Shown here: one piece after another, positions 1-64,000 of the stretch
Numbering within the stretch: position 1 is the first letter of the stretch
Layout: every line of letters begins with the position of its first letter
Source of the DNA: Thermotomaculum hydrothermale
GTDB lineage: Bacteria; Acidobacteriota; Holophagae; Thermotomaculales; Thermotomaculaceae
Direction: 5' to 3'
NCBI RefSeq assembly: GCF_016592575.1
Contig: NZ_AP017470.1
Coordinates: forward strand, 1,994,501-2,058,500
DNA: 64,000 nucleotides
Notes under the pieces: model-generated
Databases searched by the model: none
What the model was told of the DNA's origin: nothing
Seen by the model: the letters and a program-made list of their open reading frames with translations, nothing else
Position numbers and translations under genes: made by a program

Positions 1-620
1 CCTGAACTGAAAAGTTCTCCAACTTTTCCAAGGGGTAGAAAATTTGCAAGAAAACTTCCAAGCAAAAACAAACCAAACAGGCCAACTGTTACAAAGGTTA
101 AACCTGCAAGGCTTTCTGTCCATTTAATGTATCCGTGTTTAATCTCGTACCCTTCAATGGCTAACATCATAAACAGAAAGCTTGTGGCAATAACCGTTCC
201 TCCCTGGAAGCCACCACCTGGAGATAAATGCCCATGGATAAAAATGTATGCACCAAAAAGTATGGTAATCGGCAATAAAGGCTTAACCCCGTACTGCAAC
301 ATAGCATTTGCCGGGGTTTTTTGTTTTTTCACCTTTCTTTCTCCAGACAAAATTGCCGCCAATCCAGTTGCTGCAAGGAATAAAACAGTAACCTCGCCCA
401 ATGTATCAAATCCTCTGTAATTCACAACAATTGAGGTAACCACATTTGCTGATTCGGTATCTTTAATATCATTCTCAAGGTAATATTTAGCCACGCCTTT
501 AACATTATTTAAATCCAGCAAACTTACAACTGAAAAAAACTGAAAAGCAAAGTATAAAACAACAAAAAACACAAATATATTTTTAACTCTAAATCTTCTC
601 TTTAACCCAACCTTATTCAT
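1..620 (-). CDS. MbhE/MnhB-type antiporter subunit (partial, runs off left edge)
   Basis: Membrane subunit of an Mrp-type Na+/H+ antiporter or of an antiporter-linked membrane oxidoreductase. Reading the minus strand from an ATG at 620 gives about 206 residues, still open at base 1. The first ~95 residues (one N-terminal membrane helix, then the segment NYRGFDTLGEVTVLF) resemble MbhE, the end piece of MrpA. The rest (LSPGGGFQGGTVIA, several helices) is the MnhB/MrpB domain, so the two seem fused. The start follows the stop of the DUF4040 gene at 622 by one base, which implies coupling. The subunit order matches Mbh/Mrp operons. Hydrogenase or dehydrogenase subunits, if any, would lie off the window, so the coupling to a redox enzyme is unknown. 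Confidence 0.8.
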   Translation of the reverse strand, partial: MNKVGLKRRFRVKNIFVFFVVLYFAFQFFSVVSLLDLNNVKGVAKYYLENDIKDTESANVVTSIVVNYRGFDTLGEVTVLFLAATGLAAILSGERKVKKQKTPANAMLQYGVKPLLPITILFGAYIFIHGHLSPGGGFQGGTVIATSFLFMMLAIEGYEIKHGYIKWTESLAGLTFVTVGLFGLFLLGSFLANFLPLGKVGELFSS

Positions 621-621
621 A

Positions 622-882
622 CTATTGCTCCTCGTGCTTTTCAAATCTATCTGTTTTCCTTATGGCTATGAGGAAAACAAAGGTTGATAAACCTGCACCA
701 ATAGCTGCTTCAGTCATTGCCACATCAGGCGCATGAAGAATTAAAAATAGAATACTTGCCATCAGGGAGACAACAGAAGACCCTAAAACAGAGGAGACAA
801 GGTCATGTGTGATTATGGCAAAATACGCTGCCACAATCATTACCACCACACAGAAAACAGTTACAATCAACACAATATTCAT
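622..882 (-). CDS. DUF4040 / MbhD-like subunit of Mrp-type antiporter
   Basis: Small hydrophobic protein (86 residues from the chosen start) with three predicted membrane helices. It contains the segment LHAPDVAMTEAAIGAG, typical of the MrpA C-terminal piece that stands alone as MbhD (DUF4040). The frame is open further up to 927, but the ATG at 882 has a good AGGAG site and lies 2 bases after the stop of mnhG, so it is preferred. It is transcribed with mnhE-F-G upstream and the MbhE/MnhB fusion downstream. A separate DUF4040 gene indicates a split MrpA, as in archaeal Mbh/Mbs-type complexes and many bacterial Mrp-like loci. Confidence 0.85.
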   Translation of the reverse strand: MNIVLIVTVFCVVVMIVAAYFAIITHDLVSSVLGSSVVSLMASILFLILHAPDVAMTEAAIGAGLSTFVFLIAIRKTDRFEKHEEQ

Positions 883-883
883 T

Positions 884-1228
884 TTAATTCTCCTCTTCGT
901 TTTTATAGTACTGTTCACACTCGTCAATCACCAGTTTGTAAGGCTTAACTCCACTTCTTAAAGAAGCCCTTGCAAGTACAGAAGAAGAAAGAGGGTTGGT
1001 CATTAAAATGAAAAGAGTGAGTAAAAAGCATTTTATCCACCAATCAGGATGCAAAAAACCAACTCCCATTATTGTGCACATAGCACCTAAAGTACTCGCT
1101 TTGGTACCAGCCTGAAGCCTGTTATATAAATCAGGCATTCTAACAATGCCAATAGCCGACACAAACATAAAAAAGCAACCTATAACAAGTAAAATGTTCC
1201 CTATATAAGTGAATGCTGTATGCAACAT
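884..1228 (-). CDS. mnhG: Na+/H+ antiporter subunit G
   Basis: 114-residue MnhG/MrpG/PhaG homologue, a normal length for the family. It has three hydrophobic helices and the family segment IGIVRMPDLYNRLQAGTKAST at residues ~26-46. Its ATG overlaps the mnhF stop by one base (TAATG), so the two are translationally coupled. It acts in the cytoplasmic membrane as an accessory part of the multi-subunit cation/proton antiporter. The charged C-terminal tail ends in an acidic stretch. The family call is firm. The transported ion cannot be told from sequence. Confidence 0.93.
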   Translation of the reverse strand: MLHTAFTYIGNILLVIGCFFMFVSAIGIVRMPDLYNRLQAGTKASTLGAMCTIMGVGFLHPDWWIKCFLLTLFILMTNPLSSSVLARASLRSGVKPYKLVIDECEQYYKNEEEN

Positions 1229-1482
1229 TATAGCCCCCCTTCAAAGTAACGGGCAACTACAACGGTACCCACAAAACCGATAAGGGCATAAACCATTGCC
1301 ACATCTAAATAGATATATCTGTCAAAAACAAAAGATAATACCACCATTAACGCAACAGCAACAACTGTCATAAAATCCAGTGCCATAACTCTATCACTTG
1401 CAGTGGGGCCTTTCAAAAAACGGATAAACGCAGTAAAAAGGCTAATTCCGATTAAAATAACAATAACATTGATAAAAGTCAT
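1228..1482 (-). CDS. mnhF: Na+/H+ antiporter subunit F
   Basis: 84-residue MnhF/MrpF homologue with three predicted helices. The segment GPTASDRVMALD at residues ~25-36 is the recognisable family signature. The gene overlaps mnhE by 4 bases and mnhG by 1 base, so the E-F-G trio is translated as a coupled unit. It is a membrane accessory subunit of the Mrp-type antiporter. Confidence 0.93.
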   Translation of the reverse strand: MTFINVIVILIGISLFTAFIRFLKGPTASDRVMALDFMTVVAVALMVVLSFVFDRYIYLDVAMVYALIGFVGTVVVARYFEGGL

Positions 1483-1970
1483 TCAACACCTCCAAGATGC
1501 CTTTCAAAAGCGCCCTTGATAATCTTTCCGGCTGCATGAGGTTCTGTTTCCTGAACATCAATCCAGTGAATAAAGAGTTCATCTCCCTTAATGTCAAGAG
1601 TCATGGTTCCCGGAGTCAGGGTAATAGAGTTGGCAAGCCAGAGCTTATCCATATCTTCAGTCAACTTTGTTTTAACCCTTACAATCCCTGGATTAATCGG
1701 CAAAGATGGAGAAAGAACCCTTTTTGCAACATCAACATTGGCCTTTACCAGTTCAACAAAAAAAACAAAAAGATAAACAATCTTTCCCCAAATCCTTTTC
1801 GGGTGCAAATGATAAATTCCCCTTCTTGTAAAAAGAGGCCCTGTAAACAAAGAAATTACAATTGCCACAAACAACCCTACAATTAGTTCATCTTCATGTA
1901 GGGATCCAGTAAGCAAAACCCAAATCGCAAACAGGAAAATAATTGTAAAAATTAATCTTGATATTTTCAC
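1479..1970 (-). CDS. mnhE: Na+/H+ antiporter subunit E
   Basis: 163-residue MnhE/MrpE homologue and the first gene of the visible antiporter operon. It starts with two to three N-terminal helices. The soluble C-terminal half contains LANSITLTPGTMTLDI, the most conserved stretch of the family. The start is GTG at 1970, with GGGAGG a few bases upstream. The region before it (1971-2112) is the only place for the operon promoter and holds a 14-bp palindrome. Later operon genes run right to left off the window. The family call is firm. Confidence 0.92.
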   Translation of the reverse strand: MKISRLIFTIIFLFAIWVLLTGSLHEDELIVGLFVAIVISLFTGPLFTRRGIYHLHPKRIWGKIVYLFVFFVELVKANVDVAKRVLSPSLPINPGIVRVKTKLTEDMDKLWLANSITLTPGTMTLDIKGDELFIHWIDVQETEPHAAGKIIKGAFERHLGGVE

Positions 1971-2063
1971 TGCCCCTCCCTATATTTTTTTAAACTACTC
2001 CCTCTACACTCATTCAGTTAATAATGATAACTCAATTAAGACAATATAGTCTAACCTTTTTTT

Positions 2064-2077
2064 TGAATAGCTATTCA
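2064..2077. promoter_or_regulatory. 14-bp perfect palindrome upstream of antiporter operon
   Basis: TGAATAGCTATTCA reads the same on both strands and lies about 95 bases upstream of the mnhE start, in the only gap before the operon. It is followed by AT-rich sequence suited to a promoter on the minus strand. A dimeric regulator could bind here, but no regulator gene is nearby. In AT-rich DNA a 14-bp palindrome can occur by chance. Confidence 0.3.
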
Positions 2078-2112
2078 TTCTTGGGGAATTTTATGAAAAA
2101 TTTTTAATAAAA

Positions 2113-4149
2113 TTATTTGTTTTTACTCTGAAGAATTTTATTTATCATATCCTCAATCTGATTTCTATATTTTGGATAATCCGGTGTTGATTTTGCTTTT
2201 TCAAAATAAAACAGGGCTTTATCGTCCTGATTGTTTACAAAATAATACTCCCCTAACTTCAAATAAGGCTCGGTAAAAAGAGGATTTAATTTAATCGCTT
2301 TATTACATTCTTCAATTGCCGTATTTATTTCCCCTGTTCCAAAGTTGTAGAGTGCATTTGCAAATTCAACCCTTGACTTCACTACATTATCGATAAAAAC
2401 ACCTGCTAAAAGTTTTCCATCGTTCTTTTTAATTAACCTATTTAATACCTTTAAATGGCGATTTGCTTTATCATACCTTCCTTCGTTTAAATAAAGGTAA
2501 ACCAATGACAACCTTGGCAAAACAAAAACCTTTTTCCTTTTTATCGCTTTTAAGAAATAACCTTCAGCCTTATCAAACTCACCATTCTCATAATAGAATT
2601 CCCCTAATTGATGGTACAACCCTGCAGTTTGATATTTTCTATTAGAGAGGGCGCTTTCAAGTAATAGTTTATAACTTTCTATCTTTCCCGTTTGTTTATA
2701 CAAATTTGCAAGCAATCCTATTGAATTTTCAGCAGGGGCAAGCTTAAAAGCCTTCTTTGCATATGGGATTGCTTCATCAAACCTTTCTCTATTTTTCAAA
2801 GCAACAGCATAGTTAAAATTTGGTCTTGCCCTATTTGGAGAATATTTCAGAGAAGCTTTCCATATAGTTAAATCATCTTTATAATCAAAGTTTCTTGCAA
2901 AGGTTCTTATACCAAAAATCACAATAACAATTGTTGCTAAAAGTTTAAATTTTTTTAAATCTCTGCCAGACAACACCCATAAAATTTCAAGAATAATGAT
3001 TGTAAAGAAAAAAGCCGGGCCATAGAGGTTTCTTTCACTTAAAATATCGTAACCTGTCCACTTTAATCCCCTTAAAATAAAGGAATTTGAAGGAGCCATT
3101 AAAAGCAAATAAGAAAAATACGCAAATAGGGATAAAGGAAATTTATCCCTTAATTTATAGAAAATTATGGCAAGAAATAATAAAAACAAAAAAGAAAGAA
3201 CTGCTCTATAATCATAAATCTTTTCAATTAATGGCAAATCGTGGTCTAAATTTATATTTTTAGGAAAAACATTTAAGTAAATTGCATAGGCATTTGCATA
3301 AAGGTTTGTTGCTATTGTCTTTTGCTCAACCTTTCCAGAGTATTTTGAAAAAGTTCTTCTTACTTGAGGGAAAGGTGATATGTTGAGAAAAGCAGTGCCC
3401 AAACCTATCGCTATAAGAAATAACAAAACAGCAAAAATTCCTATAATAAGCCTTTTTTTAGAAAATGGTTTTACTGCAAGGTAAAGAAAAACACAAAACA
3501 AAGGAAATACAAGGTAAACCTCTTTAAAGAAAAAGGAAACAACAAAAACAAACATTGATGAAATAAAATACAAAATCTCATTTTTTAAATCCTTACTCTC
3601 AAGAAAAATCAAGAAAAGGTATACACCAAGTATGAAGAAAAATCCACCTATTCCGTTATTACTTCCAGCCACATAAGAAACAGCTTCTGTGTTAACTGGA
3701 TGAACCAGAAAAAGCAAGCCACCTAAAAAAGAGAATAATTCAACAAAGCTTTCTTTTCTCTGTTCTTCTTTTTTCTTTAATTTTTCTTTCCCCTTTAAAA
3801 ACTTTGAGATAAGCAATTTTCTCAAAAAGAGAAAAAACAAAAAAGAAGCCAATATATGAAAGATTAAATTTACCACCTTGTATCCAGAGGGATTGTCTTT
3901 AAAAATATTGTATTCTGCCAAAAACAGAACCCAGAATGCATAACTATCCCTATTGGGATAAAATCTCTTTGTATTATGAATAATCTTAAAATAACCTGAT
4001 ATAGATTTAAATTCCTTAGCAGTATTAATTAAGCGAAGGTCGTCAAAAAGAAAACTCCCTCCAAGTGAAGGAGAATATATAAGAATGCCAACCAAAAAAA
4101 ACAAGAATAGAACATATTTTTTTTTGCTATAAAGAGAATTGTTCTTCAT
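2113..4149 (-). CDS. membrane GT-C-like protein with C-terminal TPRs
   Basis: 678-residue polytopic membrane protein. The N-terminus has one helix followed by GGSFLFDDLRL, a short acidic loop motif like that of GT-C glycosyltransferases (PMT/TMTC type). About ten helices follow to residue ~420. The C-terminal ~250 residues are TPR units such as YHQLGEFYYENGEFDKAEGY and PYLKLGEYYFVNNQDDKALFYF. This layout matches bacterial TMTC-like proteins, which are thought to move sugars from lipid carriers to proteins or glycans outside the cell. The activity is inferred from architecture only. It is a single gene transcribed away from the wecA-like gene, at the edge of the polysaccharide region. Confidence 0.75.
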   Translation of the reverse strand: MKNNSLYSKKKYVLFLFFLVGILIYSPSLGGSFLFDDLRLINTAKEFKSISGYFKIIHNTKRFYPNRDSYAFWVLFLAEYNIFKDNPSGYKVVNLIFHILASFLFFLFLRKLLISKFLKGKEKLKKKEEQRKESFVELFSFLGGLLFLVHPVNTEAVSYVAGSNNGIGGFFFILGVYLFLIFLESKDLKNEILYFISSMFVFVVSFFFKEVYLVFPLFCVFLYLAVKPFSKKRLIIGIFAVLLFLIAIGLGTAFLNISPFPQVRRTFSKYSGKVEQKTIATNLYANAYAIYLNVFPKNINLDHDLPLIEKIYDYRAVLSFLFLLFLAIIFYKLRDKFPLSLFAYFSYLLLMAPSNSFILRGLKWTGYDILSERNLYGPAFFFTIIILEILWVLSGRDLKKFKLLATIVIVIFGIRTFARNFDYKDDLTIWKASLKYSPNRARPNFNYAVALKNRERFDEAIPYAKKAFKLAPAENSIGLLANLYKQTGKIESYKLLLESALSNRKYQTAGLYHQLGEFYYENGEFDKAEGYFLKAIKRKKVFVLPRLSLVYLYLNEGRYDKANRHLKVLNRLIKKNDGKLLAGVFIDNVVKSRVEFANALYNFGTGEINTAIEECNKAIKLNPLFTEPYLKLGEYYFVNNQDDKALFYFEKAKSTPDYPKYRNQIEDMINKILQSKNK

Positions 4150-4214
4150 ACACCAGCCCTTTGATTTTTAATGAACAAAAGAATTTTAACATTAAATAAT
4201 AAAAAGGTTAAGGT

Positions 4215-4242
4215 TTGACATAGCTCAACGCCATAGTATTAT
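4215..4242 (+). promoter_or_regulatory. sigma70-like promoter for the wecA-like gene
   Basis: A consensus -35 box TTGACA at 4215-4220 is followed after 16 bases by TATTAT at 4237-4242. It sits about 40 bases upstream of the ATG at 4283, in the divergent gap between the TPR membrane protein and the glycan initiator. Confidence 0.6.
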
Positions 4243-4282
4243 ATTATTATGCTTGGGTTTTATGCTATACGGGAAATAATTT

Positions 4283-5899
4283 ATGCTTGATTATTTTCTC
4301 AAACTTACAACTTTTTCTTTTATAATAAACACCTTATTAATACCTTTAAGCCTGTTTTTAGCAAAGAAAATAAATATTGTAGACTATCCAGATAAAAGGA
4401 AAATTCACATAGAACCCACTCCTCGAAGCGGTGGGATTGCCATATTTTTAACATTTCTTTTGACAATATTAGTTACGCAAAAATTAACCCCTTTCTTAAC
4501 AATGCTCATAATTGCAAACACTTTAATTTTCTTAATCGGAATAATTGACGATAAATATAACCTCTCAGCCTATAAAAAACTTGCTGGAGAATTTATTGTA
4601 GCAACTTTAATAATTTTTTGGGGGAGTATACGATTTAAAATAGGTGGCAACTACACAGGGTTTTTAAATTCAAACCTTGTTTCTATTCTGCTAAGTTATA
4701 TGTGGATAATAGGGGTTACAAATGCCATAAACTTAATTGACGGAATGGATGGTCTTGCAGGTGGAATTTCTTTTCTATCATTCTGTGCCATTATAACAAT
4801 TGCAATAACAAAAGGATTTGCTTTACAGGGAATAATTGCCGGGGTTTTTTTAGGAAGTATAATATCTTTTTTAAATTTCAATCTCCCTATGGCAAAACTC
4901 TTTTTAGGTGATTCCGGAAGCCTTTTGCTTGGGTTTAACATTGCAATTTTATCCCTTTCTGTATCATATAAAACAGGTACATTGCTATCCGTTATTTTCC
5001 CATCTCTCTTTGTTTTAATTCCTGTAATTGATACTATTTACGCATTTTTCAGAAGAATTATAAAAGGAAAGAACCCCCTTACAACACCTGACAGAGAACA
5101 CTTACACCACAAATTGTTATTGTTAAAGTTTTCCAGAAACCAGGCTTTGATAATTTTTTATTTCTTTTCTGGGATTTTTACAACAATTGCAATTAGCTTA
5201 AAATCTAAAAACATACTTTACGGAATAATATTTAGCTTATCTTTGATTTTTTTGTTATTTCTTGCGATTTACATGCTTGAAAAAAATAAAGTTGATGAAA
5301 AGATTGAGAAATTTAACCACTTCACAGACAAACTAAAACAAAAATTGCTGTCAGGTTCAAACGAACAAAATAATAGCCTGAAAATTTTCATTATTTTAAA
5401 CTCTTCGTTATATGTTCTGGCTCTATATGCAATAAGCTCTTTTAAAGAATATTATAATATTATTTTGGTCTTGCTATTTATCTCATACATTATTCTTGCA
5501 ATAATCTCTGCACTGTTAAAAGAACAAGGTAAAATGCTTCTCTTTATTAATTTCTGGATAGACTTTTTACTTATTTATGTGCTTGTAATAAATGGTTATG
5601 AGAAAATGGTTCAGATTATTTTAATTGTAATCTTCCCCTTTTTCCTCTATAAATTAATCTCAAGAAAAAAGTTTATCATTCTAATTCCCACACCAACAGA
5701 CATTCTCCTATTTTTTTCAATTCTGACAATACTTATACTTAAAAAGTACAATCCTGATATCTTTCCTATTATTTTCTACACCGCCATTTTTTACACATAC
5801 AAAAAGATAATTTCAATTGGCAATTTGGAAACAACTGTTAAATTTTCGCTTTTGCAAAGCTTAATTTTTGTTTTATTTCTTCTGTCTCTTATTTTATAA
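4283..5899 (+). CDS. WecA/TagO-type polyprenyl-phosphate GlcNAc-1-phosphate transferase
   Basis: Glycosyltransferase family 4 (MraY/WecA superfamily) membrane enzyme. It moves a sugar-1-phosphate from a UDP-sugar to undecaprenyl phosphate, which starts glycan synthesis at the inner membrane. Visible motifs: GIIDDKY (catalytic Asp pair, residues ~87-93), NLIDGMDGLAGG (~149), FLGDSGSLLLGF (~208) and REHLHHKLL (~274), the HxHH motif of the WecA branch. At 538 residues it is longer than the usual 320-380. The last ~200 residues add about six hydrophobic helices of unknown role. It is convergent with the DUF1972 glycosyltransferase, with one base between the two stops. It is the second initiator in the locus besides the WbaP-type enzyme. 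Confidence 0.88.
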   Translation: MLDYFLKLTTFSFIINTLLIPLSLFLAKKINIVDYPDKRKIHIEPTPRSGGIAIFLTFLLTILVTQKLTPFLTMLIIANTLIFLIGIIDDKYNLSAYKKLAGEFIVATLIIFWGSIRFKIGGNYTGFLNSNLVSILLSYMWIIGVTNAINLIDGMDGLAGGISFLSFCAIITIAITKGFALQGIIAGVFLGSIISFLNFNLPMAKLFLGDSGSLLLGFNIAILSLSVSYKTGTLLSVIFPSLFVLIPVIDTIYAFFRRIIKGKNPLTTPDREHLHHKLLLLKFSRNQALIIFYFFSGIFTTIAISLKSKNILYGIIFSLSLIFLLFLAIYMLEKNKVDEKIEKFNHFTDKLKQKLLSGSNEQNNSLKIFIILNSSLYVLALYAISSFKEYYNIILVLLFISYIILAIISALLKEQGKMLLFINFWIDFLLIYVLVINGYEKMVQIILIVIFPFFLYKLISRKKFIILIPTPTDILLFFSILTILILKKYNPDIFPIIFYTAIFYTYKKIISIGNLETTVKFSLLQSLIFVLFLLSLIL

Positions 5900-5900
5900 A

Positions 5901-6998
5901 TTAATTGCTATTTAAGACTTTTTCAAATACCCGCAAATACTTCTCAGCAACAGATTCCCAATTATAATAATTTTTAATTTTAATAACATTTTTTTCCTGA
6001 AAAACAATTCTTTTACCTTCATCAAAAGAGTTAATTAAACCAGCAATTTCGTTATCCGTTTCAAAGAATAAACCATTTTCCTTCAGTACACTCCGATTAA
6101 ATCTATTTCTATGGGCAACAATATAAGCCCCTGCCGCCATTGCCTCAAGAAGAGAGGGATTTGTCCCGCCTACCGAATGACCATGAAAGTATAGTTTTGA
6201 AAACAACCTCAAGGTGTTAAGCTCTTTCTGATTATAAATTGCACCTAAAAACCTTATATTTGAGTTATCGCCATACTTTCTTACAAGGTATTTCCCATGT
6301 TTTGTTTGAGGATTGCCTACCAGTAAAAGAGGAAATTTAGAATTTGATTTCAAATACCCTTTAATAATTGTTTCAAGATTATTTTCAGGCTCAAAACGGG
6401 CAATAGTAAGAAAATAAGAATATTTTTTAACACCATACTTTTCAAGAACGCTTAAATCAGGATTATCAAAAATTCCTGCACCGTATGGAATAACCTCCCC
6501 ATCAACCTTGAAATTTTCAAGATAGTAATCCCTTATCCCCTCATTGTCAAATATAAGAAAATCACTAAAAGCAACCGCCCTTCTTTCGCAAAGTTTTATG
6601 AATTTCTTTAAAAGAGAACTCCATTTCTCTCTCTTCCATTCAAGCCCATCCATATTGGTTAAAAATTTTGCCCCTGTCTTTTTTTTCAGGTAAAAAAACA
6701 ATGCAGAGGGGACATACCCTAAATTTAAAATTATGTCAAAATCATCTTTAACAGCGTTTTTAAGGCAAAGGTAATCGTAAATAAATGTCCCAAATATTTT
6801 TAACTTACTCTCTTTAGCAAAAATATGCCTTATTTCAACATCGTTAAACTCGCTTTTTTTATAAGGATGCTCGTCTGTATTATAGACAACAACTTTATGC
6901 CCCTTTTTTACCCAGCAAATCGACAACTTCTCAGCACACTGCTCAAAACCACCATACGCATTAGGTATCCCCCTTGTCCCTAAAATGGCAATTTTCAT
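5901..6998 (-). CDS. GT4-family glycosyltransferase with DUF1972 N-terminus
   Basis: 365-residue GT-B fold glycosyltransferase. The N-terminal MKIAILGTRGIPNAYGGFEQ is the DUF1972 signature, seen in rhamnosyl-type transferases of polysaccharide loci. The C-terminal half carries the nucleotide-sugar site with GGTNPSLLEAMAAGAYIVAH. It probably adds one sugar to the undecaprenyl-linked repeat unit on the cytoplasmic face. It is the last gene of the long minus-strand glycan cluster and ends one base from the wecA-like stop. Donor and acceptor cannot be told. Confidence 0.87.
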   Translation of the reverse strand: MKIAILGTRGIPNAYGGFEQCAEKLSICWVKKGHKVVVYNTDEHPYKKSEFNDVEIRHIFAKESKLKIFGTFIYDYLCLKNAVKDDFDIILNLGYVPSALFFYLKKKTGAKFLTNMDGLEWKREKWSSLLKKFIKLCERRAVAFSDFLIFDNEGIRDYYLENFKVDGEVIPYGAGIFDNPDLSVLEKYGVKKYSYFLTIARFEPENNLETIIKGYLKSNSKFPLLLVGNPQTKHGKYLVRKYGDNSNIRFLGAIYNQKELNTLRLFSKLYFHGHSVGGTNPSLLEAMAAGAYIVAHRNRFNRSVLKENGLFFETDNEIAGLINSFDEGKRIVFQEKNVIKIKNYYNWESVAEKYLRVFEKVLNSN

Positions 6999-7025
6999 CC
7001 AATCAATCCTTTCAGCAATTAGTTT

Positions 7026-8072
7026 TTAAAGCCTTTTTCTTATGTTTTCAGCAATGCTTTTCATCCTGTCCAGATTTAACAAAAATGAAAAGCCAAGTTT
7101 TACCGGCAAACTAACATAATAGTAAAAAAGCAAAAGAAAATTCGGTTTAATTGAAAAATCAATTTTATAGCCATAATCTTGCATTAATTTTCCACAGATT
7201 TTCTGGCATAGAAAAACTTCTGTTGAATTCAGCCCCCCCTTTTTCCAATTGGAAGCACTATTTTTGTCAATGCCCAACTCTTGCTCATTGTCTTTTTTTA
7301 AAGATGAACCTATTTTTGGAACATTAAGCATGTCTTTTGAATATCCTATTCCTGTGAAATTGCACAAATCTTTAAGAAATGATTCTGGATTATTTAAAAT
7401 ACACTCAAACTTAAATGTTTTAAAAAAATCTTTACTATCATTTGCCTTAGCGATTCTGACAGATGAATTCCACAACCTGCTAATTACCACAGGATGATAA
7501 TTTGCTCTTACCCTTATCATTTCTTTTAAAGGCATATATTCTTCACCGTAAAACTTCCTTTTCCACTTATTCTTTTGTGAAAGAAGAACATCCCTTGGGT
7601 CTCTAACTAAGTTCACGATTTTTGCATTGGGAAAAAATTTTAGAATTTCTTCTATATAAAAAAGGTTTCTTGGTGTCTGCTCGCATGGTATTCTCTTCCC
7701 ATTCTTTTTAGTTTCAAAAAACAAAAATGCTCTGTAAACATCAATCATTGTTAAATCTTTATTTGAAATAGAATCTACTATCATTTTTGCATCATTCTCA
7801 AAGCGATTATCAAAGTTTTTCTTAAAATAATAGCCAACCCTCTGTATAAACAGAAGATATGATGCAAGTTTAATTGCTTCTTTTTCTGTTATCACTTTAT
7901 TTTCGTCACTTTTACTCCAGATTTCTCCCCAGAAATGTATCTCATTGAAAGTAAAAACTTCTTTATTTTTACCTAAAATCCTTGCTGTCATTGTTGTACC
8001 GCTTCTGCTATTCCCTACAACAAAAATGAATTTATCTTCCACTTTCTTTTTCCCTTTCAATAAAATTTTCAT
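7026..8072 (-). CDS. sulfotransferase (PAPS-dependent)
   Basis: 348-residue sulfotransferase-fold protein. The PAPS 5'-phosphosulfate loop is GNSRSGTTM at residues ~20-28. The 3'-phosphate site is VRDPRDVLLSQKNKW at ~157-171. It likely transfers sulfate from PAPS to a sugar of the surface glycan. The ATG at 8072 overlaps the upstream glycosyltransferase by 41 bases. A GTG at 8039 (codon 12) with an upstream purine-rich stretch would cut the overlap to 8 bases and still leave the P-loop intact, so the start is uncertain. PAPS would come from the CysDNC set in the same cluster. Confidence 0.85.
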   Translation of the reverse strand: MKILLKGKKKVEDKFIFVVGNSRSGTTMTARILGKNKEVFTFNEIHFWGEIWSKSDENKVITEKEAIKLASYLLFIQRVGYYFKKNFDNRFENDAKMIVDSISNKDLTMIDVYRAFLFFETKKNGKRIPCEQTPRNLFYIEEILKFFPNAKIVNLVRDPRDVLLSQKNKWKRKFYGEEYMPLKEMIRVRANYHPVVISRLWNSSVRIAKANDSKDFFKTFKFECILNNPESFLKDLCNFTGIGYSKDMLNVPKIGSSLKKDNEQELGIDKNSASNWKKGGLNSTEVFLCQKICGKLMQDYGYKIDFSIKPNFLLLFYYYVSLPVKLGFSFLLNLDRMKSIAENIRKRL

Positions 8073-9174
8073 AGATTTTTAATAGTTTTAAAGTATTTTC
8101 TTTTCTTGAATAATTATTAACAACAAAATTACAAAATTCTTCATTAAAAGGAGAATTAAAGGCTTTCAAAATAGCATTTCTTATTGAATTCACATCGTCA
8201 GGCTCACAGTAAAAAGCATAATCTTTAAAATATTCATACTGATACCCTTTTTTCGTTATAACCACATTACACTTCATAGCCGCCGCTTCAAGGCTAACCA
8301 GCCCTGTCGTCTCAAACCAGCTTGGCAAAACATGGACTTTTGCAGCTTTAAAGTATTGAGGCAACTCATTTCTATCTACAAAGCCAAGAAAAAAAACATT
8401 TTCCCCTGCTATTTTTTTTAATTTTTCATAGTAAAACCTTTGATTGGGAGAAGAACTCCCTATAATAAACAATTTAAAAGGCAATCCATTAACTGCTTTG
8501 ACCAAATTTATCTGGTTTTTCATCATTGCAACCCTTGATACAGATATAATGCTATCCTTTAACTTAACAGCGATATCATTATCAATCTTTGTTTTTTCAT
8601 AGTCAAAAACCTCAGTATCAATCCCGTTATAGACAATAGAATAAGGGATTTTTGATATTTTTAAATCCTTTTTAATAGCATCCATCTCCATATGGGAATT
8701 TGGAACAATAAAATCAGCAAGATTTAATGTTTTTTTTATCAAACCTATATATCCTTTAATAAATAGGAGTAATAGTTTTTTATTAAATTCTCTATTTTTT
8801 ATAGCCTTTACCCCTATTTTTAATTCTTGAAAAGCACTGTAAGGAAGTATATTCGCCAGTATTCTTCTAATTCCATAACTGCCAAATCTTTCAACCTCTC
8901 TCCAGTTAATGTAAATAGGAGTAATAATCACAGGCTTTCCCTGTTTTCTGGCATTCAATGCCTGGATATATACATCAGGAACAGATGTTAAATTATATAA
9001 ATGAACCAAATCATAACCTTTTAAATCAGGTTTTAACTCTGTGGAAATATCAACATCGACTCCATATTCTTTTAAAAATTTTGCAGTTTCAACAATTTGA
9101 TTTGTATCTCCACCAGGAATTTTAAACAAATTAGACCTTGATTGGATTAAAACCCTAAAATTTAACTTACTCAT
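8032..9174 (-). CDS. GT4-family glycosyltransferase
   Basis: 380-residue GT-B glycosyltransferase with an N-terminal acceptor domain and a C-terminal GT4 domain. The EX7E motif is visible in SWFETTGLVSLEAAAM at residues ~309-324. The ATG overlaps the end of the polymerase gene by 8 bases, consistent with coupled translation. It is a cytoplasmic or membrane-associated enzyme that extends the lipid-linked oligosaccharide. Sugar specificity is unknown. Confidence 0.86.
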   Translation of the reverse strand: MSKLNFRVLIQSRSNLFKIPGGDTNQIVETAKFLKEYGVDVDISTELKPDLKGYDLVHLYNLTSVPDVYIQALNARKQGKPVIITPIYINWREVERFGSYGIRRILANILPYSAFQELKIGVKAIKNREFNKKLLLLFIKGYIGLIKKTLNLADFIVPNSHMEMDAIKKDLKISKIPYSIVYNGIDTEVFDYEKTKIDNDIAVKLKDSIISVSRVAMMKNQINLVKAVNGLPFKLFIIGSSSPNQRFYYEKLKKIAGENVFFLGFVDRNELPQYFKAAKVHVLPSWFETTGLVSLEAAAMKCNVVITKKGYQYEYFKDYAFYCEPDDVNSIRNAILKAFNSPFNEEFCNFVVNNYSRKENTLKLLKIYENFIEREKESGR

Positions 9175-10353
9175 TTTTTAAAATTAAGATTTGAGAATTA
9201 CAACAAAAAAATAAACAAACACCTAATACCATCCCAATAAAAACACTCATAGTAAATCCCCCATTTGCAGGGAATCCAATAAAAAAAAGGAAAACCAAGT
9301 AGAAAATTACATAAAAATTATTTGAAGGAACATTTTTACCAATAATTTTAAAAACAAAATACAAAATTGATAAATAAAGAAAAACACCTATTATCCCAAT
9401 TTTAAACAATAAAAAAAGAAATATATTATGAAATCTTTCAAGATAAAACACTTTTGAAGCTAAAAAAACTTGTATTGGTTTTTCAGAAAACAAAACAGCA
9501 CCAAAACCTTTCCCAAATAAAAGCACATTATCAGGATTATTTTTAACAAAAGCTATATATGTATTCCACTCATGGTATCTCCATTGTAGAGAAGAAGCAA
9601 AAAAATTTTGAATCTCAGGATAAAGAATTGGCAATAACCAAACAAGGGAAAAACCAATTCCAATTGCAAACAAATAAAATTTTTGTAAATTAATTTTAGT
9701 TTTTTCCCTCAGTAATTCCAGAAAATAATAAAACAACAAACAAATGACAAACAAAAGATTTGTCCTGCTTCTCACCAATAATAAAGCAAACAAATACAAA
9801 AAAACATATTTATCAAAAAATTTACGAGCAACAGAAATTCTCAAAATTAAAACAAAAGGAAGCAAGCCGGTTGAAAACATTAAAAAAACATGCCTATAAA
9901 CAGGTCTGTCTACTTCTAAAATTACCCCAAAAACACTCATTGCTATTTGTATTATAGAAATAATCATTCCATAATCAAAAAAACACTCAAGTAAAGGTGA
10001 ATCAATATAATCTTTATTTTGTATTAACAAAAAAAAGTAAAAAAAGGCACTGAGAAAAAAAAGAAATCTTTTAAAATAACATAAAAATCATTATTATATA
10101 AAACACCAAGAAACACTCCATATAATAAAAGGGCAAAATAAAAATAAAAAATTTTTAAAAAAGATTTTTGGAATTTTATTTTTTTTCTTTTTTGAATAAA
10201 CAGCAACAAAAATAAACCAACTATCAACACTGCTGCCTCAATTTTAAAAATTTTACTCGTTAATAATTTTGGAACTGGCGGAGCAATTAACAACAAGAAG
10301 AAGTAAACAATAATCTTTTTTAAATTAACATCAAATTTAAGTATGTTTTTCAT
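9167..10353 (-). pseudogene. O-antigen polymerase (Wzy/ligase-like), split by a -1 frameshift at a T8 run
   Basis: Two adjoining frames form one ~395-residue polytopic protein. The first (ATG at 10353, stop at 10024) gives 109 residues with ~4 helices. The second continues from 10030 to 9167 with ~8 helices. The joint lies at an 8-base T run on the coding strand (10029-10036). With nine T the reading passes straight from the upstream to the downstream frame. The downstream frame has no start of its own except a TTG inside the slippery region. Total length, helix number and position next to wzx and glycosyltransferases fit a Wzy polymerase. The motif PVYRHVFLMFSTG and a large loop near LQWRYHEWN are compatible with the Wzy/WaaL superfamily. 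It may be a broken gene, a sequencing or assembly error, or a gene rescued by transcriptional or ribosomal slippage. Confidence 0.7.
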
Positions 10354-11335
10354 CTTTCAACCTTAAACTATCCCAAAAACCTTTTCCTATAGCAAATGAA
10401 ATTCTAAAATTTCCTTTAAAAAATTTTTTAATCATCCTCAAAAGCACAAAGAAATACATCAAATTTTTTCTTCCAGGAAAGTATTTAGAATAAAATTTGA
10501 ATAAATTTACCGTATAAAAATACTCTGTAAGTTCCCCTCTGCCAGTGCTTTTCCCGCCTTTATCAAAACCAACTGCATCTTTACAAAAAAACAATTCAAA
10601 ACCTTTATTCCTTGCAGCAAAACACCAATCGGCATCTTCCCAGTATAAAAAATATCTTTCGTCAAACAAACCTACTTTTCTAAACACATCTAAATGGCAA
10701 AACAAAGCAGAGCCTGAAATAAAATCAGGCCTTTGTCCAAATTCCAGAACAGGTTTTACAGTTCCGTATCCCGTAACTTTAAATCCCCCTTTAAATAACT
10801 CTCTTCTTCTATTGTAATAATCGTATATGTTAATTCCCCAAACACCTATATTATTTTTCGAACAATTTACCAGTTTTTCTATTGTATCCTCATTCAAAAC
10901 CATATCTGGATTAAGCAAAAACACAAATGCGTTTTCTTCTTTGTCTAACAAAAACCTTAGCGCAACATTTACACCTGCCCCAAAACCTCTATTTTCACCT
11001 GTTTGAATTAAAATTATAGGATAATTTTTATTTTTAGTTATAGGCACTTTTTTTAAATAATCTGAATTTAAATCTTCTTTTTCAACATAAACATATTGTT
11101 TCGGTTTATAGGTAAAAGAAACTTCGGGAAGCTTCAATTCTTTTAAATAACTTGTCTCCAGTATCCCATCAAAGAATTTTTTAATATAATCCATTGAATT
11201 ATCAGGAGAATTATTATCTATAACAATCACCTGAATATTTTTGTATCTACTTTTTAAAACACTTTCAACACATTCAACAGTATCTTTCCAGCAATTGTAG
11301 TTAAGAATAATAATGTAAATTTTAGGAAATCTCAT
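10337..11335 (-). CDS. GT2-family glycosyltransferase
   Basis: GT-A fold family 2 transferase, ~332 residues from the preferred ATG at 11335. The frame is open to 11377, but that would overlap the upstream gene further. The start region IYIIILNYNCWKDT is the first GT2 strand, IVIDNNSPDNS is the nucleotide site, and LLNPDMVLNEDT carries the metal-binding Asp (DxD-like). The protein resembles rhamnosyl- or galactofuranosyl-type GT2 enzymes. It overlaps the Wzy start by 17 bases. It probably acts on the undecaprenyl-linked acceptor. Confidence 0.86.
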   Translation of the reverse strand: MRFPKIYIIILNYNCWKDTVECVESVLKSRYKNIQVIVIDNNSPDNSMDYIKKFFDGILETSYLKELKLPEVSFTYKPKQYVYVEKEDLNSDYLKKVPITKNKNYPIILIQTGENRGFGAGVNVALRFLLDKEENAFVFLLNPDMVLNEDTIEKLVNCSKNNIGVWGINIYDYYNRRRELFKGGFKVTGYGTVKPVLEFGQRPDFISGSALFCHLDVFRKVGLFDERYFLYWEDADWCFAARNKGFELFFCKDAVGFDKGGKSTGRGELTEYFYTVNLFKFYSKYFPGRKNLMYFFVLLRMIKKFFKGNFRISFAIGKGFWDSLRLKDEKHT

Positions 11336-12383
11336 TTTTCTTTTTATACAAAATTCTTTTTGGTTTTTCGTTATCAAAGTTTTCTTTTAAACCGTCAAAA
11401 TACGCATTTAAAATAAAATTAATTCTTCTAAATTTATGGTTATCAAAAAATAATATTCCTATCATAGACTTTAGAAGGCTAATAACAAAACCTTTCCAAA
11501 AATTAAATTTTTTTGTAGAATATTTTTTCCCTAACCAAACCAAATTCCTTCTACCATAATATGTTAACCAGAATTTTCTATATGGAATGCGAATACTTTC
11601 CTTCCAAAAAAATTTCTTTCTTATTCCTTTTTTCCGTGCCTCTTTATGGATTATAACACTATCAGAAATTAAAAGAATTTCTCCAACCTTACGCAACCTT
11701 AAACAATATTCAACATCATCATGATGAATAAAAAACTCTTTTTTAGGAAAACCTATTTTTTCTATTGCTGTTCTTCTAATTAAAATTCCAACAAATGAAG
11801 CTATATCTATTTTTTCAATTTGGTTTCTATATTTATCCTTCTGCAATGGTTTCTGAAGTAAAGGGTAGATATTTTTAAAATTTATAAATCCCCTATGGTA
11901 AAAGCATATTTTGCCGTTTGGAAACACAACTTTACACGCCAATGCTGAAATCTCTTTTATATCAAAACAATTTGATAGTTTTTCTAATGCATCCTCTTTA
12001 GGTTCAGCATCATCATCCATTAACCACAACCAATCATATCCCTTTACATAAGCCCTCCTAACTCCTTCATAAAATCCACCTGCACCCCCTGTGTTTTCGT
12101 GCATACGGACATAGTTAATTTTTATCAATTGTCCATCCGTTAAACTTTTTACTTCAAATTCTTTTTCCCAGGGTTCAACTAAATTTTCAGGAGGTAATTC
12201 TTTTATGTATCCATTACTCAATAGAAATTCAGGGGTTTCATCTGTAGAAGCATTATCAATTATATGAATTCCATCTAATGGCCTTGTTTGTTTTTTTAAA
12301 GCTTCCAAACATTCTATTAATAGTTGTTTTCTATTATATGTAACAACAACAGCACAAACTCTTTCCTTAATATTTTCTTTCAT
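11322..12383 (-). CDS. GT2-family glycosyltransferase, possible galactofuranosyltransferase
   Basis: 353-residue GT2 enzyme. Visible are CAVVVTYNRKQLLIECLEAL at residues ~10-29, HIIDNASTDET, MHENTGGAGGFYEG and the metal site WLWLMDDDAEP at ~117-127. The TGGAGGF and WLMDDD segments are typical of the GlfT-like branch. The gene overlaps the UDP-galactopyranose mutase gene by 4 bases, which supports UDP-galactofuranose as donor. That specificity is inferred from context only. Confidence 0.83.
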   Translation of the reverse strand: MKENIKERVCAVVVTYNRKQLLIECLEALKKQTRPLDGIHIIDNASTDETPEFLLSNGYIKELPPENLVEPWEKEFEVKSLTDGQLIKINYVRMHENTGGAGGFYEGVRRAYVKGYDWLWLMDDDAEPKEDALEKLSNCFDIKEISALACKVVFPNGKICFYHRGFINFKNIYPLLQKPLQKDKYRNQIEKIDIASFVGILIRRTAIEKIGFPKKEFFIHHDDVEYCLRLRKVGEILLISDSVIIHKEARKKGIRKKFFWKESIRIPYRKFWLTYYGRRNLVWLGKKYSTKKFNFWKGFVISLLKSMIGILFFDNHKFRRINFILNAYFDGLKENFDNEKPKRILYKKKNEIS

Positions 12384-13522
12384 TTTACTTTTTCCTCAAA
12401 AACCTTTAATGCCATTTTAATAACATCGTCCATATCATAATATCTATACTCGGCAAGTCTTCCAACCAAAATAAGGGATTTAGTTTTTTCTGCCATTTTT
12501 TTGTATTTATTATAAAGTTCTCTATTTTCTTTTGTAAAAACTGGATAGTATGGAATATTTTTTCCTATCTCATATGGTTTGGGAAACTCTTTTAAAATTA
12601 CTGTTCTTTTAGAATTTGCAGGGTGAATATGTTTAAACTCAGTTATTCTTGTAAAATCATAGTCATTTGGATAATTAACAGTAGCAACTTTTTGAAACCA
12701 CTCTTTGTCTACTGTTTCAAGCTTTAAATCAAGTGAACGATAAGGAAGTTCTCCAAATTTATAATTAAATAATTCATCTATCATTCCAGTAAATATTACT
12801 TTCCCTTCAAACTTTTGTCCAAACAAATAGAATTCATCGTCCTTTAATTGACATACTTCCTTAAAATCAGTGTTGAGCATTATCTTAATATTTGGGTGAT
12901 TAAGCATTTTCTCAAATATTTTTGTGTAACCTTTTTTAGGTATTGCCTGGTATTTGTCTGTAAAATATCTGTTGTCCCGACTAATGTAAAATGGAACTCT
13001 TGCAGTTACTTGAGCATCTATTTCTTCTGGCTTTAAACCCCACTGCTTAGCAGTGTAATTTTTAAATACTTTTTCATAAACATAGTTTGCTATAAATTTT
13101 AAATCGTCATCTTTTTCTTTTAATAGAGATAAAATCGAAATTTTGGAGTTGTATTTATATTTCCCAAGTAATTTGTTTTCTAACTTTTCTGCTATTGTTT
13201 TTGGAAATACCTCATAAAGAGTATTTAAATTAAAAGGGATTGAAACATTTTTGCCATCTATAAAAGCTAATACCCTATGTTGATAAAACCGCCAATCTGT
13301 AAAATTTGACAAATAATCAAAAACTTCTTTGTTATTAGTATGAAATAAATGGGGACCATATTTGTGGATAATGATATTATTTTCATCTTTATAATCATAG
13401 CAATTTCCACCAATATGATTTCGCTTTTCAATAATTAATACTTTTTTATTAACTTGTGTTGCAATCCTTTCAGCAATAACACTACCAGCAAATCCTGCTC
13501 CTATAATTACATAATCAAACAA
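12380..13522 (-). CDS. glf: UDP-galactopyranose mutase
   Basis: 380-residue flavoenzyme that interconverts UDP-galactopyranose and UDP-galactofuranose. The N-terminal FAD-binding motif is IIGAGFAGSVIAERIA, and KRNHIGGNCYD follows at residues ~33-43, both diagnostic. Further conserved parts are IHKYGPHLFHTN and LVGRLAEYRYYDMDD near the C-terminus. Length is normal. It shows that the surface glycan very likely contains galactofuranose. It lies between a sulfotransferase and a likely Galf transferase in one operon. Confidence 0.96.
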   Translation of the reverse strand: MFDYVIIGAGFAGSVIAERIATQVNKKVLIIEKRNHIGGNCYDYKDENNIIIHKYGPHLFHTNNKEVFDYLSNFTDWRFYQHRVLAFIDGKNVSIPFNLNTLYEVFPKTIAEKLENKLLGKYKYNSKISILSLLKEKDDDLKFIANYVYEKVFKNYTAKQWGLKPEEIDAQVTARVPFYISRDNRYFTDKYQAIPKKGYTKIFEKMLNHPNIKIMLNTDFKEVCQLKDDEFYLFGQKFEGKVIFTGMIDELFNYKFGELPYRSLDLKLETVDKEWFQKVATVNYPNDYDFTRITEFKHIHPANSKRTVILKEFPKPYEIGKNIPYYPVFTKENRELYNKYKKMAEKTKSLILVGRLAEYRYYDMDDVIKMALKVFEEKVK

Positions 13523-13525
13523 TTT

Positions 13526-14434
13526 TTACTCCAACCAATGAGATAAATCTCTTTTAATTAATTCTTGTAATTTCAACATATCTTCTTTATAAAGATTTTT
13601 TAGGTATTCTTTTGTTTCAGGATTCATTTGTGGTTTTTTAAGATTTTTTTGCAAAAGCTTAATCTTTATTTTCATTCTCATATCTTTTGGAATTAATGCT
13701 TTCACAAAAGGCCTAACAATACTCTTTAATGTGTTAGGTTTCATTAAAAAATTGTGTAAAAATTTGTTGTTGGGAATACCTGAAACATTAAATCTCATTT
13801 TAATAGTCTTCGGGATAAAAGAATCATCAACTTCTAAAAATCTAAAGATATCTTGAACAACCGCAAGTGGTGTTTCTTTAAAATCATCATATAAGTATAT
13901 CTTTACATTTGAGAAATTATCAAGATATGCTTTTACTTGCTTATAATAAAATCCTACATTTTTATAATGCCAAATAAGCCTCCAATTATTGGATATTCTT
14001 TGCTCCTCTTGCTCTAAAGCCTCTTCAAAAGTTAAATATTCTCTTTCATCTCTAATTAAATGCAAATATGCTGAAAAAGCCCTTTCTATAGGGTTTCTTA
14101 AACCAATTATTATTTTGGGGTCTCCCAAATATTTTTTTATATAAAAAATGGATTTTTCATAAAAATATAAATTATCAACACTTGCTTCACCAATTGCCTT
14201 TTCATTTTTTACATCATAAAAAAGATTTTTATATGATTGCCAATCTCTTATTATTCTCCTATCCTCTTTTTCATCCCCAACCCCTTTAGATGGAAATTTT
14301 AAAAAATTTGATGTAATAAACTTTGGCTCTTTTATAGGAGACATAAAAATGTCAGGATGCTCTTTTAAATAATGATACAGAGCTGTCGTTCCAGATTTAG
14401 CTGCTCCTACTATTAAAAAATTAGGTAAAGGCAT
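13526..14434 (-). CDS. sulfotransferase (PAPS-dependent)
   Basis: 302-residue sulfotransferase domain protein of the heparan-sulfate-sulfotransferase-like type. The PAPS loop is FLIVGAAKSGTTALYHYL at residues ~6-23, the 3'-phosphate motif is LRNPIERAFSAYLH at ~111-124, and the C-terminus KEDMLKLQELIKRDLSHWLE matches bacterial relatives. It is related to the enzyme at 17695-18648 and to the broken copy at 17283-17682. It follows 169 non-coding bases (14435-14603 separates it from the next upstream-lying gene's end on the map) and precedes glf. It likely sulfates a glycan residue. The acceptor is unknown. Confidence 0.88.
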   Translation of the reverse strand: MPLPNFLIVGAAKSGTTALYHYLKEHPDIFMSPIKEPKFITSNFLKFPSKGVGDEKEDRRIIRDWQSYKNLFYDVKNEKAIGEASVDNLYFYEKSIFYIKKYLGDPKIIIGLRNPIERAFSAYLHLIRDEREYLTFEEALEQEEQRISNNWRLIWHYKNVGFYYKQVKAYLDNFSNVKIYLYDDFKETPLAVVQDIFRFLEVDDSFIPKTIKMRFNVSGIPNNKFLHNFLMKPNTLKSIVRPFVKALIPKDMRMKIKIKLLQKNLKKPQMNPETKEYLKNLYKEDMLKLQELIKRDLSHWLE

Positions 14435-14603
14435 ATTTCTTCTTTTAAATAATTAATTTTTTCTCCTAACTAATTACAAAATTATCCAAAAAAATTATAC
14501 CAAAAATAATTAAATAGTTTCTGGGAGAAATTAAACATACAAATTTATTCATAACACACCTTTGGAAATGTTTTCTTAACTAACTTCTTCGTATTTATAA
14601 GAG

Positions 14604-15851
14604 TTAACTTTTCGCTGAATTCACATTATTGTAAACTTCTAAAAGTTTATTGTAATAAATTTCGCTATTAAAATTTTCTTTTGCAAAACTATGAGCAGAT
14701 TTTGAAAATTCTTTGTATTTATGCTCATCTAAAATTTCTGCTTTTTCTATAGCTCTAATCAAAGAAGAGGTGTTCTTGCTTTCAAACAAAAAACCTGTTA
14801 ATCCATCAGAGATTAATTCTGGAATACCACCAATATTAGCACCTATAATCGGAGTGCCTAATGCAAGAGATTCTATTACGCTCATAGGATTATTCTCATA
14901 CCATTCAGAAGGCACTATGACAAATTTTGCTTTCCTTCCAATTTCTTCAAGTTCTTTGTCCTTTTTAAGTCCTATTAGTTTAATTTTTTTTAGATTATTT
15001 TCTTTTATCATTCTTTTTAAATTAGCCTCTTCATTTCCACTTCCAGCTATTTTTAATTTTAATTCAGGAAAATTTTTCCATGCCTTAAGAAGAGTAAAAA
15101 TTCCTTTTTCTTTTGAAAGCCTTCCAAAGTAAAGGTAATAATTTTCATGAGAATGATAGGGAGTTAATTTATCAAAATTAATAAAATTATAAATTTGAAC
15201 CGATTTTTCTTCTAATTCAGGTTTGTATTTAATATGTTTTTTCATAATAAATTTGCTTACCATAATAAACTTATCTATATGTTTTTCATAAGGAAAAAAC
15301 AAATCTCTGAAAAAGCATTCAAAAGAAACACCCATGCTATCAAGCAATTTCCCTCTATTGCACCTTTTGAAAACACAGTGAAAATAATTTCCTTTTGCAC
15401 ATTTCTCACAAATTTTTCCTTTCCTGTCAAGCATAAGATACATTGGACAGAGCATTCTATATTCATGTACTGTCATTACAACAGGAATTTTGTGCTTTTT
15501 TAATACAGGGAGTATTGATAAACTCAACCTTCCATAAAAAATGTGTAAATGGGCAATATCAGGCTTTGTATCTAAAATAAGTTTTTCCAGAGAATTTGCA
15601 GCGTCTTTTGAATAAAAAAATCGTTTTACCATTAAAACTTTTTTAAAAAATGGAAGATTTTTAAAATCAACTGGATTAATAAAATAACTGGAATGCTTGG
15701 TATCTAATATTTCTTTATCTCTAACACTAAAAAAAATAACATCATGCCCTTTTCGCTGCAACAATTCACCAGTTTTAAGATAGACTGTTTCTGACCCACC
15801 CTTTAAATAATGATAATTGTTAATCTGCAATACTTTTATTTTCTTAACCAT
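14604..15851 (-). CDS. GT4-family glycosyltransferase with Cys-rich insert
   Basis: 415-residue GT-B transferase. The N-terminus NNYHYLKGGSETVYLK is the acceptor-side glycine-rich loop. The C-terminal domain has SEWYENNPMSVIESLALG with the EX7E motif at residues ~319-336. A Cys-rich stretch around residues 134-157 (CPMYLMLDRKGKICEKC and nearby Cys) is common in this subgroup and could bind a metal. It starts 5 bases after the wzx stop, so it is co-transcribed with it. Confidence 0.87.
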   Translation of the reverse strand: MVKKIKVLQINNYHYLKGGSETVYLKTGELLQRKGHDVIFFSVRDKEILDTKHSSYFINPVDFKNLPFFKKVLMVKRFFYSKDAANSLEKLILDTKPDIAHLHIFYGRLSLSILPVLKKHKIPVVMTVHEYRMLCPMYLMLDRKGKICEKCAKGNYFHCVFKRCNRGKLLDSMGVSFECFFRDLFFPYEKHIDKFIMVSKFIMKKHIKYKPELEEKSVQIYNFINFDKLTPYHSHENYYLYFGRLSKEKGIFTLLKAWKNFPELKLKIAGSGNEEANLKRMIKENNLKKIKLIGLKKDKELEEIGRKAKFVIVPSEWYENNPMSVIESLALGTPIIGANIGGIPELISDGLTGFLFESKNTSSLIRAIEKAEILDEHKYKEFSKSAHSFAKENFNSEIYYNKLLEVYNNVNSAKS

Positions 15852-15855
15852 TTTT

Positions 15856-17220
15856 CTAATAAATCCTTGGATAAAAAATCCATTTTCCTGTTATTTTTCT
15901 TACCTTAAAACTATACAATGTATTCCAGAAAATCATTGTAATTGCACTTGCAAAAGCAGCACCGTTTATACCGTATTTAGGAATCAATAAATAGTTTAAA
16001 ATAATATTTGCCAGTGCCCCTATAAACATAACATTTTGATGAAAAACCTGATGGCCGGTCATTAAAAGAATAAGGCCAACACTTCCACAAACTGCATTGT
16101 AAAAAAAGCCTATTAATAAAATAATAAGGCAAACAGTTGCAACCTGAAACTCTTTACCAAAAATACCTAATAAAAAATTAGAAGAGAGAATAAAGAATAG
16201 AAAAACAGGAAAAGTAGTCCAGAATATTAGTTTTGTTGATTGTCTGGCAATTTTTACAAGCCCGGCAATGTCTTTCTTACCCCAGAATTCTGCAAATTTA
16301 GGCGCAGCAATTGTGTTTATAGCCATTAAAATTATTACAATAATCTTTGAAATCCTTGATGCTACATTATAATATCCAACTGTTTCGGCAGACTTAAACA
16401 TCCCCAGCATTATTGTATCTGCCCAATTGATTATCAAACTTAATGAATTTGAAAAAAGCATTGGTATCGAGATTGAAAGCAACAATAAAAATCCCTGATT
16501 TTCCCTTCCCCTTTCTTTAAGCTCTGGAATATTTCTGTACTCTTTAATCCAGACATAAAATACAAAAAACAAAAGAACAAAAACAGATAAAACAAAGGCC
16601 AAGATTGGAAAAACTGTTTTTTCAAAAAATGGAGTTTTGTAATGCATATTTAGAATAAAGGGAAGCAAAAACAAAAATAAAATAGAAAGGAAATTTAGAC
16701 CCACAAATCTAAAAAGCATATACTCTTTTACCATCTTAAATCCTCTTATTCCTTCCGAAACAATAATAAAAAAACTAAAAGGAAGAGTTGAAAATGCTAC
16801 TATTATTAGAGGAATTTTCATAAAAGTTTTTTTTAATAAACTCGTTGAAAAGAAATCAGCATTATAAAATGCTACTACAGAAACTATCAAAGATGCTGTT
16901 AACACAATTAAGGCAACTTTTTTAAAAAGATTTTTTAAAGCCTTTCTGTTTCTCTCAGATTTAAATTCAGCACAAAATCTTAAAAATAGAGTCCCTGTAC
17001 CAATTGTTCCTAATGTGGAATAAATATTTAAAAAAGTCAGTGAAAGGGCAAAAACTCCCACAGCTTTTGCCCCAAATTTTCTTGAAACAAGAGCAATAAA
17101 TAGATAAGAAAAAAATAAGCCTGTAATCCTTAAAATTAATGCGGTAGAAAAACCAGAAAAAAGCTCATTGAAATGTTTGTCTTCTTTAATCTTCTTTTTA
17201 AGAGAGTCAAAAAAAATCAT
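15856..17220 (-). CDS. wzx: oligosaccharide flippase (Wzx/MATE-like)
   Basis: About 454 residues with 12-14 predicted helices, typical of the polysaccharide flippase branch of the MOP superfamily. It moves the undecaprenyl-linked repeat unit to the periplasmic face. The N-terminus STALILRITGLFFSYLFIAL and the late segment LIPKYGINGAAFASAITM are characteristic. The frame is open to 17274 only through a TTG and a hydrophilic leader. The ATG at 17220 is preferred, although its ribosome binding site is weak. Together with the Wzy-like gene it indicates a Wzx/Wzy-dependent pathway. Confidence 0.88.
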   Translation of the reverse strand: MIFFDSLKKKIKEDKHFNELFSGFSTALILRITGLFFSYLFIALVSRKFGAKAVGVFALSLTFLNIYSTLGTIGTGTLFLRFCAEFKSERNRKALKNLFKKVALIVLTASLIVSVVAFYNADFFSTSLLKKTFMKIPLIIVAFSTLPFSFFIIVSEGIRGFKMVKEYMLFRFVGLNFLSILFLFLLPFILNMHYKTPFFEKTVFPILAFVLSVFVLLFFVFYVWIKEYRNIPELKERGRENQGFLLLLSISIPMLFSNSLSLIINWADTIMLGMFKSAETVGYYNVASRISKIIVIILMAINTIAAPKFAEFWGKKDIAGLVKIARQSTKLIFWTTFPVFLFFILSSNFLLGIFGKEFQVATVCLIILLIGFFYNAVCGSVGLILLMTGHQVFHQNVMFIGALANIILNYLLIPKYGINGAAFASAITMIFWNTLYSFKVRKITGKWIFYPRIY

Positions 17221-17282
17221 GGAAACATTATAATCTATTTTTTTACTTTTTGGTTTTTTATCACAAAAGCACAAAAAATAGC

Positions 17283-17682
17283 TTAATCAAGCCAGATTTT
17301 TAAATCCCTGTTTATTAAATCCTGGAGCCTTAAAATATCTTCCTTAAAATATGTATTAATCAAATGCTTTTTAAAATCTTTATCAAGTTTATTATATTTA
17401 ATAGGTACATTATTAAACCTATTTAATTTTTCAAAAACTCTCCGTCTAATCTTAAAATTGGGGAAAATCACCCTCCCCATCCTCTTCGGTAAACTATTAC
17501 GCTCACTGTATAACTTATACGAAAGTATTTTAAATCTGCTTTTTCCTGCAGGATTTGACTTAACATCAATGAGTCTCCTTTACATCTGGGAGAAAAATAT
17601 CAGGGTGCTGGATAAGTATATTATGAAGTGTTGTCGTACCTGATTTTGCAGCGCCAACACAGAAAAACTCTGGTAAAGGCAC
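17283..17682 (-). pseudogene. sulfotransferase remnant with internal deletion
   Basis: The N-terminal piece (GTG at 17682 to TGA at 17566) reads VPLPEFFCVGAAKSGTTTLH, a clear PAPS loop, then stops after ~38 codons. A second piece, open from about 17565 to the stop at 17283, gives ~93 residues ending KEDILRLQDLINRDLKIWLD, the usual C-terminus of the same family. About 150 central residues, including the 3'-phosphate site, are missing, so the protein cannot be active. It lies between wzx and an intact paralogue, which suggests duplication followed by deletion. Confidence 0.8.
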
Positions 17683-17694
17683 ATTGCCCCCTAT

Positions 17695-18648
17695 TTAAAT
17701 ATCAAACCAGAAAGAAAAATCTATTTTAAGTAATGATTGTGTTTTTAAAATATCTTCCTTGAAAAGAGATAACAACTTCTCTTTTTCCCTTTTAGTTAAT
17801 AAAGGCTTTTCATTTTCCATAAATAAGTAATTATAAGTTTTTTTTATTAATTCAGGTGTTTTAAATGGGAAAATTAAATTAATCTTTCTTCTTAAATCTT
17901 TAATTTTGTTATTTATCCAGGGAAGTTTAGGATTTAAGGCCTTATTCAACTTTTTTGAAAAATCCACCTCAAAATCTTTTTTTACACCAAAAAAAGCAAA
18001 TAAATCCCTACAGGTTTCAGGAAGGTTTTTTGTATATTTTTCAAAAATTAACACCCTGATATTATTTTCAGGAAAAAGATTAAAATATCTCTGCAATTGA
18101 TTAAAATACAACCCAATCTCTAAACAGTTTTGCCTGCATTCATTTTTTCCTTTCTCGTAATCGGAGAAAACCTCATCAAGAAAATCATTATTGTTAATAA
18201 TCCCGTCTCTTAAATTCATTAAAAAATGGGAAAATGCCCTTTCAACAGGATTCCTTAAAATAATAATAATTTTTGCATCTTTATTGAATTTATAAATCTC
18301 CTCCGCTGCAACAGAGGAAAACAAATAATATGCGCTTGCCTCACCTGCAACCTTTTCCTCTTTCATATAAGAAAAAAGTTGCAAGTATAAATTAAAATCC
18401 TCAATGTATGCTATGTGCATCTGCAAAGGATGTTTTCTCAAAAAATACTTTTTATCAAGGAAATAAGCCCTTCCTGATTTACACCTTTTTGCATTTTCAA
18501 CAATATCTTTTGCAAAATAAACAGGTTCTTTTATAGGTGAAAAATAAATCTCCGGGTGCTGGGAAAGGTAATATTGAAGTGATGTTGTACCACATTTTGG
18601 TGCACCAACTATAAAAAAATCAGGGACTTTTTTTCTATTTTTGCTCAT
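17695..18648 (-). CDS. sulfotransferase (PAPS-dependent)
   Basis: 317-residue sulfotransferase. The PAPS loop is [18 protein letters not shown] at residues ~11-28, the 3'-phosphate motif [14 protein letters not shown] at ~130-143, and the C-terminal [18 protein letters not shown] matches the family. The start overlaps the end of cysC by 14 bases, so the PAPS-forming kinase and this PAPS-using enzyme are translated together. That is strong context for sulfation rather than assimilation. Confidence 0.9.
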
Positions 18649-19240
18649 TGGCTAAAAATCCTTTTTGTTCAAGAAAATTATAAATTATTTTTACAGCCTC
18701 TGAAATTTCAGTATCAACTGTTTTTATGTGTATTTCAGGGTTGTCTGGTTTTTCATAAGGGGAATCAATCCCGGTAAAATCACTTATTTCACCATTTAAG
18801 GCCTTTTTATAAAGCCCTTTGGGGTCTCTTTTAATACAAACTTCAAGTGGGGTATCCACAAATATTTCAATAAAATTCTCCCTGCCAATTGTTTCCCTTG
18901 CCTTCTCCCTTTCTTTTTTAAAAGGGGAAATAAATGCAACAAGCACAATGACCCCTGCATCAACAAAGAGTTTTGCAACCTCAGCAACCCTTCTTATATT
19001 TTCAACCCTGTCTTTGTAATCAAAGCCTAAATCCTTATTTAATCCATGGCGAAGGTTATCGCCATCAAGCAAATATGTGTGATAGCCTGATTTATTTAAC
19101 TTATATTCAACCTCATTGGCAATTGTGCTTTTCCCACTTCCGCTTAACCCTGTAAACCAGAGAACACAACCTTTCTGGTTTTTTATTCTCTCCCTGTCTC
19201 TTCTTGAAACCTTGTGTGCGTGCCAGATTAAATAATCCAT
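18635..19240 (-). CDS. cysC: adenylylsulfate kinase
   Basis: 201-residue APS kinase that phosphorylates adenylylsulfate to PAPS with ATP. Walker [10 protein letters not shown] is at residues ~31-39. [15 protein letters not shown] at ~59-73 is the APS site. The phosphorylated-Ser/lid segment is [15 protein letters not shown]-like (here [15 protein letters not shown]). Length is normal for a stand-alone enzyme. It follows cysN by 7 bases and overlaps the next sulfotransferase gene. There is no PAPS reductase nearby, so the PAPS made probably feeds glycan sulfation. Confidence 0.96.
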
Positions 19241-19247
19241 ATTTCTC

Positions 19248-20762
19248 TTACTCTATTTCATCTATAGATTTGCATCCCCATTCAGGGTAATGCTCTCTGA
19301 TAAACTTATTAAGAGCTATTTCACTTTCAGTGTAAATTCTCTTCTTTTTTCTCTTTGTGGATTCACCAACAATTATTCCTGCGGCAACTGTGTTATTTGT
19401 TAACCTATCAATGAGAATAAAAGAGCCTGTTGTTTTATTCTCTTCGTATAAATCAAATGCAACTTCTTCCGCTAAATCAATTTGAACCCTGGCTATGTCG
19501 TTTAATTCAAGAACCTTTGTTTCTACCTTTTCCCAGGTATTTACATCTTTTTTAAACAAAATTCTGCTAATTATGGCATTTGTTTCCTTGGTGTAAAGTT
19601 TTATAATATACTCCCTGTTTTTCAAAGACTCTTCATCCATCCACACAAGCATGGCTTCAAAGGAATCATTGAATTTCGGCTCTTTTTCCCCCTCTTTTAC
19701 AATTAAATCTCCCCTGCTTACATCAATATCCTTTTCAAGAACAAGGGTAATTGACATTGGAACAAATGCCTTTTTAAGTGTTTTATATTTATGAGTTTTT
19801 CCTAAATTTTCAAAATTTAAAGGGGGAATTATTGATTTTACCTTTGTTTTCATCTTTGATGGATAAACTATTATTTCATCATTTTCTCTTATTACCCCAC
19901 TTGCAATATTTCCACAGTATCCTCTAAACTCCTCATTTGGCCTGTTTATATACTGGACAGGGAATCTGAATTCAGCATCCCTTTTAAAACTTGAATTTAA
20001 AATCTTAACAGTATTCAAGTATTCTAAAAAAGCCTTGCCTTTATACCATGGGGTATTTTCTGAAAGCTTTACAATATTATCTCCCTTTAAAGCGCTTATA
20101 GGAATAAAATCAATCTCAACATCAAAGTGCTTAAACGGAAGAGAGAATTTCAACTGCTTAAACATCAAATTGTAATCGTGCACAATCTTTTCAAAAATAT
20201 CTTTAGAATAACCAACTAAATCCATCTTATTTACAACAACAAGCAAATTCCTGATTCCTAAAAGACAGAGCAAAAAAGAATGCCTTCTCGTCTGGGTTAA
20301 CACTCCATTTCTTGCATCAATTAAAATAACTCCTAAATCTGCTGTGCTTGCCCCGGTTACCATATTTCTTGTATATTGCTCGTGTCCCGGAGTATCGGCA
20401 ATAATAAATTTCCTCTTCTCAGATGAAAAATACCTGTATGCAACATCAATTGTTATTCCCTGCTCCCTTTCAGCCTGCAAGCCATCTACAAGTAAAGAAA
20501 AATCAATCTCTTCATCAGTTCTTTTATACTTTTTTTCAGCCTTTAAAGCCATTATATGATCTTTAAAAACCATTTTTGTTTCATAGAGAAGCCTTCCTAT
20601 GAGAGTGCTTTTCCCGTCGTCAACACTCCCACAGGTTATAAACCTCAGCATCTCTTTTTCTTCATGCTGTTTAAGATAAGATAAAATATCATTCTTTATT
20701 AAAAATTTTGGATTCTGAATATTGGATTTTGAATTATTTGAGAAAGATGAAGAACTATCCAT
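19248..20762 (-). CDS. cysN: sulfate adenylyltransferase GTPase subunit
   Basis: 504-residue GTPase of ATP sulfurylase. With CysD it makes APS from sulfate and ATP, driven by GTP. G motifs: [16 protein letters not shown] (residues ~44-59), [12 protein letters not shown] and VVNKMDL. The ATG at 20762 overlaps the stop of the preceding four-helix-bundle gene by 8 bases and has GGAG seven bases upstream, inside that gene. Residues ~5-24 ([20 protein letters not shown]) have no counterpart in usual CysN and are encoded by a heptamer repeat, so the N-terminus was probably rebuilt when the neighbour gene inserted. Confidence 0.94.
20705..20739. repeat. degenerate heptamer array, left of the S23-type gene
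   Basis: Tandem seven-base units related to TTTTGGA (TTTTGGA, TTCTGAA, TATTGGA, TTTTGAA) lie inside the 5' end of cysN. They are the reverse complement of the TCCAAAA-type units on the other side of the four-helix-bundle gene. The units are imperfect, and the call rests on visual phasing. Confidence 0.55.
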
Positions 20763-21120
20763 TTTGGTTCTCCATTAATGTTTTATTTATTTTGGTAAAA
20801 ATATTGATAATTGAATTTATCTCTTCAAACAATAAATCCTTTTCTAAATAGTTTGCAATATAACCGGAATCTCTTAATAGTTTTAACCAATACAATGTTT
20901 CCCTTGCTTCTTTACTTGCAATAGCTAACTTATACAAAAAATCTTTTTTTGATTGAGCAGCCTGTGCATCCTCAACATTTGCTCCAATTGATGTCCCGCT
21001 CCTTAGAATCTGCTTTGATAACACAAACTCCTTTTTCTCAAGTTTTAAATATTTATATAATCTTATAATTTCTAACGCAAAACTATATGTTTTCTCTTTA
21101 ATTAAATTTTCTTCTTTCAC
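20755..21120 (-). CDS. four-helix-bundle protein (S23/IVS family)
   Basis: 121-residue protein of the family first seen in 23S rRNA intervening sequences. It has four amphipathic helices and the signature QILRSGTSIGANVEDAQAAQS at residues ~43-63, followed by KKDFLYKLAIASKEARETLYWL. Molecular function is unknown. Relatives include the accessory Avd protein of diversity-generating retroelements. The start is GTG at 21120 with AGAGG upstream. It sits between cysD and cysN, which are normally adjacent, overlaps cysN by 8 bases, and is flanked by inverted-orientation heptamer arrays. This suggests insertion into the sulfate operon. Confidence 0.9.
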   Translation of the reverse strand: MKEENLIKEKTYSFALEIIRLYKYLKLEKKEFVLSKQILRSGTSIGANVEDAQAAQSKKDFLYKLAIASKEARETLYWLKLLRDSGYIANYLEKDLLFEEINSIINIFTKINKTLMENQNG

Positions 21121-21140
21121 CCTTTAACCTCTAATCATCA

Positions 21141-21216
21141 ATCCAGAATCCAAAATCTAAGACTAATTAATCAAACTTTCCCAATTCAAAATTCAAAATC
21201 TATAATCTAAAATTCC
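21141..21216. repeat. degenerate heptamer arrays, right of the S23-type gene
   Basis: Two short arrays of seven-base units: TCCAGAA, TCCAAAA, TCTAAGA from 21142, and TTCAAAA, TTCAAAA, TCTATAA, TCTAAAA from ~21185. The second array ends at the cysD stop codon. Orientation is opposite to the array at 20705-20739, and a similar array occurs at 25119-25156. Confidence 0.55.
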
Positions 21217-22119
21217 TCAAAAATATCCCTCTATCTTTTTCTTTTCCATACTTCCCACCTCGTCAAAATCAATAAGCCTGCCCTGTCGCTCAGAATACTC
21301 AGTTAAAAGCATTTCCTGAATTACTTCAGGTAAAGTCTGTGCCTTTGATTCAATAGCCCCCGTTAATGGATAGCAGCCCAATGTTCTAAACCTTACCCAC
21401 ATTTTAAATGCCTTTTTCCTTAACTCTTCCGGCACCCTGTCATCATCAACAAGGATAAGTGTACCGTTGTATTCTGTAACCAATCTCTCTTTTGCAAAGT
21501 AAAGGGGCACAACAGGTATGTTTTCAAGGTAAATATAAAGCCATATATCTAACTCTGTCCAGTTGCTTAAAGGGAAAACCCTTACACTCTCCCCTCTGTC
21601 AATGTGGGTATTGTAAAGATTCCACAATTCAGGCCTCTGCTTTTTTGGATTCCACCTGTGGTTTTTATCCCTGAAAGAGAAAATCCTCTCCTTAGCCCTT
21701 GATTTTTCTTCGTCCCTTCTTGCACCGCCTATAACAGCATCGTATCCACCTTCTTTTAAAGCCTTTTTTAAAGCCTGGGTTTTCATAATGTCGGTGTGTA
21801 TTTTACTCCCGTGAATAAAGGGGTTAATATTCATTTCAATCCCTTCAGGGTTGGTGTACACAATCAAATCAAGCCCTAATTCCTTTGCCCTTTTATCCCT
21901 GAATTCTATCATTTCCTTGAATTTCCACTTTGTGTCAATATGAAGGATAGGGAAGTTAGGTTTAGACGGATAAAATGCCTTCATTGCAAGGTGAAGCATA
22001 ACAGAACTATCCTTGCCGACGCTGTACATCATAACAGGGTTGTTAAAGTTAGCGGCAACTTCACGAATTATGTAAATACTTTCTGCCTCCAACTGTTTTA
22101 GGTGGGACAATCTCTCCAT
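21217..22119 (-). CDS. cysD: sulfate adenylyltransferase catalytic subunit
   Basis: 300-residue PP-loop ATP sulfurylase subunit. The PP-loop is [19 protein letters not shown] at residues ~31-49. The conserved [20 protein letters not shown] follows at ~148-167, with a [10 protein letters not shown] region after it. It partners CysN. The ATG at 22119 has AGG at an eight-base distance. The in-frame ATG two codons upstream (22125) is too close to that site but cannot be excluded. It is separated from cysN by the inserted four-helix-bundle gene. Confidence 0.96.
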
Positions 22120-22209
22120 AACCATATCCTTTTTCTTTAAAAGTACAGTTTAAAAAATACCATAAAATCAAAAAAACACAAACAAGATAGGGAGAATTAA
22201 AGAAAAACA

Positions 22210-23436
22210 CTAATCTGACAGAATAGAATTTATCTTTTCTTTCAATCCGTTAAGCACCTTGGTTTTTGAAAAATTTTCAATAATATACTTCCTTGCATTC
22301 AAACCGTATTGCGTTCTCAAAGATTTATCGTTTTTCATTTTTTCAACAAAATTTAAAATTTCATCAAAATCTTGAGGGGAGAAGAAAGCTCCTCCTTGAG
22401 ACTCATTTAATATTTTTGCAACTTCAGAATTTTTATTCCCTGTAACAAGGGAAGGCCTTGCGCTTGCCATCATTCCCAATAATTTGGAAGGCATTACAGT
22501 GTCAACAACTGAATCCTTTTGAAAAAGCAGGTGTAAATCTGCGCTGCATAGAAGATCGGGCAATTCTTCATAGGGGACAGGTGGGTAATACTTAACATTT
22601 GAGTAATTTTCTAATTTTGAGACCAGCCAATCCTTTCTCGCCCCGTCACCAACAACAACAACTTCCATATCTTCCCTATCTTTTATAAGTTCAACAAACC
22701 TTAAAAAGCTCTCCCAATCCTGTTTGGCACCAATATTTCCTGAATAGAGAAGTTTAAATTTATCTCCATTTAAATACCTATGAGGCTTTGATTCTTCAGG
22801 ATTTACAAAGTTTTCATCAATCCAGTTGGGAAAATAGTAAATTTCGCTTTTTGTTTTTCTTTTAGCCTTTTCAATCATAGAAAAACTTATTGTGCTTACA
22901 ATGTTTGATTTATTTAATAAACTGGATTCAACAAAATACAAAACCTTGCTCATTATTTTTTGAACAAACTTGCCTTTAATAACCCCTGATTCAAATGCCG
23001 CATCAAATTCAAAGTCCTGAATGTGAGTCCATACCTTTGCCTTTTTTCTTTTTGCAAGTTTTTGTGCAAGGTAAATGTTTGAGGTAAAAGGCACAATTGC
23101 AATTACAAGGTCTGTCTCTTTTATTTTTCTTAAATTTTTAAAACTTCCAAATGTAAAACTTAAAATTTGCCTTATCCTTTTTAAAAAAGAAGGGTTAGAG
23201 GGAGTGTATTGCTTAAATCTGTAAATCTTTATCGTTTTGTGATCTTCTTCCAGATAACTTCCCTTACTTTTGTAATCTTCCCAGATCTCCCACTGAGGAT
23301 AGTAAGGAAAACCTGTTATAACACTTACCTCAAAGCCATTTTCAGAAAGAAATTCTGCCATCTGTGAAGTGTAAAGCCCTGTTGATGTATCTTCAGGGTA
23401 AAAGTTTATACTAATAATCGTTATCTTTTTTTTCAT
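22210..23436 (-). CDS. WcaI-like GT4 glycosyltransferase
   Basis: 408-residue GT-B transferase. The N-terminus ISINFYPEDTSTGLYTSQMA (residues ~8-27) and VSVITGFPYYPQWE are typical of the WcaI/colanic-acid-type branch. The nucleotide-sugar half contains SGNIGAKQDWESFLRFVE and MPSKLLGMMASARPSLVTG. It starts 24 bases after the WbaP-type gene and probably adds the second sugar to the lipid carrier. Specificity is not determinable. Confidence 0.87.
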   Translation of the reverse strand: MKKKITIISINFYPEDTSTGLYTSQMAEFLSENGFEVSVITGFPYYPQWEIWEDYKSKGSYLEEDHKTIKIYRFKQYTPSNPSFLKRIRQILSFTFGSFKNLRKIKETDLVIAIVPFTSNIYLAQKLAKRKKAKVWTHIQDFEFDAAFESGVIKGKFVQKIMSKVLYFVESSLLNKSNIVSTISFSMIEKAKRKTKSEIYYFPNWIDENFVNPEESKPHRYLNGDKFKLLYSGNIGAKQDWESFLRFVELIKDREDMEVVVVGDGARKDWLVSKLENYSNVKYYPPVPYEELPDLLCSADLHLLFQKDSVVDTVMPSKLLGMMASARPSLVTGNKNSEVAKILNESQGGAFFSPQDFDEILNFVEKMKNDKSLRTQYGLNARKYIIENFSKTKVLNGLKEKINSILSD

Positions 23437-23459
23437 ACTTTTCCACTAATTATCAAAAA

Positions 23460-24893
23460 TTAATAAGCGCCTTTTTTGTTTAAAACCACAAAAACTGTTT
23501 TAAATAGAATCATTATATCAAGCCACATTGACCAGTTTAATACATACCAGGTGTCAAGTTTAACCCTGTTGTCATAATCAACATCGTTTCTTCCACTAAT
23601 CTGCCACAAGCCCGTAATACCTGGCTTTACGGAATAGTAAAATTTAGCATACTCCTTGTAATACATTTTTATTTCATCCTCAACAACAGGCCTTGGCCCA
23701 ACAAAACTCATCTCACCCTTTAACACATTAAATAGTTGTGGCAATTCATCAAGAGAGGTTTTTCTCAAAAATTTTCCAACCTTTGTTATCCTCGGGTCAT
23801 TTTTCAGTTTAAAATACTTTTCCCACTCCTTCCTTGCCTCTTCATCTTTTTCAAGAATCTCTTTCAGCCTCTCCTCTGCATCTTTATACATTGTCCTGAA
23901 TTTAAAGACTTTAATCTTTTTTCCGCCTTTTCCAACTCTCTCATGCCTGAAAAAAACCGGCCCTTTTGAATCAAGTTTAATAATTAGCCCAATTATAAAA
24001 ATAAGGGGAATTAAGAAAGGGATTAAGAGAATAGCAAGAATAATGTCAAAAATTGTTTTAAAAAACTTATTTCTCCCATACTGCAAGTTGTTGTGAATTT
24101 TCAACAAAAACATCTGTTCATCAAAAAGATGATACAATTCTGCATTTGAGGTTGAAACCTTTTTCATTTTAGGCACAAGATAGAGTTTTCTTACATAGCT
24201 TTGTACATCGGCAGCCAATTTTTCAAGCTTTTCCTCACCTAAATCAGGCTGTGCAATTACAACAGCATCTATATTTTTTTGAGGAATAATAGTTGAGTAT
24301 TCTTCAATCTTGCCCAAAACATTGTACCTCTCTCCGTTTATTTTAACCTCTCCCTTAATCTCATCATCAAGAAACCCAACAATGCTGAAACCCAATTCAC
24401 TATCGTCAAGCAAAGCCTTTGCAACAAGCTTTCCTGTTTCATTTGCCCCAATAATTAGAATATTGCTTGTGTAAAGCCCAATTTTAGAGAGAAAAATCTT
24501 AAAAAAGTGCCGTGATAAAGGGAAAATTATAATGGTAAAAACAAAATAAAAGAATAAAATTGACCTTGGAAATTCAGGCTTTTTGGTAAGATAAATCAAA
24601 GAAAAACCCAATATTATAGTAAAAAATGCACTAACAAAAATCTCCCTTGCCTCATCCCAGAACGATAGCCTTTTTGAATAAATCCCTTTTACAATAAAAA
24701 TAAAAATTAAAAAAAGCGAAACCCACCATATTGATTTAAAATAATTGGCAAGGTTAGGTTTTATATAGAATAAACCGTAATCCCCTAAAAAACCTTTCGC
24801 TATTATTGAAATTTTTAAAAGAATTATGCTTATTAAAACATCGTGAATTAAGAGTAAAAACTTACTGAAATTTCTTCTTACGCTGTTTAGCAT
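23460..24893 (-). CDS. polyprenyl-phosphate sugar-1-phosphate transferase (WbaP/WcaJ type)
   Basis: 477-residue polyprenyl glycosylphosphotransferase. It has four N-terminal helices, then a CoA-binding/Rossmann-like domain (NILIIGANETGKLVAKALLD, residues ~144-163), one more helix, and a bacterial sugar transferase domain. The catalytic region reads FRHERVGKGGKKIKVFKFRT, KTSLDELPQLFNVLKGEMS and GPRPVVEDE. It transfers hexose-1-phosphate (often Gal or Glc) to undecaprenyl phosphate. It is the first gene of the minus-strand glycan cluster, so its promoter must lie in 24894-25343. A WecA-type initiator is present at the other end. Confidence 0.93.
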   Translation of the reverse strand: MLNSVRRNFSKFLLLIHDVLISIILLKISIIAKGFLGDYGLFYIKPNLANYFKSIWWVSLFLIFIFIVKGIYSKRLSFWDEAREIFVSAFFTIILGFSLIYLTKKPEFPRSILFFYFVFTIIIFPLSRHFFKIFLSKIGLYTSNILIIGANETGKLVAKALLDDSELGFSIVGFLDDEIKGEVKINGERYNVLGKIEEYSTIIPQKNIDAVVIAQPDLGEEKLEKLAADVQSYVRKLYLVPKMKKVSTSNAELYHLFDEQMFLLKIHNNLQYGRNKFFKTIFDIILAILLIPFLIPLIFIIGLIIKLDSKGPVFFRHERVGKGGKKIKVFKFRTMYKDAEERLKEILEKDEEARKEWEKYFKLKNDPRITKVGKFLRKTSLDELPQLFNVLKGEMSFVGPRPVVEDEIKMYYKEYAKFYYSVKPGITGLWQISGRNDVDYDNRVKLDTWYVLNWSMWLDIMILFKTVFVVLNKKGAY

Positions 24894-25118
24894 TCAGCCT
24901 CCCAACATGATTTTTAATAATAAGAAATTCCTACAACAAAGTAAAGAAAAACCGCTAACAGTAAAACAGCAACCTTTCTCCCTGAATAAAACATACAATT
25001 AATTCACTAAATCCTCATACCCCACAATTTTCCAAAATGGTGGATGGTAAACAGGAATTATGAATTTAAAAGATTGAATTGAAGATAATAATTATTTAAT
25101 TTTAAAAGAAAAATCCTT

Positions 25119-25156
25119 CATCAATCCAAAATCCAGAATTTATAATTCATAATTTT
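25119..25156. repeat. degenerate heptamer array upstream of rfbB
   Basis: Units ATCCAAA, ATCCAGA, ATTTATA, ATTCATA run head to tail. The start CATCAATCCA is shared with the array at 21137-21146 beside the four-helix-bundle gene. No such gene is present here, so this may be a relic or an independent expansion. Confidence 0.45.
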
Positions 25157-25250
25157 TCCCCTAAAACTCCAAACCATTCCAACCACCCACCTAAAACCAC
25201 CTGGAACCAAAAACACTGAACTCTCATCCCCCAGCACCACCTATTATTTA

Positions 25251-25278
25251 TTGACTTTTAACAAAACAACAATAAAAT
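25251..25278 (+). promoter_or_regulatory. sigma70-like promoter for rfbB-rfbD-manC
   Basis: TTGACT at 25251-25256 and TAAAAT at 25273-25278 are spaced by 16 bases, about 65 bases upstream of the rfbB ATG. The ribosome site AGAGGTG lies just before the start. Confidence 0.5.
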
Positions 25279-25343
25279 AAACCTGTATCCTTTTAAAATT
25301 GCGGGATTTAAAAGAGTTATCAAATCCCCTAAAGAGGTGATAT

Positions 25344-26345
25344 ATGAAAAAGGTCTTAATCTCCGGCGGAGCAGGTTTTATAGGCGCTGAACTTGCAAAG
25401 ATAACCGTTTCAAAGGGATATAAAACAATTGTAATTGATGCTCTAACCTATGCTGGAGACTTTACAAGGCTTCAGGAAATAAAGGATAAAATCAAATTTT
25501 ACAAAGCAGACACAACTGAAAGGAAAGCGGTTTTTGATATTTTCAAAACTGAAAAACCGGACATTGTTTTACACTTAGCGGCAGAAAGCCATGTGGATAG
25601 AAGCATTTTAGACCCATCCCTTTTTCTAAAAACAAATATAATAGGCACTCAAAATATGCTTGATGCATCAAAAGAATATGGAGTTGAAAAATTTGTAAAT
25701 ATGTCAACAGATGAAGTTTACGGTGAATTGGGGAAAGATGGGAAATTTTTTGAAACAACCCCTTTAAACCCAAACTCCCCTTACTCTGTTTCAAAAGCAT
25801 CACAGGATATGCTTGGAAGAGCATACTTCAGAACTTACAAACTTCCTGTTATTACAGTAAGGGCTTCAAACAACTACGGTTACTGGCAATACCCTGAAAA
25901 ACTTATCCCTGTTGTAATTTTAAAAGCATATAACAATGAGAAAATCCCGGTTTTCGGAAGGGGAGAAAATGTTAGAGAATGGCTGTTTGTAACAGATTGT
26001 GCAGAAGGAATTTTATCACTTGCAGAAAGAGGAAGAGACGGGGAAATATACAACATTGGAAGCGGAGAGGAAAAGAAAAACATTGAAGTGGTAAAATCAA
26101 TACTTGACTTAATGGGCAAACCCCACTCTTTAATTGAGTTTGTAAAAGACAGGCCAGGCCATGATTTCAGGTATGCCCTTGATTTTTCAAAAATAAGGAA
26201 AGAAATTGGATGGGAAGCAAAGATCAAATTTGAAGAGGGGATAGAAAAAACAGTTAAGTGGAACCTTGAAAATATCAACTGGCTTATGGATAAAAAGAAA
26301 GATTTAGAAAGGCTATGGGAAAAGGTTTACAAAAAGCAAAAATAA
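25344..26345 (+). CDS. rfbB: dTDP-glucose 4,6-dehydratase
   Basis: 333-residue extended short-chain dehydrogenase. It has the NAD site ISGGAGFIGAELAK at residues ~6-19, LHLAAESHVDRSI, STDEVYGELG (Thr-Asp-Glu catalytic triad) and the YSVSK active site at ~147-151. VRASNNYGYWQYPEKLIP is typical of RfbB. It converts dTDP-glucose to the 4-keto-6-deoxy sugar on the way to dTDP-rhamnose or related sugars. The end overlaps rfbD by 31 bases. rfbA and rfbC are not in the window. Confidence 0.92.
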   Translation: MKKVLISGGAGFIGAELAKITVSKGYKTIVIDALTYAGDFTRLQEIKDKIKFYKADTTERKAVFDIFKTEKPDIVLHLAAESHVDRSILDPSLFLKTNIIGTQNMLDASKEYGVEKFVNMSTDEVYGELGKDGKFFETTPLNPNSPYSVSKASQDMLGRAYFRTYKLPVITVRASNNYGYWQYPEKLIPVVILKAYNNEKIPVFGRGENVREWLFVTDCAEGILSLAERGRDGEIYNIGSGEEKKNIEVVKSILDLMGKPHSLIEFVKDRPGHDFRYALDFSKIRKEIGWEAKIKFEEGIEKTVKWNLENINWLMDKKKDLERLWEKVYKKQK

Positions 26346-27178
26346 TCATTACCGGGAAAAATGGTCAACTTGCAAAAGAGTTTATAAAACTGCTTTCCTT
26401 AAAAAACATTAATTTTTTTGCTTTTGATAAAAAACAACTTGATATTTCAGATTTTAATAAGGTGAACACAGTATTAAAAGAGATAAACCCTGATTTTGTT
26501 ATTAACTGTGCCGCATACAACTTTGTTGATAAAGCGGAAGAGGAGAGGAAAAAAGCCTATTCAGTAAATACAATTGGCGTTGAAAACCTTGCAAAAGTAT
26601 GCAGGGGAATTAAATGTAAAATTGTGCACTATAGCACAGATTATGTTTTTGACGGCAATAAAAAGGCTTTATACATTGAAAAAGACATCCCTAATCCGTT
26701 AAACTATTATGGAAAAACAAAGTTAGAGGGAGAGAAAAAAATTAAAGAAATTTGCGAGAATTTTTTAATTTTCAGAGTTAGCTGGGTTTACGGAGAAGGA
26801 GGTAACAACTTTGTTGCTAAATTTCTAAACTGGGCTAAAAAAAACAAGAATTTGAAAGTTTCAGAAAACGAAGTGTCAATCCCTACCTATGCAAAAACAA
26901 TTGCAAAAAAATCTCTTAAAGCAATAGAAGAGGGATTAACAGGCTTATTTCATTTAACAAATTCAGGCTATGCTTCCAGGTATCAATGGGCTTTAAAAAT
27001 AAAAGAATATTTAAACTTAAGCAATAATATAGAACCGGTTAATTCAAGCATATTCAATTTAAAGGCAAAAAGGCCTGAATTTTCAGCAATGGACAATAGT
27101 TTTATAAGCAAAAGCCTTGGGATTGATATTCCACAATGGGACAAGGACTTAAAAAAATACTTAGAGGAGATAGAATGA
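26315..27178 (+). CDS. rfbD: dTDP-4-dehydrorhamnose reductase
   Basis: 287-residue NAD(P)H-dependent reductase of the RmlD family. It has ITGKNGQLAKEFIKLL at residues ~11-26, INCAAYNFVDKAEEE, STDYVFDG at ~106-113 and YYGKTKLEGE (YxxxK active site) at ~129-138. The ATG lies within the end of rfbB in another frame. It catalyses the last step to dTDP-L-rhamnose, or a related reduction if the sugar differs. It is coupled to manC by an ATGA overlap at its 3' end. Confidence 0.9.
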   Translation: MGKGLQKAKIIITGKNGQLAKEFIKLLSLKNINFFAFDKKQLDISDFNKVNTVLKEINPDFVINCAAYNFVDKAEEERKKAYSVNTIGVENLAKVCRGIKCKIVHYSTDYVFDGNKKALYIEKDIPNPLNYYGKTKLEGEKKIKEICENFLIFRVSWVYGEGGNNFVAKFLNWAKKNKNLKVSENEVSIPTYAKTIAKKSLKAIEEGLTGLFHLTNSGYASRYQWALKIKEYLNLSNNIEPVNSSIFNLKAKRPEFSAMDNSFISKSLGIDIPQWDKDLKKYLEEIE

Positions 27179-28587
27179 GGGAAATTGTAAATATTGTGCT
27201 TGCAGGGGGAAGTGGAACAAGGCTATGGCCAATAAGCAGAACCTTACTTCCAAAGCAATTCCTTAAACTAAACGGGCATTATTCCTTTTTCCAGCAAACA
27301 ATTTTAAGGCACAAGGAATTTACAGACAAAACCATAGTTGTTGTAAATGACAGCCAGTACTTTCTTGCCCTTGAACAATTAGAAGAAATCAACATGGAAG
27401 ACAAGGTTTTGTTTGTTATTGAATCTGTTGGAAGGAATACAGCTCCGGCAATATGCCTTGCATCAATGCTTTTAAGGGGAGAAGACATTGCAATTGTAAC
27501 CCCATCAGACCACTTAATAACGGACAATGAAAACTATAAAAAAGATTTTGAAGCTTCAATTAAGTATCTAAGCGACAATAAAATTTTAACCTTTGGTATT
27601 AAGCCAGACTCTCCAAATACCGATTACGGTTATATTGAAACAGGAGAAACACTGGAAAAAAACATTTACCAGACAGTTAAATTTCACGAAAAACCGGAGA
27701 AAGAAACTGCTTTAGCATACTTAAAAAAGGGAAACTTTTTGTGGAACAGCGGGATATTCGCTTTTAAAATCAAAAGTTATCTAAATGAACTTGAAAAATT
27801 TGAGCCAGAAATGTATAAGGCATGCGAAGAAACATTCCTTGACAGCAAAATGAACGGCAACCTTATAAGGTTCAAAAGGGAATTGATGGAAAAAATCCCG
27901 GCAAATAGTATAGATTATGCGGTTATGGAAAAAACAGACAGGGGAATTACAAGACTTGCTTCCTTTGACTGGTCCGATGTGGGAAGCTTTGACTCACTTT
28001 ATACAATTCACGAAAAAGACCAGAACAATAACACTGTCTATAAACCAGAAAATCTAATAAATATAGATTCAAAAAACAACTTAATAATTACTTCAAAAGG
28101 CAGATCAATGGTAACAATAGATATTAACGATTTAATTGTGGTGGACACAAAAGACGCAGTGCTTATCTCAAATAAAGGCAGCTCCTCAAAAGTAAAAGAA
28201 GCGGTAAAAATCCTTAAAGAAAAAAACAGTGAAATTGTTGAAAGCCACATTACCACTTTCAGGCCATGGGGAAGTTTTACCGTTCTTGCGTCAAACAAAA
28301 GATACAAAGTTAAGAAAATCTATGTAAAACCGCACAGAAGGTTATCTCTTCAATTACACAAACACAGAAGCGAGCACTGGGTTGTTGTTACAGGCCAGGC
28401 AAAGGTAACAATAGGCAATGCTGTAATGCTTATAAAAGAAAACGAAAGTGTCTATGTTCCAATTGGAGAAAAACACAGGCTTGAAAACCCGACTGATAAG
28501 GACTTAGAAATTATTGAAATTCAGGTAGGATTCCCTTTAACTGAAGATGACATTGTAAGAATTGAGGACGATTATAAGAGGGAGTAA
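27175..28587 (+). CDS. manC: mannose-1-phosphate guanylyltransferase / mannose-6-phosphate isomerase
   Basis: 470-residue bifunctional-type enzyme. The N-terminal pyrophosphorylase domain opens with VLAGGSGTRLWPISRTLLPK. The C-terminal cupin domain (from ~355) includes RPWGSFTVLAS and LQLHKHRSEHWVVV. It makes GDP-mannose for the glycan. The frame is open to 27136, but the ATG at 27175 has AGAGGAG and overlaps the rfbD stop as ATGA, so it is chosen. The stop lies 3 bases from the convergent small membrane gene, with no terminator between. Confidence 0.94.
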   Translation: MREIVNIVLAGGSGTRLWPISRTLLPKQFLKLNGHYSFFQQTILRHKEFTDKTIVVVNDSQYFLALEQLEEINMEDKVLFVIESVGRNTAPAICLASMLLRGEDIAIVTPSDHLITDNENYKKDFEASIKYLSDNKILTFGIKPDSPNTDYGYIETGETLEKNIYQTVKFHEKPEKETALAYLKKGNFLWNSGIFAFKIKSYLNELEKFEPEMYKACEETFLDSKMNGNLIRFKRELMEKIPANSIDYAVMEKTDRGITRLASFDWSDVGSFDSLYTIHEKDQNNNTVYKPENLINIDSKNNLIITSKGRSMVTIDINDLIVVDTKDAVLISNKGSSSKVKEAVKILKEKNSEIVESHITTFRPWGSFTVLASNKRYKVKKIYVKPHRRLSLQLHKHRSEHWVVVTGQAKVTIGNAVMLIKENESVYVPIGEKHRLENPTDKDLEIIEIQVGFPLTEDDIVRIEDDYKRE

Positions 28588-28590
28588 ACC

Positions 28591-28854
28591 TTAAACATCT
28601 CCTTTTGATTTGTAGCCTAAATAGGATGTAAAAAAAGCTACAATTAATGTTATCAATAAGAATATTACAAAATGTAAAAGCCTGCCTGATTGAAATGAGT
28701 TAAAGCCTACAATCACTATTAAAATAAAAATTATAGCCCAGGATTTTGAAGGCATTCTAAAGGGACTGTCATTATCTTTAGAAAAGAAGTAATTCAATAT
28801 GGCTAAAAGTATAATCAAAACAGTTAACACAAGATAATAAATAACAGGTGTCAT
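28591..28854 (-). CDS. small membrane protein of unknown function
   Basis: 87 residues with three predicted helices (~5-23, ~38-53, ~58-80), short charged loops and a KSKGDV tail. The ATG has a strong AAGGAGGAG site. It is the last gene of the long minus-strand operon, 43 bases after the small Cys-rich gene. I do not recognise a family. Confidence 0.7.
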   Translation of the reverse strand: MTPVIYYLVLTVLIILLAILNYFFSKDNDSPFRMPSKSWAIIFILIVIVGFNSFQSGRLLHFVIFLLITLIVAFFTSYLGYKSKGDV

Positions 28855-28897
28855 AACTCCTCCTTATTTATTATCAGTCAACCTAATACTAAAAAAA

Positions 28898-29095
28898 TTA
28901 TTCTTCCTCTCCAAAGAAGAAATAATGGGCACATTCTTTAGAGCAAAACTCTCTTCCACCCATATTGTACGCACAGTTTCTGCAAAAATATTTAAAACAG
29001 ATGGGACACTTTTTTAATGTAATTGTTTCTTTTTCAGTTATCCCACATATTGCACATTTTTTTATATTTTTATCACTTTCTGGAAAATTAAACAT
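28898..29095 (-). CDS. small Cys-rich zinc-ribbon-like protein
   Basis: 65 residues with nine Cys, including CAICGITEKE, CPICFKYFCRNC and CSKECAH. The spacing suggests two zinc sites, similar to small FYVE/RING- or treble-clef-like bacterial ribbons. There is no membrane segment. The start lies one base after the stop of the histidine kinase, so it is co-translated with it and could be a partner. That role is inference from adjacency only. Confidence 0.7.
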   Translation of the reverse strand: MFNFPESDKNIKKCAICGITEKETITLKKCPICFKYFCRNCAYNMGGREFCSKECAHYFFFGEEE

Positions 29096-29096
29096 T

Positions 29097-29897
29097 TTAT
29101 TTCACCGGCAACCTGACAATAAAAACAGTGCCTACTCCCTTTTTACTATTAACAATTATCTCACCACCATGAGCCTCAACAGCAAGCTTACAGAAAGCAA
29201 GCCCAATTCCTTTGTTTAATTCATTTCTTGAAGAAACAGGGTTTAATTGAACAAACTCTTCAAAGATTTTTTCAAGGTCTACTTCTTCCATCCCCTGCCC
29301 ATTGTCTATAAGTTTTATTTCAAAAAACTTTTTATCTTTGTTCATAGAAACGGATATTTCAATTCTGCCCTTTCCCTTTTCAGTGTATTTAAGAGAGTTT
29401 GCAATCAGATTCTCCAGCACTCTTTTTATTATTTCCCTATCAATGTAAACAGTGTCAAAGGACTGTGGAGGGTAAAATACTATTTCCTTTTTTTCAAGCT
29501 CAAGTGCTATCTGAAAAGTCTCCCTTGCCTCCTCTACAAGATTGGGCAAATCTACAGGTTGTTTGTTAATTTTAAAGGTTTTCCCTGAATACTTTGCAAT
29601 ATCCAGGGCGTTCAAAATCATTGTGAAAACCCTGTTTACTGAATCAAGGGCTATGTTTAAGTATTTTTTCCTTTCCCTCTCATTAATCTCCTCATCTCTT
29701 GCAATTTCAAGGGCACTTTTAACTGCAGATAGAGGATTTTTCATGTCGTGGACAAACATTTCAAGGTATTTTTTTTGGTTCTCGGTTTTTTCCTTTTCAG
29801 ATAAAATGAGATTCTTTGTTCTGAAATAAACAATTATCAACACAGCATTTAAAAACAAACTTATTAAAAATGCGATAACAATTCCGTTCATATTCAT
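29097..29897 (-). CDS. membrane-anchored sensor histidine kinase
   Basis: 266 residues. One N-terminal helix (~5-25) is followed by a HisKA dimerisation domain with FVHDMKNPLSAVKSALE (phospho-acceptor His at ~50) and an HATPase domain with ENLIANSLKYT (N box), DNGQGM (G1) and GIGLAFCKLAVEAHGG (G2). There is no periplasmic sensor or PAS domain, so the input is probably the membrane or a partner. There is no response regulator gene beside it. The nearest regulator in the operon is the sigma-54 activator, which lacks a receiver domain. The ribosome site is weak. Confidence 0.9.
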   Translation of the reverse strand: MNMNGIVIAFLISLFLNAVLIIVYFRTKNLILSEKEKTENQKKYLEMFVHDMKNPLSAVKSALEIARDEEINERERKKYLNIALDSVNRVFTMILNALDIAKYSGKTFKINKQPVDLPNLVEEARETFQIALELEKKEIVFYPPQSFDTVYIDREIIKRVLENLIANSLKYTEKGKGRIEISVSMNKDKKFFEIKLIDNGQGMEEVDLEKIFEEFVQLNPVSSRNELNKGIGLAFCKLAVEAHGGEIIVNSKKGVGTVFIVRLPVK

Positions 29898-29922
29898 ATT
29901 ATTTAACTTTTTTAATACTAAA

Positions 29923-30687
29923 TCAATCTATTTTTAGAAAATTTTTTATACAAAGAACAGAAAGTGTCAGAAAAACACCAGGGATAACAGATATATAAGG
30001 CGCCACAAGAATAAACTCTTTCCCATCAGCAATTATATTCCCCCACGAAGGCAGAGGGGGCTTAATTCCTATCCCCAGAAAACTTAATGAAGCCTCAACA
30101 ATTATAGCCCCAGCAAAAGATAGGAGAATTTGTACAAGCAACGGAGTTTTGATATTGGGTATTATATGTTTGATAACAGCTTTTAATACCCTTTCTCCTG
30201 ATGCTATTGAATAGATAAAGTAATCTTCATTCAGTTTTGAGACTATCAACCCTCTGGATAACCTTGCAAACCCTACCCATCCAGAAACACTTAAAGCAAT
30301 TATTACTCCCCAAATACCCCCCTTAAAAAATGCAGCAAAAACTATAGCAAGAAGCATTCCCGGGAAAGATTGAAAAATATCGATCAATGAAACAAGCATT
30401 TTATCTATAAACCCGCCTTTAACCGAGGCAAAGAAGGCTACTGTAAATCCAACAACAAGAGAGATTAAAACGGCAATAAAGGATATTGAAAATGAAATTA
30501 ACCCTCCCAAACAGACCCTTGAGAGTAAATCCCTTCCTAAATAATCGGTGCCAAAAGGGTGGCTGAATGAAGGAGAAAACAACCTTGAAGAAAGGTCAAC
30601 AGAATAGTAATCTGGCTTTAAAAGAAAACCAACTACGCAAAAAGCTAAAATTGAAAAGAATAGAAACCTATAAATCCCTCTTTTCAA
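29923..30687 (-). CDS. ABC transporter permease (DppC/OppC type)
   Basis: 254 residues, ~6 helices. N-terminal FGTDYLGRDLLSR and late EASLSFLGIGIKPPLPSWGN are hallmarks of DppC-like permeases for peptides, nickel or sugars. The cytoplasmic coupling loop is SIASGERVLKAVIKHIIPN, in which the usual EAA start is SIA. It overlaps dppB by 20 bases. No binding protein or ATPase gene is next to the pair, so they must be supplied elsewhere or have been lost. Confidence 0.92.
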   Translation of the reverse strand: MKRGIYRFLFFSILAFCVVGFLLKPDYYSVDLSSRLFSPSFSHPFGTDYLGRDLLSRVCLGGLISFSISFIAVLISLVVGFTVAFFASVKGGFIDKMLVSLIDIFQSFPGMLLAIVFAAFFKGGIWGVIIALSVSGWVGFARLSRGLIVSKLNEDYFIYSIASGERVLKAVIKHIIPNIKTPLLVQILLSFAGAIIVEASLSFLGIGIKPPLPSWGNIIADGKEFILVAPYISVIPGVFLTLSVLCIKNFLKID

Positions 30688-31600
30688 AACTCACTCTCCT
30701 GTCAAGAACTCCTATTAGGAAATCACCTATAAGATTTGAATAAATATAAACAATAGCAATAAAAATCGCCAGTGATTGTACAAGTGGGTAATCCCTGATA
30801 TTTATCGCCTTTATTAAAAGAAGCCCTATCCCATCCCAGGAAAAAATTGTTTCTGTAATTATCGCCCCTGTTAAGAGAAAACCTAATTGAAGAAATAACA
30901 CAGTAACAACAGGGATTAATGCATTTTTAACAATGTGCTTGAAAAAAATAAGATATTCTCTTATTCCCCTTGTTTTAAGTGCCACAGTGAACCTTTTGTC
31001 TATTTGGTTTAAAAGTTCATTTCTAAATATATGTATTAAATAGCTTCCCATAGGAAAGGAAAGGGTTAACGCAGGGAGAAACACATGGTAAAAACCTCCC
31101 GTTCCTGAAACTGGAAAAATTTTTAATTTCACTGAAAACGCTAACAGCAGAAGTATCCCTAACCAGAAAGAGGGGATAGACATCCCTATTGTTGCAAAAA
31201 ACACAATAACTTTGTCAATAATCCCCTTATGAAATCTAACCGATAGAAAAGACAGGGAAAAAGATAAAAGTATAGCTATCAAAAATGCTACAATCCCCAA
31301 AAAAAGTGTATTTTTAAACTTTGATTTAATAACTGAAAAACATGGTTTATTGTAGTAAATAGAATTACCTCCACCGTTAACAAAAACATTTTTAAGGAAA
31401 AAAGCTGCCTGAGTAATAATTGGTTTATCAAGGGCATACTCTTTCACAATCCTTGTTTTCATTACGCTTGAAGCGTTTTCCCCAACTAAAATGTCTACAG
31501 GATTTCCTGGGGCAAGGTGGATTAACATAAAAACAATCAAAACCACAGCCAAAACTGTTGGAATTGAAAAAATTATTCTTTTTATTGCATATTCAATCAT
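30668..31600 (-). CDS. ABC transporter permease (DppB/OppB type)
   Basis: About 310 residues with six helices. The N-terminal RIIFSIPTVLAVVLIVFMLI and HLAPGNPVD are classic DppB features. The coupling loop is ALKTRGIREYLIFFKHIVKN and the late segment ITETIFSWDGIG is typical. The ATG at 31600 has AGG eight bases upstream and overlaps the end of the sigma-54 activator gene. A TTG at 31606 in frame is less likely. Substrate unknown. Confidence 0.92.
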   Translation of the reverse strand: MIEYAIKRIIFSIPTVLAVVLIVFMLIHLAPGNPVDILVGENASSVMKTRIVKEYALDKPIITQAAFFLKNVFVNGGGNSIYYNKPCFSVIKSKFKNTLFLGIVAFLIAILLSFSLSFLSVRFHKGIIDKVIVFFATIGMSIPSFWLGILLLLAFSVKLKIFPVSGTGGFYHVFLPALTLSFPMGSYLIHIFRNELLNQIDKRFTVALKTRGIREYLIFFKHIVKNALIPVVTVLFLQLGFLLTGAIITETIFSWDGIGLLLIKAINIRDYPLVQSLAIFIAIVYIYSNLIGDFLIGVLDRRVSFEKRDL

Positions 31601-34600
31601 TTTCAATACCTAATTTTTTTAAAAGCTGGTGAAGCCTTTGTCTTGTAATACCCAATTCTCTTGCTGCTTTTGTAAGGTTTCCATTACATCTTTCTATGGT
31701 GCTTTTTATAAATTTCCTTCTAAATTCCTCCTCAGCCTCCTTCAATTTACCCTTAAAAGAGATTTCGGAAGGCCTTACATACTCAGGCAAATGCTCAACA
31801 TCAATAACAGGGTTATCACCTGATAAAATTAAAGCCCCAGTAATAATATTCTGTAATTCCCTGACATTTCCTTTGTATTGATAATTCTTTAAAACCTGCA
31901 ACACATTGTAAGAAAATGATTTATCTCTTCCCGCTTCATTTGTTCTGAGGAAGTATTCAGCAAGAAGAGGAATATCCTCTCGTCTATCATTTAAAGTGGG
32001 GGTTTGAATATTGTAAGCTGCAATTCTGAAGTATAAATCTTCCCTGAATTCTCCCTGCTTGACAAGCTTTTTCAAATCTCTGTTCGTGGCAAAAACAAAC
32101 CTTGCATTAACCTTTTTTACCCTTGTGCTTCCTATAGGAGTAAACTCTCTTTCCTGCAAAACCCTCAAAAGCTTTGCCTGCAAAAGGGGAGACATTTCCC
32201 CTATCTCATCAAGGAATACAGTGCCATCTCCAGCAACCTCTAACAAACCTTTTTTCGAACTAACAGCACCTGAGAAAGCCCCCTTTTCGTACCCAAACAA
32301 CTCGCTTTCAAGTAAATTTGCAGGAATTGCAGCACAATTTATAGGGATAAATCTATTTCTCCTTCTCTTTGAACAATAATGTAAAGCCCTTGCAACAAGC
32401 TCCTTCCCAGTCCCACTTTCTCCTACTATTAAGACTGGTACATTAAAATCTGCAACTTTTAAAATACTCTCTTTTAGCTTCTTTATAACATCACTTTTAC
32501 CTATAATTTCATTTAGAAAATCACACCTATAAGAATAGGATGATGTGTCCTGTCCTGTATATATAAACTTTACATGCGTTGCAATTATCTCTAAAACAAA
32601 CTTTAACAAAGGAAAAAACTCGTCATCAACTTCAGTGTCTGAAATAAGGCATACCTGTTTTCCCCTGTCTGCCAAAACAAATAACCACTCTTTTTCCAGA
32701 TCTTCCTGGTAAGGAATAATTTCAATTCTGTTTAAACCCAGCCACTTAGCCAATTCTTCCAGTACTTTTCTCAGGGTAAAAACTTCACCTTTTACAGAAT
32801 GTTCAAAAACCTGATTTAGAATTGCAAAAAGGTTTGAATCAAACCTTGCTTTCTTTTTTCTTACAATTGCTTCTCTAAAAGTTGAAGCAAACTCATCATT
32901 AAAATGCCTTACAATTGAATAATCTCTTTCAACAGTTTCCTCGTCAAGCACAAAAATCAATCTGGAAAACCTTTTTATTAACTCGGATTTAATCAGGTAA
33001 ACAGTGTGCCTTAAAGGACAATTTTCAACCTCTCTGTAAAAATCATAAACTTCAGCAAGGTTTTTTTTGAAAAGAAGTATTTCAAACCACCTGTAAAGAT
33101 ATGGCTGGAGTTTGTCCTCTCCCTTTAATTCCCAGATTTTAAAGTATTTCCTTGCTTTTTCATAATCACCTTTGTAATAACAAAGTTCTATTTTTTTATA
33201 AGTGATTTCTCTTTTGTAAAGTTCAATATTACTCTCTTTTTCAAACAAAGAGAGGTAGTACTCACTCTTTTCAAAATCTCTCAAATCCTGATAAACAGTT
33301 GTAAGCACAAAATGAATTTGAGGTAATTCTGATTTTAATCCGTGTATCTCAGCAATTTCCAGAGCTTTTAACAAATATTTTTCCGCCTCTTTTCCCCTTG
33401 AAGCAAAGGCATTTATTTTAGCAAGAGCCTTTAATAGGTAAATTTGCTCTCTATAATGGTCAGTATTTTTTTCTCTCAAATAAAGTTTTAAAAAATACCT
33501 GTAACTTCTGTCAAGCTCGCACATTGAAACATCTATGTGCGCAAGGTTGTATTCAACATCTTCAAATATTCCTTCATTATCAATATCCACAGCAATTTTT
33601 AAAGCTTTCAGGTAATAATCCCTTGCCCTAAAAAAATCCTCTGTATAGTACATTGCATTACCGTAATGTTTGTAAATTAATGCAAGTTCCAGAAAGTTAT
33701 TTTCACTTTGTGCAAACTCGATTGCTTTATCAAAGTGGGTTTTAAAGTCTTTTTGAGCTTCAAAATATGCTACTATAGCCTTGAATCTGTAATATGTTGC
33801 ATCCTTCTTTTTTATCTGCTGTAAAATCCTTTTTAAAGACTCAAAATCCCTTTTTCTGTAAGCAAATTCCAAAGCACAATAGCCGTCAACCTTAACTCCT
33901 TTTACATCTTTCCCCTTTAATGCCACAACCAGATTGTAAAATGAAGAGAAAAAATTATTTTGCTCACAAAAATCAATAAGAGCGTCAAATTTATTGAGAA
34001 AAAATAGAGACTCAACTATATATGGATATAAAATCTTTTCTCTTTCTTTATCCCAGAAGCTTAAAGCTTTTTTAAAATTATCGGCACAATACCAGAAAAA
34101 GCCCTTTACCGAATTGGAAAAGTTTTTTCTATTCTCAACATATTCAGCAAGGTCTATTTTTGATTTGTTTTTTTTCAAAAAATCTTTACTTTCAATCAAA
34201 GACTTTAAATTCCCTTTTTCTGCTTTCAAGATAATATTTTCAATTTCTTTATCAGTTACAGGCTTTCTCTCTAAAGGGAATTTACAAACATTTTTTTCAA
34301 AAAAACCTTTTTTTTGCAAAATCAGATCAGGCTTCAGTTTTCTTAAATTCTCCAGTTCTTTTTTGTCTAATCCCAGTGAATCAAGGACTTCTTCCCTCTT
34401 TGAAAAATAACCTTTTTCAAGCAAATAAAGAAATGGGATAAAAAGCTTTTCTGATTCTCTGTTTAGCCTGCTTAAAAATTGCTGAAAAGAGTACTCAGGA
34501 TAAATATAATTAATAATTCCTATTTCTCCAGAAAGGGGAGGGTTAAATATAGCTGCCTTCCCTTTTTTCAGAAGCTTATTATAGGCTTTAGCAAAAGGTT

Positions 34601-35450
34601 TTTTCTCAAAAACAATAACTTTAAAATTTTTTATTTCTTCTGAAATTTTCTCAAAAATCTCTAAAGAAAAACTGTCAATATTTTCTCCCAATTCAAAATA
34701 GGCAATATCTTCTCCAATGTTTTTGAGCAAAGGTTTTACCCTTTTCCACATTAAATCAACATCGGCAAGTTTTTCAGGAGAGTATTGAGGAAGGTTTAAA
34801 TAAAAAAACTTTTCCGCAAATCTATTATAGCTTCCAAATGGAACACTTTCCCTTATCTCTAACCCTGAATAATCTCCCCCTAAAAAATAAAGAAAGGGTG
34901 AAACAATATGGCTAAAAGGGAAAATCCAGAAAACAGTATTTTGAGTTGATTTAAAAACATTTTCAAAGAAAGAGGTTCCAATCCTGAAATGCGCAAACCT
35001 ATCAACTTTATCAACTTTAACAGGTTGAATCTCATCAATAACAAATAGCAAATTTACAAGCGAATTCCCCTGTTGAGCTATATTGTCAATACTGTTTGTA
35101 AATTTCTGTGAATAGTTTTTTAAATAAGGTTGAAGGGACTTTCCTTCAAAATTCTCATCCCCAAATATCAAAGAGTAAAAAAACTCTTTTATTTTAGACA
35201 AGTACTTTGACTCTTCAAAGTCTTTGTAATCTATTGTTTTTTCATTCACAAAGAGAAAGTTGTCTTCTGTTACAAAAAGATTTTCAGGAAGTAAAGAATC
35301 AGGCATTAACCCTATTTGCTTGTAATAAAAACCGGCATTTACAAGCTGCTTGGCAAAGAAAACCGCTGTTTCAAACTTAAGCCTTTTGCCTTTCTCTAAC
35401 CTTTTGCCCTCTAATAATCTGTTTGAATCAAAAAACAGATAGTCAATCAT
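31593..35450 (-). CDS. large sigma-54-dependent activator with kinase-like N-terminus and TPRs
   Basis: 1285 residues. The N-terminus (~1-120) has a segment SLLPENLFVTEDNFLFVNEK that recalls the HRDLKPEN loop of protein kinases but lacks the catalytic Asp, so it may be a dead kinase fold. A middle part of unclear fold is followed by helical TPR-like repeats (~470-840) and a GAF-like region (~870-970). The AAA+ domain has Walker A VGESGTGKELVARAL at ~1005, the sigma-54 loop GAFSGA in place of the usual GAFTGA, and Walker B FLDEIGEMS. A Fis-type HTH (NLTKAARELGITRQRLHQL) ends the protein. It likely senses an internal signal and activates sigma-54 promoters. It lies between glnN and dppBC. Confidence 0.88.
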   Translation of the reverse strand: MIDYLFFDSNRLLEGKRLEKGKRLKFETAVFFAKQLVNAGFYYKQIGLMPDSLLPENLFVTEDNFLFVNEKTIDYKDFEESKYLSKIKEFFYSLIFGDENFEGKSLQPYLKNYSQKFTNSIDNIAQQGNSLVNLLFVIDEIQPVKVDKVDRFAHFRIGTSFFENVFKSTQNTVFWIFPFSHIVSPFLYFLGGDYSGLEIRESVPFGSYNRFAEKFFYLNLPQYSPEKLADVDLMWKRVKPLLKNIGEDIAYFELGENIDSFSLEIFEKISEEIKNFKVIVFEKKPFAKAYNKLLKKGKAAIFNPPLSGEIGIINYIYPEYSFQQFLSRLNRESEKLFIPFLYLLEKGYFSKREEVLDSLGLDKKELENLRKLKPDLILQKKGFFEKNVCKFPLERKPVTDKEIENIILKAEKGNLKSLIESKDFLKKNKSKIDLAEYVENRKNFSNSVKGFFWYCADNFKKALSFWDKEREKILYPYIVESLFFLNKFDALIDFCEQNNFFSSFYNLVVALKGKDVKGVKVDGYCALEFAYRKRDFESLKRILQQIKKKDATYYRFKAIVAYFEAQKDFKTHFDKAIEFAQSENNFLELALIYKHYGNAMYYTEDFFRARDYYLKALKIAVDIDNEGIFEDVEYNLAHIDVSMCELDRSYRYFLKLYLREKNTDHYREQIYLLKALAKINAFASRGKEAEKYLLKALEIAEIHGLKSELPQIHFVLTTVYQDLRDFEKSEYYLSLFEKESNIELYKREITYKKIELCYYKGDYEKARKYFKIWELKGEDKLQPYLYRWFEILLFKKNLAEVYDFYREVENCPLRHTVYLIKSELIKRFSRLIFVLDEETVERDYSIVRHFNDEFASTFREAIVRKKKARFDSNLFAILNQVFEHSVKGEVFTLRKVLEELAKWLGLNRIEIIPYQEDLEKEWLFVLADRGKQVCLISDTEVDDEFFPLLKFVLEIIATHVKFIYTGQDTSSYSYRCDFLNEIIGKSDVIKKLKESILKVADFNVPVLIVGESGTGKELVARALHYCSKRRRNRFIPINCAAIPANLLESELFGYEKGAFSGAVSSKKGLLEVAGDGTVFLDEIGEMSPLLQAKLLRVLQEREFTPIGSTRVKKVNARFVFATNRDLKKLVKQGEFREDLYFRIAAYNIQTPTLNDRREDIPLLAEYFLRTNEAGRDKSFSYNVLQVLKNYQYKGNVRELQNIITGALILSGDNPVIDVEHLPEYVRPSEISFKGKLKEAEEEFRRKFIKSTIERCNGNLTKAARELGITRQRLHQLLKKLGIEND

Positions 35451-35451
35451 T

Positions 35452-37515
35452 TTACAGTATCAGCATAGAGTCATAGTCAGGGAGAGGCCATATAGACTTG
35501 TCTGTCTCAGTTTCTAAAAAATCAACAATTTCTCTTAATTCGTTCATTAGAGGTAAAATTGTGTTTGCTGCAAAAAATGCCTTTCTCTCCCCTTCCATTG
35601 GCTCAAAGTTTTGGGTTTCATTAATTAAAAGCCCTGTTTTTTCTTCCATTGTTTTTACTGCTTTAATGTACTCAGAGTAATTTAAGAAATCAAATTTAGA
35701 AAACATATCAATCTGCTTCAAAGCAGCAGTTCTCACATACTTTTTTATTAATTTTACAAGCATCCTTGACTCAATATCAATAATCTTTGAATACTGATCA
35801 TACTTAATATTTAACCTTGCGTTTAACTCCCTTTCCGACATTATCCCCAAGTCAATAAGGAATTTTCTTTCCTCAGCATCTGCAAAGGAGTTTTTCAAAG
35901 ATTCTGGAGTGTTTTTTAAATTAGCAAGCCCTCTTTTTTCAGCCTCAATCTGCCACTCTTTACTGTACCCATTGCCATTGAAGATTACTTTGCTGCACTT
36001 TTTTAAAACTTTAGACAATGCAATAAGTATAGCTTCTTCCCTGTTTTTGCCTTTTGCCTTCTCTTCTTTTATCAACTCACTTATCTCATTGAAGCTATCT
36101 GCCACTGACGCATTTAAAATTGTATTTGGCAAACCAAGAGGCTGGGAAGAGCCTACTGCCCTGAATTCAAACTTATTTCCTGTAAATGCAATAGGTGATG
36201 TCCTGTTTCTATCCGTATTATGCCTTGTTATTTGTGGAAGATATGATAAACCAATCTCCAGTGTCTTTGAATGTTTAGGCTCAACAAAGTTTCCTTCCTT
36301 TAAATTTTCGAGCACCTCCCCTAATGCAGAACCAACAAAAACAGAGATAATTGAAGGTGGCGCCTCATTTCCTCCCAATCTATGGTCATTCGCAGCTGAA
36401 GCAACAGAAGCCCTTATAAATTTCTGATGGTTGTATACCCCGTTTATCACCCCAACAAAGAATACAAGAAATCTTAAAAACTCCTCTTTGTTCTTGCCAG
36501 GGGAAAGGTAATTCACCCCTCTGTTATCGGCAATTGACCAGTTGTTGTGCTTTCCACTACCATTTAACCCCTTAAAAGGTTTTTCGTGAAGAAGCAGGGA
36601 AAATCCGTGCTCTTCCGCTTTCTTTTTTAGCATAATCATAACAAGGTGATTGTGGTCTGCCGCAATATTTAACTCCTCAAATATTGGAGCAAGCTCAAAC
36701 TGGCAGGGGGCCACCTCATTGTGCCTTGTTTTTGCAGGAACCCCTAATTTGTACAATGCAAGCTCTAAATCTTCCATAAAATACTTAACCCTATCTGGAA
36801 TGCTACCAAAGTAATGGTCTTCAAGCTTCTGGCCTTTTACAGAATTAGCACCTATTAAAGTCCTGCCGGTAATAATTAAATCTTCCCTCTTTCTGTAAAC
36901 CTCTTTATCAAGCAGATAATACTCCTGCTCAGGGCCTGTTGTTATAGAAATCTTTTCAGGTACAGGGAATTCAGATACCTCAAGTAGTTTTTTTGTTGAT
37001 TCTTCAAGAACTTTTATAGACTTTAAAAGAATTGATTTCTTGTCAAGGGAGTCTCCGTTATATGAAAGAAAAACAGAAGGGATACACAGTGTATTTGTTT
37101 TCTTCCCTTCAATAATAAAGCAAGGGCTTTGAGGGTCCCAGGCTGTATATCCCCTTGCTTCAAAGGTAGACCTTGTACCACCGCTTGGAAAAGAGGAAGC
37201 ATCAGGCTCTCCCTGAATTAACTCATCAGCCAAAAACCTTTCAATAGGCATTAAATTTTCGTCAAATGTTAAAAAAGCATCATGCTTTTCAGCAGTAAGC
37301 CCTGTTAGGGGGTGAAACCAGTGGGTATAATGGGTGCAATTGTTTTCAATTGCCCACTCTTTTAGTGCATGAGCAATACATTCAGCAACATCCTTTGTAA
37401 TAGGTTCCCCTTCTTTAATAGTCTTTTTAAAACGCTTGTAAACCTCATAGGAGAGCTTATTTTTCATCACCTTTTCATTAAAAGTAAGAATGCCGTAAAT
37501 TTCTGAAACCTTCAT
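35452..37515 (-). CDS. glnN: type III glutamine synthetase
   Basis: 687-residue GSIII, which makes glutamine from glutamate, ammonia and ATP. The N-terminal GSIII-specific part includes THYTHWFHPLTGLTAEKHDA and FPSGGTRSTFEARGYTAWD. The catalytic barrel has GPEQEYYLLD, NEVAPCQFELAPIFEE, GLNGSGKHNNWS and the RNRTSPIAFTGNKFEFRA loop. Length fits GSIII (~700), not GSI. The ATG overlaps the stop of a 38-residue lipoprotein gene (ATGA), and the sigma-54 activator gene starts 1 base after its stop, so nitrogen control of this operon is plausible. Confidence 0.96.
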   Translation of the reverse strand: MKVSEIYGILTFNEKVMKNKLSYEVYKRFKKTIKEGEPITKDVAECIAHALKEWAIENNCTHYTHWFHPLTGLTAEKHDAFLTFDENLMPIERFLADELIQGEPDASSFPSGGTRSTFEARGYTAWDPQSPCFIIEGKKTNTLCIPSVFLSYNGDSLDKKSILLKSIKVLEESTKKLLEVSEFPVPEKISITTGPEQEYYLLDKEVYRKREDLIITGRTLIGANSVKGQKLEDHYFGSIPDRVKYFMEDLELALYKLGVPAKTRHNEVAPCQFELAPIFEELNIAADHNHLVMIMLKKKAEEHGFSLLLHEKPFKGLNGSGKHNNWSIADNRGVNYLSPGKNKEEFLRFLVFFVGVINGVYNHQKFIRASVASAANDHRLGGNEAPPSIISVFVGSALGEVLENLKEGNFVEPKHSKTLEIGLSYLPQITRHNTDRNRTSPIAFTGNKFEFRAVGSSQPLGLPNTILNASVADSFNEISELIKEEKAKGKNREEAILIALSKVLKKCSKVIFNGNGYSKEWQIEAEKRGLANLKNTPESLKNSFADAEERKFLIDLGIMSERELNARLNIKYDQYSKIIDIESRMLVKLIKKYVRTAALKQIDMFSKFDFLNYSEYIKAVKTMEEKTGLLINETQNFEPMEGERKAFFAANTILPLMNELREIVDFLETETDKSIWPLPDYDSMLIL

Positions 37516-37628
37516 TTTAGAACCTCATTAACGGAAGTTTTTGAGGAAGGAATGGGGTCAAGCTTTTTTCCACAGGAAACCCCTGAAAATAAAAACAACA
37601 AAATTATTAAAATTGCAAAAAATTTCAT
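37512..37628 (-). CDS. 38-residue lipoprotein, LptM-like
   Basis: A very short gene with ATG at 37628 and TGA at 37512, preceded by a G-rich ribosome site (GGGGGGG). The product starts with MKFFAILIILLFLFSGVSC, a signal peptide with a lipobox ending at Cys-19. GKKLDPIPSS follows, then a short tail. The CGKKxDPxP pattern resembles small outer-membrane lipoproteins of the LptM (YifL) kind that aid LptD maturation. Its stop overlaps the glnN ATG by 4 bases, so it is clearly translated as part of the operon. The function is a guess. Confidence 0.72.
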   Translation of the reverse strand: MKFFAILIILLFLFSGVSCGKKLDPIPSSKTSVNEVLK

Positions 37629-37671
37629 TACCCCCCCTTTTTAATTTTTTAACTCTAATGATTGGATTATA

Positions 37672-38361
37672 TCAATTTTTCCTGACTTTTTTAACCTCTC
37701 CAGAGTAAAAAATAGCTTCTTTACCTTCATGCTCAATTACAATTGCAAAATCAGGTGTAAATCCTTTAAAAACTCCTTTTAATGTTTTCTCTCCAGAATT
37801 TAAACTTATTAAATCACCTTTTTTAAAGTATGAATTCTGTTCAACTGTTGAAAAGAGAATTTCATTATTAGGTTTGCTATCAAACACAGAAGAAAGTTTT
37901 TTAATAATAAGGCTTTCAAGTTTATCTTTAGAAATAGAAATCTTACCCTTTAACGATTCACTACCCTCAATTGGTGCATAGTTAAAATTAATACCAATTC
38001 CAATAACAACCTTTGCAATATTCCCTTTTACCCTTGATTCAATCAAAATTCCTGCTATCTTTTTCCCATTTAATAAAATATCGTTAGGCCATTTAATTTT
38101 TAATTCTCCTGATACATAGCGTGAAAACAAATCAAAAACTTCACAGACAACCTTTACAGAAAGGTATTTTAAAGATTCTATATCTGTAATTTTTCCTATT
38201 GAGAGGTGAATATTTCCAGAAACTGAAAGCCAGTTAGAGTTGTTTCTTCCATAGCCTGCTGTTTGAATGTCTGAAGTTACAACCACAAAAGGGTATTTTT
38301 CAAGAAACCTGAATGCCTCTTTATTTGTGGAATCAACTTTTTTTAGTTTTACTATCTTCAT
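37672..38361 (-). CDS. birA: biotin-[acetyl-CoA-carboxylase] ligase
   Basis: 229-residue biotin protein ligase without the DNA-binding domain (class I). Motifs: VVVTSDIQTAGYGRNNSNW (biotinyl-AMP loop, residues ~26-44), LKIKWPNDILLNGKKIAGIL at ~86-105 with the catalytic Lys region, and KVVIGIGINFN. A short C-terminal SH3-like domain follows. It attaches biotin to carboxyl carrier protein. It overlaps the endonuclease III fusion gene by 29 bases. Confidence 0.93.
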   Translation of the reverse strand: MKIVKLKKVDSTNKEAFRFLEKYPFVVVTSDIQTAGYGRNNSNWLSVSGNIHLSIGKITDIESLKYLSVKVVCEVFDLFSRYVSGELKIKWPNDILLNGKKIAGILIESRVKGNIAKVVIGIGINFNYAPIEGSESLKGKISISKDKLESLIIKKLSSVFDSKPNNEILFSTVEQNSYFKKGDLISLNSGEKTLKGVFKGFTPDFAIVIEHEGKEAIFYSGEVKKVRKN

Positions 38362-39367
38362 TTTTCAGATAAAACATGCAGAGTTTTGTTAAAGGGCACC
38401 TATCACATAAAGGCCTTATCGGTTTGCAAATATTCTGGCCGTGCTTTACAAGTAAACCGTTGTACTCTCTTATATACTTTTTAGGAAGAATATTTTTTAA
38501 AACCTTTTCACTTTCTTCCGGGGTTTTTGTTTTAATAAAGCCAAGCCTGTTTGAAATTCTATGCACATGAGTGTCAACACAGACTTCGTAATGACCGAAA
38601 CCGTTTGCAAGCACGAGGTTTGCCGTTTTTATCCCAACATTTGGCAGTTTTAACAAATCCTCCTTGTTGTCAGGCACCTTTCCGTCGTACTCTTTAACGA
38701 TTATTTCTGCCACCTTTTGTAAATTCTTACCCTTTGTCTTATAAAAACCAGCAGGATATATCAACTCCCCTATTTTTTCAGGGGATAACTTCATTAAATG
38801 ATAAGGTGTTGGAGCCTCTTTAAACAACCTTTCAGCAGACACTGCAGTTACCTCGTCCTTTGTCCTTAAAGAAATAATACAGGAAACGAGCAATTCCCAT
38901 GGAGTTTTAAACTTTTCAACAGGTGTTTCTTTCCCCCTGTACAAATCAAGTAAAATTTCAACAACTTTTTCAATATGCTTTTGAAACAAAATCTTTAAAT
39001 ATGGCTTTGCAACAAGTTTTTTTGAATAAAAAAGATGGCTTTCACATTTACAATCTCCGCATCCAAAACCTTTAATTGAAACTAAATCCTCTTTTAAAAT
39101 ATCTGCAAGTATATGTTCAAGAGAGTTATCACCAACAATGTATGGATTGATGAGAATAATCTCTGCCTTTTCAAGTAAAAAATCAATATGCCAGTGCTTT
39201 TTTTCTTTATTTTTTTTCAAATGCCTCTTTATTCTTGCAGCTAAACCATTTATTGCAGAACCGCAATAGTAGTAATACCCTTTTTTAAGGGGAAAAACCT
39301 TTGATTTAGTTTTAAGGTTAATATTTTCAGAAAGAAAAGCAATTATTAAATAAATTCCTTTATTCAT
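38333..39367 (-). CDS. DUF123 (GIY-YIG-like)-endonuclease III fusion
   Basis: 344 residues. Residues ~1-115 are a DUF123 domain (GYYYYCGSAINGLAARIKRH, KKHWHIDFLL). Residues ~130-340 are a full endonuclease III: HhH LPNVGIKTANLVLANGFG with the catalytic Lys, VDTHVHRISN with the catalytic Asp, and the 4Fe-4S loop CKPIRPLCDRCPLTKLC (C-x6-C-x2-C-x5-C). It is a bifunctional DNA glycosylase/AP lyase for oxidised pyrimidines. The role of DUF123 is unknown. The ATG at 39367 shares a base with the previous stop (TGATG). The fusion is known in some thermophiles and archaea. Confidence 0.92.
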   Translation of the reverse strand: MNKGIYLIIAFLSENINLKTKSKVFPLKKGYYYYCGSAINGLAARIKRHLKKNKEKKHWHIDFLLEKAEIILINPYIVGDNSLEHILADILKEDLVSIKGFGCGDCKCESHLFYSKKLVAKPYLKILFQKHIEKVVEILLDLYRGKETPVEKFKTPWELLVSCIISLRTKDEVTAVSAERLFKEAPTPYHLMKLSPEKIGELIYPAGFYKTKGKNLQKVAEIIVKEYDGKVPDNKEDLLKLPNVGIKTANLVLANGFGHYEVCVDTHVHRISNRLGFIKTKTPEESEKVLKNILPKKYIREYNGLLVKHGQNICKPIRPLCDRCPLTKLCMFYLKNEDSKTKKS

Positions 39368-40095
39368 CAATCAATAGAACCAGCAAACCCAAAGAAAACC
39401 TTAATGCCATCTTCTTTTATAACTGCAAAAAAACCACCTGCATTCTCAACAACTGTTCTAAGTTCAAAAAGTTTTTCAACAATTTTTATCTTGCCTTTAT
39501 ATTTTTCTCCAACAAGTATAATTTCAATCTGTCTTTCAGACAAATTCAAATCAGGAAAATTAACTTCAATCAAAACAGGCATCACCCCTTTACAGAAAAA
39601 ATCCTTTTCAAACTCTATTTTATAAGAGTATTTTATCCCCTCTTTATCCAGATAATCAAAAAACTCTTTTAACCTGTCCTCAAAAAATCCCTTTTTTGCA
39701 AAAATTTTACCTGATAAAGCCTCTGTAAGGTTATAATGCTTGCTGAGATTTTCAAGGGATATTTCAACATAGTCTACAACCTTGTTTTTTAATTCTTTAA
39801 CCTTTTTATTGAGAAAATTAACAAGAAACCTGTTGTTTTCAAAATCCCTTATCTTTTTCTTTAAAATAGATTTAAAAAAATTAACATTGCAATAGGGAAT
39901 ATCATCTAAAGATACTTCCTCTTTTGTTTCACACTCTTTTTTCAATTCCTTTGCTTCTTCAAAATATTTCATAAGGTAATAGGAAAGAAGAATAATTACC
40001 GCAATGGGGAAAACATACATTGTGTTGAAAAGTATATCAATTATTACAGTAAAAAAAGCTACTGAAACTGAAATAAATGCCTTTTTAAAATCCAT
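39367..40095 (-). CDS. membrane protein of unknown function beside MglA-type GTPase
   Basis: 242 residues. Two hydrophobic segments (~8-22, ~27-43) lead into a long charged, probably coiled-coil part (~50-130) and an alpha/beta C-terminus. The end, VVENAGGFFAVIKEDGIKVFFGF, resembles the final strand pair of histidine-kinase ATPase domains, but no N, G1 or G2 box is visible, so a degenerate ATPase-like fold is only a possibility. It is coupled to the GTPase gene (TGATG) and to the endonuclease III gene (TGATG). Confidence 0.7.
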   Translation of the reverse strand: MDFKKAFISVSVAFFTVIIDILFNTMYVFPIAVIILLSYYLMKYFEEAKELKKECETKEEVSLDDIPYCNVNFFKSILKKKIRDFENNRFLVNFLNKKVKELKNKVVDYVEISLENLSKHYNLTEALSGKIFAKKGFFEDRLKEFFDYLDKEGIKYSYKIEFEKDFFCKGVMPVLIEVNFPDLNLSERQIEIILVGEKYKGKIKIVEKLFELRTVVENAGGFFAVIKEDGIKVFFGFAGSID

Positions 40096-41243
40096 CAACC
40101 CCTCTTCTTTCTCTTTATTTCTATCTTTAAATCAAGGTTTATTCTTACTTCGTCTTCCATACCTTCGGGAATTTTAATATTTATGGGAACAAAATAGCCG
40201 TTATCAGCTTTAACCACCCGTGGAGCCTCAACCTCAATCTCACTATAATCATATTCCTGGGTTTCAAGCCTATCCTCAATTACCTCGCTGTCTATCTTTT
40301 GAGTGTTAAATTCACTTTCTTCAATTTCTGTTAATTCTTCTTTCTCAACATCTTCTAATTCCTCAATGCTTTCATCATCAATAACCTCTTCTACCTCGTC
40401 TATTTCATCAAGTTCATCAACAGATTCAATTGCCTCAGTGTTGTCTTCTCCGATTATCCTATCATCAATATCAACAGAAAAATCTATATCTGTATCCATT
40501 TCTGCTAAATCTTCGGCAGAAATTTCTTCCGGCTCAAGCTTAACCTCATTCTCTTCTTTCTCATGCTTTTCAATTTCTTTCTCTTTTGGCTCATCTTTTT
40601 CTTTAACTATTTCACCTTCTTTACTTTCGTCTTCAACCATATATTCAATCTCAACATTGTATTTTTCAGTAATTTTTTTCAAAGTTAATCTTACAATTTC
40701 CCTTAAAGTCTCAATTACCCCTTCCCCTGTTATTGCTGAAGTTTCAAAATAGGGGACATTGTAAATATTTAACTCTTTATTTAATGTTTCAACATCTATT
40801 AAATTCGGTAAATCCCTTTTGTTATATTGCATTACATGGGGGATATCCTTCAAATCCATTCCCAGAGATTCAAGGTTTTGAATTAAATTCTGCAAACTCT
40901 CTTTGTTTGCCTCAAGCATTCCTGCTTGTGAATCTGCCACAAAAACAATCCCATCAACCCCTTTTAAAACAAGCTTCCTTGTTTGGTTGTAAAAAACCTG
41001 CCCTGGAACAGTGTACAATTGAATCTTTGTTTCAAGCCCTTTTAATTTCCCTAATTGAATAGGGAGAAAATCAAAAAATAAAGTCCTGTCTGTTTCTGTG
41101 GCAAGTGATATCATTTTGCCTCTACTATTATCAGGAAGGGTGTTATAGATGTACTGCAAAGTAGTGGTCTTCCCACATAAACCAGGGCCATAATAAACAA
41201 TTTTAATAGCAACCTCTTTGGCCTGATAATTAAAAGAAACCAT
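40095..41243 (-). CDS. MglA-type small GTPase with acidic C-terminal extension
   Basis: 382 residues. Residues ~1-195 are a Ras-like GTPase of the MglA family: YYGPGLCGKTTTLQYIY (P-loop), LYTVPGQVFYNQTRKLVL (switch II with PGQ), QYNKRD and ETSAITGEG. Residues ~205-345 are a very acidic low-complexity linker. The end (~350-382) is a basic strand-rich piece with IPEGMEDEVRINLDLK. In other bacteria MglA sets cell polarity and motility. Here no MglB/roadblock partner is adjacent. It is the first gene of the long minus-strand operon, with AAAGGTGG before the ATG. Confidence 0.9.
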   Translation of the reverse strand: MVSFNYQAKEVAIKIVYYGPGLCGKTTTLQYIYNTLPDNSRGKMISLATETDRTLFFDFLPIQLGKLKGLETKIQLYTVPGQVFYNQTRKLVLKGVDGIVFVADSQAGMLEANKESLQNLIQNLESLGMDLKDIPHVMQYNKRDLPNLIDVETLNKELNIYNVPYFETSAITGEGVIETLREIVRLTLKKITEKYNVEIEYMVEDESKEGEIVKEKDEPKEKEIEKHEKEENEVKLEPEEISAEDLAEMDTDIDFSVDIDDRIIGEDNTEAIESVDELDEIDEVEEVIDDESIEELEDVEKEELTEIEESEFNTQKIDSEVIEDRLETQEYDYSEIEVEAPRVVKADNGYFVPINIKIPEGMEDEVRINLDLKIEIKRKKRG

Positions 41244-41358
41244 AAACCACCTTTCCAGTAATTAACCTGTTTATAAAATTTTAATAAAAAAAACAAAAAA
41301 ATCTAATTATTATTAAACAAAAATAACATTTATCCGTTTTAAACAAGAGGGAGGAAGA

Positions 41359-44300
41359 ATGAGTTTACCTGAATTTAGCGTTAAAAAACCAATTACAGTA
41401 CTGATGCTCTTAATTGTCATAATAATTTTCGGTGTTATTGCCTATATTAAAATACCATTAAAAATGCTCCCCGACGATTTTTCAGGGTACTTTCTCTGGA
41501 TAAATATCCCATACTCTTCCTCAAACCCCAATGAGGTGCTCAACCAGATTGCAATACCTGTTGAAGACGAATTATCCACCATCCAGGGAATAAAAACACT
41601 AAACTCAAACAGCTCAACAAACGGCGTTTTTTTCTGGATTGAATTTAATCAGGGAATTGATATGGCAACGGCATATCAGGAAGTTTCAGACAGAATTGAG
41701 AGAGTAAGGCCGCAGCTTCCAGATGAAGTTGACAGGATTTTTATAAGAAGATGGAACCCCAACGATATGGAAATATTAGCCTTCGCCATTCAACCGCCTG
41801 AAAACTCAAAAGACACATACTTTCTCATAAACGATGTTCTGCAACCTTACCTTCAAAGAATTGACGGGGTTGCTAAAATAGATTTTAACGGCTTAACTGA
41901 AAAATTGATTTACATAGAAATAGATGCTGAGAAATTGAAAAAACACAATCTAAACCTCTATCAATTTGTTTCAAAGTTAAGGAAAGACAATTTCTTAATG
42001 TCCTGTGGTTATGTAATTGAAGGAGGAAAGAAAAACAACCTTATTGTTAATGCAAGGTTTACAAACCTTGATGAGATAAAAAACCTGCCCATTGGGATTA
42101 AGAACCTGAAAATCAAAGACATAGCAAAGGTTTCTTACAAAGAACCCAAAAAAACCTCTATATTTAGAATTAACGGCAAAGAGGGAATTACAATAAATAT
42201 CTTTAAAGAATCAGGGGCAAATACTGTTGATGTATGCAGAAAAGTAAATAAAGCAATTGCAAAAATATTTTCAACAGACAAGCGTTTTAAAGGCTTTAAA
42301 TACTTTTCTCTGTGGGACCAGGGAAAAACAATTGAAAACTCTCTGAATGATTTAAAAAACTCAGGCTTAATTGGCGGATTGCTTGCAATGTTAATTGTAT
42401 TCTTCTTTATAAGGAGGTTTAGACTGACCACTGTTGTATCCCTTTCAATTCCATTCTCCCTGTTTATGGCAATTGTCTGGCTTTACTTTTCAGGAGGCTC
42501 ATTAAATTTATTATCTTTGATGGGGCTAATGCTTGCGGTGGGAATGCTTGTTGACAACTCAATTGTCGTTTCAGAAAACATAGACAGACTTAAGGGAATG
42601 GGGTTAGGTACTGTTGAGGCTTCTATCAAAGGGGCAAACGAAGTGGGGCTTGCCATAACCCTTGCAACACTAACCACAATTGTTGTCTTCCTTCCAGCTA
42701 TGCTTATGGGAAATGACCAGATGATGAAAATGTTTATGAAAAATGTTGGAACAACAATAATTTACGCTTTAATTTCCTCACTCTTTGTTGCTCTAATTTT
42801 AATCCCTTTCACATCTGCAAGAGTTTTAAAGCAAAACGGTAAAAAGAAAACCTCTAAATTTATTGAAAAAATTAAAGAAAAATACAAAACAGCAATTAGT
42901 TACTCTCTATCCCATAAAAGAAATTTATTTTTAATTGTTACTTTGCTAATACTGTCTTCAATCTATCCTGCAACTCATATGAAGAAAACAGGAAATATGG
43001 AAGGGGGCCCCCGTTCAGTTAGAATGAGAGTAAGGTTTCCTGAATACTACACATTAGAGCAGAGAGACCAATTCTTTAACAAACTTTCAGAAAAGTTTAT
43101 GAAAAAGAAAAAAGAACTTGAAATAAAAGCGATTACAACCTACATAAGCCTTACCTGGTGTCAGTTTTCAATCTGGCTAAAAGACTCAAAAGATGCCAAA
43201 AAAGATGTTGCAGATGTAATGAAAGAGGTAAAGAAGATGCTTCCAAAAGTCCCCGGGATAAGGTTTAGATTCAGAGGGGATTACTCTTCCTCTAAAGGCG
43301 GAACGGTAAATATATTCTTTTATGGCAAAGACCAGAACACATTAATGCAAATTGCAGAAGAGTTTAAAACCAGGGTTGAGCACCTGAAAGGTGTAGTCAA
43401 TGTTGACATAGATGTTGATGAGAGAAACCAGCAAATTGTTGCAACAGTAAAAAGGGAAACAGCGCAGAAAAAGGGAGTATTGCCTATTGAAGTTGAATCC
43501 TCAATAAGCTGGTTTTTAAGGGAAATCCCACTTCCAAAGTACATTTCAAAGGATAGAGAGGTTGATGTTAAGTTGGCGTTTATGGAAAAAGACAAAAACT
43601 CTGAGAATAAATTAAAATCAATAACAATTCATGCTGGTAAAAAACAGCTTCCTGTTGAAGCTTTCACTAAATTTAAAAAGGAAAAGGCATGGCCACAAAT
43701 TAGAAGAAGAAATAAAAATACAACCTTAGGGGTAAAAATAACCTATGCAGACACAAACTTCATGGAATTATCAAGAAAGGTAAGCAAGATAGCATCTTCA
43801 ATGCACCTTCCACCGGGATACTCATGGGATAAGGGGAGAAGATTCAAAGAGGTTGAAGAAACCGACAACTCCACAATGTATGCCGCTATCCTTGCTGCAA
43901 CCTTTGTGCTTCTTTTAATGGGAGTGCTTTTTGAGTCTTACATTCTGCCGTTTTCAATTATAATCTCTGTGCCCCTTGCCTTTATAGGCTCATACTGGCT
44001 TATTTACATAACAGGCACAATATTCAACCCTATGGCTGCAACAGGAATTCTAATACTCGTCGGAATTGTTGTAAACAACGGAATTGTGCTTATAGACCAT
44101 ATAAACAGGCTGAGAAAACAGGGAATGGATAGAAAAGAGGCTATTATTCAGGGAAGCACAGACAGACTGAGGCCTGTTTTAATGACTGCTTTAACAACAA
44201 TTATAGGGCTTATCCCCCTGGCAATAGGCAGGGCTAACCTTGTTGGTATCCCCTACTCCCCCCTTGCAATTACAGTAATTGGAGGACTTACAACCTCAAC

Positions 44301-44421
44301 ATTTCTGACCTTATTTGTCGTCCCAACCTTTTACTATCTTCTTGATGTAACAGGAGAATACTTTAAAAATCTAACCGCTGCCTTCTTTTCAAAGGCAAAG
44401 GTAGAAAAACAATCCCTCTAA
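41359..44421 (+). CDS. RND-family efflux transporter (AcrB/HAE-like)
   Basis: 1020-residue inner-membrane RND pump with the usual 12 helices and two large periplasmic loops. N-terminus FSVKKPITVLMLLIVIIIFG. TM4 carries GMLVDNSIVVSENIDRLKGM, keeping the first proton-relay Asp but with Asn at the second, common in this subgroup. The C-terminal half has GILILVGIVVNNGIVLIDH and RLRPVLMTALTTIIG. It exports lipophilic compounds or lipids by proton exchange. No membrane fusion protein or outer-membrane factor gene is adjacent. GAGGGAGGAAG precedes the ATG. Confidence 0.93.
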   Translation: MSLPEFSVKKPITVLMLLIVIIIFGVIAYIKIPLKMLPDDFSGYFLWINIPYSSSNPNEVLNQIAIPVEDELSTIQGIKTLNSNSSTNGVFFWIEFNQGIDMATAYQEVSDRIERVRPQLPDEVDRIFIRRWNPNDMEILAFAIQPPENSKDTYFLINDVLQPYLQRIDGVAKIDFNGLTEKLIYIEIDAEKLKKHNLNLYQFVSKLRKDNFLMSCGYVIEGGKKNNLIVNARFTNLDEIKNLPIGIKNLKIKDIAKVSYKEPKKTSIFRINGKEGITINIFKESGANTVDVCRKVNKAIAKIFSTDKRFKGFKYFSLWDQGKTIENSLNDLKNSGLIGGLLAMLIVFFFIRRFRLTTVVSLSIPFSLFMAIVWLYFSGGSLNLLSLMGLMLAVGMLVDNSIVVSENIDRLKGMGLGTVEASIKGANEVGLAITLATLTTIVVFLPAMLMGNDQMMKMFMKNVGTTIIYALISSLFVALILIPFTSARVLKQNGKKKTSKFIEKIKEKYKTAISYSLSHKRNLFLIVTLLILSSIYPATHMKKTGNMEGGPRSVRMRVRFPEYYTLEQRDQFFNKLSEKFMKKKKELEIKAITTYISLTWCQFSIWLKDSKDAKKDVADVMKEVKKMLPKVPGIRFRFRGDYSSSKGGTVNIFFYGKDQNTLMQIAEEFKTRVEHLKGVVNVDIDVDERNQQIVATVKRETAQKKGVLPIEVESSISWFLREIPLPKYISKDREVDVKLAFMEKDKNSENKLKSITIHAGKKQLPVEAFTKFKKEKAWPQIRRRNKNTTLGVKITYADTNFMELSRKVSKIASSMHLPPGYSWDKGRRFKEVEETDNSTMYAAILAATFVLLLMGVLFESYILPFSIIISVPLAFIGSYWLIYITGTIFNPMAATGILILVGIVVNNGIVLIDHINRLRKQGMDRKEAIIQGSTDRLRPVLMTALTTIIGLIPLAIGRANLVGIPYSPLAITVIGGLTTSTFLTLFVVPTFYYLLDVTGEYFKNLTAAFFSKAKVEKQSL

Positions 44422-44459
44422 ACTTTAAAAAATATGGTAAAAATATTTCGGGAGGAAAT

Positions 44460-45107
44460 ATGGAGATAGTAAAGGGAGAAAGAGAGTTAGAATTACTGAA
44501 AAACATTTTTAAGCAATACAAATCAAAAAATTTGTGCGATATAGGTTGCGGAAGCGGAGAATTGGTGCGCTATTTAAACAAAAACAAATTCAGGGCATTT
44601 GGTTTTGACATAAAGATAGAAAAGCCTGTAACAGACAAACTCTTTATAGCATCTGCAAAGGAGATTGCTTTTAAACCTTTCAAATTTGACACCTTTGTTT
44701 TTAAGCAATCAATGCACCATATTGATAAAGATTATCAGCAAGAATTGATTGAAAAATTAACTGAAAAAGAGTATCAAAGAATTTTTATTATAGAGGCATC
44801 AATAGGGGAAGGCACTTACGAAAAGATTAAATCAATTGTCTTTCCTGAAAGGGAGATGAGGCTTTCTGTTCTGGAAACACTGCACAAAATTAGAAGCAAC
44901 TTTAAGGTTTCAAAGGTTAAAACCTATGGAAAGGAAAAGGTTTTTGACAATTTTGAACACTTTTTTCAGGAAACAATTGCTGAAAATGAGAAAACAGTGT
45001 GGAATAGAGAAATAGAAAAGGTTATAAAATCAATCTTTGATTTTTATAAAGGAAGGTTTTATCAACAGATGGATGTTTACCTTGTTGAAAGAAGATTTAG
45101 TCAATAA
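44460..45107 (+). CDS. class I SAM-dependent methyltransferase
   Basis: 215 residues. Motif I is LCDIGCGSGELVRYL at residues ~21-35, with FGFDIKIEKP as motif II and FKQSMHHIDK as post-motif. The substrate is unknown. It follows the RND gene by 38 bases with a GGGAGGAAAT site, so it is likely co-transcribed. Its 3' end overlaps the convergent SDR gene by 11 bases. Confidence 0.85.
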   Translation: MEIVKGERELELLKNIFKQYKSKNLCDIGCGSGELVRYLNKNKFRAFGFDIKIEKPVTDKLFIASAKEIAFKPFKFDTFVFKQSMHHIDKDYQQELIEKLTEKEYQRIFIIEASIGEGTYEKIKSIVFPEREMRLSVLETLHKIRSNFKVSKVKTYGKEKVFDNFEHFFQETIAENEKTVWNREIEKVIKSIFDFYKGRFYQQMDVYLVERRFSQ

Positions 45108-45732
45108 TTACCTGTTTAAATGAAAAATCATTATTATTTAATGCTGACATTATTTCGTTGAACATCTGCTTTGCAACAGCTAACCTATTCATTTTAGGGA
45201 GATTCGCCTCTTTCCCTTTAACAGACTTCCATATATCAGTATCAACTCTGCCTATATTAAAAATCAAAAGTTTTAAATCCTCTTCTGCCGCAAAAACCTT
45301 TAGTGCTTTTTCAGATGCAATTTTTGAAGAAGAGTAAAGCCCCCAGTTTTCAAAATTATTTTCATTAAGTGTTGCTATTGAAGAGACAAAGGAAACAAGC
45401 CCGTCTTTTTCTAAATTACCTAAAACTGATTTTAAAGTTAAAAGGTTGCCGCACATGTTTATCTTAAAAATCTTTTCAAAATCGTTAAGAGAGGCATCTT
45501 TCAATTTTTTGTAAATTGCAATTCCAGAATTTAAAACAACAATATTTAAAGGAAAATCAATACTAAAATCCTTAAAATTCTCAAAATCATTATATATAAA
45601 ATGAAAATTTTTATAATCAAATTCAGGCTTTGTCTTTCCAACGCCAATTACAAAAAAATTATTCTTTAAAAAAACCTCTGCTAAAGCCCTTCCTATCCCC
45701 TTTGAAACACCGGTAATTAAAACCCTTTTCAT
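45097..45732 (-). CDS. short-chain dehydrogenase/reductase, possibly pteridine-related
   Basis: 211-residue SDR with the cofactor loop ITGVSKGIGRALAEVF at residues ~5-20, NSGIAIYKKL, the catalytic Ser in VSFVSSIATL and YSSSK (YxxxK) at ~143-147. The ATG at 45732 shares its A with the folE stop (TGATG), so it is strictly coupled to folE. With folE and a PTPS homologue in the same operon, a sepiapterin- or dihydropterin-reductase-like role is plausible but unproven. The sequence itself would fit many SDRs. Confidence 0.82.
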   Translation of the reverse strand: MKRVLITGVSKGIGRALAEVFLKNNFFVIGVGKTKPEFDYKNFHFIYNDFENFKDFSIDFPLNIVVLNSGIAIYKKLKDASLNDFEKIFKINMCGNLLTLKSVLGNLEKDGLVSFVSSIATLNENNFENWGLYSSSKIASEKALKVFAAEEDLKLLIFNIGRVDTDIWKSVKGKEANLPKMNRLAVAKQMFNEIMSALNNNDFSFKQVIID

Positions 45733-46316
45733 CAATCTATCAAATTAAACCTTCTGTCAATGTGGGAGAAAAACTCTTCCCTTGTTTTCTGGTTTTTCCT
45801 GAATGCACCCCTTACCTCTGATGTTATCATTTTATTCCTTGGTTTTTTAACCCCCCTCATAACAGAGCAAAGGTGAATACCCTCAACAACGACAGCCACC
45901 CCCTTAGGTTCAAGCAACTCTTCAAGCGTTTTTGCAATCTGCACAGTCATCTGTTCCTGAATCTGAAGCCTTCTTGCAAACATATCAACAATGCGAGGTA
46001 TCTTTGAAAGCCCTATCAATTTGCCGTCGGGAATATAGCCAACATGGACAACCCCGAAAAAGGGGATTAAATGGTGTTCGCACATTGAATAAAAGTCAAT
46101 ATCCTTTACAACAACCATCTCTTCATAGTCTGAATGAAAAACTGCATTATTCAAAATCTTTATAGGATCCTGAGAGTATCCCTGAAAAATCTCATTTAAA
46201 TACATCTTTGCCACCCTGTGAGGGGTATCAACAAGCCCTTCCCTTTCAGGATCTTCCCCGATTAATTTTAGAATTTCCCTTATATGGTTTTCTATCTGTT
46301 TCTTTTTCTCATCCAT
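45732..46316 (-). CDS. folE: GTP cyclohydrolase I
   Basis: 194-residue type I enzyme that converts GTP to 7,8-dihydroneopterin triphosphate. Zinc and active-site motifs: [19 protein letters not shown] (residues ~84-102), [20 protein letters not shown] and HLCSVMRGV. The ATG at 46316 has GGAGG and lies one base after the stop of the preceding gene. The in-frame start at 46337 would lie within that gene. It could supply folate, queuosine or biopterin-like cofactors. Confidence 0.95.
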
Positions 46317-46317
46317 T

Positions 46318-47133
46318 TTAATCCTCCAGATATTCAAAAAAGTTGTTTCTCGTTTCGCTTAATTCAAGTTTAAAAATATTGTCTCCCAAAACCTTATTTA
46401 ATTCCTGTTTAATGTACAAAATCAAATTCTCGCTTGTTGCAGGCTTATCCTTAAAAAAATCAATGTCCCTGTCAAGCCTCTTACCAGAAATTGTCTTTAA
46501 AAAAGATTTAACCCTTTTATCAAGTTCGCTTAAAGGTATTGTCATTCCCGTTTTTTCGTCAGGCTTTTCTCTATAGTACACCTTCAAATAGTAATTGTGG
46601 CCGTGGCCATAAAAATTGTTGCACTTGCCGTATATCTCTTTATTTTTTTCATCGCTTAACTTTTGAGAAAAAAGCCTGTGTCCTGCTGAAAACCTGTATT
46701 TTTTGCAAAATACCCCTAAATTATCCCCGTAATACTCTGCAAAAACCTTATCCGTTGCCTTTAATTTTATTCTGTGGAGAAAAACACCATCCGGCAGTTT
46801 CTCCTCAATCAAATCCCAGAAAAGCATTGCAAGGTTTTCCACCGTCGGCTGCATTGTTTCAAAGTATGGCAAATCCTTGTTCAAAAATTTATGGTCAAAC
46901 TCCTCAACAATAGGTGTCACAATTTTCTTTAAATCAGTTAGATTTACAATCATACCTGTTACCGGGTTAATCTCACCTTTAACAGACACATCAAGCACAA
47001 AGTTATGCCCGTGCCCTGAAGAATTTGAGTGAATACCGAAAACCTCTCTGTTTTTTTCTTCACTCCAATCCTTAACCCTGTAATAGTGGGCTGCACAAAA
47101 GTAAAAACGCCTTGTTAAAATTACCTTACTCAT
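46318..47133 (-). CDS. tandem 6-pyruvoyl-tetrahydropterin synthase/QueD-like protein
   Basis: 271 residues with two PTPS/QueD domains in one chain. The first (~1-135) has [10 protein letters not shown] and [13 protein letters not shown], so the zinc-binding His are kept but the catalytic Cys position holds His. The second (~140-271) has [10 protein letters not shown] and [13 protein letters not shown] with the Cys intact. Typical QueD/PTPS is ~120-140 residues per domain. The ATG at 47133 overlaps the previous gene by 8 bases. It acts on dihydroneopterin triphosphate made by FolE from the next gene. Confidence 0.88.
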
Positions 47134-47911
47134 CACTCTCCCTGCACTTCCGTCTAACAAAAAAAGCATACACCAACAATCCATTATACGGCAAAAGGAA
47201 AAACAATGGAATTAATGAGGTTTTTCCCAAAGTGAAAAAAAGCATAACAAAGAGGTATTGAAAGCCAGGCCCAAATACAGAAACAAGTTGAAGCAAAGTT
47301 TTATTTGGAGTTTTTCTCTTACACTTCAAAACCTTAACCTCAATAAAATCAACAAGTTCATCCTGCCATTTGTAAAAAACGAGGTAAAAAAGGTAAAGCG
47401 CTTTAACAACAAAGGGGTTATCGTAAGGAAACTCATTTTCACCATTTTCTTTAATCTTGCTTGTTTTGTCTCCCCCATTTCTATGCCTGAAAAGCACAAA
47501 GTAATAGTTAAAAACACTTCCCTGAAAAACAAAGGAAAGAAAACCAAAAAGTTTAACTAAAAAAGAGGCATCTCTAATTGCAAAAAAGAGTATTGCATGC
47601 CCTAAAAAATCAAGGTTGCTGTCTAAAAACCTTCCAATTTTGCTTGGCCTTTTTTGAATCCTTGCAATTGAACCGTCAACAGCGTCAAAGATATTTTTAA
47701 AAAGCAAAAGTATAGAAGCGAGGGCAAGGGAAGAATCTGTATCAAGGTAAACAAGATAACCAACAAGGCACATTAATAAAAAATGAAAAATAGTTACCTG
47801 CCATGCCTTTAACCCAACCTTTGCAAGGGGTTTTGCAATAAAAATCGCAACCTGCCTCCCGTAATCTGATAAATCAATAACCTCTCTTGTTTTAATTTTC
47901 ACTCCATCCAT
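47126..47911 (-). CDS. CDP-alcohol phosphatidyltransferase family protein
   Basis: 261-residue membrane enzyme with ~6 helices. The full active-site motif D-x2-D-G-x2-A-R-x8-G-x3-D-x3-D is visible from FDAVDGSIARIQKRPSKIGR on to FLDSNLD (residues ~88-114). It transfers a phosphoalcohol group from a CDP-alcohol, for example in phosphatidylinositol- or archaetidyl-type lipid synthesis. The acceptor is unknown. It is the first gene of the minus-strand pterin-type operon, whose relation to lipid chemistry is unclear. Confidence 0.88.
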   Translation of the reverse strand: MDGVKIKTREVIDLSDYGRQVAIFIAKPLAKVGLKAWQVTIFHFLLMCLVGYLVYLDTDSSLALASILLLFKNIFDAVDGSIARIQKRPSKIGRFLDSNLDFLGHAILFFAIRDASFLVKLFGFLSFVFQGSVFNYYFVLFRHRNGGDKTSKIKENGENEFPYDNPFVVKALYLFYLVFYKWQDELVDFIEVKVLKCKRKTPNKTLLQLVSVFGPGFQYLFVMLFFTLGKTSLIPLFFLLPYNGLLVYAFFVRRKCRESDE

Positions 47912-47981
47912 ATTTAAATTCTACACCAAAAAATAGTTTTAATTTCTTTTCTATTGTAAAATTAACTAAAAAGGAGGTTGA

Positions 47982-48497
47982 ATGAATTTCGGTTTTGTAC
48001 ATGTTTACACAGGAAACGGGAAGGGAAAAACAACGGCAGCATTCGGGCTTGCTTTAAGGGCTGCGGGGAACGGTTACAAAACCTTTATCGGCCAGTTTTT
48101 AAAGGGAGTAAAATACGGAGAGCTTGAGATAGAGAAATTTACAAACGGGCTTGTTAAAGTAAAGCAGTTTGGAAAACCTGACTTTGTTCACGAAATAACG
48201 GAAGAAGACATAAAACTTGCAAAAAAGGGATTTGAAGAGTGCAAAAAGGCCATTTTTTCAGGAGAGTACCAGATTGTTATTCTTGACGAGATAAATGTTG
48301 CCATATATTTTAAACTTATTGAAACAAAAGAGGTGATAGAATTAATTAAAAATAAGCCTGAAGGGGTTGAGATTGTTCTCACAGGAAGGTATGCACCTGA
48401 AGAGTTGATTGAAATTGCAGACTTAGTAACTGAAATGAAGGAGATTAAACACTATTTTCAAAGGGGGATTCAGGCAAGAGAGGGGATTGAAAGATGA
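47982..48497 (+). CDS. cobO: corrinoid adenosyltransferase (CobO/BtuR type)
   Basis: 171-residue ATP:cob(I)alamin adenosyltransferase. The P-loop is TGNGKGKTTAAFGLALRAAG at residues ~10-29 and the Walker B-like site is IVILDEINVAI. It adenosylates corrinoids in coenzyme B12 synthesis or salvage. AAGGAGG precedes the ATG. The stop overlaps the next gene's ATG by 4 bases. Confidence 0.93.
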   Translation: MNFGFVHVYTGNGKGKTTAAFGLALRAAGNGYKTFIGQFLKGVKYGELEIEKFTNGLVKVKQFGKPDFVHEITEEDIKLAKKGFEECKKAIFSGEYQIVILDEINVAIYFKLIETKEVIELIKNKPEGVEIVLTGRYAPEELIEIADLVTEMKEIKHYFQRGIQAREGIER

Positions 48498-49468
48498 GGG
48501 TTTTTGCCATTTCCTTAAAGCAAAAGGGGTTACCTCTTTATTTGTTTAAAATGAAGGCTTCAGACTTACTGAAACTTACAATTATAGAGCCTCGCACAAG
48601 CGAAAATAAAACTGCATTACAGAGGATTTTAGACAAAAAAAGGCTTAAAGAGATTGCCATTTACCTTTTAAACAACGATGCGGCAATTCCAAACAACATT
48701 ATTGTAAACTTTAACGAAAAAACAAGGTTTATACCGCAAAATATCAACGGAATTGAGTGCGGATACCTTGAAATTCCTGACGAAAAGTGTGCATATATTC
48801 TTGACGGCCAGCACAGGCTTATGGCTTTTGAATTCTCAAACGAAGTTGATTTTGAAATACCTGTTGTTGGTTTTTTAAACCTTGATTTAAAAACTGCGGC
48901 ACACCTTTTCACCGTAATAAACACAACCCAGAAGCCTTTAAGCAAATCCCTTCTCCTTGATATAAGGCATTACATTGGAGACACAAAGCAGGCTGAAAAA
49001 ATTGCAACAGACACTGCATTAAAGCTTTCTCAAAGCAAAACCTCTCCCCTTTACAAAAAGATTAAGGTCTCAAAGGGGGAAAAGGGGGTTATCTCTTTAG
49101 AGCAACTTGTAAAACTTATTCTTCCATTTGTGGATATTGGCGGAATTTTAGAGAGAAGCAAACACCCTGAAAAGGCTATAGAAAACTATTTAAACGCATT
49201 TTTTGAAACATTTGAACTTCCCATAAACTCAGCATCAATTCAGGTTGCCTTATCCCCAATATTTGAAAGGGTTATACGAAGGGGAAAGAATGAAAACCTA
49301 AACTTAAACTCAATTGAAGGCTTTAAAGAGGTTTTCTCCTATGTTAGAGATTTTAAAATTAAACCTCAAAACATAAAAACAAAAAAGGATAGGGAAGGAA
49401 TAATCAGGCAATTTTTAAGTTATCTTCCAGAAACAACATCTCAAAAACTTGACGAGTGGCTTCTTTAA
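48494..49468 (+). CDS. DGQHR-domain (DndB-like) protein
   Basis: 324 residues with the signature AYILDGQHRLMAFEF at residues ~101-115 and HLFTVINTTQKPLSKS at ~137-152. This is the DGQHR family that includes DndB, a regulator of DNA phosphorothioation, and proteins of phage-defence islands. No dndCDE or restriction genes are in the window. The start overlaps cobO by 4 bases (ATGA), so it is co-translated with a vitamin B12 gene, which is odd. The stop overlaps the convergent exported-protein gene by 4 bases. Confidence 0.85.
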   Translation: MRVFAISLKQKGLPLYLFKMKASDLLKLTIIEPRTSENKTALQRILDKKRLKEIAIYLLNNDAAIPNNIIVNFNEKTRFIPQNINGIECGYLEIPDEKCAYILDGQHRLMAFEFSNEVDFEIPVVGFLNLDLKTAAHLFTVINTTQKPLSKSLLLDIRHYIGDTKQAEKIATDTALKLSQSKTSPLYKKIKVSKGEKGVISLEQLVKLILPFVDIGGILERSKHPEKAIENYLNAFFETFELPINSASIQVALSPIFERVIRRGKNENLNLNSIEGFKEVFSYVRDFKIKPQNIKTKKDREGIIRQFLSYLPETTSQKLDEWLL

Positions 49469-50472
49469 AAGGTTAATACCTCACCGTTAACCACTGAAAA
49501 ATTTGTTTTATCTATTACAACCTTTATCTTTATTTTATTTTGTTTACCTTTACACAAAAAAATCTTTCTATCTGGAAAATTTACCATAACAGCCTTTTCA
49601 ATCTGGCTAAAAACAAATGGCCTGAAATTTAAAAGATTGTTAAGGTCAACCTTTAATCCCTCTATCTCTTTTTCAAAAACCAATTTGCCATTTTTATAAA
49701 CCTTGAAAGTTGCATTTAACTCTGTGGAAAATCCCTTTCCAGAAATATCAAGAAAAATCTTTAACCCCTTTAACTCACCTATCTGGCCGTAAAAAATCAT
49801 ATTGTCATTCTCTAATTTCTTTTGCAATTCAACCTTTTTATCTTTCAAGTCAACATACAAAGGCGTTTTATAATCAAACTCAAAGTACGGCATACCATTT
49901 TTAAAGCCTGAAAAAGAAACAAACTCAAAATTTACTTTTTTCATAAAAACAGGCTTTTTGCTTTCAATTGAATAGGCAATAAGGTATGGCTTTGAGAAAA
50001 AGATAAAACAATTTTCGGTAAAAAGTATATCTTCAGGGGATACAAGAAAAAGCATTCTCCCTGCTTTTGAGTAAAGAAAGGGGAGTTTGTACAACTTTCC
50101 ATTTCTCAAATCAAAGACAGAAGGATTTAAATCCCCTATAAAAACAAAGTTTTCATTTTTTAACAGCAACCTGTAAAATTTTAGACCATCAAAATCAAGC
50201 ACAGGATTTAAGTTTACATCAACCTCAAAAACCTTATCTTTAAACCAGATTATCTCTTTTTTCTCAGTTAGAAAAACAGCCTTGTCATACCCATTTGAAT
50301 AGTATGCCTTCAAACCTTTAAATGAGGCTAATTCTTTCCCCTTCAAAACAACAGAATATCTATCCCCTGATTTTCCAATATAATAGACATTTCCCTGAAA
50401 AAAAAATGCCCCTTTAAAAGATTCTGCTGATGAGAGAAAGCTCAAACTTAACAGGAAAATAATTATTCCCAT
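49465..50472 (-). CDS. exported protein of unknown function (beta-rich)
   Basis: 335 residues from the preferred ATG at 50472, which opens a clean signal peptide (MGIIIFLLSLSFLSSAE). ATG/other starts at 50481 and 50490 are in frame. The mature part is rich in short hydrophobic strands with aromatic residues and Lys/Asp turns, like a beta-propeller or beta-sandwich. No catalytic motif is seen. It overlaps the upstream exported-protein gene by ~59 bases. The two proteins look similar in build and may be functional partners. Confidence 0.7.
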   Translation of the reverse strand: MGIIIFLLSLSFLSSAESFKGAFFFQGNVYYIGKSGDRYSVVLKGKELASFKGLKAYYSNGYDKAVFLTEKKEIIWFKDKVFEVDVNLNPVLDFDGLKFYRLLLKNENFVFIGDLNPSVFDLRNGKLYKLPFLYSKAGRMLFLVSPEDILFTENCFIFFSKPYLIAYSIESKKPVFMKKVNFEFVSFSGFKNGMPYFEFDYKTPLYVDLKDKKVELQKKLENDNMIFYGQIGELKGLKIFLDISGKGFSTELNATFKVYKNGKLVFEKEIEGLKVDLNNLLNFRPFVFSQIEKAVMVNFPDRKIFLCKGKQNKIKIKVVIDKTNFSVVNGEVLTF

Positions 50473-51478
50473 TTTCCTCATAAAAAACACCGCCTTTTTT
50501 TCCTTTTAAAAAATCATAATCGTAATAAACCTTTTTATCTGTTTTCCTTTTCTTATCCCTGTATAAATCAAGCAGATAAACCTTTCCGTCCTTGCACTGT
50601 GCTATTAGAAAAATCTTTTTGCCGTAATATAGGGGAAACACATGCCTTCTCTTGTGGGAAAGGGAAAATGAGTACTCTTTAATCTTCCCGTTTTTCAAGT
50701 CAGTCCTGACAATGTGAATTTTTTTACTCCCGAAAAGGGAAAACACACTTATTTCTTTTTTTTCAAAAACAAAATTGCCGTTAATCTCATAGATGTTTTT
50801 CGGAAAGACATCTATTTCCTTTTTATTCAACAGGTTGAATTTGTAATCATAACTTTTTAAAACAGTTTTTATTGAAAATAACCCCCCTGGCTTTTCAACA
50901 CTTAAAATTGAAAAAAAATCCTTTCCCGCTGAAACTGTGAAGAATAAAGCATTGTCAATATGTAAAGTTTTTTCCTTTTCAAAATCGTTAAAAACCTCAA
51001 CCCTTTTGTTAAAAACAAGAAAAATCCTGTCATTACCAGTCTTTACTTCAGGAAGAACAATATCCCTTTCGGTTTTATCAAAAACACAGCTTAAACTTCC
51101 CTTAATCTCTCCCTTTTTTAAATCAAAAACAGCAAAACCTGTTTTTATGGGAATAAAAAGCAGGTTACCTTTTACCAAATCCTGAATTGAATATGGCAAA
51201 TAATCCGCATCAGGCAACAATGAGTTTTTTATCTCGCCTGATTCTTTTTTTTCATTTAAATTTATTACTTTGCCCTTTTCAAACAAAAACAGGGATTTAT
51301 CCCACACAAAGAAATAACCGCATTTTTTATCAGAATCAAAATCAAACTCCTCTACCCCGCAAAAAACCTTTTTTTTATCAAAATCAACAAGGTAATCGTA
51401 TCTATTCCCTTTTAAAGGAAGAATTTGTGCAAAGAGGCTGAAACATAAAAAAAATAAAAATAAAAATCGTAATTTCAT
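50414..51478 (-). CDS. exported protein of unknown function (beta-rich)
   Basis: 354 residues with an N-terminal signal peptide (MKLRFLFLFFLCFSLFAQ). The rest is a series of strand-turn units with phrases such as GNLLFIPIKTGFAVFDLKKG and KIFLIAQCKDGKVYLLDLYR, which recall PQQ-like or WD-like propeller blades. No family is recognised with certainty. It lies 21 bases after cheR, transcribed in the same direction, and overlaps the next exported-protein gene. Confidence 0.72.
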   Translation of the reverse strand: MKLRFLFLFFLCFSLFAQILPLKGNRYDYLVDFDKKKVFCGVEEFDFDSDKKCGYFFVWDKSLFLFEKGKVINLNEKKESGEIKNSLLPDADYLPYSIQDLVKGNLLFIPIKTGFAVFDLKKGEIKGSLSCVFDKTERDIVLPEVKTGNDRIFLVFNKRVEVFNDFEKEKTLHIDNALFFTVSAGKDFFSILSVEKPGGLFSIKTVLKSYDYKFNLLNKKEIDVFPKNIYEINGNFVFEKKEISVFSLFGSKKIHIVRTDLKNGKIKEYSFSLSHKRRHVFPLYYGKKIFLIAQCKDGKVYLLDLYRDKKRKTDKKVYYDYDFLKGKKGGVFYEENGNNYFPVKFELSLISRIF

Positions 51479-51499
51479 ACTTTTATAATATCAAAATTT

Positions 51500-52354
51500 T
51501 TATAAAGGCTTCTCAAAAACTATAGAATTTTTATAATTAATTCTGGCAAAGTTTTCTGGAACATTATAACTTTCAGAGGGAGCAACAAAAAGCATCCCTC
51601 CTGGATTTAAAACAGAGTAAATATTGTCAAGCAATTTGGTTTTTGCCAATTCATCAAAGTAAATCAAAACATAGCGGCAAAAAACAGCATCAAACCTGCC
51701 AATTAATTCAATATCCTCTTTTTTATAGAGATTTGCATACCTGAACACAACCTTCTCTTTTACAAAATCCTTTACTTTAAAGCCATTGTCAACTTTTTCA
51801 AAGTATTTTTCTATGATATTTTCAGGAACGGAATTTAAATCGTTTTCCGAATAAATTCCATTCCTTGCCCTCTCTATTGCTGAAATACTTATGTCAATTC
51901 CCACAACAGAAAAGTCTATTTTTTGTGGAAACTCCTTCATTTTCTCAAAAACAGAGAGCGCAATCGAATAAGCCTCCTCCCCTGTTGAACAGCCGGCACT
52001 TAAAAATGAGAGGTATAATGACCCTGAATCGTTTTTTCTTGCAACAAGACCGGGAAGGACATAGTCGGAAAATGTTTTAAAATGAGAGTTAATTCTAAAA
52101 AAAGCTGTTTCATGGATAGTAATTTCGTTCAACAACTCTTTAAACTCTCTGTCTGTATAATCATTCTTCAACAAATTATAATAAGTTATAAAATCAGTTA
52201 TCCCTCTTTCAGCCATTCTCTTTTTCAACTTTGTCTCAAGAAAATACATTTTGGATAAGTCAAAGAAAAGACCACACTTCTCTCTTATCAGCCTGGCAAA
52301 TATATTAAAAATTTCTCTGTTTAATTTTAAGTCATTCAGTCTATCATTTATCAT
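51500..52354 (-). CDS. cheR: CheR-type chemoreceptor methyltransferase
   Basis: 284 residues. The N-terminal helical CheR domain contains the segment ETAFFRINSHFKTF. The SAM domain has FLSAGCSTGEEAYSIALSVF at residues ~120-139 and DAVFCRYVLIYF at ~222-233. It methylates glutamates on chemoreceptors or acts in a Che-like pathway. It is alone here, with no cheB, cheA or receptor gene, so it may serve a distant gene set. Confidence 0.93.
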   Translation of the reverse strand: MINDRLNDLKLNREIFNIFARLIREKCGLFFDLSKMYFLETKLKKRMAERGITDFITYYNLLKNDYTDREFKELLNEITIHETAFFRINSHFKTFSDYVLPGLVARKNDSGSLYLSFLSAGCSTGEEAYSIALSVFEKMKEFPQKIDFSVVGIDISISAIERARNGIYSENDLNSVPENIIEKYFEKVDNGFKVKDFVKEKVVFRYANLYKKEDIELIGRFDAVFCRYVLIYFDELAKTKLLDNIYSVLNPGGMLFVAPSESYNVPENFARINYKNSIVFEKPL

Positions 52355-52444
52355 AATTCATTAAGTATTTTACAACATAAAAACAAAAGGGTATAGAACA
52401 AAAAAAATCAAATTGTGCTAATATTTGAAGCTAAGGGGGTAAAT

Positions 52445-52987
52445 ATGTATTTAGGCAAGGGAAAATTTCCGCCTGTAAAAAATTTTATATCTGTTATCCA
52501 CTCCAAAGATGGGCTATTTGAAGACTTTAAAGAAAAAATCTCAAAAGATTTTGGGGAAATAGACACCGAATCTGAACCATTCCCCTTTGACTTTACAGAC
52601 TATTACAAACCTGAAATGGGAGAAAACCTATACAGGCAATTTTTTTCATTTAAAAATTTAACCGAAGGGGATTTTATTGTAGAGATAAAAAAGAAATGCC
52701 TTGAATACGAAGAAAAATACTCAGAAGAAGGGAAAAGAAGACTAAACATTGACCCCGGATACATTGACCTTTACAAATTGGTGCTTGTTTCAGAAAAGTA
52801 TATGGGGCACAAAATTTATCTAAGGGAAGGAATCTGTGCCGACATGGTACTGCTTTTAGGGAAAAACAAAATTACCCCCTTTGTCTGGACATTCCCGGAC
52901 TTTAAATCAGGCATATACGACAAATACTTTCTAAATTTACGAAACATTTACAAAAACCAGTTAAAAGAAATGAAAATAATCCCGTAA
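52445..52987 (+). CDS. DUF4416 family protein
   Basis: 180 residues of a cytoplasmic conserved family of unknown function. Features are the opening MYLGKGKFPPVKNFISVIHS, PFPFDFTDYYKPEMGENLYR at ~44-63, and NIDPGYIDLYKLVLVSEKY. The frame opens earlier at 52415, but the ATG at 52445 with GGGGG before it matches the family N-terminus. It is divergent from cheR. Confidence 0.85.
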   Translation: MYLGKGKFPPVKNFISVIHSKDGLFEDFKEKISKDFGEIDTESEPFPFDFTDYYKPEMGENLYRQFFSFKNLTEGDFIVEIKKKCLEYEEKYSEEGKRRLNIDPGYIDLYKLVLVSEKYMGHKIYLREGICADMVLLLGKNKITPFVWTFPDFKSGIYDKYFLNLRNIYKNQLKEMKIIP

Positions 52988-53002
52988 TTTCTAAAGATAC
53001 TC

Positions 53003-53030
53003 TTGATTTTTTTCAAAAATATACTAAATT
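53003..53030 (+). promoter_or_regulatory. promoter-like pair for the toxin-antitoxin operon
   Basis: TTGATT at 53003-53008 and TAAATT at 53025-53030 with a 16-base spacer. The flanking ATATACTAAATTATATAC is nearly palindromic and overlaps the -10 box, as expected for an autoregulated antitoxin operator. Very AT-rich, so weak evidence. Confidence 0.35.
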
Positions 53031-53063
53031 ATATACCGAAAACAATACTAAAAAGAGGTCAAA

Positions 53064-53315
53064 ATGGAAAAGATACTTTCACCTTTCAGCGTAAGCATTA
53101 GCGAATTAAAAAAAAGCCCGAAAAAAATTATCGAAAATGCAAAAAAAACTTCAGTGGTTGTATTAAACCACAATAAACCCTGTGCATACATTCTCTCCCC
53201 CGAACAATACGAAAACCTTTTGGAAAAATTAGAGGAAAAAACATTTTCGGAAATGGTAAAGGAAAGACTAAAAGAAAAAGATAAAGCTGTTGAAATAAGT
53301 ATTGATGAGCTATAA
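53064..53315 (+). CDS. antitoxin, Phd/YefM family
   Basis: 83 residues. The N-terminal DNA-binding part reads FSVSISELKKSPKKIIENAK and VLNHNKPCAYILSPEQYENL, the typical Phd/YefM fold. The C-terminus is a charged helix that would wrap the toxin. AAGAGG precedes the ATG. It overlaps the toxin gene by 11 bases. It likely neutralises the toxin and represses its own operon. Confidence 0.88.
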   Translation: MEKILSPFSVSISELKKSPKKIIENAKKTSVVVLNHNKPCAYILSPEQYENLLEKLEEKTFSEMVKERLKEKDKAVEISIDEL

Positions 53316-53583
53316 ACTCAAATTTGTCAAAAAAGCCTTAAAGGAATGGGAAAAACTTGACGGTGAAACCAGAGAATTTTTCAAAAAGAAGTTAAAATCA
53401 ATCCTTAAAAACCCCCACAACAAGAGAAACAAACTGAAAGGCTTTGAAAATGTTTACAAAATTAAATTAAAACAAAAAAGTTACCGCCTTGCTTACTATG
53501 TTGACGACACAGAAAAAAGCGTAACTGTTTTAATAATTGCCCATAGAGACGACATTTACAAAAAGCTTGGAAAAAGAAAATAA
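53305..53583 (+). CDS. RelE/ParE-superfamily toxin
   Basis: 92 residues from the ATG at 53305. KFVKKALKEWEKLDGETREF, a central LKGFENVYKIKLKQKSYRLA and final VLIIAHRDDIYKKL match YoeB/RelE-like mRNA interferases. The usual conserved Arg (YRLAY) and late His/Arg residues (AHRDD) are present, so it is probably active. It forms a type II pair with the preceding antitoxin. Confidence 0.9.
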   Translation: MSYKLKFVKKALKEWEKLDGETREFFKKKLKSILKNPHNKRNKLKGFENVYKIKLKQKSYRLAYYVDDTEKSVTVLIIAHRDDIYKKLGKRK

Positions 53584-53604
53584 CACTAAAAACATTATTA
53601 GTGT
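53583..53604 (+). terminator. weak hairpin after the toxin-antitoxin pair
   Basis: ACACTAA and TTAGTGT form a 7-bp AT-rich stem with an 8-base loop just after the toxin stop. AAAATTTA follows rather than a clean T run. It could be a weak terminator or an operator for ligA, whose start is 35 bases on. Confidence 0.3.
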
Positions 53605-53638
53605 AAAATTTACTTAAAATAAATATCAGGGAGTAAGT

Positions 53639-55648
53639 ATGAAAAGGGAAGAAGCAAAAAAAGAAATAGAAAAGCTTACCGAGGAGTTATTGAGGCACAA
53701 TTATCTTTACTATGTAAAAAATGAGCCTGAAATATCCGATTATGAATACGACATGCTTCTCAAAAAACTCCAGAAATTAGAAGAGCAATTCCCAGAGTTT
53801 AAACTCCCATATTCCCCCACATCAAGAGTCGGCGGAGAACCAATAGAGGGGTTTGAAACTGTAAAGCATTCAGTACCAATGATTTCCCTTGACAATGCAT
53901 ACAATGAGGGAGAGCTATTAAACTTCAACGAGAGGGTTGAAAAAATCCTTGGCAATTCGGTTGAATACACTGTTGAGCCTAAAATAGACGGAATAGGCCT
54001 TGCCTTAATCTATCAAAACGGCATTCTAACAAGAGCAATTACAAGGGGAGACGGCATTCAGGGAGACAATGTAATAGAAAACGCAAAAACAATTACGAAC
54101 ATACCCCTAAAAATCTTTGAAAAAGTGCCTGAATACTTTGAGGTAAGGGGAGAGGTATTCCTTTCCTTTGACATATTCAGAGAGATAAACAAAGAAAAAG
54201 AGGAAAGCGGCGAGGATGTCTTTGCAAACCCCAGAAACGCAGTTGCAGGCACAATCAGGCTAAAAGACTCAAAGATTGCGGCAAAGAGAAAGATGAAAAT
54301 GTACTGCTATCAGGTTATAACAGAGGAAAACTTTCTCCCAGAATCCCACTTTGAAAGGCTAAAACTCTTAAATTCCTTAGGCTTTTCAACACCGCCCCAT
54401 GTATTAAAACTTAAAAAAATAAAAGAGGTTATAGAATACTGCAAAAAGTTTGAAGAAACAATTAAACCAACTTTAAACTTCCCTGTTGACGGTATGGTTA
54501 TCAAGGTTGACAATGTTAAATTATGGGAAGTGCTAGGCACAACAGCAAAGTTTCCAAGGTATGCAATAGCGTTTAAATTTAAACCGGAACAGGCAACAAC
54601 AAAAATATTAGATGTAACCTTTCAGGTTGGAAGAACAGGAGTAATCACCCCTGTTGCAGAGCTTGAGCCTGTAAGATTGGCAGGAACAACTGTAAAAAGG
54701 GCAACACTGCACAATTTTGACGAAATTAAAAGGCTTGATATCAGGATTGGAGACACTGTTTTTGTTGAAAAGGCTGGAGAGATTATCCCGAAAGTTGTAA
54801 AGGTTGTAACCTCAAAGAGAACAGGAAATGAAAAAGAGATTATCCCCCCTGAAAAATGCCCTGTATGCGGAGAAAAAACAGTTAAATTCGGAGACGAGGT
54901 TGCAATAAGGTGCATAAACCCCTCCTGCCCCGCAATTTTAAAAAATTCAATACTCCACTTTGTATCAAGGGACGCAATGGATATAAGGGGAATGGGGGAA
55001 TCCCTCGTTGACAAACTTTTAGAAAAGGGATTATTAAAAGACTTCTCAAGCATTTACGAGTTAGAAAAAGAAAAAATAGCAAACTTAGAGAGAATGGGAG
55101 AAAAGTCTGCCGAAAATTTATTGAGAGAGATTGAAAAATCAAAGCAAAAACCGTTTCACAATGTTTTATACGCACTTGGAATAAGGTATGTTGGACAAAA
55201 GGCAGCAAAACTCCTTGCCAGACACTTTAAATCAATTGACAACATTATAAACGCAAGTGGTGAAGAGATTGCAGAAATTGAAGGTATTGGGGAAAAGATT
55301 GCGGAATCCCTAAAAAAATACTTTTCTTTAAAACACAACCTTGAACTAATAGAAAAACTGAAAAAACACGGCTTAAAATTTGAAACAGAAGAAACAGAAG
55401 AAAGAGAACAACCGCTTAAAGGCTTAACCTTTGTTTTAACCGGGGAGCTTGAAAACTTTACCAGAAAACAGGCAACTGAATTCTTAGAAAGCCTTGGCGC
55501 AAAGGTTTCATCATCAGTATCAAAGAAAACAAACTATGTAATTGTCGGCAAAAACCCCGGTTCAAAGTTCAGAAAAGCAGTTCAATTAGGCGTTAAAACC
55601 GTTGACGAGCAATTTCTCTTAAATTTTGCAGAAAAGTATAAAAAGTAA
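53639..55648 (+). CDS. ligA: NAD-dependent DNA ligase
   Basis: 669 residues, normal length. Domain order: Ia NAD site (YLYYVKNEPEISDYEYDML), adenylation domain with the catalytic Lys in VEPKIDGIGLALIYQNG at ~114-130, OB fold, Cys4 zinc finger (CPVCGEK and CINPSC, ~407-430), HhH repeats (ALGIRYVGQKAAKLLA, IEGIGEKIAESL) and a C-terminal BRCT domain (GLTFVLTGELENFTRKQATE). It seals nicks in replication and repair. Its stop lies one base from the convergent DUF3592 gene. Confidence 0.97.
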   Translation: MKREEAKKEIEKLTEELLRHNYLYYVKNEPEISDYEYDMLLKKLQKLEEQFPEFKLPYSPTSRVGGEPIEGFETVKHSVPMISLDNAYNEGELLNFNERVEKILGNSVEYTVEPKIDGIGLALIYQNGILTRAITRGDGIQGDNVIENAKTITNIPLKIFEKVPEYFEVRGEVFLSFDIFREINKEKEESGEDVFANPRNAVAGTIRLKDSKIAAKRKMKMYCYQVITEENFLPESHFERLKLLNSLGFSTPPHVLKLKKIKEVIEYCKKFEETIKPTLNFPVDGMVIKVDNVKLWEVLGTTAKFPRYAIAFKFKPEQATTKILDVTFQVGRTGVITPVAELEPVRLAGTTVKRATLHNFDEIKRLDIRIGDTVFVEKAGEIIPKVVKVVTSKRTGNEKEIIPPEKCPVCGEKTVKFGDEVAIRCINPSCPAILKNSILHFVSRDAMDIRGMGESLVDKLLEKGLLKDFSSIYELEKEKIANLERMGEKSAENLLREIEKSKQKPFHNVLYALGIRYVGQKAAKLLARHFKSIDNIINASGEEIAEIEGIGEKIAESLKKYFSLKHNLELIEKLKKHGLKFETEETEEREQPLKGLTFVLTGELENFTRKQATEFLESLGAKVSSSVSKKTNYVIVGKNPGSKFRKAVQLGVKTVDEQFLLNFAEKYKK

Positions 55649-55649
55649 A

Positions 55650-56090
55650 TTAACCAAAAAACAGCAAACCAGCGCCGATAATTGTAAAAATACCGCCTAA
55701 CACCTGAGGAATGTATATTAGAAAACTTTTATTCTTTACTAAAACCGCTTTGTAAGGATTTTCAGGATTATAGTAAACAATAACCTCTTTGCCCTCTGGA
55801 TAATTATTAACAATCCTCTCTGCCTCTGAAGCGAAACTATAACTAATATTCAAAGCACCATAATCAGAGCATGTGTACTCCTTGCCATCCACCTTATACC
55901 TGTAAGTAATTGCAGGGGCATACATTGTTTGATTGCTTTCAGAATCAAGATGGCTTACAACCTTTGACTCAACCACAACCCCTTTAACAGAAGGCCACTT
56001 CTCAACCTTTTTAGCCTGTTTAATAAAAATATACCCAACAACAAAAAGCAAAACCCCAACCATCAGAAAGATAATCCCAACTTTTTTCAT
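55650..56090 (-). CDS. DUF3592 membrane protein
   Basis: 146 residues. There is one helix at ~5-24 and one or two at the C-terminus (~122-146). Between them is a beta-rich domain with WPSVKGVVVESKVVS, MYAPAITYRYKVDGKEYT and GKEVIVYYNPENPYKAVL, which is the DUF3592 pattern. Function unknown. It is 8 bases from the stop of the preceding exported-protein gene. Confidence 0.88.
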   Translation of the reverse strand: MKKVGIIFLMVGVLLFVVGYIFIKQAKKVEKWPSVKGVVVESKVVSHLDSESNQTMYAPAITYRYKVDGKEYTCSDYGALNISYSFASEAERIVNNYPEGKEVIVYYNPENPYKAVLVKNKSFLIYIPQVLGGIFTIIGAGLLFFG

Positions 56091-56098
56091 ACACCCTC

Positions 56099-57652
56099 CT
56101 AATTACAGTTTGCTCTCCCTTTATATGCGAATTTTGTCCCATCAATTAAAATAACACCTTTTCCCACAACCTGAAAACCCCTTTCGTCAACCTCACCCTT
56201 GTTTGTTGTAAAAATTAAAGTTCCTCTACTTTTATTCCCCACAGCCTTCCAGCTTCCTGAAGAACCACCGTTATCCGCCGCCCCCCATGAGCCTGTACTA
56301 TTTCCGTACTGGTCTGAAAATCCCCCGCCATAAGAACTCTCAGAGTAATAACTATACCTTCCATTTGGGCAAAGCATTAGTTTTCTTTCTGTGGAGCCTA
56401 CATAAGAGTAATACTCCCCTGCCAGCCAGTTCATTAAACCTGAATTAACCTTAGCCTGAAAAAACCTGACACTGTTTGCAAGCTCAATAGCACTTTTTTT
56501 ATGAGTATTTGAATACTTTTGCGTGGTTGTAACACACATTGCCATAAATCCCCCACTTCCGTTAGGAGAAACAACGCCAACCACATAAGCCCTTGCAGGC
56601 ACATTTTGAAAAGTGCCTGAAAACTCTCCCCCAACAGCATATTCCCCCACTTTTTCAATATCGCTTGAAGCGTGCATATTTGTACTCTGGTCAACAAATC
56701 CCTCGGCAGCCGCCGCAACCAATTGGTCAAAAGTAGCATAGTTATGAGGAAGCATTAAAATATACCCGGGTATTGAATTTGAACCCATATAATAATTTCC
56801 CGTTTTCGGGTCCTGCTTTGCAATCCACCCTTTAGGCGGAACAAAACTTAAACCTAAAGAATCAACCGTAATCCTTTTTCCCTTTCTTGAAGTGGTTTTT
56901 TGTGGATACTTACTATTCTCTGAAGGCTTCTTTGCAAGGTGATTAGCCTTCCTTCTTGCAAGAGGATTTGAAGAACCACCTATTCTTTTTAACCTGTAAA
57001 CCGTACCGCCTGTTTCAAACAAAAGGGTATTGCCTTTAAACCCAGCGGTAAAATTAAAATTTCCGTTGCCTGTTGAAAAAACACCTGCCGCCTTATTGCC
57101 AGAAACCTTGCCTTTAATCTTAAAATTACTTCCGTTAAACATTAAAGTCCCTTTGATTATACTTCCCGACTGGCTTAAAGAAACTTTCAGGCCGTCGCCA
57201 GCAAAATTTCCTCCAAAATTTGTACTATTCCCTTTTGAAAGGGGATTTGCTGAAGACTGCCCTTGCCTCTGAGAAACCACACCACCCCCACCACTTTTTA
57301 CAAAAACAAGCTCTCTAACCTTACTCCAATCGGGAGTACCGTCTGCTTTAGGCTCAATCAATTGAACATAAAGTGAGCTATCTTCAAAATACATATTGAA
57401 AAAAACCGCAATATTGTTTCCATAACATTTGCCAACTGCAGCCTCTCCTTCAACCTTGCCGGTTAATTTAAAATCAGCCCCTGTCGTCCCTGTTAATCCA
57501 CCTGAAATATTTATTCCACTCTGCTTAATATAAAGGTACAGTTTTGCATTATTTGAACTCATTGTGTAACTCCCTGAAAAATTAACGGAAAAAACAGAAA
57601 AACATAATAAAAAGCCTAAAACTGCTGAGATTTTTTTTACAAAATACAACAC
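56099..57652 (-). CDS. multi-domain exported protein with lipocalin-like repeats
   Basis: About 517 residues. The GTG at 57652 has a perfect GGAGG site; the frame is open to 57715 but that leader is hydrophilic. A signal peptide (LGFLLCFSVFSVNFSG) is followed by two ~80-residue beta-rich repeats (SGSYTMSSNNAKLYLYIKQS; GDGLKVSLSQSGSIIKGTL), a PsbP-like middle domain from LGLSFVPPKGWIAKQDPKTG, and a C-terminal domain with KLMLCPNGRYSYYSESSYGG. Enzymatic function is not visible. It probably acts in the periplasm or outside the cell. Confidence 0.78.
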   Translation of the reverse strand: MLYFVKKISAVLGFLLCFSVFSVNFSGSYTMSSNNAKLYLYIKQSGINISGGLTGTTGADFKLTGKVEGEAAVGKCYGNNIAVFFNMYFEDSSLYVQLIEPKADGTPDWSKVRELVFVKSGGGGVVSQRQGQSSANPLSKGNSTNFGGNFAGDGLKVSLSQSGSIIKGTLMFNGSNFKIKGKVSGNKAAGVFSTGNGNFNFTAGFKGNTLLFETGGTVYRLKRIGGSSNPLARRKANHLAKKPSENSKYPQKTTSRKGKRITVDSLGLSFVPPKGWIAKQDPKTGNYYMGSNSIPGYILMLPHNYATFDQLVAAAAEGFVDQSTNMHASSDIEKVGEYAVGGEFSGTFQNVPARAYVVGVVSPNGSGGFMAMCVTTTQKYSNTHKKSAIELANSVRFFQAKVNSGLMNWLAGEYYSYVGSTERKLMLCPNGRYSYYSESSYGGGFSDQYGNSTGSWGAADNGGSSGSWKAVGNKSRGTLIFTTNKGEVDERGFQVVGKGVILIDGTKFAYKGRANCN

Positions 57653-57751
57653 ATTTCCTCCGATTCTCAGGGAGTTTCCCGCCTTAAAAAATTTTTCATA
57701 TAAAAAGTTATCCAATTCTACCCTTTTTTACACAAAAAGTAAAATAACCTT

Positions 57752-57776
57752 AAAAAAAGCAGGCCATAAGGCCTGC
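57752..57776 (-). terminator. intrinsic terminator, Rhs-region family copy 1
   Basis: On the minus strand GCAGGCC-TTAT-GGCCTGC forms a perfect 7-bp GC-rich stem followed by seven T. It lies right after the stop of the membrane gene at 57785-58249. Fourteen bases are identical in the copies at 59235 and 62741. Confidence 0.88.
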
Positions 57777-57784
57777 GGAAGAAT

Positions 57785-58249
57785 TTAGAAATTCTGGATT
57801 GCTCCAATGTGATATAAGTAATAACACACTCCCCACAAAATTAACCCTACAAAAACATAAAAGTTTAGGATAGACAATTTTTTTTGCTTTATATATTCAA
57901 GGTAAGAGATTTTTGCTTTATTCTCTTTCTTTCTTATCTGATTTTCTTCAAACCATTGCCAGAACAATCCGTAAGTGGTGTAACATATACATAGAAAACA
58001 GAAAAAATTTAAAGTAGAAAGTTCAATAACTAATTTAAAGGCACCTTTCTTCTTGATTACATCTAACATTTTATTTAGTTCAACAACTCCAAAAATAGTG
58101 CAAAAAAACGCTACAAACAAACAAGCAAAATAGTAATGAGTTGATAACTTTGACCACTTGTTTATATTTTTAGGTTTGGCAAAACTTGCACCAAACAAAA
58201 GGAAAAGTGCAAGTTGAAAAACTAAAATTAAATTAGAAAAATAAAACAT
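57785..58249 (-). CDS. membrane protein, candidate immunity protein for the Rhs tip
   Basis: 154 residues with four predicted helices (~5-22, ~40-60, ~75-97, ~130-148) and a charged linker with IRKKENKAKISYLEYIKQKK. No known family recognised. It starts 15 bases after the stop of the orphan Rhs tip and is closed by a strong terminator, the usual place for an immunity gene. A membrane immunity protein would suit a toxin acting at the inner membrane. That role is inference. Confidence 0.68.
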   Translation of the reverse strand: MFYFSNLILVFQLALFLLFGASFAKPKNINKWSKLSTHYYFACLFVAFFCTIFGVVELNKMLDVIKKKGAFKLVIELSTLNFFCFLCICYTTYGLFWQWFEENQIRKKENKAKISYLEYIKQKKLSILNFYVFVGLILWGVCYYLYHIGAIQNF

Positions 58250-58264
58250 AGAGACTCCTAAATT

Positions 58265-59185
58265 TTATTTATTCGAACTATTTGAATCAACAACAACTGA
58301 TGCGTCATTTACGACAGTTTGTAAATATAATTCTAAAGGTTTAGGTAATGATAAATTTTCTATAAATTTTGTAGCAATTGTTGATATTCCAAAGGAAAAT
58401 GTTTTTGCTTTAAATTCATTCCAATCATTTTTAGAACCTGTTATATTAGCTTTCCATCCACTTGCAATTACTGACACTGCTGATGCATAAGTGGCAGTTG
58501 CTAAAGCAATAGGCGTAACAGAGATTGTCTGAGGAGTAGTTAAAGAGGCTGTTGCTATTACTGATGCGTCTTTTACAAGATTGTCAGATGTTTGGATTAC
58601 TGTATTCAATCGTTCTACTTTGGTTTTTTTCTCTGCCTCCTCTCCTGCTTTTTTCCAGGCTTCCTGTTCTTTTTTTTCTCTTTCAACAGTTTTTGCGCTT
58701 TTCAATTCAGGGACAGGCTTACCGTTAGGTTGAATTCCAGCCCAGCTTTTAGGGTGCATTTTACCTGCATTTGTTTCATATTGAAGCCGTGCTTTTATCT
58801 TTGCTTTTTCTTCTAATAGTTTCCTTTCAGCTTCAGCGTCAAGCGTAGTTGCAGCCTGCCTGCCATAAGGGTCAATTCTCATTACCGGATTCCCTCTGAC
58901 ATAGGAATACAGGTTCCAGGACATGGGGTCTAATTGGTCGTAGTCGTAGCCGGGGTCGGGGGAGAGGAAGCGGCCGGTTTGAGAAGAGTAGTATCTTGCA
59001 AGCATATATGTTAGGTCTGTTTCGTAATCTTTTTCGTGGCCTGTGTAGGTTATGGTGTTTAGTACTTCGTCTTTGTTGTTTTCGTAAGGTGCGGTTAGTT
59101 CTTCGCCATAAGCAAGGGTGTCTGTTGTGTGTAGGATTTCCCCAAAGTCGTTTAATTTTGATTTTAATTTTTTACCACTATTCAA
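58265..59185 (-). pseudogene. orphan Rhs C-terminal tip with truncated core
   Basis: 306 residues open from a TTG at 59185 with no convincing ribosome site. Residues ~12-105 are the last part of an Rhs core, including ARYYSSQTGRFLSPDPGYDY and WNLYSYVRGNPVMRIDPYG. This stretch is almost identical to the Rhs gene at 60831-62693. After the DPYG boundary comes a unique ~195-residue tip, Lys/Glu/Ala-rich and then hydrophobic (TASLTTPQTISVTPIALATA), without a recognised nuclease or protease motif. It looks like a displaced toxin cassette, silent unless recombined onto a full Rhs gene. Confidence 0.78.
58886..59153. repeat. ~268-bp direct repeat of Rhs core, copy 1
   Basis: It is nearly the same DNA as 61461-61728 (by eye ~88-90% identical) and in the same orientation. 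It covers the hyperconserved end of the Rhs core up to the tip boundary. Recombination between the copies would swap tips or delete 2.6 kb. Confidence 0.85.
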
Positions 59186-59234
59186 TCCCTAATCCTTATT
59201 CCTTTTTACAAAATTCTATCAAATCACACTACAC

Positions 59235-59259
59235 AAAAAAAGCAGGCCAAATAGCCTGC
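59235..59259 (-). terminator. intrinsic terminator, Rhs-region family copy 2
   Basis: Minus strand: GCAGGC, a six-base loop, GCCTGC and seven T. It lies 10 bases after the stop of the small membrane gene at 59269-59475 and directly upstream of the orphan Rhs tip. Confidence 0.85.
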
Positions 59260-59268
59260 GGGATAAAC

Positions 59269-59475
59269 CTATTTACCTAATAAAATTATTAAATATCTTA
59301 TAAAAATTAAAAATGATATTATTGCTGCTACAAACACATTAAAAGTTATTAGTTTGTCATTCAAGGAAAGTTTTTTTTCACTTTTATCACTTTTGTAAAA
59401 TATTAACCCTAAAAAAAATAAAAAAATACTTAATAAAAAATATGCAATACATTTATTTATCGGATTATCCATCAT
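59269..59475 (-). CDS. small two-helix membrane protein
   Basis: 68 residues with helices at ~10-25 and ~46-65 and a charged middle (YKSDKSEKKLSLNDK). Two ATGs in a row open the frame. It is the last gene of the cassette that follows the metallopeptidase-tip Rhs gene. No family recognised. It may help immunity. Confidence 0.6.
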   Translation of the reverse strand: MMDNPINKCIAYFLLSIFLFFLGLIFYKSDKSEKKLSLNDKLITFNVFVAAIISFLIFIRYLIILLGK

Positions 59476-59481
59476 TAACTC

Positions 59482-60087
59482 TTATTCAATTATTTTTGAT
59501 GACAAAATGTTTCTACTTTGGGAAACACACACAAAGTAGAAATTGTTTTTACTGGATTTTAATAGATTTATCCCAACTATATTGTTGTTTTGCCTGAAAA
59601 GGTGTGTTCTATTTACATGAAGTATTATCAAGAAAACACCTCGTTCTATTTCAACAGGTCTAATAAATTCAATTTCTAATACTGTATCCCCTTTTTTTAC
59701 TGTCAAGTTAGGGTTTAAACAATATTCTGAATTGAATTTCTCTTCAAAACTATCAAAGCTATCTTTAATTATGCTAATCTTCAATCCTTTATCTTTTAAA
59801 TCAATAAAGCATTTTTTACATAAATTTATTTCTCCTTTTTCATAATTTGTTAAGAGTCCATGCCAGTAAATCTTCTTTTTATCGTTGCTTCTTACACTTT
59901 TTAAAAATGCTGGCATTTTATAATAAGGGATTGATTTATTAACCTCTTTTTTTATTATTAAATAATCTGAATTTGTTTGCTTTGCTAATCTCAACAAACA
60001 TTGTTTTAATGCTTTATTAAAAAAATAATTTTGTGCAAATAGGTTTAAGGAACCTGTTATTACAAAAAATAGAATTAACTTTTTCAT
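59482..60087 (-). CDS. exported protein in Rhs cassette
   Basis: 201 residues with a signal peptide (MKKLILFFVITGSLNLFAQ). The mature part has an N-terminal helix with two Cys nearby, a CKKC motif and a beta-rich end. It shows loose similarity in layout to the next upstream gene product (60096-60803), so the two may be old paralogues. A periplasmic immunity or regulator role for the upstream peptidase-tip toxin is possible. AGGAGG precedes the ATG. Confidence 0.68.
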   Translation of the reverse strand: MKKLILFFVITGSLNLFAQNYFFNKALKQCLLRLAKQTNSDYLIIKKEVNKSIPYYKMPAFLKSVRSNDKKKIYWHGLLTNYEKGEINLCKKCFIDLKDKGLKISIIKDSFDSFEEKFNSEYCLNPNLTVKKGDTVLEIEFIRPVEIERGVFLIILHVNRTHLFRQNNNIVGINLLKSSKNNFYFVCVSQSRNILSSKIIE

Positions 60088-60095
60088 TTTACCTC

Positions 60096-60803
60096 CTAAT
60101 CGTAAACAGCATCTGTAAATTTCCAGATTTGTACTATTTCTCCATCTCCTTTAGCAAAGGTTATTTTAAATATATAAATGCTTTTGTATGCATTTGAATG
60201 AGATACTTCAGAATACTCTAAATAAAAACTTCCATTTCTTGTTTTGTGCACTGGAATGTCAACAACCACAAATGAGAGCAAAAAACAATCTTTTTTTAGT
60301 TGAATAGGGGTTAAGGGTTTAACTACTAAATAACTTAAAATCCCTGGAACAAATACAGGAAATTTACTTTGTTTTCTTTCAATTGCATTCAAAAATTTTT
60401 CAGCATTAACGCAAAAAACCAATTTGGGAGAATGGGATTTTTCTAATTGTTCATAATCAAAATTTAATAATTGATTTCTCATCAAAGAAACATCTTTGTT
60501 ATACTGCCTGTCAACATAAAAAAATTTGTTAAAAAAATTGTAAAAGTTTATTTCTTGAAAATTTGGAGATTGCTTTTTTGAGAGAAAATCTAAAAAATCT
60601 TTTAGAGTGTAATACTTAAACTCCATCATTACTTTTTTTTCAAAGTAAACTCTCTTAACATCCTTTATTTTTAGAAAATATGCAATACACAAATCATAAG
60701 AGCGAACAAATTCAGAGTGGTAATTGGGATTAACTGCAGAGTATAGGTTATATTGAAAAAATATTGTTAGGAACACAAATAAAAGATTTTTGATTACTTT
60801 CAT
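60096..60803 (-). CDS. exported protein next to Rhs metallopeptidase tip, candidate immunity
   Basis: 235 residues from the ATG at 60803, chosen because GGAG lies six bases upstream; the frame is open to 60827. It has a signal peptide (VIKNLLFVFLTIFFQYNLYS). The mature domain ends in antiparallel strands (FLLSFVVVDIPVHKTRNGSF, YIFKITFAKGDGEIVQIW). It sits 27 bases after the stop of the Rhs toxin gene, the standard immunity position. No known immunity family recognised. Confidence 0.68.
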   Translation of the reverse strand: MKVIKNLLFVFLTIFFQYNLYSAVNPNYHSEFVRSYDLCIAYFLKIKDVKRVYFEKKVMMEFKYYTLKDFLDFLSKKQSPNFQEINFYNFFNKFFYVDRQYNKDVSLMRNQLLNFDYEQLEKSHSPKLVFCVNAEKFLNAIERKQSKFPVFVPGILSYLVVKPLTPIQLKKDCFLLSFVVVDIPVHKTRNGSFYLEYSEVSHSNAYKSIYIFKITFAKGDGEIVQIWKFTDAVYD

Positions 60804-60830
60804 ATACATCTCCAATCTAAAAAACAAAAA

Positions 60831-62693
60831 TCAATTTTTTAACTCTTTTTCATTAAAATAAATAACCCCTCTATCAAAAACTAATACACGATATGGACTT
60901 CCTTTCTCTACAGGTAATGCTTGATAAATTACTCTTCGGGGAATGTTTAATTGTTTTCTTATTTCATTGCACATTTGCATTGAAGTTGCTCTATTAGGAA
61001 ATTTTTTCAAAGCTGGTTCATCAATGGTTCCAAATACTTTATGATACATTTCATGAAAAAAAACCATTCCAATGCTATTGGTTAATTTATCTCTTTCACT
61101 CATTCCGCCATAGTGGAGCTTGGGGAAATCACTAAAATCAATTGCAATTCTGTTTAGTTGCTTTGACGCTCTGCCAAGCATTACCTTTTCACCGGAATCT
61201 AAACTAATTTTGGGCATTCGTGAAGAATCGACAACTTCATATTGTGTTTTATCATCAATAAATGTTTTCAAGTCTTTCCTTGCTTTTGCACTGCCTCCAT
61301 CGTAATCTCCGTCTTTACCTATTTGTAAATTGCCGTTCTTATCCACATTGATTTCTTTGTAACCTGTTATTTTTTTTAATTCAGAGATTAACTTTTGTTG
61401 TTCTTCGTCAGTTAATCCTTTTATATTTACAACCATTCCGCTGGGGTCATCAAAATTCATCGGATTCCCTCTGACATATGCGTACAGGTTCCAACTCATT
61501 GGGTCTAATTGGTCGTAGTCGTAGCCGGGATCAGGGGAGAGGAAACGGCCTGTCTGGGATGAGTAGTATCTTGCAAGCATATAAGTTAAATCAGTTTCGT
61601 AGTCTTTTTCGTGGCCGGTGTAGGTTATGGTGTTTAGTACTTCGTCTTTGTTGTTTTCGTAGGGTGCTGTGAGTTCTTCGCCGTAGGCAAGGGTGTCTGT
61701 GGTATGCAGGATTTCCCCTGAATCGTTTGTTATGTATCTTGTTGTGCCAAGGTGGTCTTGATGGTAGAAGGTTAGGTTAAATGGCATGTTGATTAATTTA
61801 ACTTGTTTGTGTGTTGTGTCTGTTGATGCATAGTGTGTTGTGTAGACTTTTATTGTGTAACTTGTGTTTTGTGTGAGGTTTTCTGGCATCTGTTGTGGTT
61901 TTTCCGTGTAGCCAAATAGGTAGTATTCTGGGATGGTGATCGTTATTTTGTTGTTTTCGTAGTCTTCTTTTACTTTTGTAATGATTTGGTTGTTTTCGTC
62001 ATAGGTTGTTGTGATTTCTGTTTTAGGAAGTATTATTTCGTTTCCTTTCATTATTTCAATCCATCTTCTTAGTTTCGGTTGGTTGTCTCCGCTTTCTAAT
62101 GTTTTCCCTGTGAAGTGGTCTGAGTTTATTGTAATGGTTATTTTGCCTTTTTGCAATGTGTCAAGTTTCATGGTTGCTGTGTTGATTGTTGAGGGGGTGA
62201 TTGTGGTTTGTGGGGTTGTGTAGGTGGATGTGATTGTTAGTGTTGGAAGGAGGTTTGTTTTGTCTGGTAGCATTTCAAAGAGTTTGTAGGTGTTATTTTC
62301 TGGTTGTAAGATTACTGCTTTGTATGTGCCTGTTGGTATGTTTTGATTGAAGGTTATCAGATGGCATTCTAATTTTTGAGGGTCAAAGAGGTCAGGCGTG
62401 AAGGTTGTGGTTGATAGGTAGCAGTTATCTGAGTTAAGGCAGTTTTGTATTTTGTCAGGATTGATTGTTTGAGGGTCGTCGTCTTTTGATATGTTTTTAT
62501 TTTCGGGGATTAAGAGGAGTTTCAGGTTTTTGTATTTTAAGGTGTTTGTGCCGTCTTGTTGTTTGATTAAATAGTTTAGTTTTGGAAGGGTGATTGAGAG
62601 TGTTGTTCTTGTGTTTAGTGATGATGGGAGGTAGGTTGCTTTGTATAGGTTTTGTGGGTGGAGTTTGAAGTTTGTTTCAGGGGTTACTTTCAT
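60831..62693 (-). CDS. Rhs-core protein with HExxH metallopeptidase-like tip, 5'-truncated
   Basis: 620 residues. Residues ~1-310 are Thr-rich and beta-rich, then FYHQDHLGTTRYITNDSGEI begins the Rhs core. This ends in QLDPMSWNLYAYVRGNPMNF with DDPSG at ~420. The tip (~425-620) has VFFHEMYHKVFG, a zinc-peptidase HExxH motif, plus a downstream Glu-containing segment (GTIDEPALKKF). Full Rhs proteins are >1000 residues, and this frame is open upstream only to a stop at the terminator at 62741, so the N-terminal export and shell part is missing. The ATG at 62693 may be fortuitous. Possible relic or cassette. Confidence 0.8.
   Translation of the reverse strand: MKVTPETNFKLHPQNLYKATYLPSSLNTRTTLSITLPKLNYLIKQQDGTNTLKYKNLKLLLIPENKNISKDDDPQTINPDKIQNCLNSDNCYLSTTTFTPDLFDPQKLECHLITFNQNIPTGTYKAVILQPENNTYKLFEMLPDKTNLLPTLTITSTYTTPQTTITPSTINTATMKLDTLQKGKITITINSDHFTGKTLESGDNQPKLRRWIEIMKGNEIILPKTEITTTYDENNQIITKVKEDYENNKITITIPEYYLFGYTEKPQQMPENLTQNTSYTIKVYTTHYASTDTTHKQVKLINMPFNLTFYHQDHLGTTRYITNDSGEILHTTDTLAYGEELTAPYENNKDEVLNTITYTGHEKDYETDLTYMLARYYSSQTGRFLSPDPGYDYDQLDPMSWNLYAYVRGNPMNFDDPSGMVVNIKGLTDEEQQKLISELKKITGYKEINVDKNGNLQIGKDGDYDGGSAKARKDLKTFIDDKTQYEVVDSSRMPKISLDSGEKVMLGRASKQLNRIAIDFSDFPKLHYGGMSERDKLTNSIGMVFFHEMYHKVFGTIDEPALKKFPNRATSMQMCNEIRKQLNIPRRVIYQALPVEKGSPYRVLVFDRGVIYFNEKELKN
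61461..61728. repeat. ~268-bp direct repeat of Rhs core, copy 2
   Basis: Partner of 58886-59153. It ends at the NDSGEI/NDFGEI codons and begins at the GNP codons before the tip. Both borders fit a core segment used for homologous tip exchange. Confidence 0.85.
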
Positions 62694-62740
62694 CCTGAGT
62701 ATGGCTTCTGGAGTTGCGATTTCAGTTGCGGAAGTTAAAG

Positions 62741-62767
62741 AAAAAAAGCAGGCCTATGAAGGTCTGC
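62741..62767 (-). terminator. intrinsic terminator, Rhs-region family copy 3
   Basis: Minus strand: GCAGACC, six-base loop, GGCCTGC and seven T, with one A/C mismatch in the stem. It lies 8 bases after the stop of the ankyrin gene. The truncated Rhs frame begins just beyond it. Confidence 0.78.
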
Positions 62768-62774
62768 GGGGAGA

Positions 62775-63518
62775 TTATTCCTCTTTTGCTCCGTATTGCT
62801 TAAGGAGTTTTACTATGTCTTTGTAACCTTTCTTTTCTGCTAATTTCAAGGCTGTGTAACCTTTATATTCTCCCTTTTTAACCTTCAAGTTCGGGTTTGC
62901 TCCATGTTCAAGTAAGAGTTTTACAACATTATATCTTCCAAAAAGAGATGCTGTCATCAATGCAGTAAATCCATCTGGTGATGTATAATTCACATCAATT
63001 CCTTTTTCAATAAGTTTCTTAATCAAAGATTCCATTCCTGCCCAGCTTGCTTGCATTAAATAATTACTCCTATCCTCTGTTTTAGAGTTTATATCTATAC
63101 CTTTATCTACTAAAAGGAGAGCAATTTTTTCTATTCGTTTTGCCTTCTGTTTGTCATGTTTTTTATAATAAGCGTAACCACTTATTGCAAAGTATAAGGC
63201 TGTTTGTCCTTCCAATCCAGCTAACATTGTCCCATAATATTTTTTATTTACATTTGCCCCTTTCTTTAAAAGCAATTGGGTTAATTCAATGTAACCATTA
63301 TACGCAGCAACCATTAGACCTGTTAATCCATCATCTGTTATATCAGGGTCAACTCCCATTGCAAGCATTAGTTTTATTTCTGATATGTTATTGGCTTTGC
63401 ATGCATTTATAAATTCTTTTGCTGTTTCTTTGTTGTTTGGGAGATGACATCCCATTGTAAATGTTAAAATTAAAATCAATAATACCTGGAAAAATCTTTT
63501 AAAAAATCTTTTTTTCAT
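62775..63518 (-). CDS. ankyrin-repeat lipoprotein, candidate immunity protein
   Basis: 247 residues. A signal peptide with lipobox (ILTFTMGC, Cys at ~24) is followed by six to seven ankyrin repeats, for example DGLTGLMVAAYNGYIELTQL and DGFTALMTASLFGRYNVVKL, to the C-terminus. The ATG at 63518 has GGAG six bases upstream. It follows the partial gene at the right edge and ends in a shared terminator. Ankyrin proteins are known immunity partners of polymorphic toxins, and the position fits. A lipoprotein anchor suggests protection in the periplasm. Confidence 0.8.
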   Translation of the reverse strand: MKKRFFKRFFQVLLILILTFTMGCHLPNNKETAKEFINACKANNISEIKLMLAMGVDPDITDDGLTGLMVAAYNGYIELTQLLLKKGANVNKKYYGTMLAGLEGQTALYFAISGYAYYKKHDKQKAKRIEKIALLLVDKGIDINSKTEDRSNYLMQASWAGMESLIKKLIEKGIDVNYTSPDGFTALMTASLFGRYNVVKLLLEHGANPNLKVKKGEYKGYTALKLAEKKGYKDIVKLLKQYGAKEE

Positions 63519-63539
63519 AAACAACTCCTTTGTATTTTT

Positions 63540-64000
63540 TTAATTATCACTTCCTTTAGACAACTTGTCATTTATTATCAATTCTATAGGAGTAGTTATT
63601 GCATTATCTATTTTTTCAGATGTTATCTTTCTTTCCAGCGCTCCAAGTGTGCCTGTTCCCCATCCTTCGCAACTATCGGTCATTTTTTCACCAGGACTTG
63701 GTGCAAATGTCATTCCCATTTCTATAATATACATCATTGATTTTGCTCCAACATTACTGTCCGATTTTTTTAGCCCATTTAGTCCAAACCAGTTAGATAG
63801 GAAATTAAAAACAGAACCTGCTATTGGAACACGGCTAAAAAAACCAAAAAATTTAGACAAAGAATTCATTGCTTTATAATGAGTTTGCATACTTTGGGCA
63901 ACATTATATCGCTTGGTTACTGAAAATAAAGCACTTTCGCCATTATTAGTTACTTTCCCTAAGCGTACAATTTCATTTTTATCCTCGAAAAAAACCTCCA
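63540..64000 (-). CDS. C-terminal part of an unidentified protein, possible Rhs/toxin tip (partial)
   Basis: The frame is open from the right edge to a stop at 63540 (~152 residues visible). There is an internal ATG at 63890 but no ribosome site, and the frame continues upstream (FFEDKNEIVRLGKV...), so the gene starts outside the window. It has hydrophobic stretches near FSRVPIAGSVFNFL and a polar tail. No motif recognised. By position before an ankyrin immunity-like gene and a terminator it may be the tip of the main Rhs or another polymorphic toxin. Confidence 0.6.
   Translation of the reverse strand, partial: EVFFEDKNEIVRLGKVTNNGESALFSVTKRYNVAQSMQTHYKAMNSLSKFFGFFSRVPIAGSVFNFLSNWFGLNGLKKSDSNVGAKSMMYIIEMGMTFAPSPGEKMTDSCEGWGTGTLGALERKITSEKIDNAITTPIELIINDKLSKGSDN

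Follow-up and report, generated by a model that had tools for sequence, protein, structure and literature searches.

A conserved LptM-like short lipoprotein gene overlapping glnN in Thermotomaculum hydrothermale

LptM and the lipoprotein locus upstream of glnN

The closest described counterpart of the gene analyzed here is lptM (formerly yifL) of E. coli, whose product is a small lipoprotein represented by the models PF13627 and NF047847. In the excerpted text of PMC12644819, E. coli LptM contacts LptD through its first 10 mature residues; a form lacking residues 44–67 still co-purifies, and a form lacking residues 22–30 is strongly impaired. A salt bridge between K23 of LptM and E275 of LptD has been predicted, and lptM-like genes have been described as "virtually absent" outside Proteobacteria (Yang 2023, PMC10567701, as excerpted).

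The window analyzed in this study is a 64,000-nucleotide stretch of the genome of the acidobacterium T. hydrothermale. It contains a minus-strand open reading frame (ORF) of 117 nt, from an ATG at 37628 to a TGA at 37514–37512, and its product reads MKFFAILIILLFLFSGVSCGKKLDPIPSSKTSVNEVLK. The original prediction had placed this lipoprotein correctly without giving its strand. Like E. coli LptM, the protein is a small lipoprotein with C-G-x-K after the lipobox followed by prolines; the organism also encodes LptD and LpxC, and related genes stand at dapF elsewhere in the phylum. In contrast, the mature chain has 20 residues where that of E. coli LptM has 48, DP-x-P takes the place of GPLYFP, the gene adjoins glnN and not dapF, and it belongs to an acidobacterium and not to Proteobacteria. 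The features of the locus are listed in Table 1.

Table 1 Features of the lipoprotein–glnN locus, in window coordinates.
Feature	Position	Strand	Basis or remark
38-residue lipoprotein gene	37512..37628	-	mature chain C19–K38, 20 residues, starting CGKKLDPIP
Signal peptide through the lipobox cysteine, ending SGVSC	37572..37628	-	sequence; predicted cleavage before C19
G-rich Shine-Dalgarno site AAGGGGGGG of the lipoprotein ORF	37631..37639	-	sequence and duplex energies
Possible promoter TTAAAA-17-TATAAT, TG ahead of second hexamer	37666..37694	-	just past the birA-like stop
glnN, type III glutamine synthetase, 687 aa	35452..37515	-	GSIII_N, E 3.2e-69
ATGA overlap of lipoprotein stop and glnN start	37512..37515	-	glnN ATG at 37515 overlaps the TGA
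glnN Shine-Dalgarno site ATGAGGTT within the lipoprotein ORF	37521..37528	-	duplex energy

The lipobox cysteine and a hydrophobic stretch were found in all seven family sequences compared. The lipobox is atypical at position -3, which is usually L, V or I and is G in the window protein and S, S, C, A, A and A in the relatives. The ribosome site, predicted to be strong and G-rich, reads AAGGGGGGGTA-ATG and gave a computed anti-Shine-Dalgarno duplex of -10.2 kcal/mol, compared with -6.3 for the site of glnN itself; the corresponding values across all seven family genomes range from -8.6 to -10.8. It includes a run of seven G (37631–37637, minus strand), which is also present in G001 and G004 but not in G003; the length of such runs can change by slippage. 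The gene had further been thought too short for the usual gene callers, which does not hold, since 117 nt exceeds the 90-nt minimum ORF length of Prodigal, a common gene caller.

Upstream on the same strand lies a biotin/lipoate protein ligase-like gene (birA-like), with its stop 43 nt before the lipoprotein ORF. The possible promoter between the two matches at 10 of 12 positions; shuffled sequences yielded 1.7 such sites on average, so matches of this kind are expected by chance. Its candidate -10 element TGATATAAT is retained in the four same-genus loci examined. A 345-aa ORF at 38333–39370 on the minus strand, judged by eye, presumably combines a first part like a DUF123/GIY-YIG-type domain with a second part like endonuclease III.

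Conservation of the gene and its junction with glnN

The family of the window (f1) was represented by nine genomes, of which seven are informative in having the glnN start on a contig (G000, G001, G003, G004, G005, G006 and G008); glnN is cut by a contig end in G002, and neither glnN nor the lipoprotein was seen in G007. The check put forward with the original prediction was a search for short ORFs upstream of glnN in relatives, in which a frame or lipobox not conserved in close relatives would speak against the gene. The short ORF was present in all seven informative genomes, with both frame and lipobox conserved. In each of them it lies directly 5' of glnN with an identical AAATGA junction, and the lipobox cysteine, G at +2 and K at +4 are kept at identities down to 39%. 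Besides the start residue (the genes of genus g2 begin with GTG, typed as M in the alignment), L10, C19, G20, K22, D24, P25, P27, E35 and K38 are invariant among the seven proteins, as is the motif CGxKxDPxP.

Six pairs gave pN/pS ratios of 0.25–0.47 for the lipoprotein gene. Over the nine codons that open the mature chain (codons 2–10 in g2), five pairs gave 0–0.19 and G001 and G003 showed no change, all from small counts. The C-terminal part is less constrained in g2 (0.35–0.93) than in genus g1 (0.07–0.30). The lipoprotein ORF is therefore a real gene, conserved and under purifying selection.

In g2 the lipoprotein gene does not follow the ligase gene, and the large gene-like ORFs found upstream by eye are oppositely oriented; given this difference upstream, glnN is the constant partner of the lipoprotein gene. 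The computed duplex at the glnN ribosome site is -5.6 to -7.2 kcal/mol in six genomes and just -3.3 in G006, and the lipoprotein site was the stronger of the two in all seven. A contig-level scan for further loci returned six, three of them family records and the others assigned to Pelagibacteraceae, Hungatella and a Clostridia bacterium, and a plasmid search for the locus gave no match.

The gene directly 3' of glnN, at 31593–35450 on the minus strand, encodes a sigma-54 activator of 1285 aa that has a Fis-type HTH and a match to TPR; this gene may be co-transcribed with glnN. Antisense to the junction (37507–37558, plus strand), the glutamine riboswitch model of Rfam matched at 20.6 bits against a gathering threshold of 35; none of six relatives showed this match, and it was taken as chance.

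Relationship to LptM and to dapF-linked lipoproteins

The window protein matched neither of the two LptM models, Pfam PF13627 (cut-off 27.3 bits) and the NCBIfam equivalog NF047847 (27.7 bits), and the same result was obtained for three relatives from the same genus; the control, E. coli LptM, scored 33.9 and 44.5 bits, respectively. With NF047847, scores in the family were 21.3 bits for G006 (E 2e-4), 16.5 for G008 and 15.1 for G005, all below the cut-off. PF13627 returned nothing at E 10 across the whole genome of T. hydrothermale; in a control, the same short model gave matches in 12 of 14 genomes, some of them Gram-positive, and exceeded the cut-off in one. At the motif level, Cys-Gly and Lys at mature position 4 are found in all seven family sequences, as in LptM, and none has the glycine that follows this lysine in CGxKG, its place being taken by L, M or A. 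CGKK starts were also found in other lipoproteins of the window genome. Because the window protein fails the curated membership tests, we call it LptM-like and not LptM.

A profile of nine sequences (seven from f1 and two from genus g12) matched 109 of 247 phylum genomes at E ≤0.1, many of the matches that were read being other lipoproteins. The best short matches beyond the class of the window protein were CG[RK]KGDPxP lipoproteins in other Acidobacteriota families. Short genes of families f5 and f31 were read in eleven genomes (G135, G144, G090, G168, G062, G160, G114, G077, G152, G102 with GNP, and G184), where dapF follows on the same strand in every case; in nine of these no more than 19 nt separate the stop from the dapF motif, and in G090 and G062 the distance is about 0.25 kb. 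A further group in f47, with CG[LR]KG[DP]PLPP starts and strongly acidic tails (L219, L251–L260), was read in 11 of the 12 f47 genomes matched by the dapF-type profile, G198 with its long frame being left out, and is upstream of dapF in 11 of 11, 14 nt from the motif. All 22 short lipoproteins read in these three families are thus directly 5' of dapF, the position that lptM likewise occupies in E. coli K-12, and for 20 of them the stop comes within 19 nt of the conserved N-terminal motif of dapF (with predicted dapF start codons). The coupling to glnN had been called unexpected. The linkage itself stands, whereas the overlap is less surprising than supposed because 20 of 22 dapF-linked relatives also overlap or nearly abut their downstream gene; overlap with a downstream gene is common among relatives, and glnN as the partner is new.

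Four of the 16 dapF-linked proteins scanned passed NF047847. These belong to the eleven from f5 and f31 (G160 34.5, G077 30.9, G184 29.7 and G062 28.3 bits), and the other seven fell below 27.7 (G090 27.6, G135 25.8, G144 19.8, G102 19.8, G114 18.3, G152 12.7 and G168 6.5); the true start in G152 lies further upstream than in the form used in the models. None of the five f47 proteins scanned passed, although NF047847 was the top match in four (15.0 to 22.6 bits) and gave no match in one. PF13627 was passed by one of the eleven f5/f31 proteins (G160, 27.4 against 27.3), and G168 had no match to it. For its best members, the tie of the dapF-linked group to LptM is good by curated cut-offs and gene order.

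Long lipoproteins with a CG-x-K/R start, about 340–580 residues after the cysteine, also lie directly 5' of dapF in seven genomes (G061, G066, G070, G091, G124, G126 and G136; L244–L250). They share the N-terminal motif with the window protein and differ in a large C-terminal region that has no counterpart in the window ORF. Among the 85 dapF-bearing genomes of 90 searched, at least 13 have a CG-x-K-type lipoprotein at dapF, six short and seven long; 13 is a lower bound, as dapF loci were covered in 80 of the 85 (all but G074, G092, G132, G137 and G142), for the most part by a motif scan of about 1 kb upstream. The same kind of scan at the dapF loci of eight f1 genomes found no such lipoprotein (about 0.3 kb upstream only in G001). 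Three other short lipoproteins of the window class (G031, G045 and G012) stand beside neither dapF nor glnN by eye. In many genomes of the sister family f2 (L017, L069, L074 and similar loci) we observed lipoproteins of about 150 residues starting CGRKGDPxPRPR, none of them at the f2 dapF loci scanned.

The short CGxKG[DNP]P lipoproteins of f5, f31 and f47 resemble the window protein in the motif core, in length and in the overlap or near-abutment described above, and differ from it in the KG glycine, in longer tails (acidic in f47) and in having dapF downstream. When a reverse profile was built from seven dapF-linked sequences without any member of the window family, the window ORF was its best match in the window genome (E 7.6e-5; next 0.0139). 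Across 396 phylum genomes the profile matched 114, including the same gene in G001, G004, G005 and G006, and gave no match in G007, G031 and G045. Matches of the dapF-type profile in the window family have E values of 1e-6 to 1e-4, and many longer CG-x-K lipoproteins score alike. In a shuffle test with a dapF-type model of nine sequences, each of the seven family proteins outscored all 1000 of 1000 shuffles with its mature segment; G031, G045 and G012 likewise outscored all or nearly all of theirs, and as this includes the CGKKSPPKP of G012 the test is not very specific. E. coli LptM itself scores weakly on the Acidobacteriota models, its score being reached by 18 of 1000 shuffles with the dapF-type model and 51 of 1000 with the family model. 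By sequence comparison, the tie of the window family to the dapF-linked group is good, and the window protein is weakly tied to E. coli LptM when the two are compared directly. The original label "LptM-like" thus draws support from two-way profile links to dapF-linked lipoproteins, a quarter of which pass NF047847 among those scanned, and none from the LptM models applied to the protein itself.

Possible roles of the lipoprotein

The genome of the window encodes LptD (26.1 bits against a cut-off of 22.4; 670 aa) and LpxC (E 3.5e-108), and should therefore make and export an LPS-type lipid. An LptD match was obtained in all nine family genomes, over the cut-off in seven, and by alignment the equivalents of C173, C725 and E275 of E. 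coli LptD are present in nine of nine, those of C31 or C724 not. The LptD of a Holophagaceae genome, G009, keeps the same three equivalents. Since G009 also has a CGRKGDP-type lipoprotein frame, it gives no LptM-free control, and the LptD residues are compatible with an LptM role without counting as evidence for it.

Given these data, we consider that the ORF, on balance, probably encodes a minimal LptM-like outer-membrane lipoprotein with an LptM-like role. A chance ORF would be short, as this one is, and the window copy has no match to a family model; conservation of frame, cysteine, motif and junction in seven of seven genomes, at identities as low as 39% and with pN/pS below 0.5, nevertheless refutes this explanation and leaves it a negligible probability. 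It is possible, though we doubt it, that the protein is a small outer-membrane lipopeptide of a generic kind, be it structural, vesicle-related or entericidin-like, with just the CGKK start in common with LptM and no contact with LptD. The lack of any LptM model match would fit such a protein, and small lipoproteins such as Atu8019 (PMC7296081) and HP0135 (PMC11768039) have effects on the envelope without being presented as partners of LptD in the excerpts of those reports. The window protein, however, matches no NCBIfam entericidin model either, CGxKxDPxP is kept family-wide, and the profile searches work in both directions.

It is unlikely that the ORF serves mainly as a leader whose translation controls glnN by coupling, with the peptide itself secondary. 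Such a leader would account for the strong Shine-Dalgarno site ahead of a weaker glnN site and the ATGA overlap in all seven genomes, for the location of the glnN site in the last codons of the ORF, and for the position of the lipoprotein gene at the head of the unit in g2, where the large gene-like ORFs upstream (by eye) run the opposite way. The mature N-terminus, which lies apart from the glnN ribosome site, is nevertheless under strong amino-acid constraint, and G031 and G045 carry the lipoprotein gene on contigs other than those of glnN.

For an LptM-like lipoprotein, the following course can be proposed. The protein would be exported, lipidated on Cys19 and sorted to the outer membrane through the Gly at +2. 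Its 20-residue mature chain would correspond to the LptD-binding segment of LptM and little more. This chain would dock on LptD between lateral gate and beta-taco, where E. coli LptM binds with its first ten mature residues, and would assist LptD in folding, in forming the conserved disulfide and in opening for LPS. In the window family the gene would be the first of a two-gene unit with glnN, away from dapF, and ribosomes loading at its strong Shine-Dalgarno site could pass to glnN through the ATGA overlap by translational coupling.

The gene of the window family resembles a relative of LptM that has been shortened and moved. The statement of Yang 2023 is qualified by the genes found at dapF in Acidobacteriota, of which four exceed the NCBI cut-off; the glnN-linked gene would be a diverged variant. 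No lipoprotein–glnN operon of this kind was found by title in the open-licence literature, where PF13627 returned LptM papers only. A wider scenario, which we hold to be quite improbable as a whole, is that LptM is not a proteobacterial invention, that Acidobacteriota hold it at dapF, and that the window family cut it to little more than the segment binding the LptD gate and coupled it to glutamine synthetase, so that assembly of the LPS translocon tracks nitrogen assimilation. If an LptM-like role is true, LptM-type helpers of the LPS translocon extend beyond Proteobacteria, and a natural 20-residue version would show which part of LptM suffices. For finding more, the combination of a short CGxKxDPxP lipoprotein with an overlap onto dapF or glnN would offer a simple marker.
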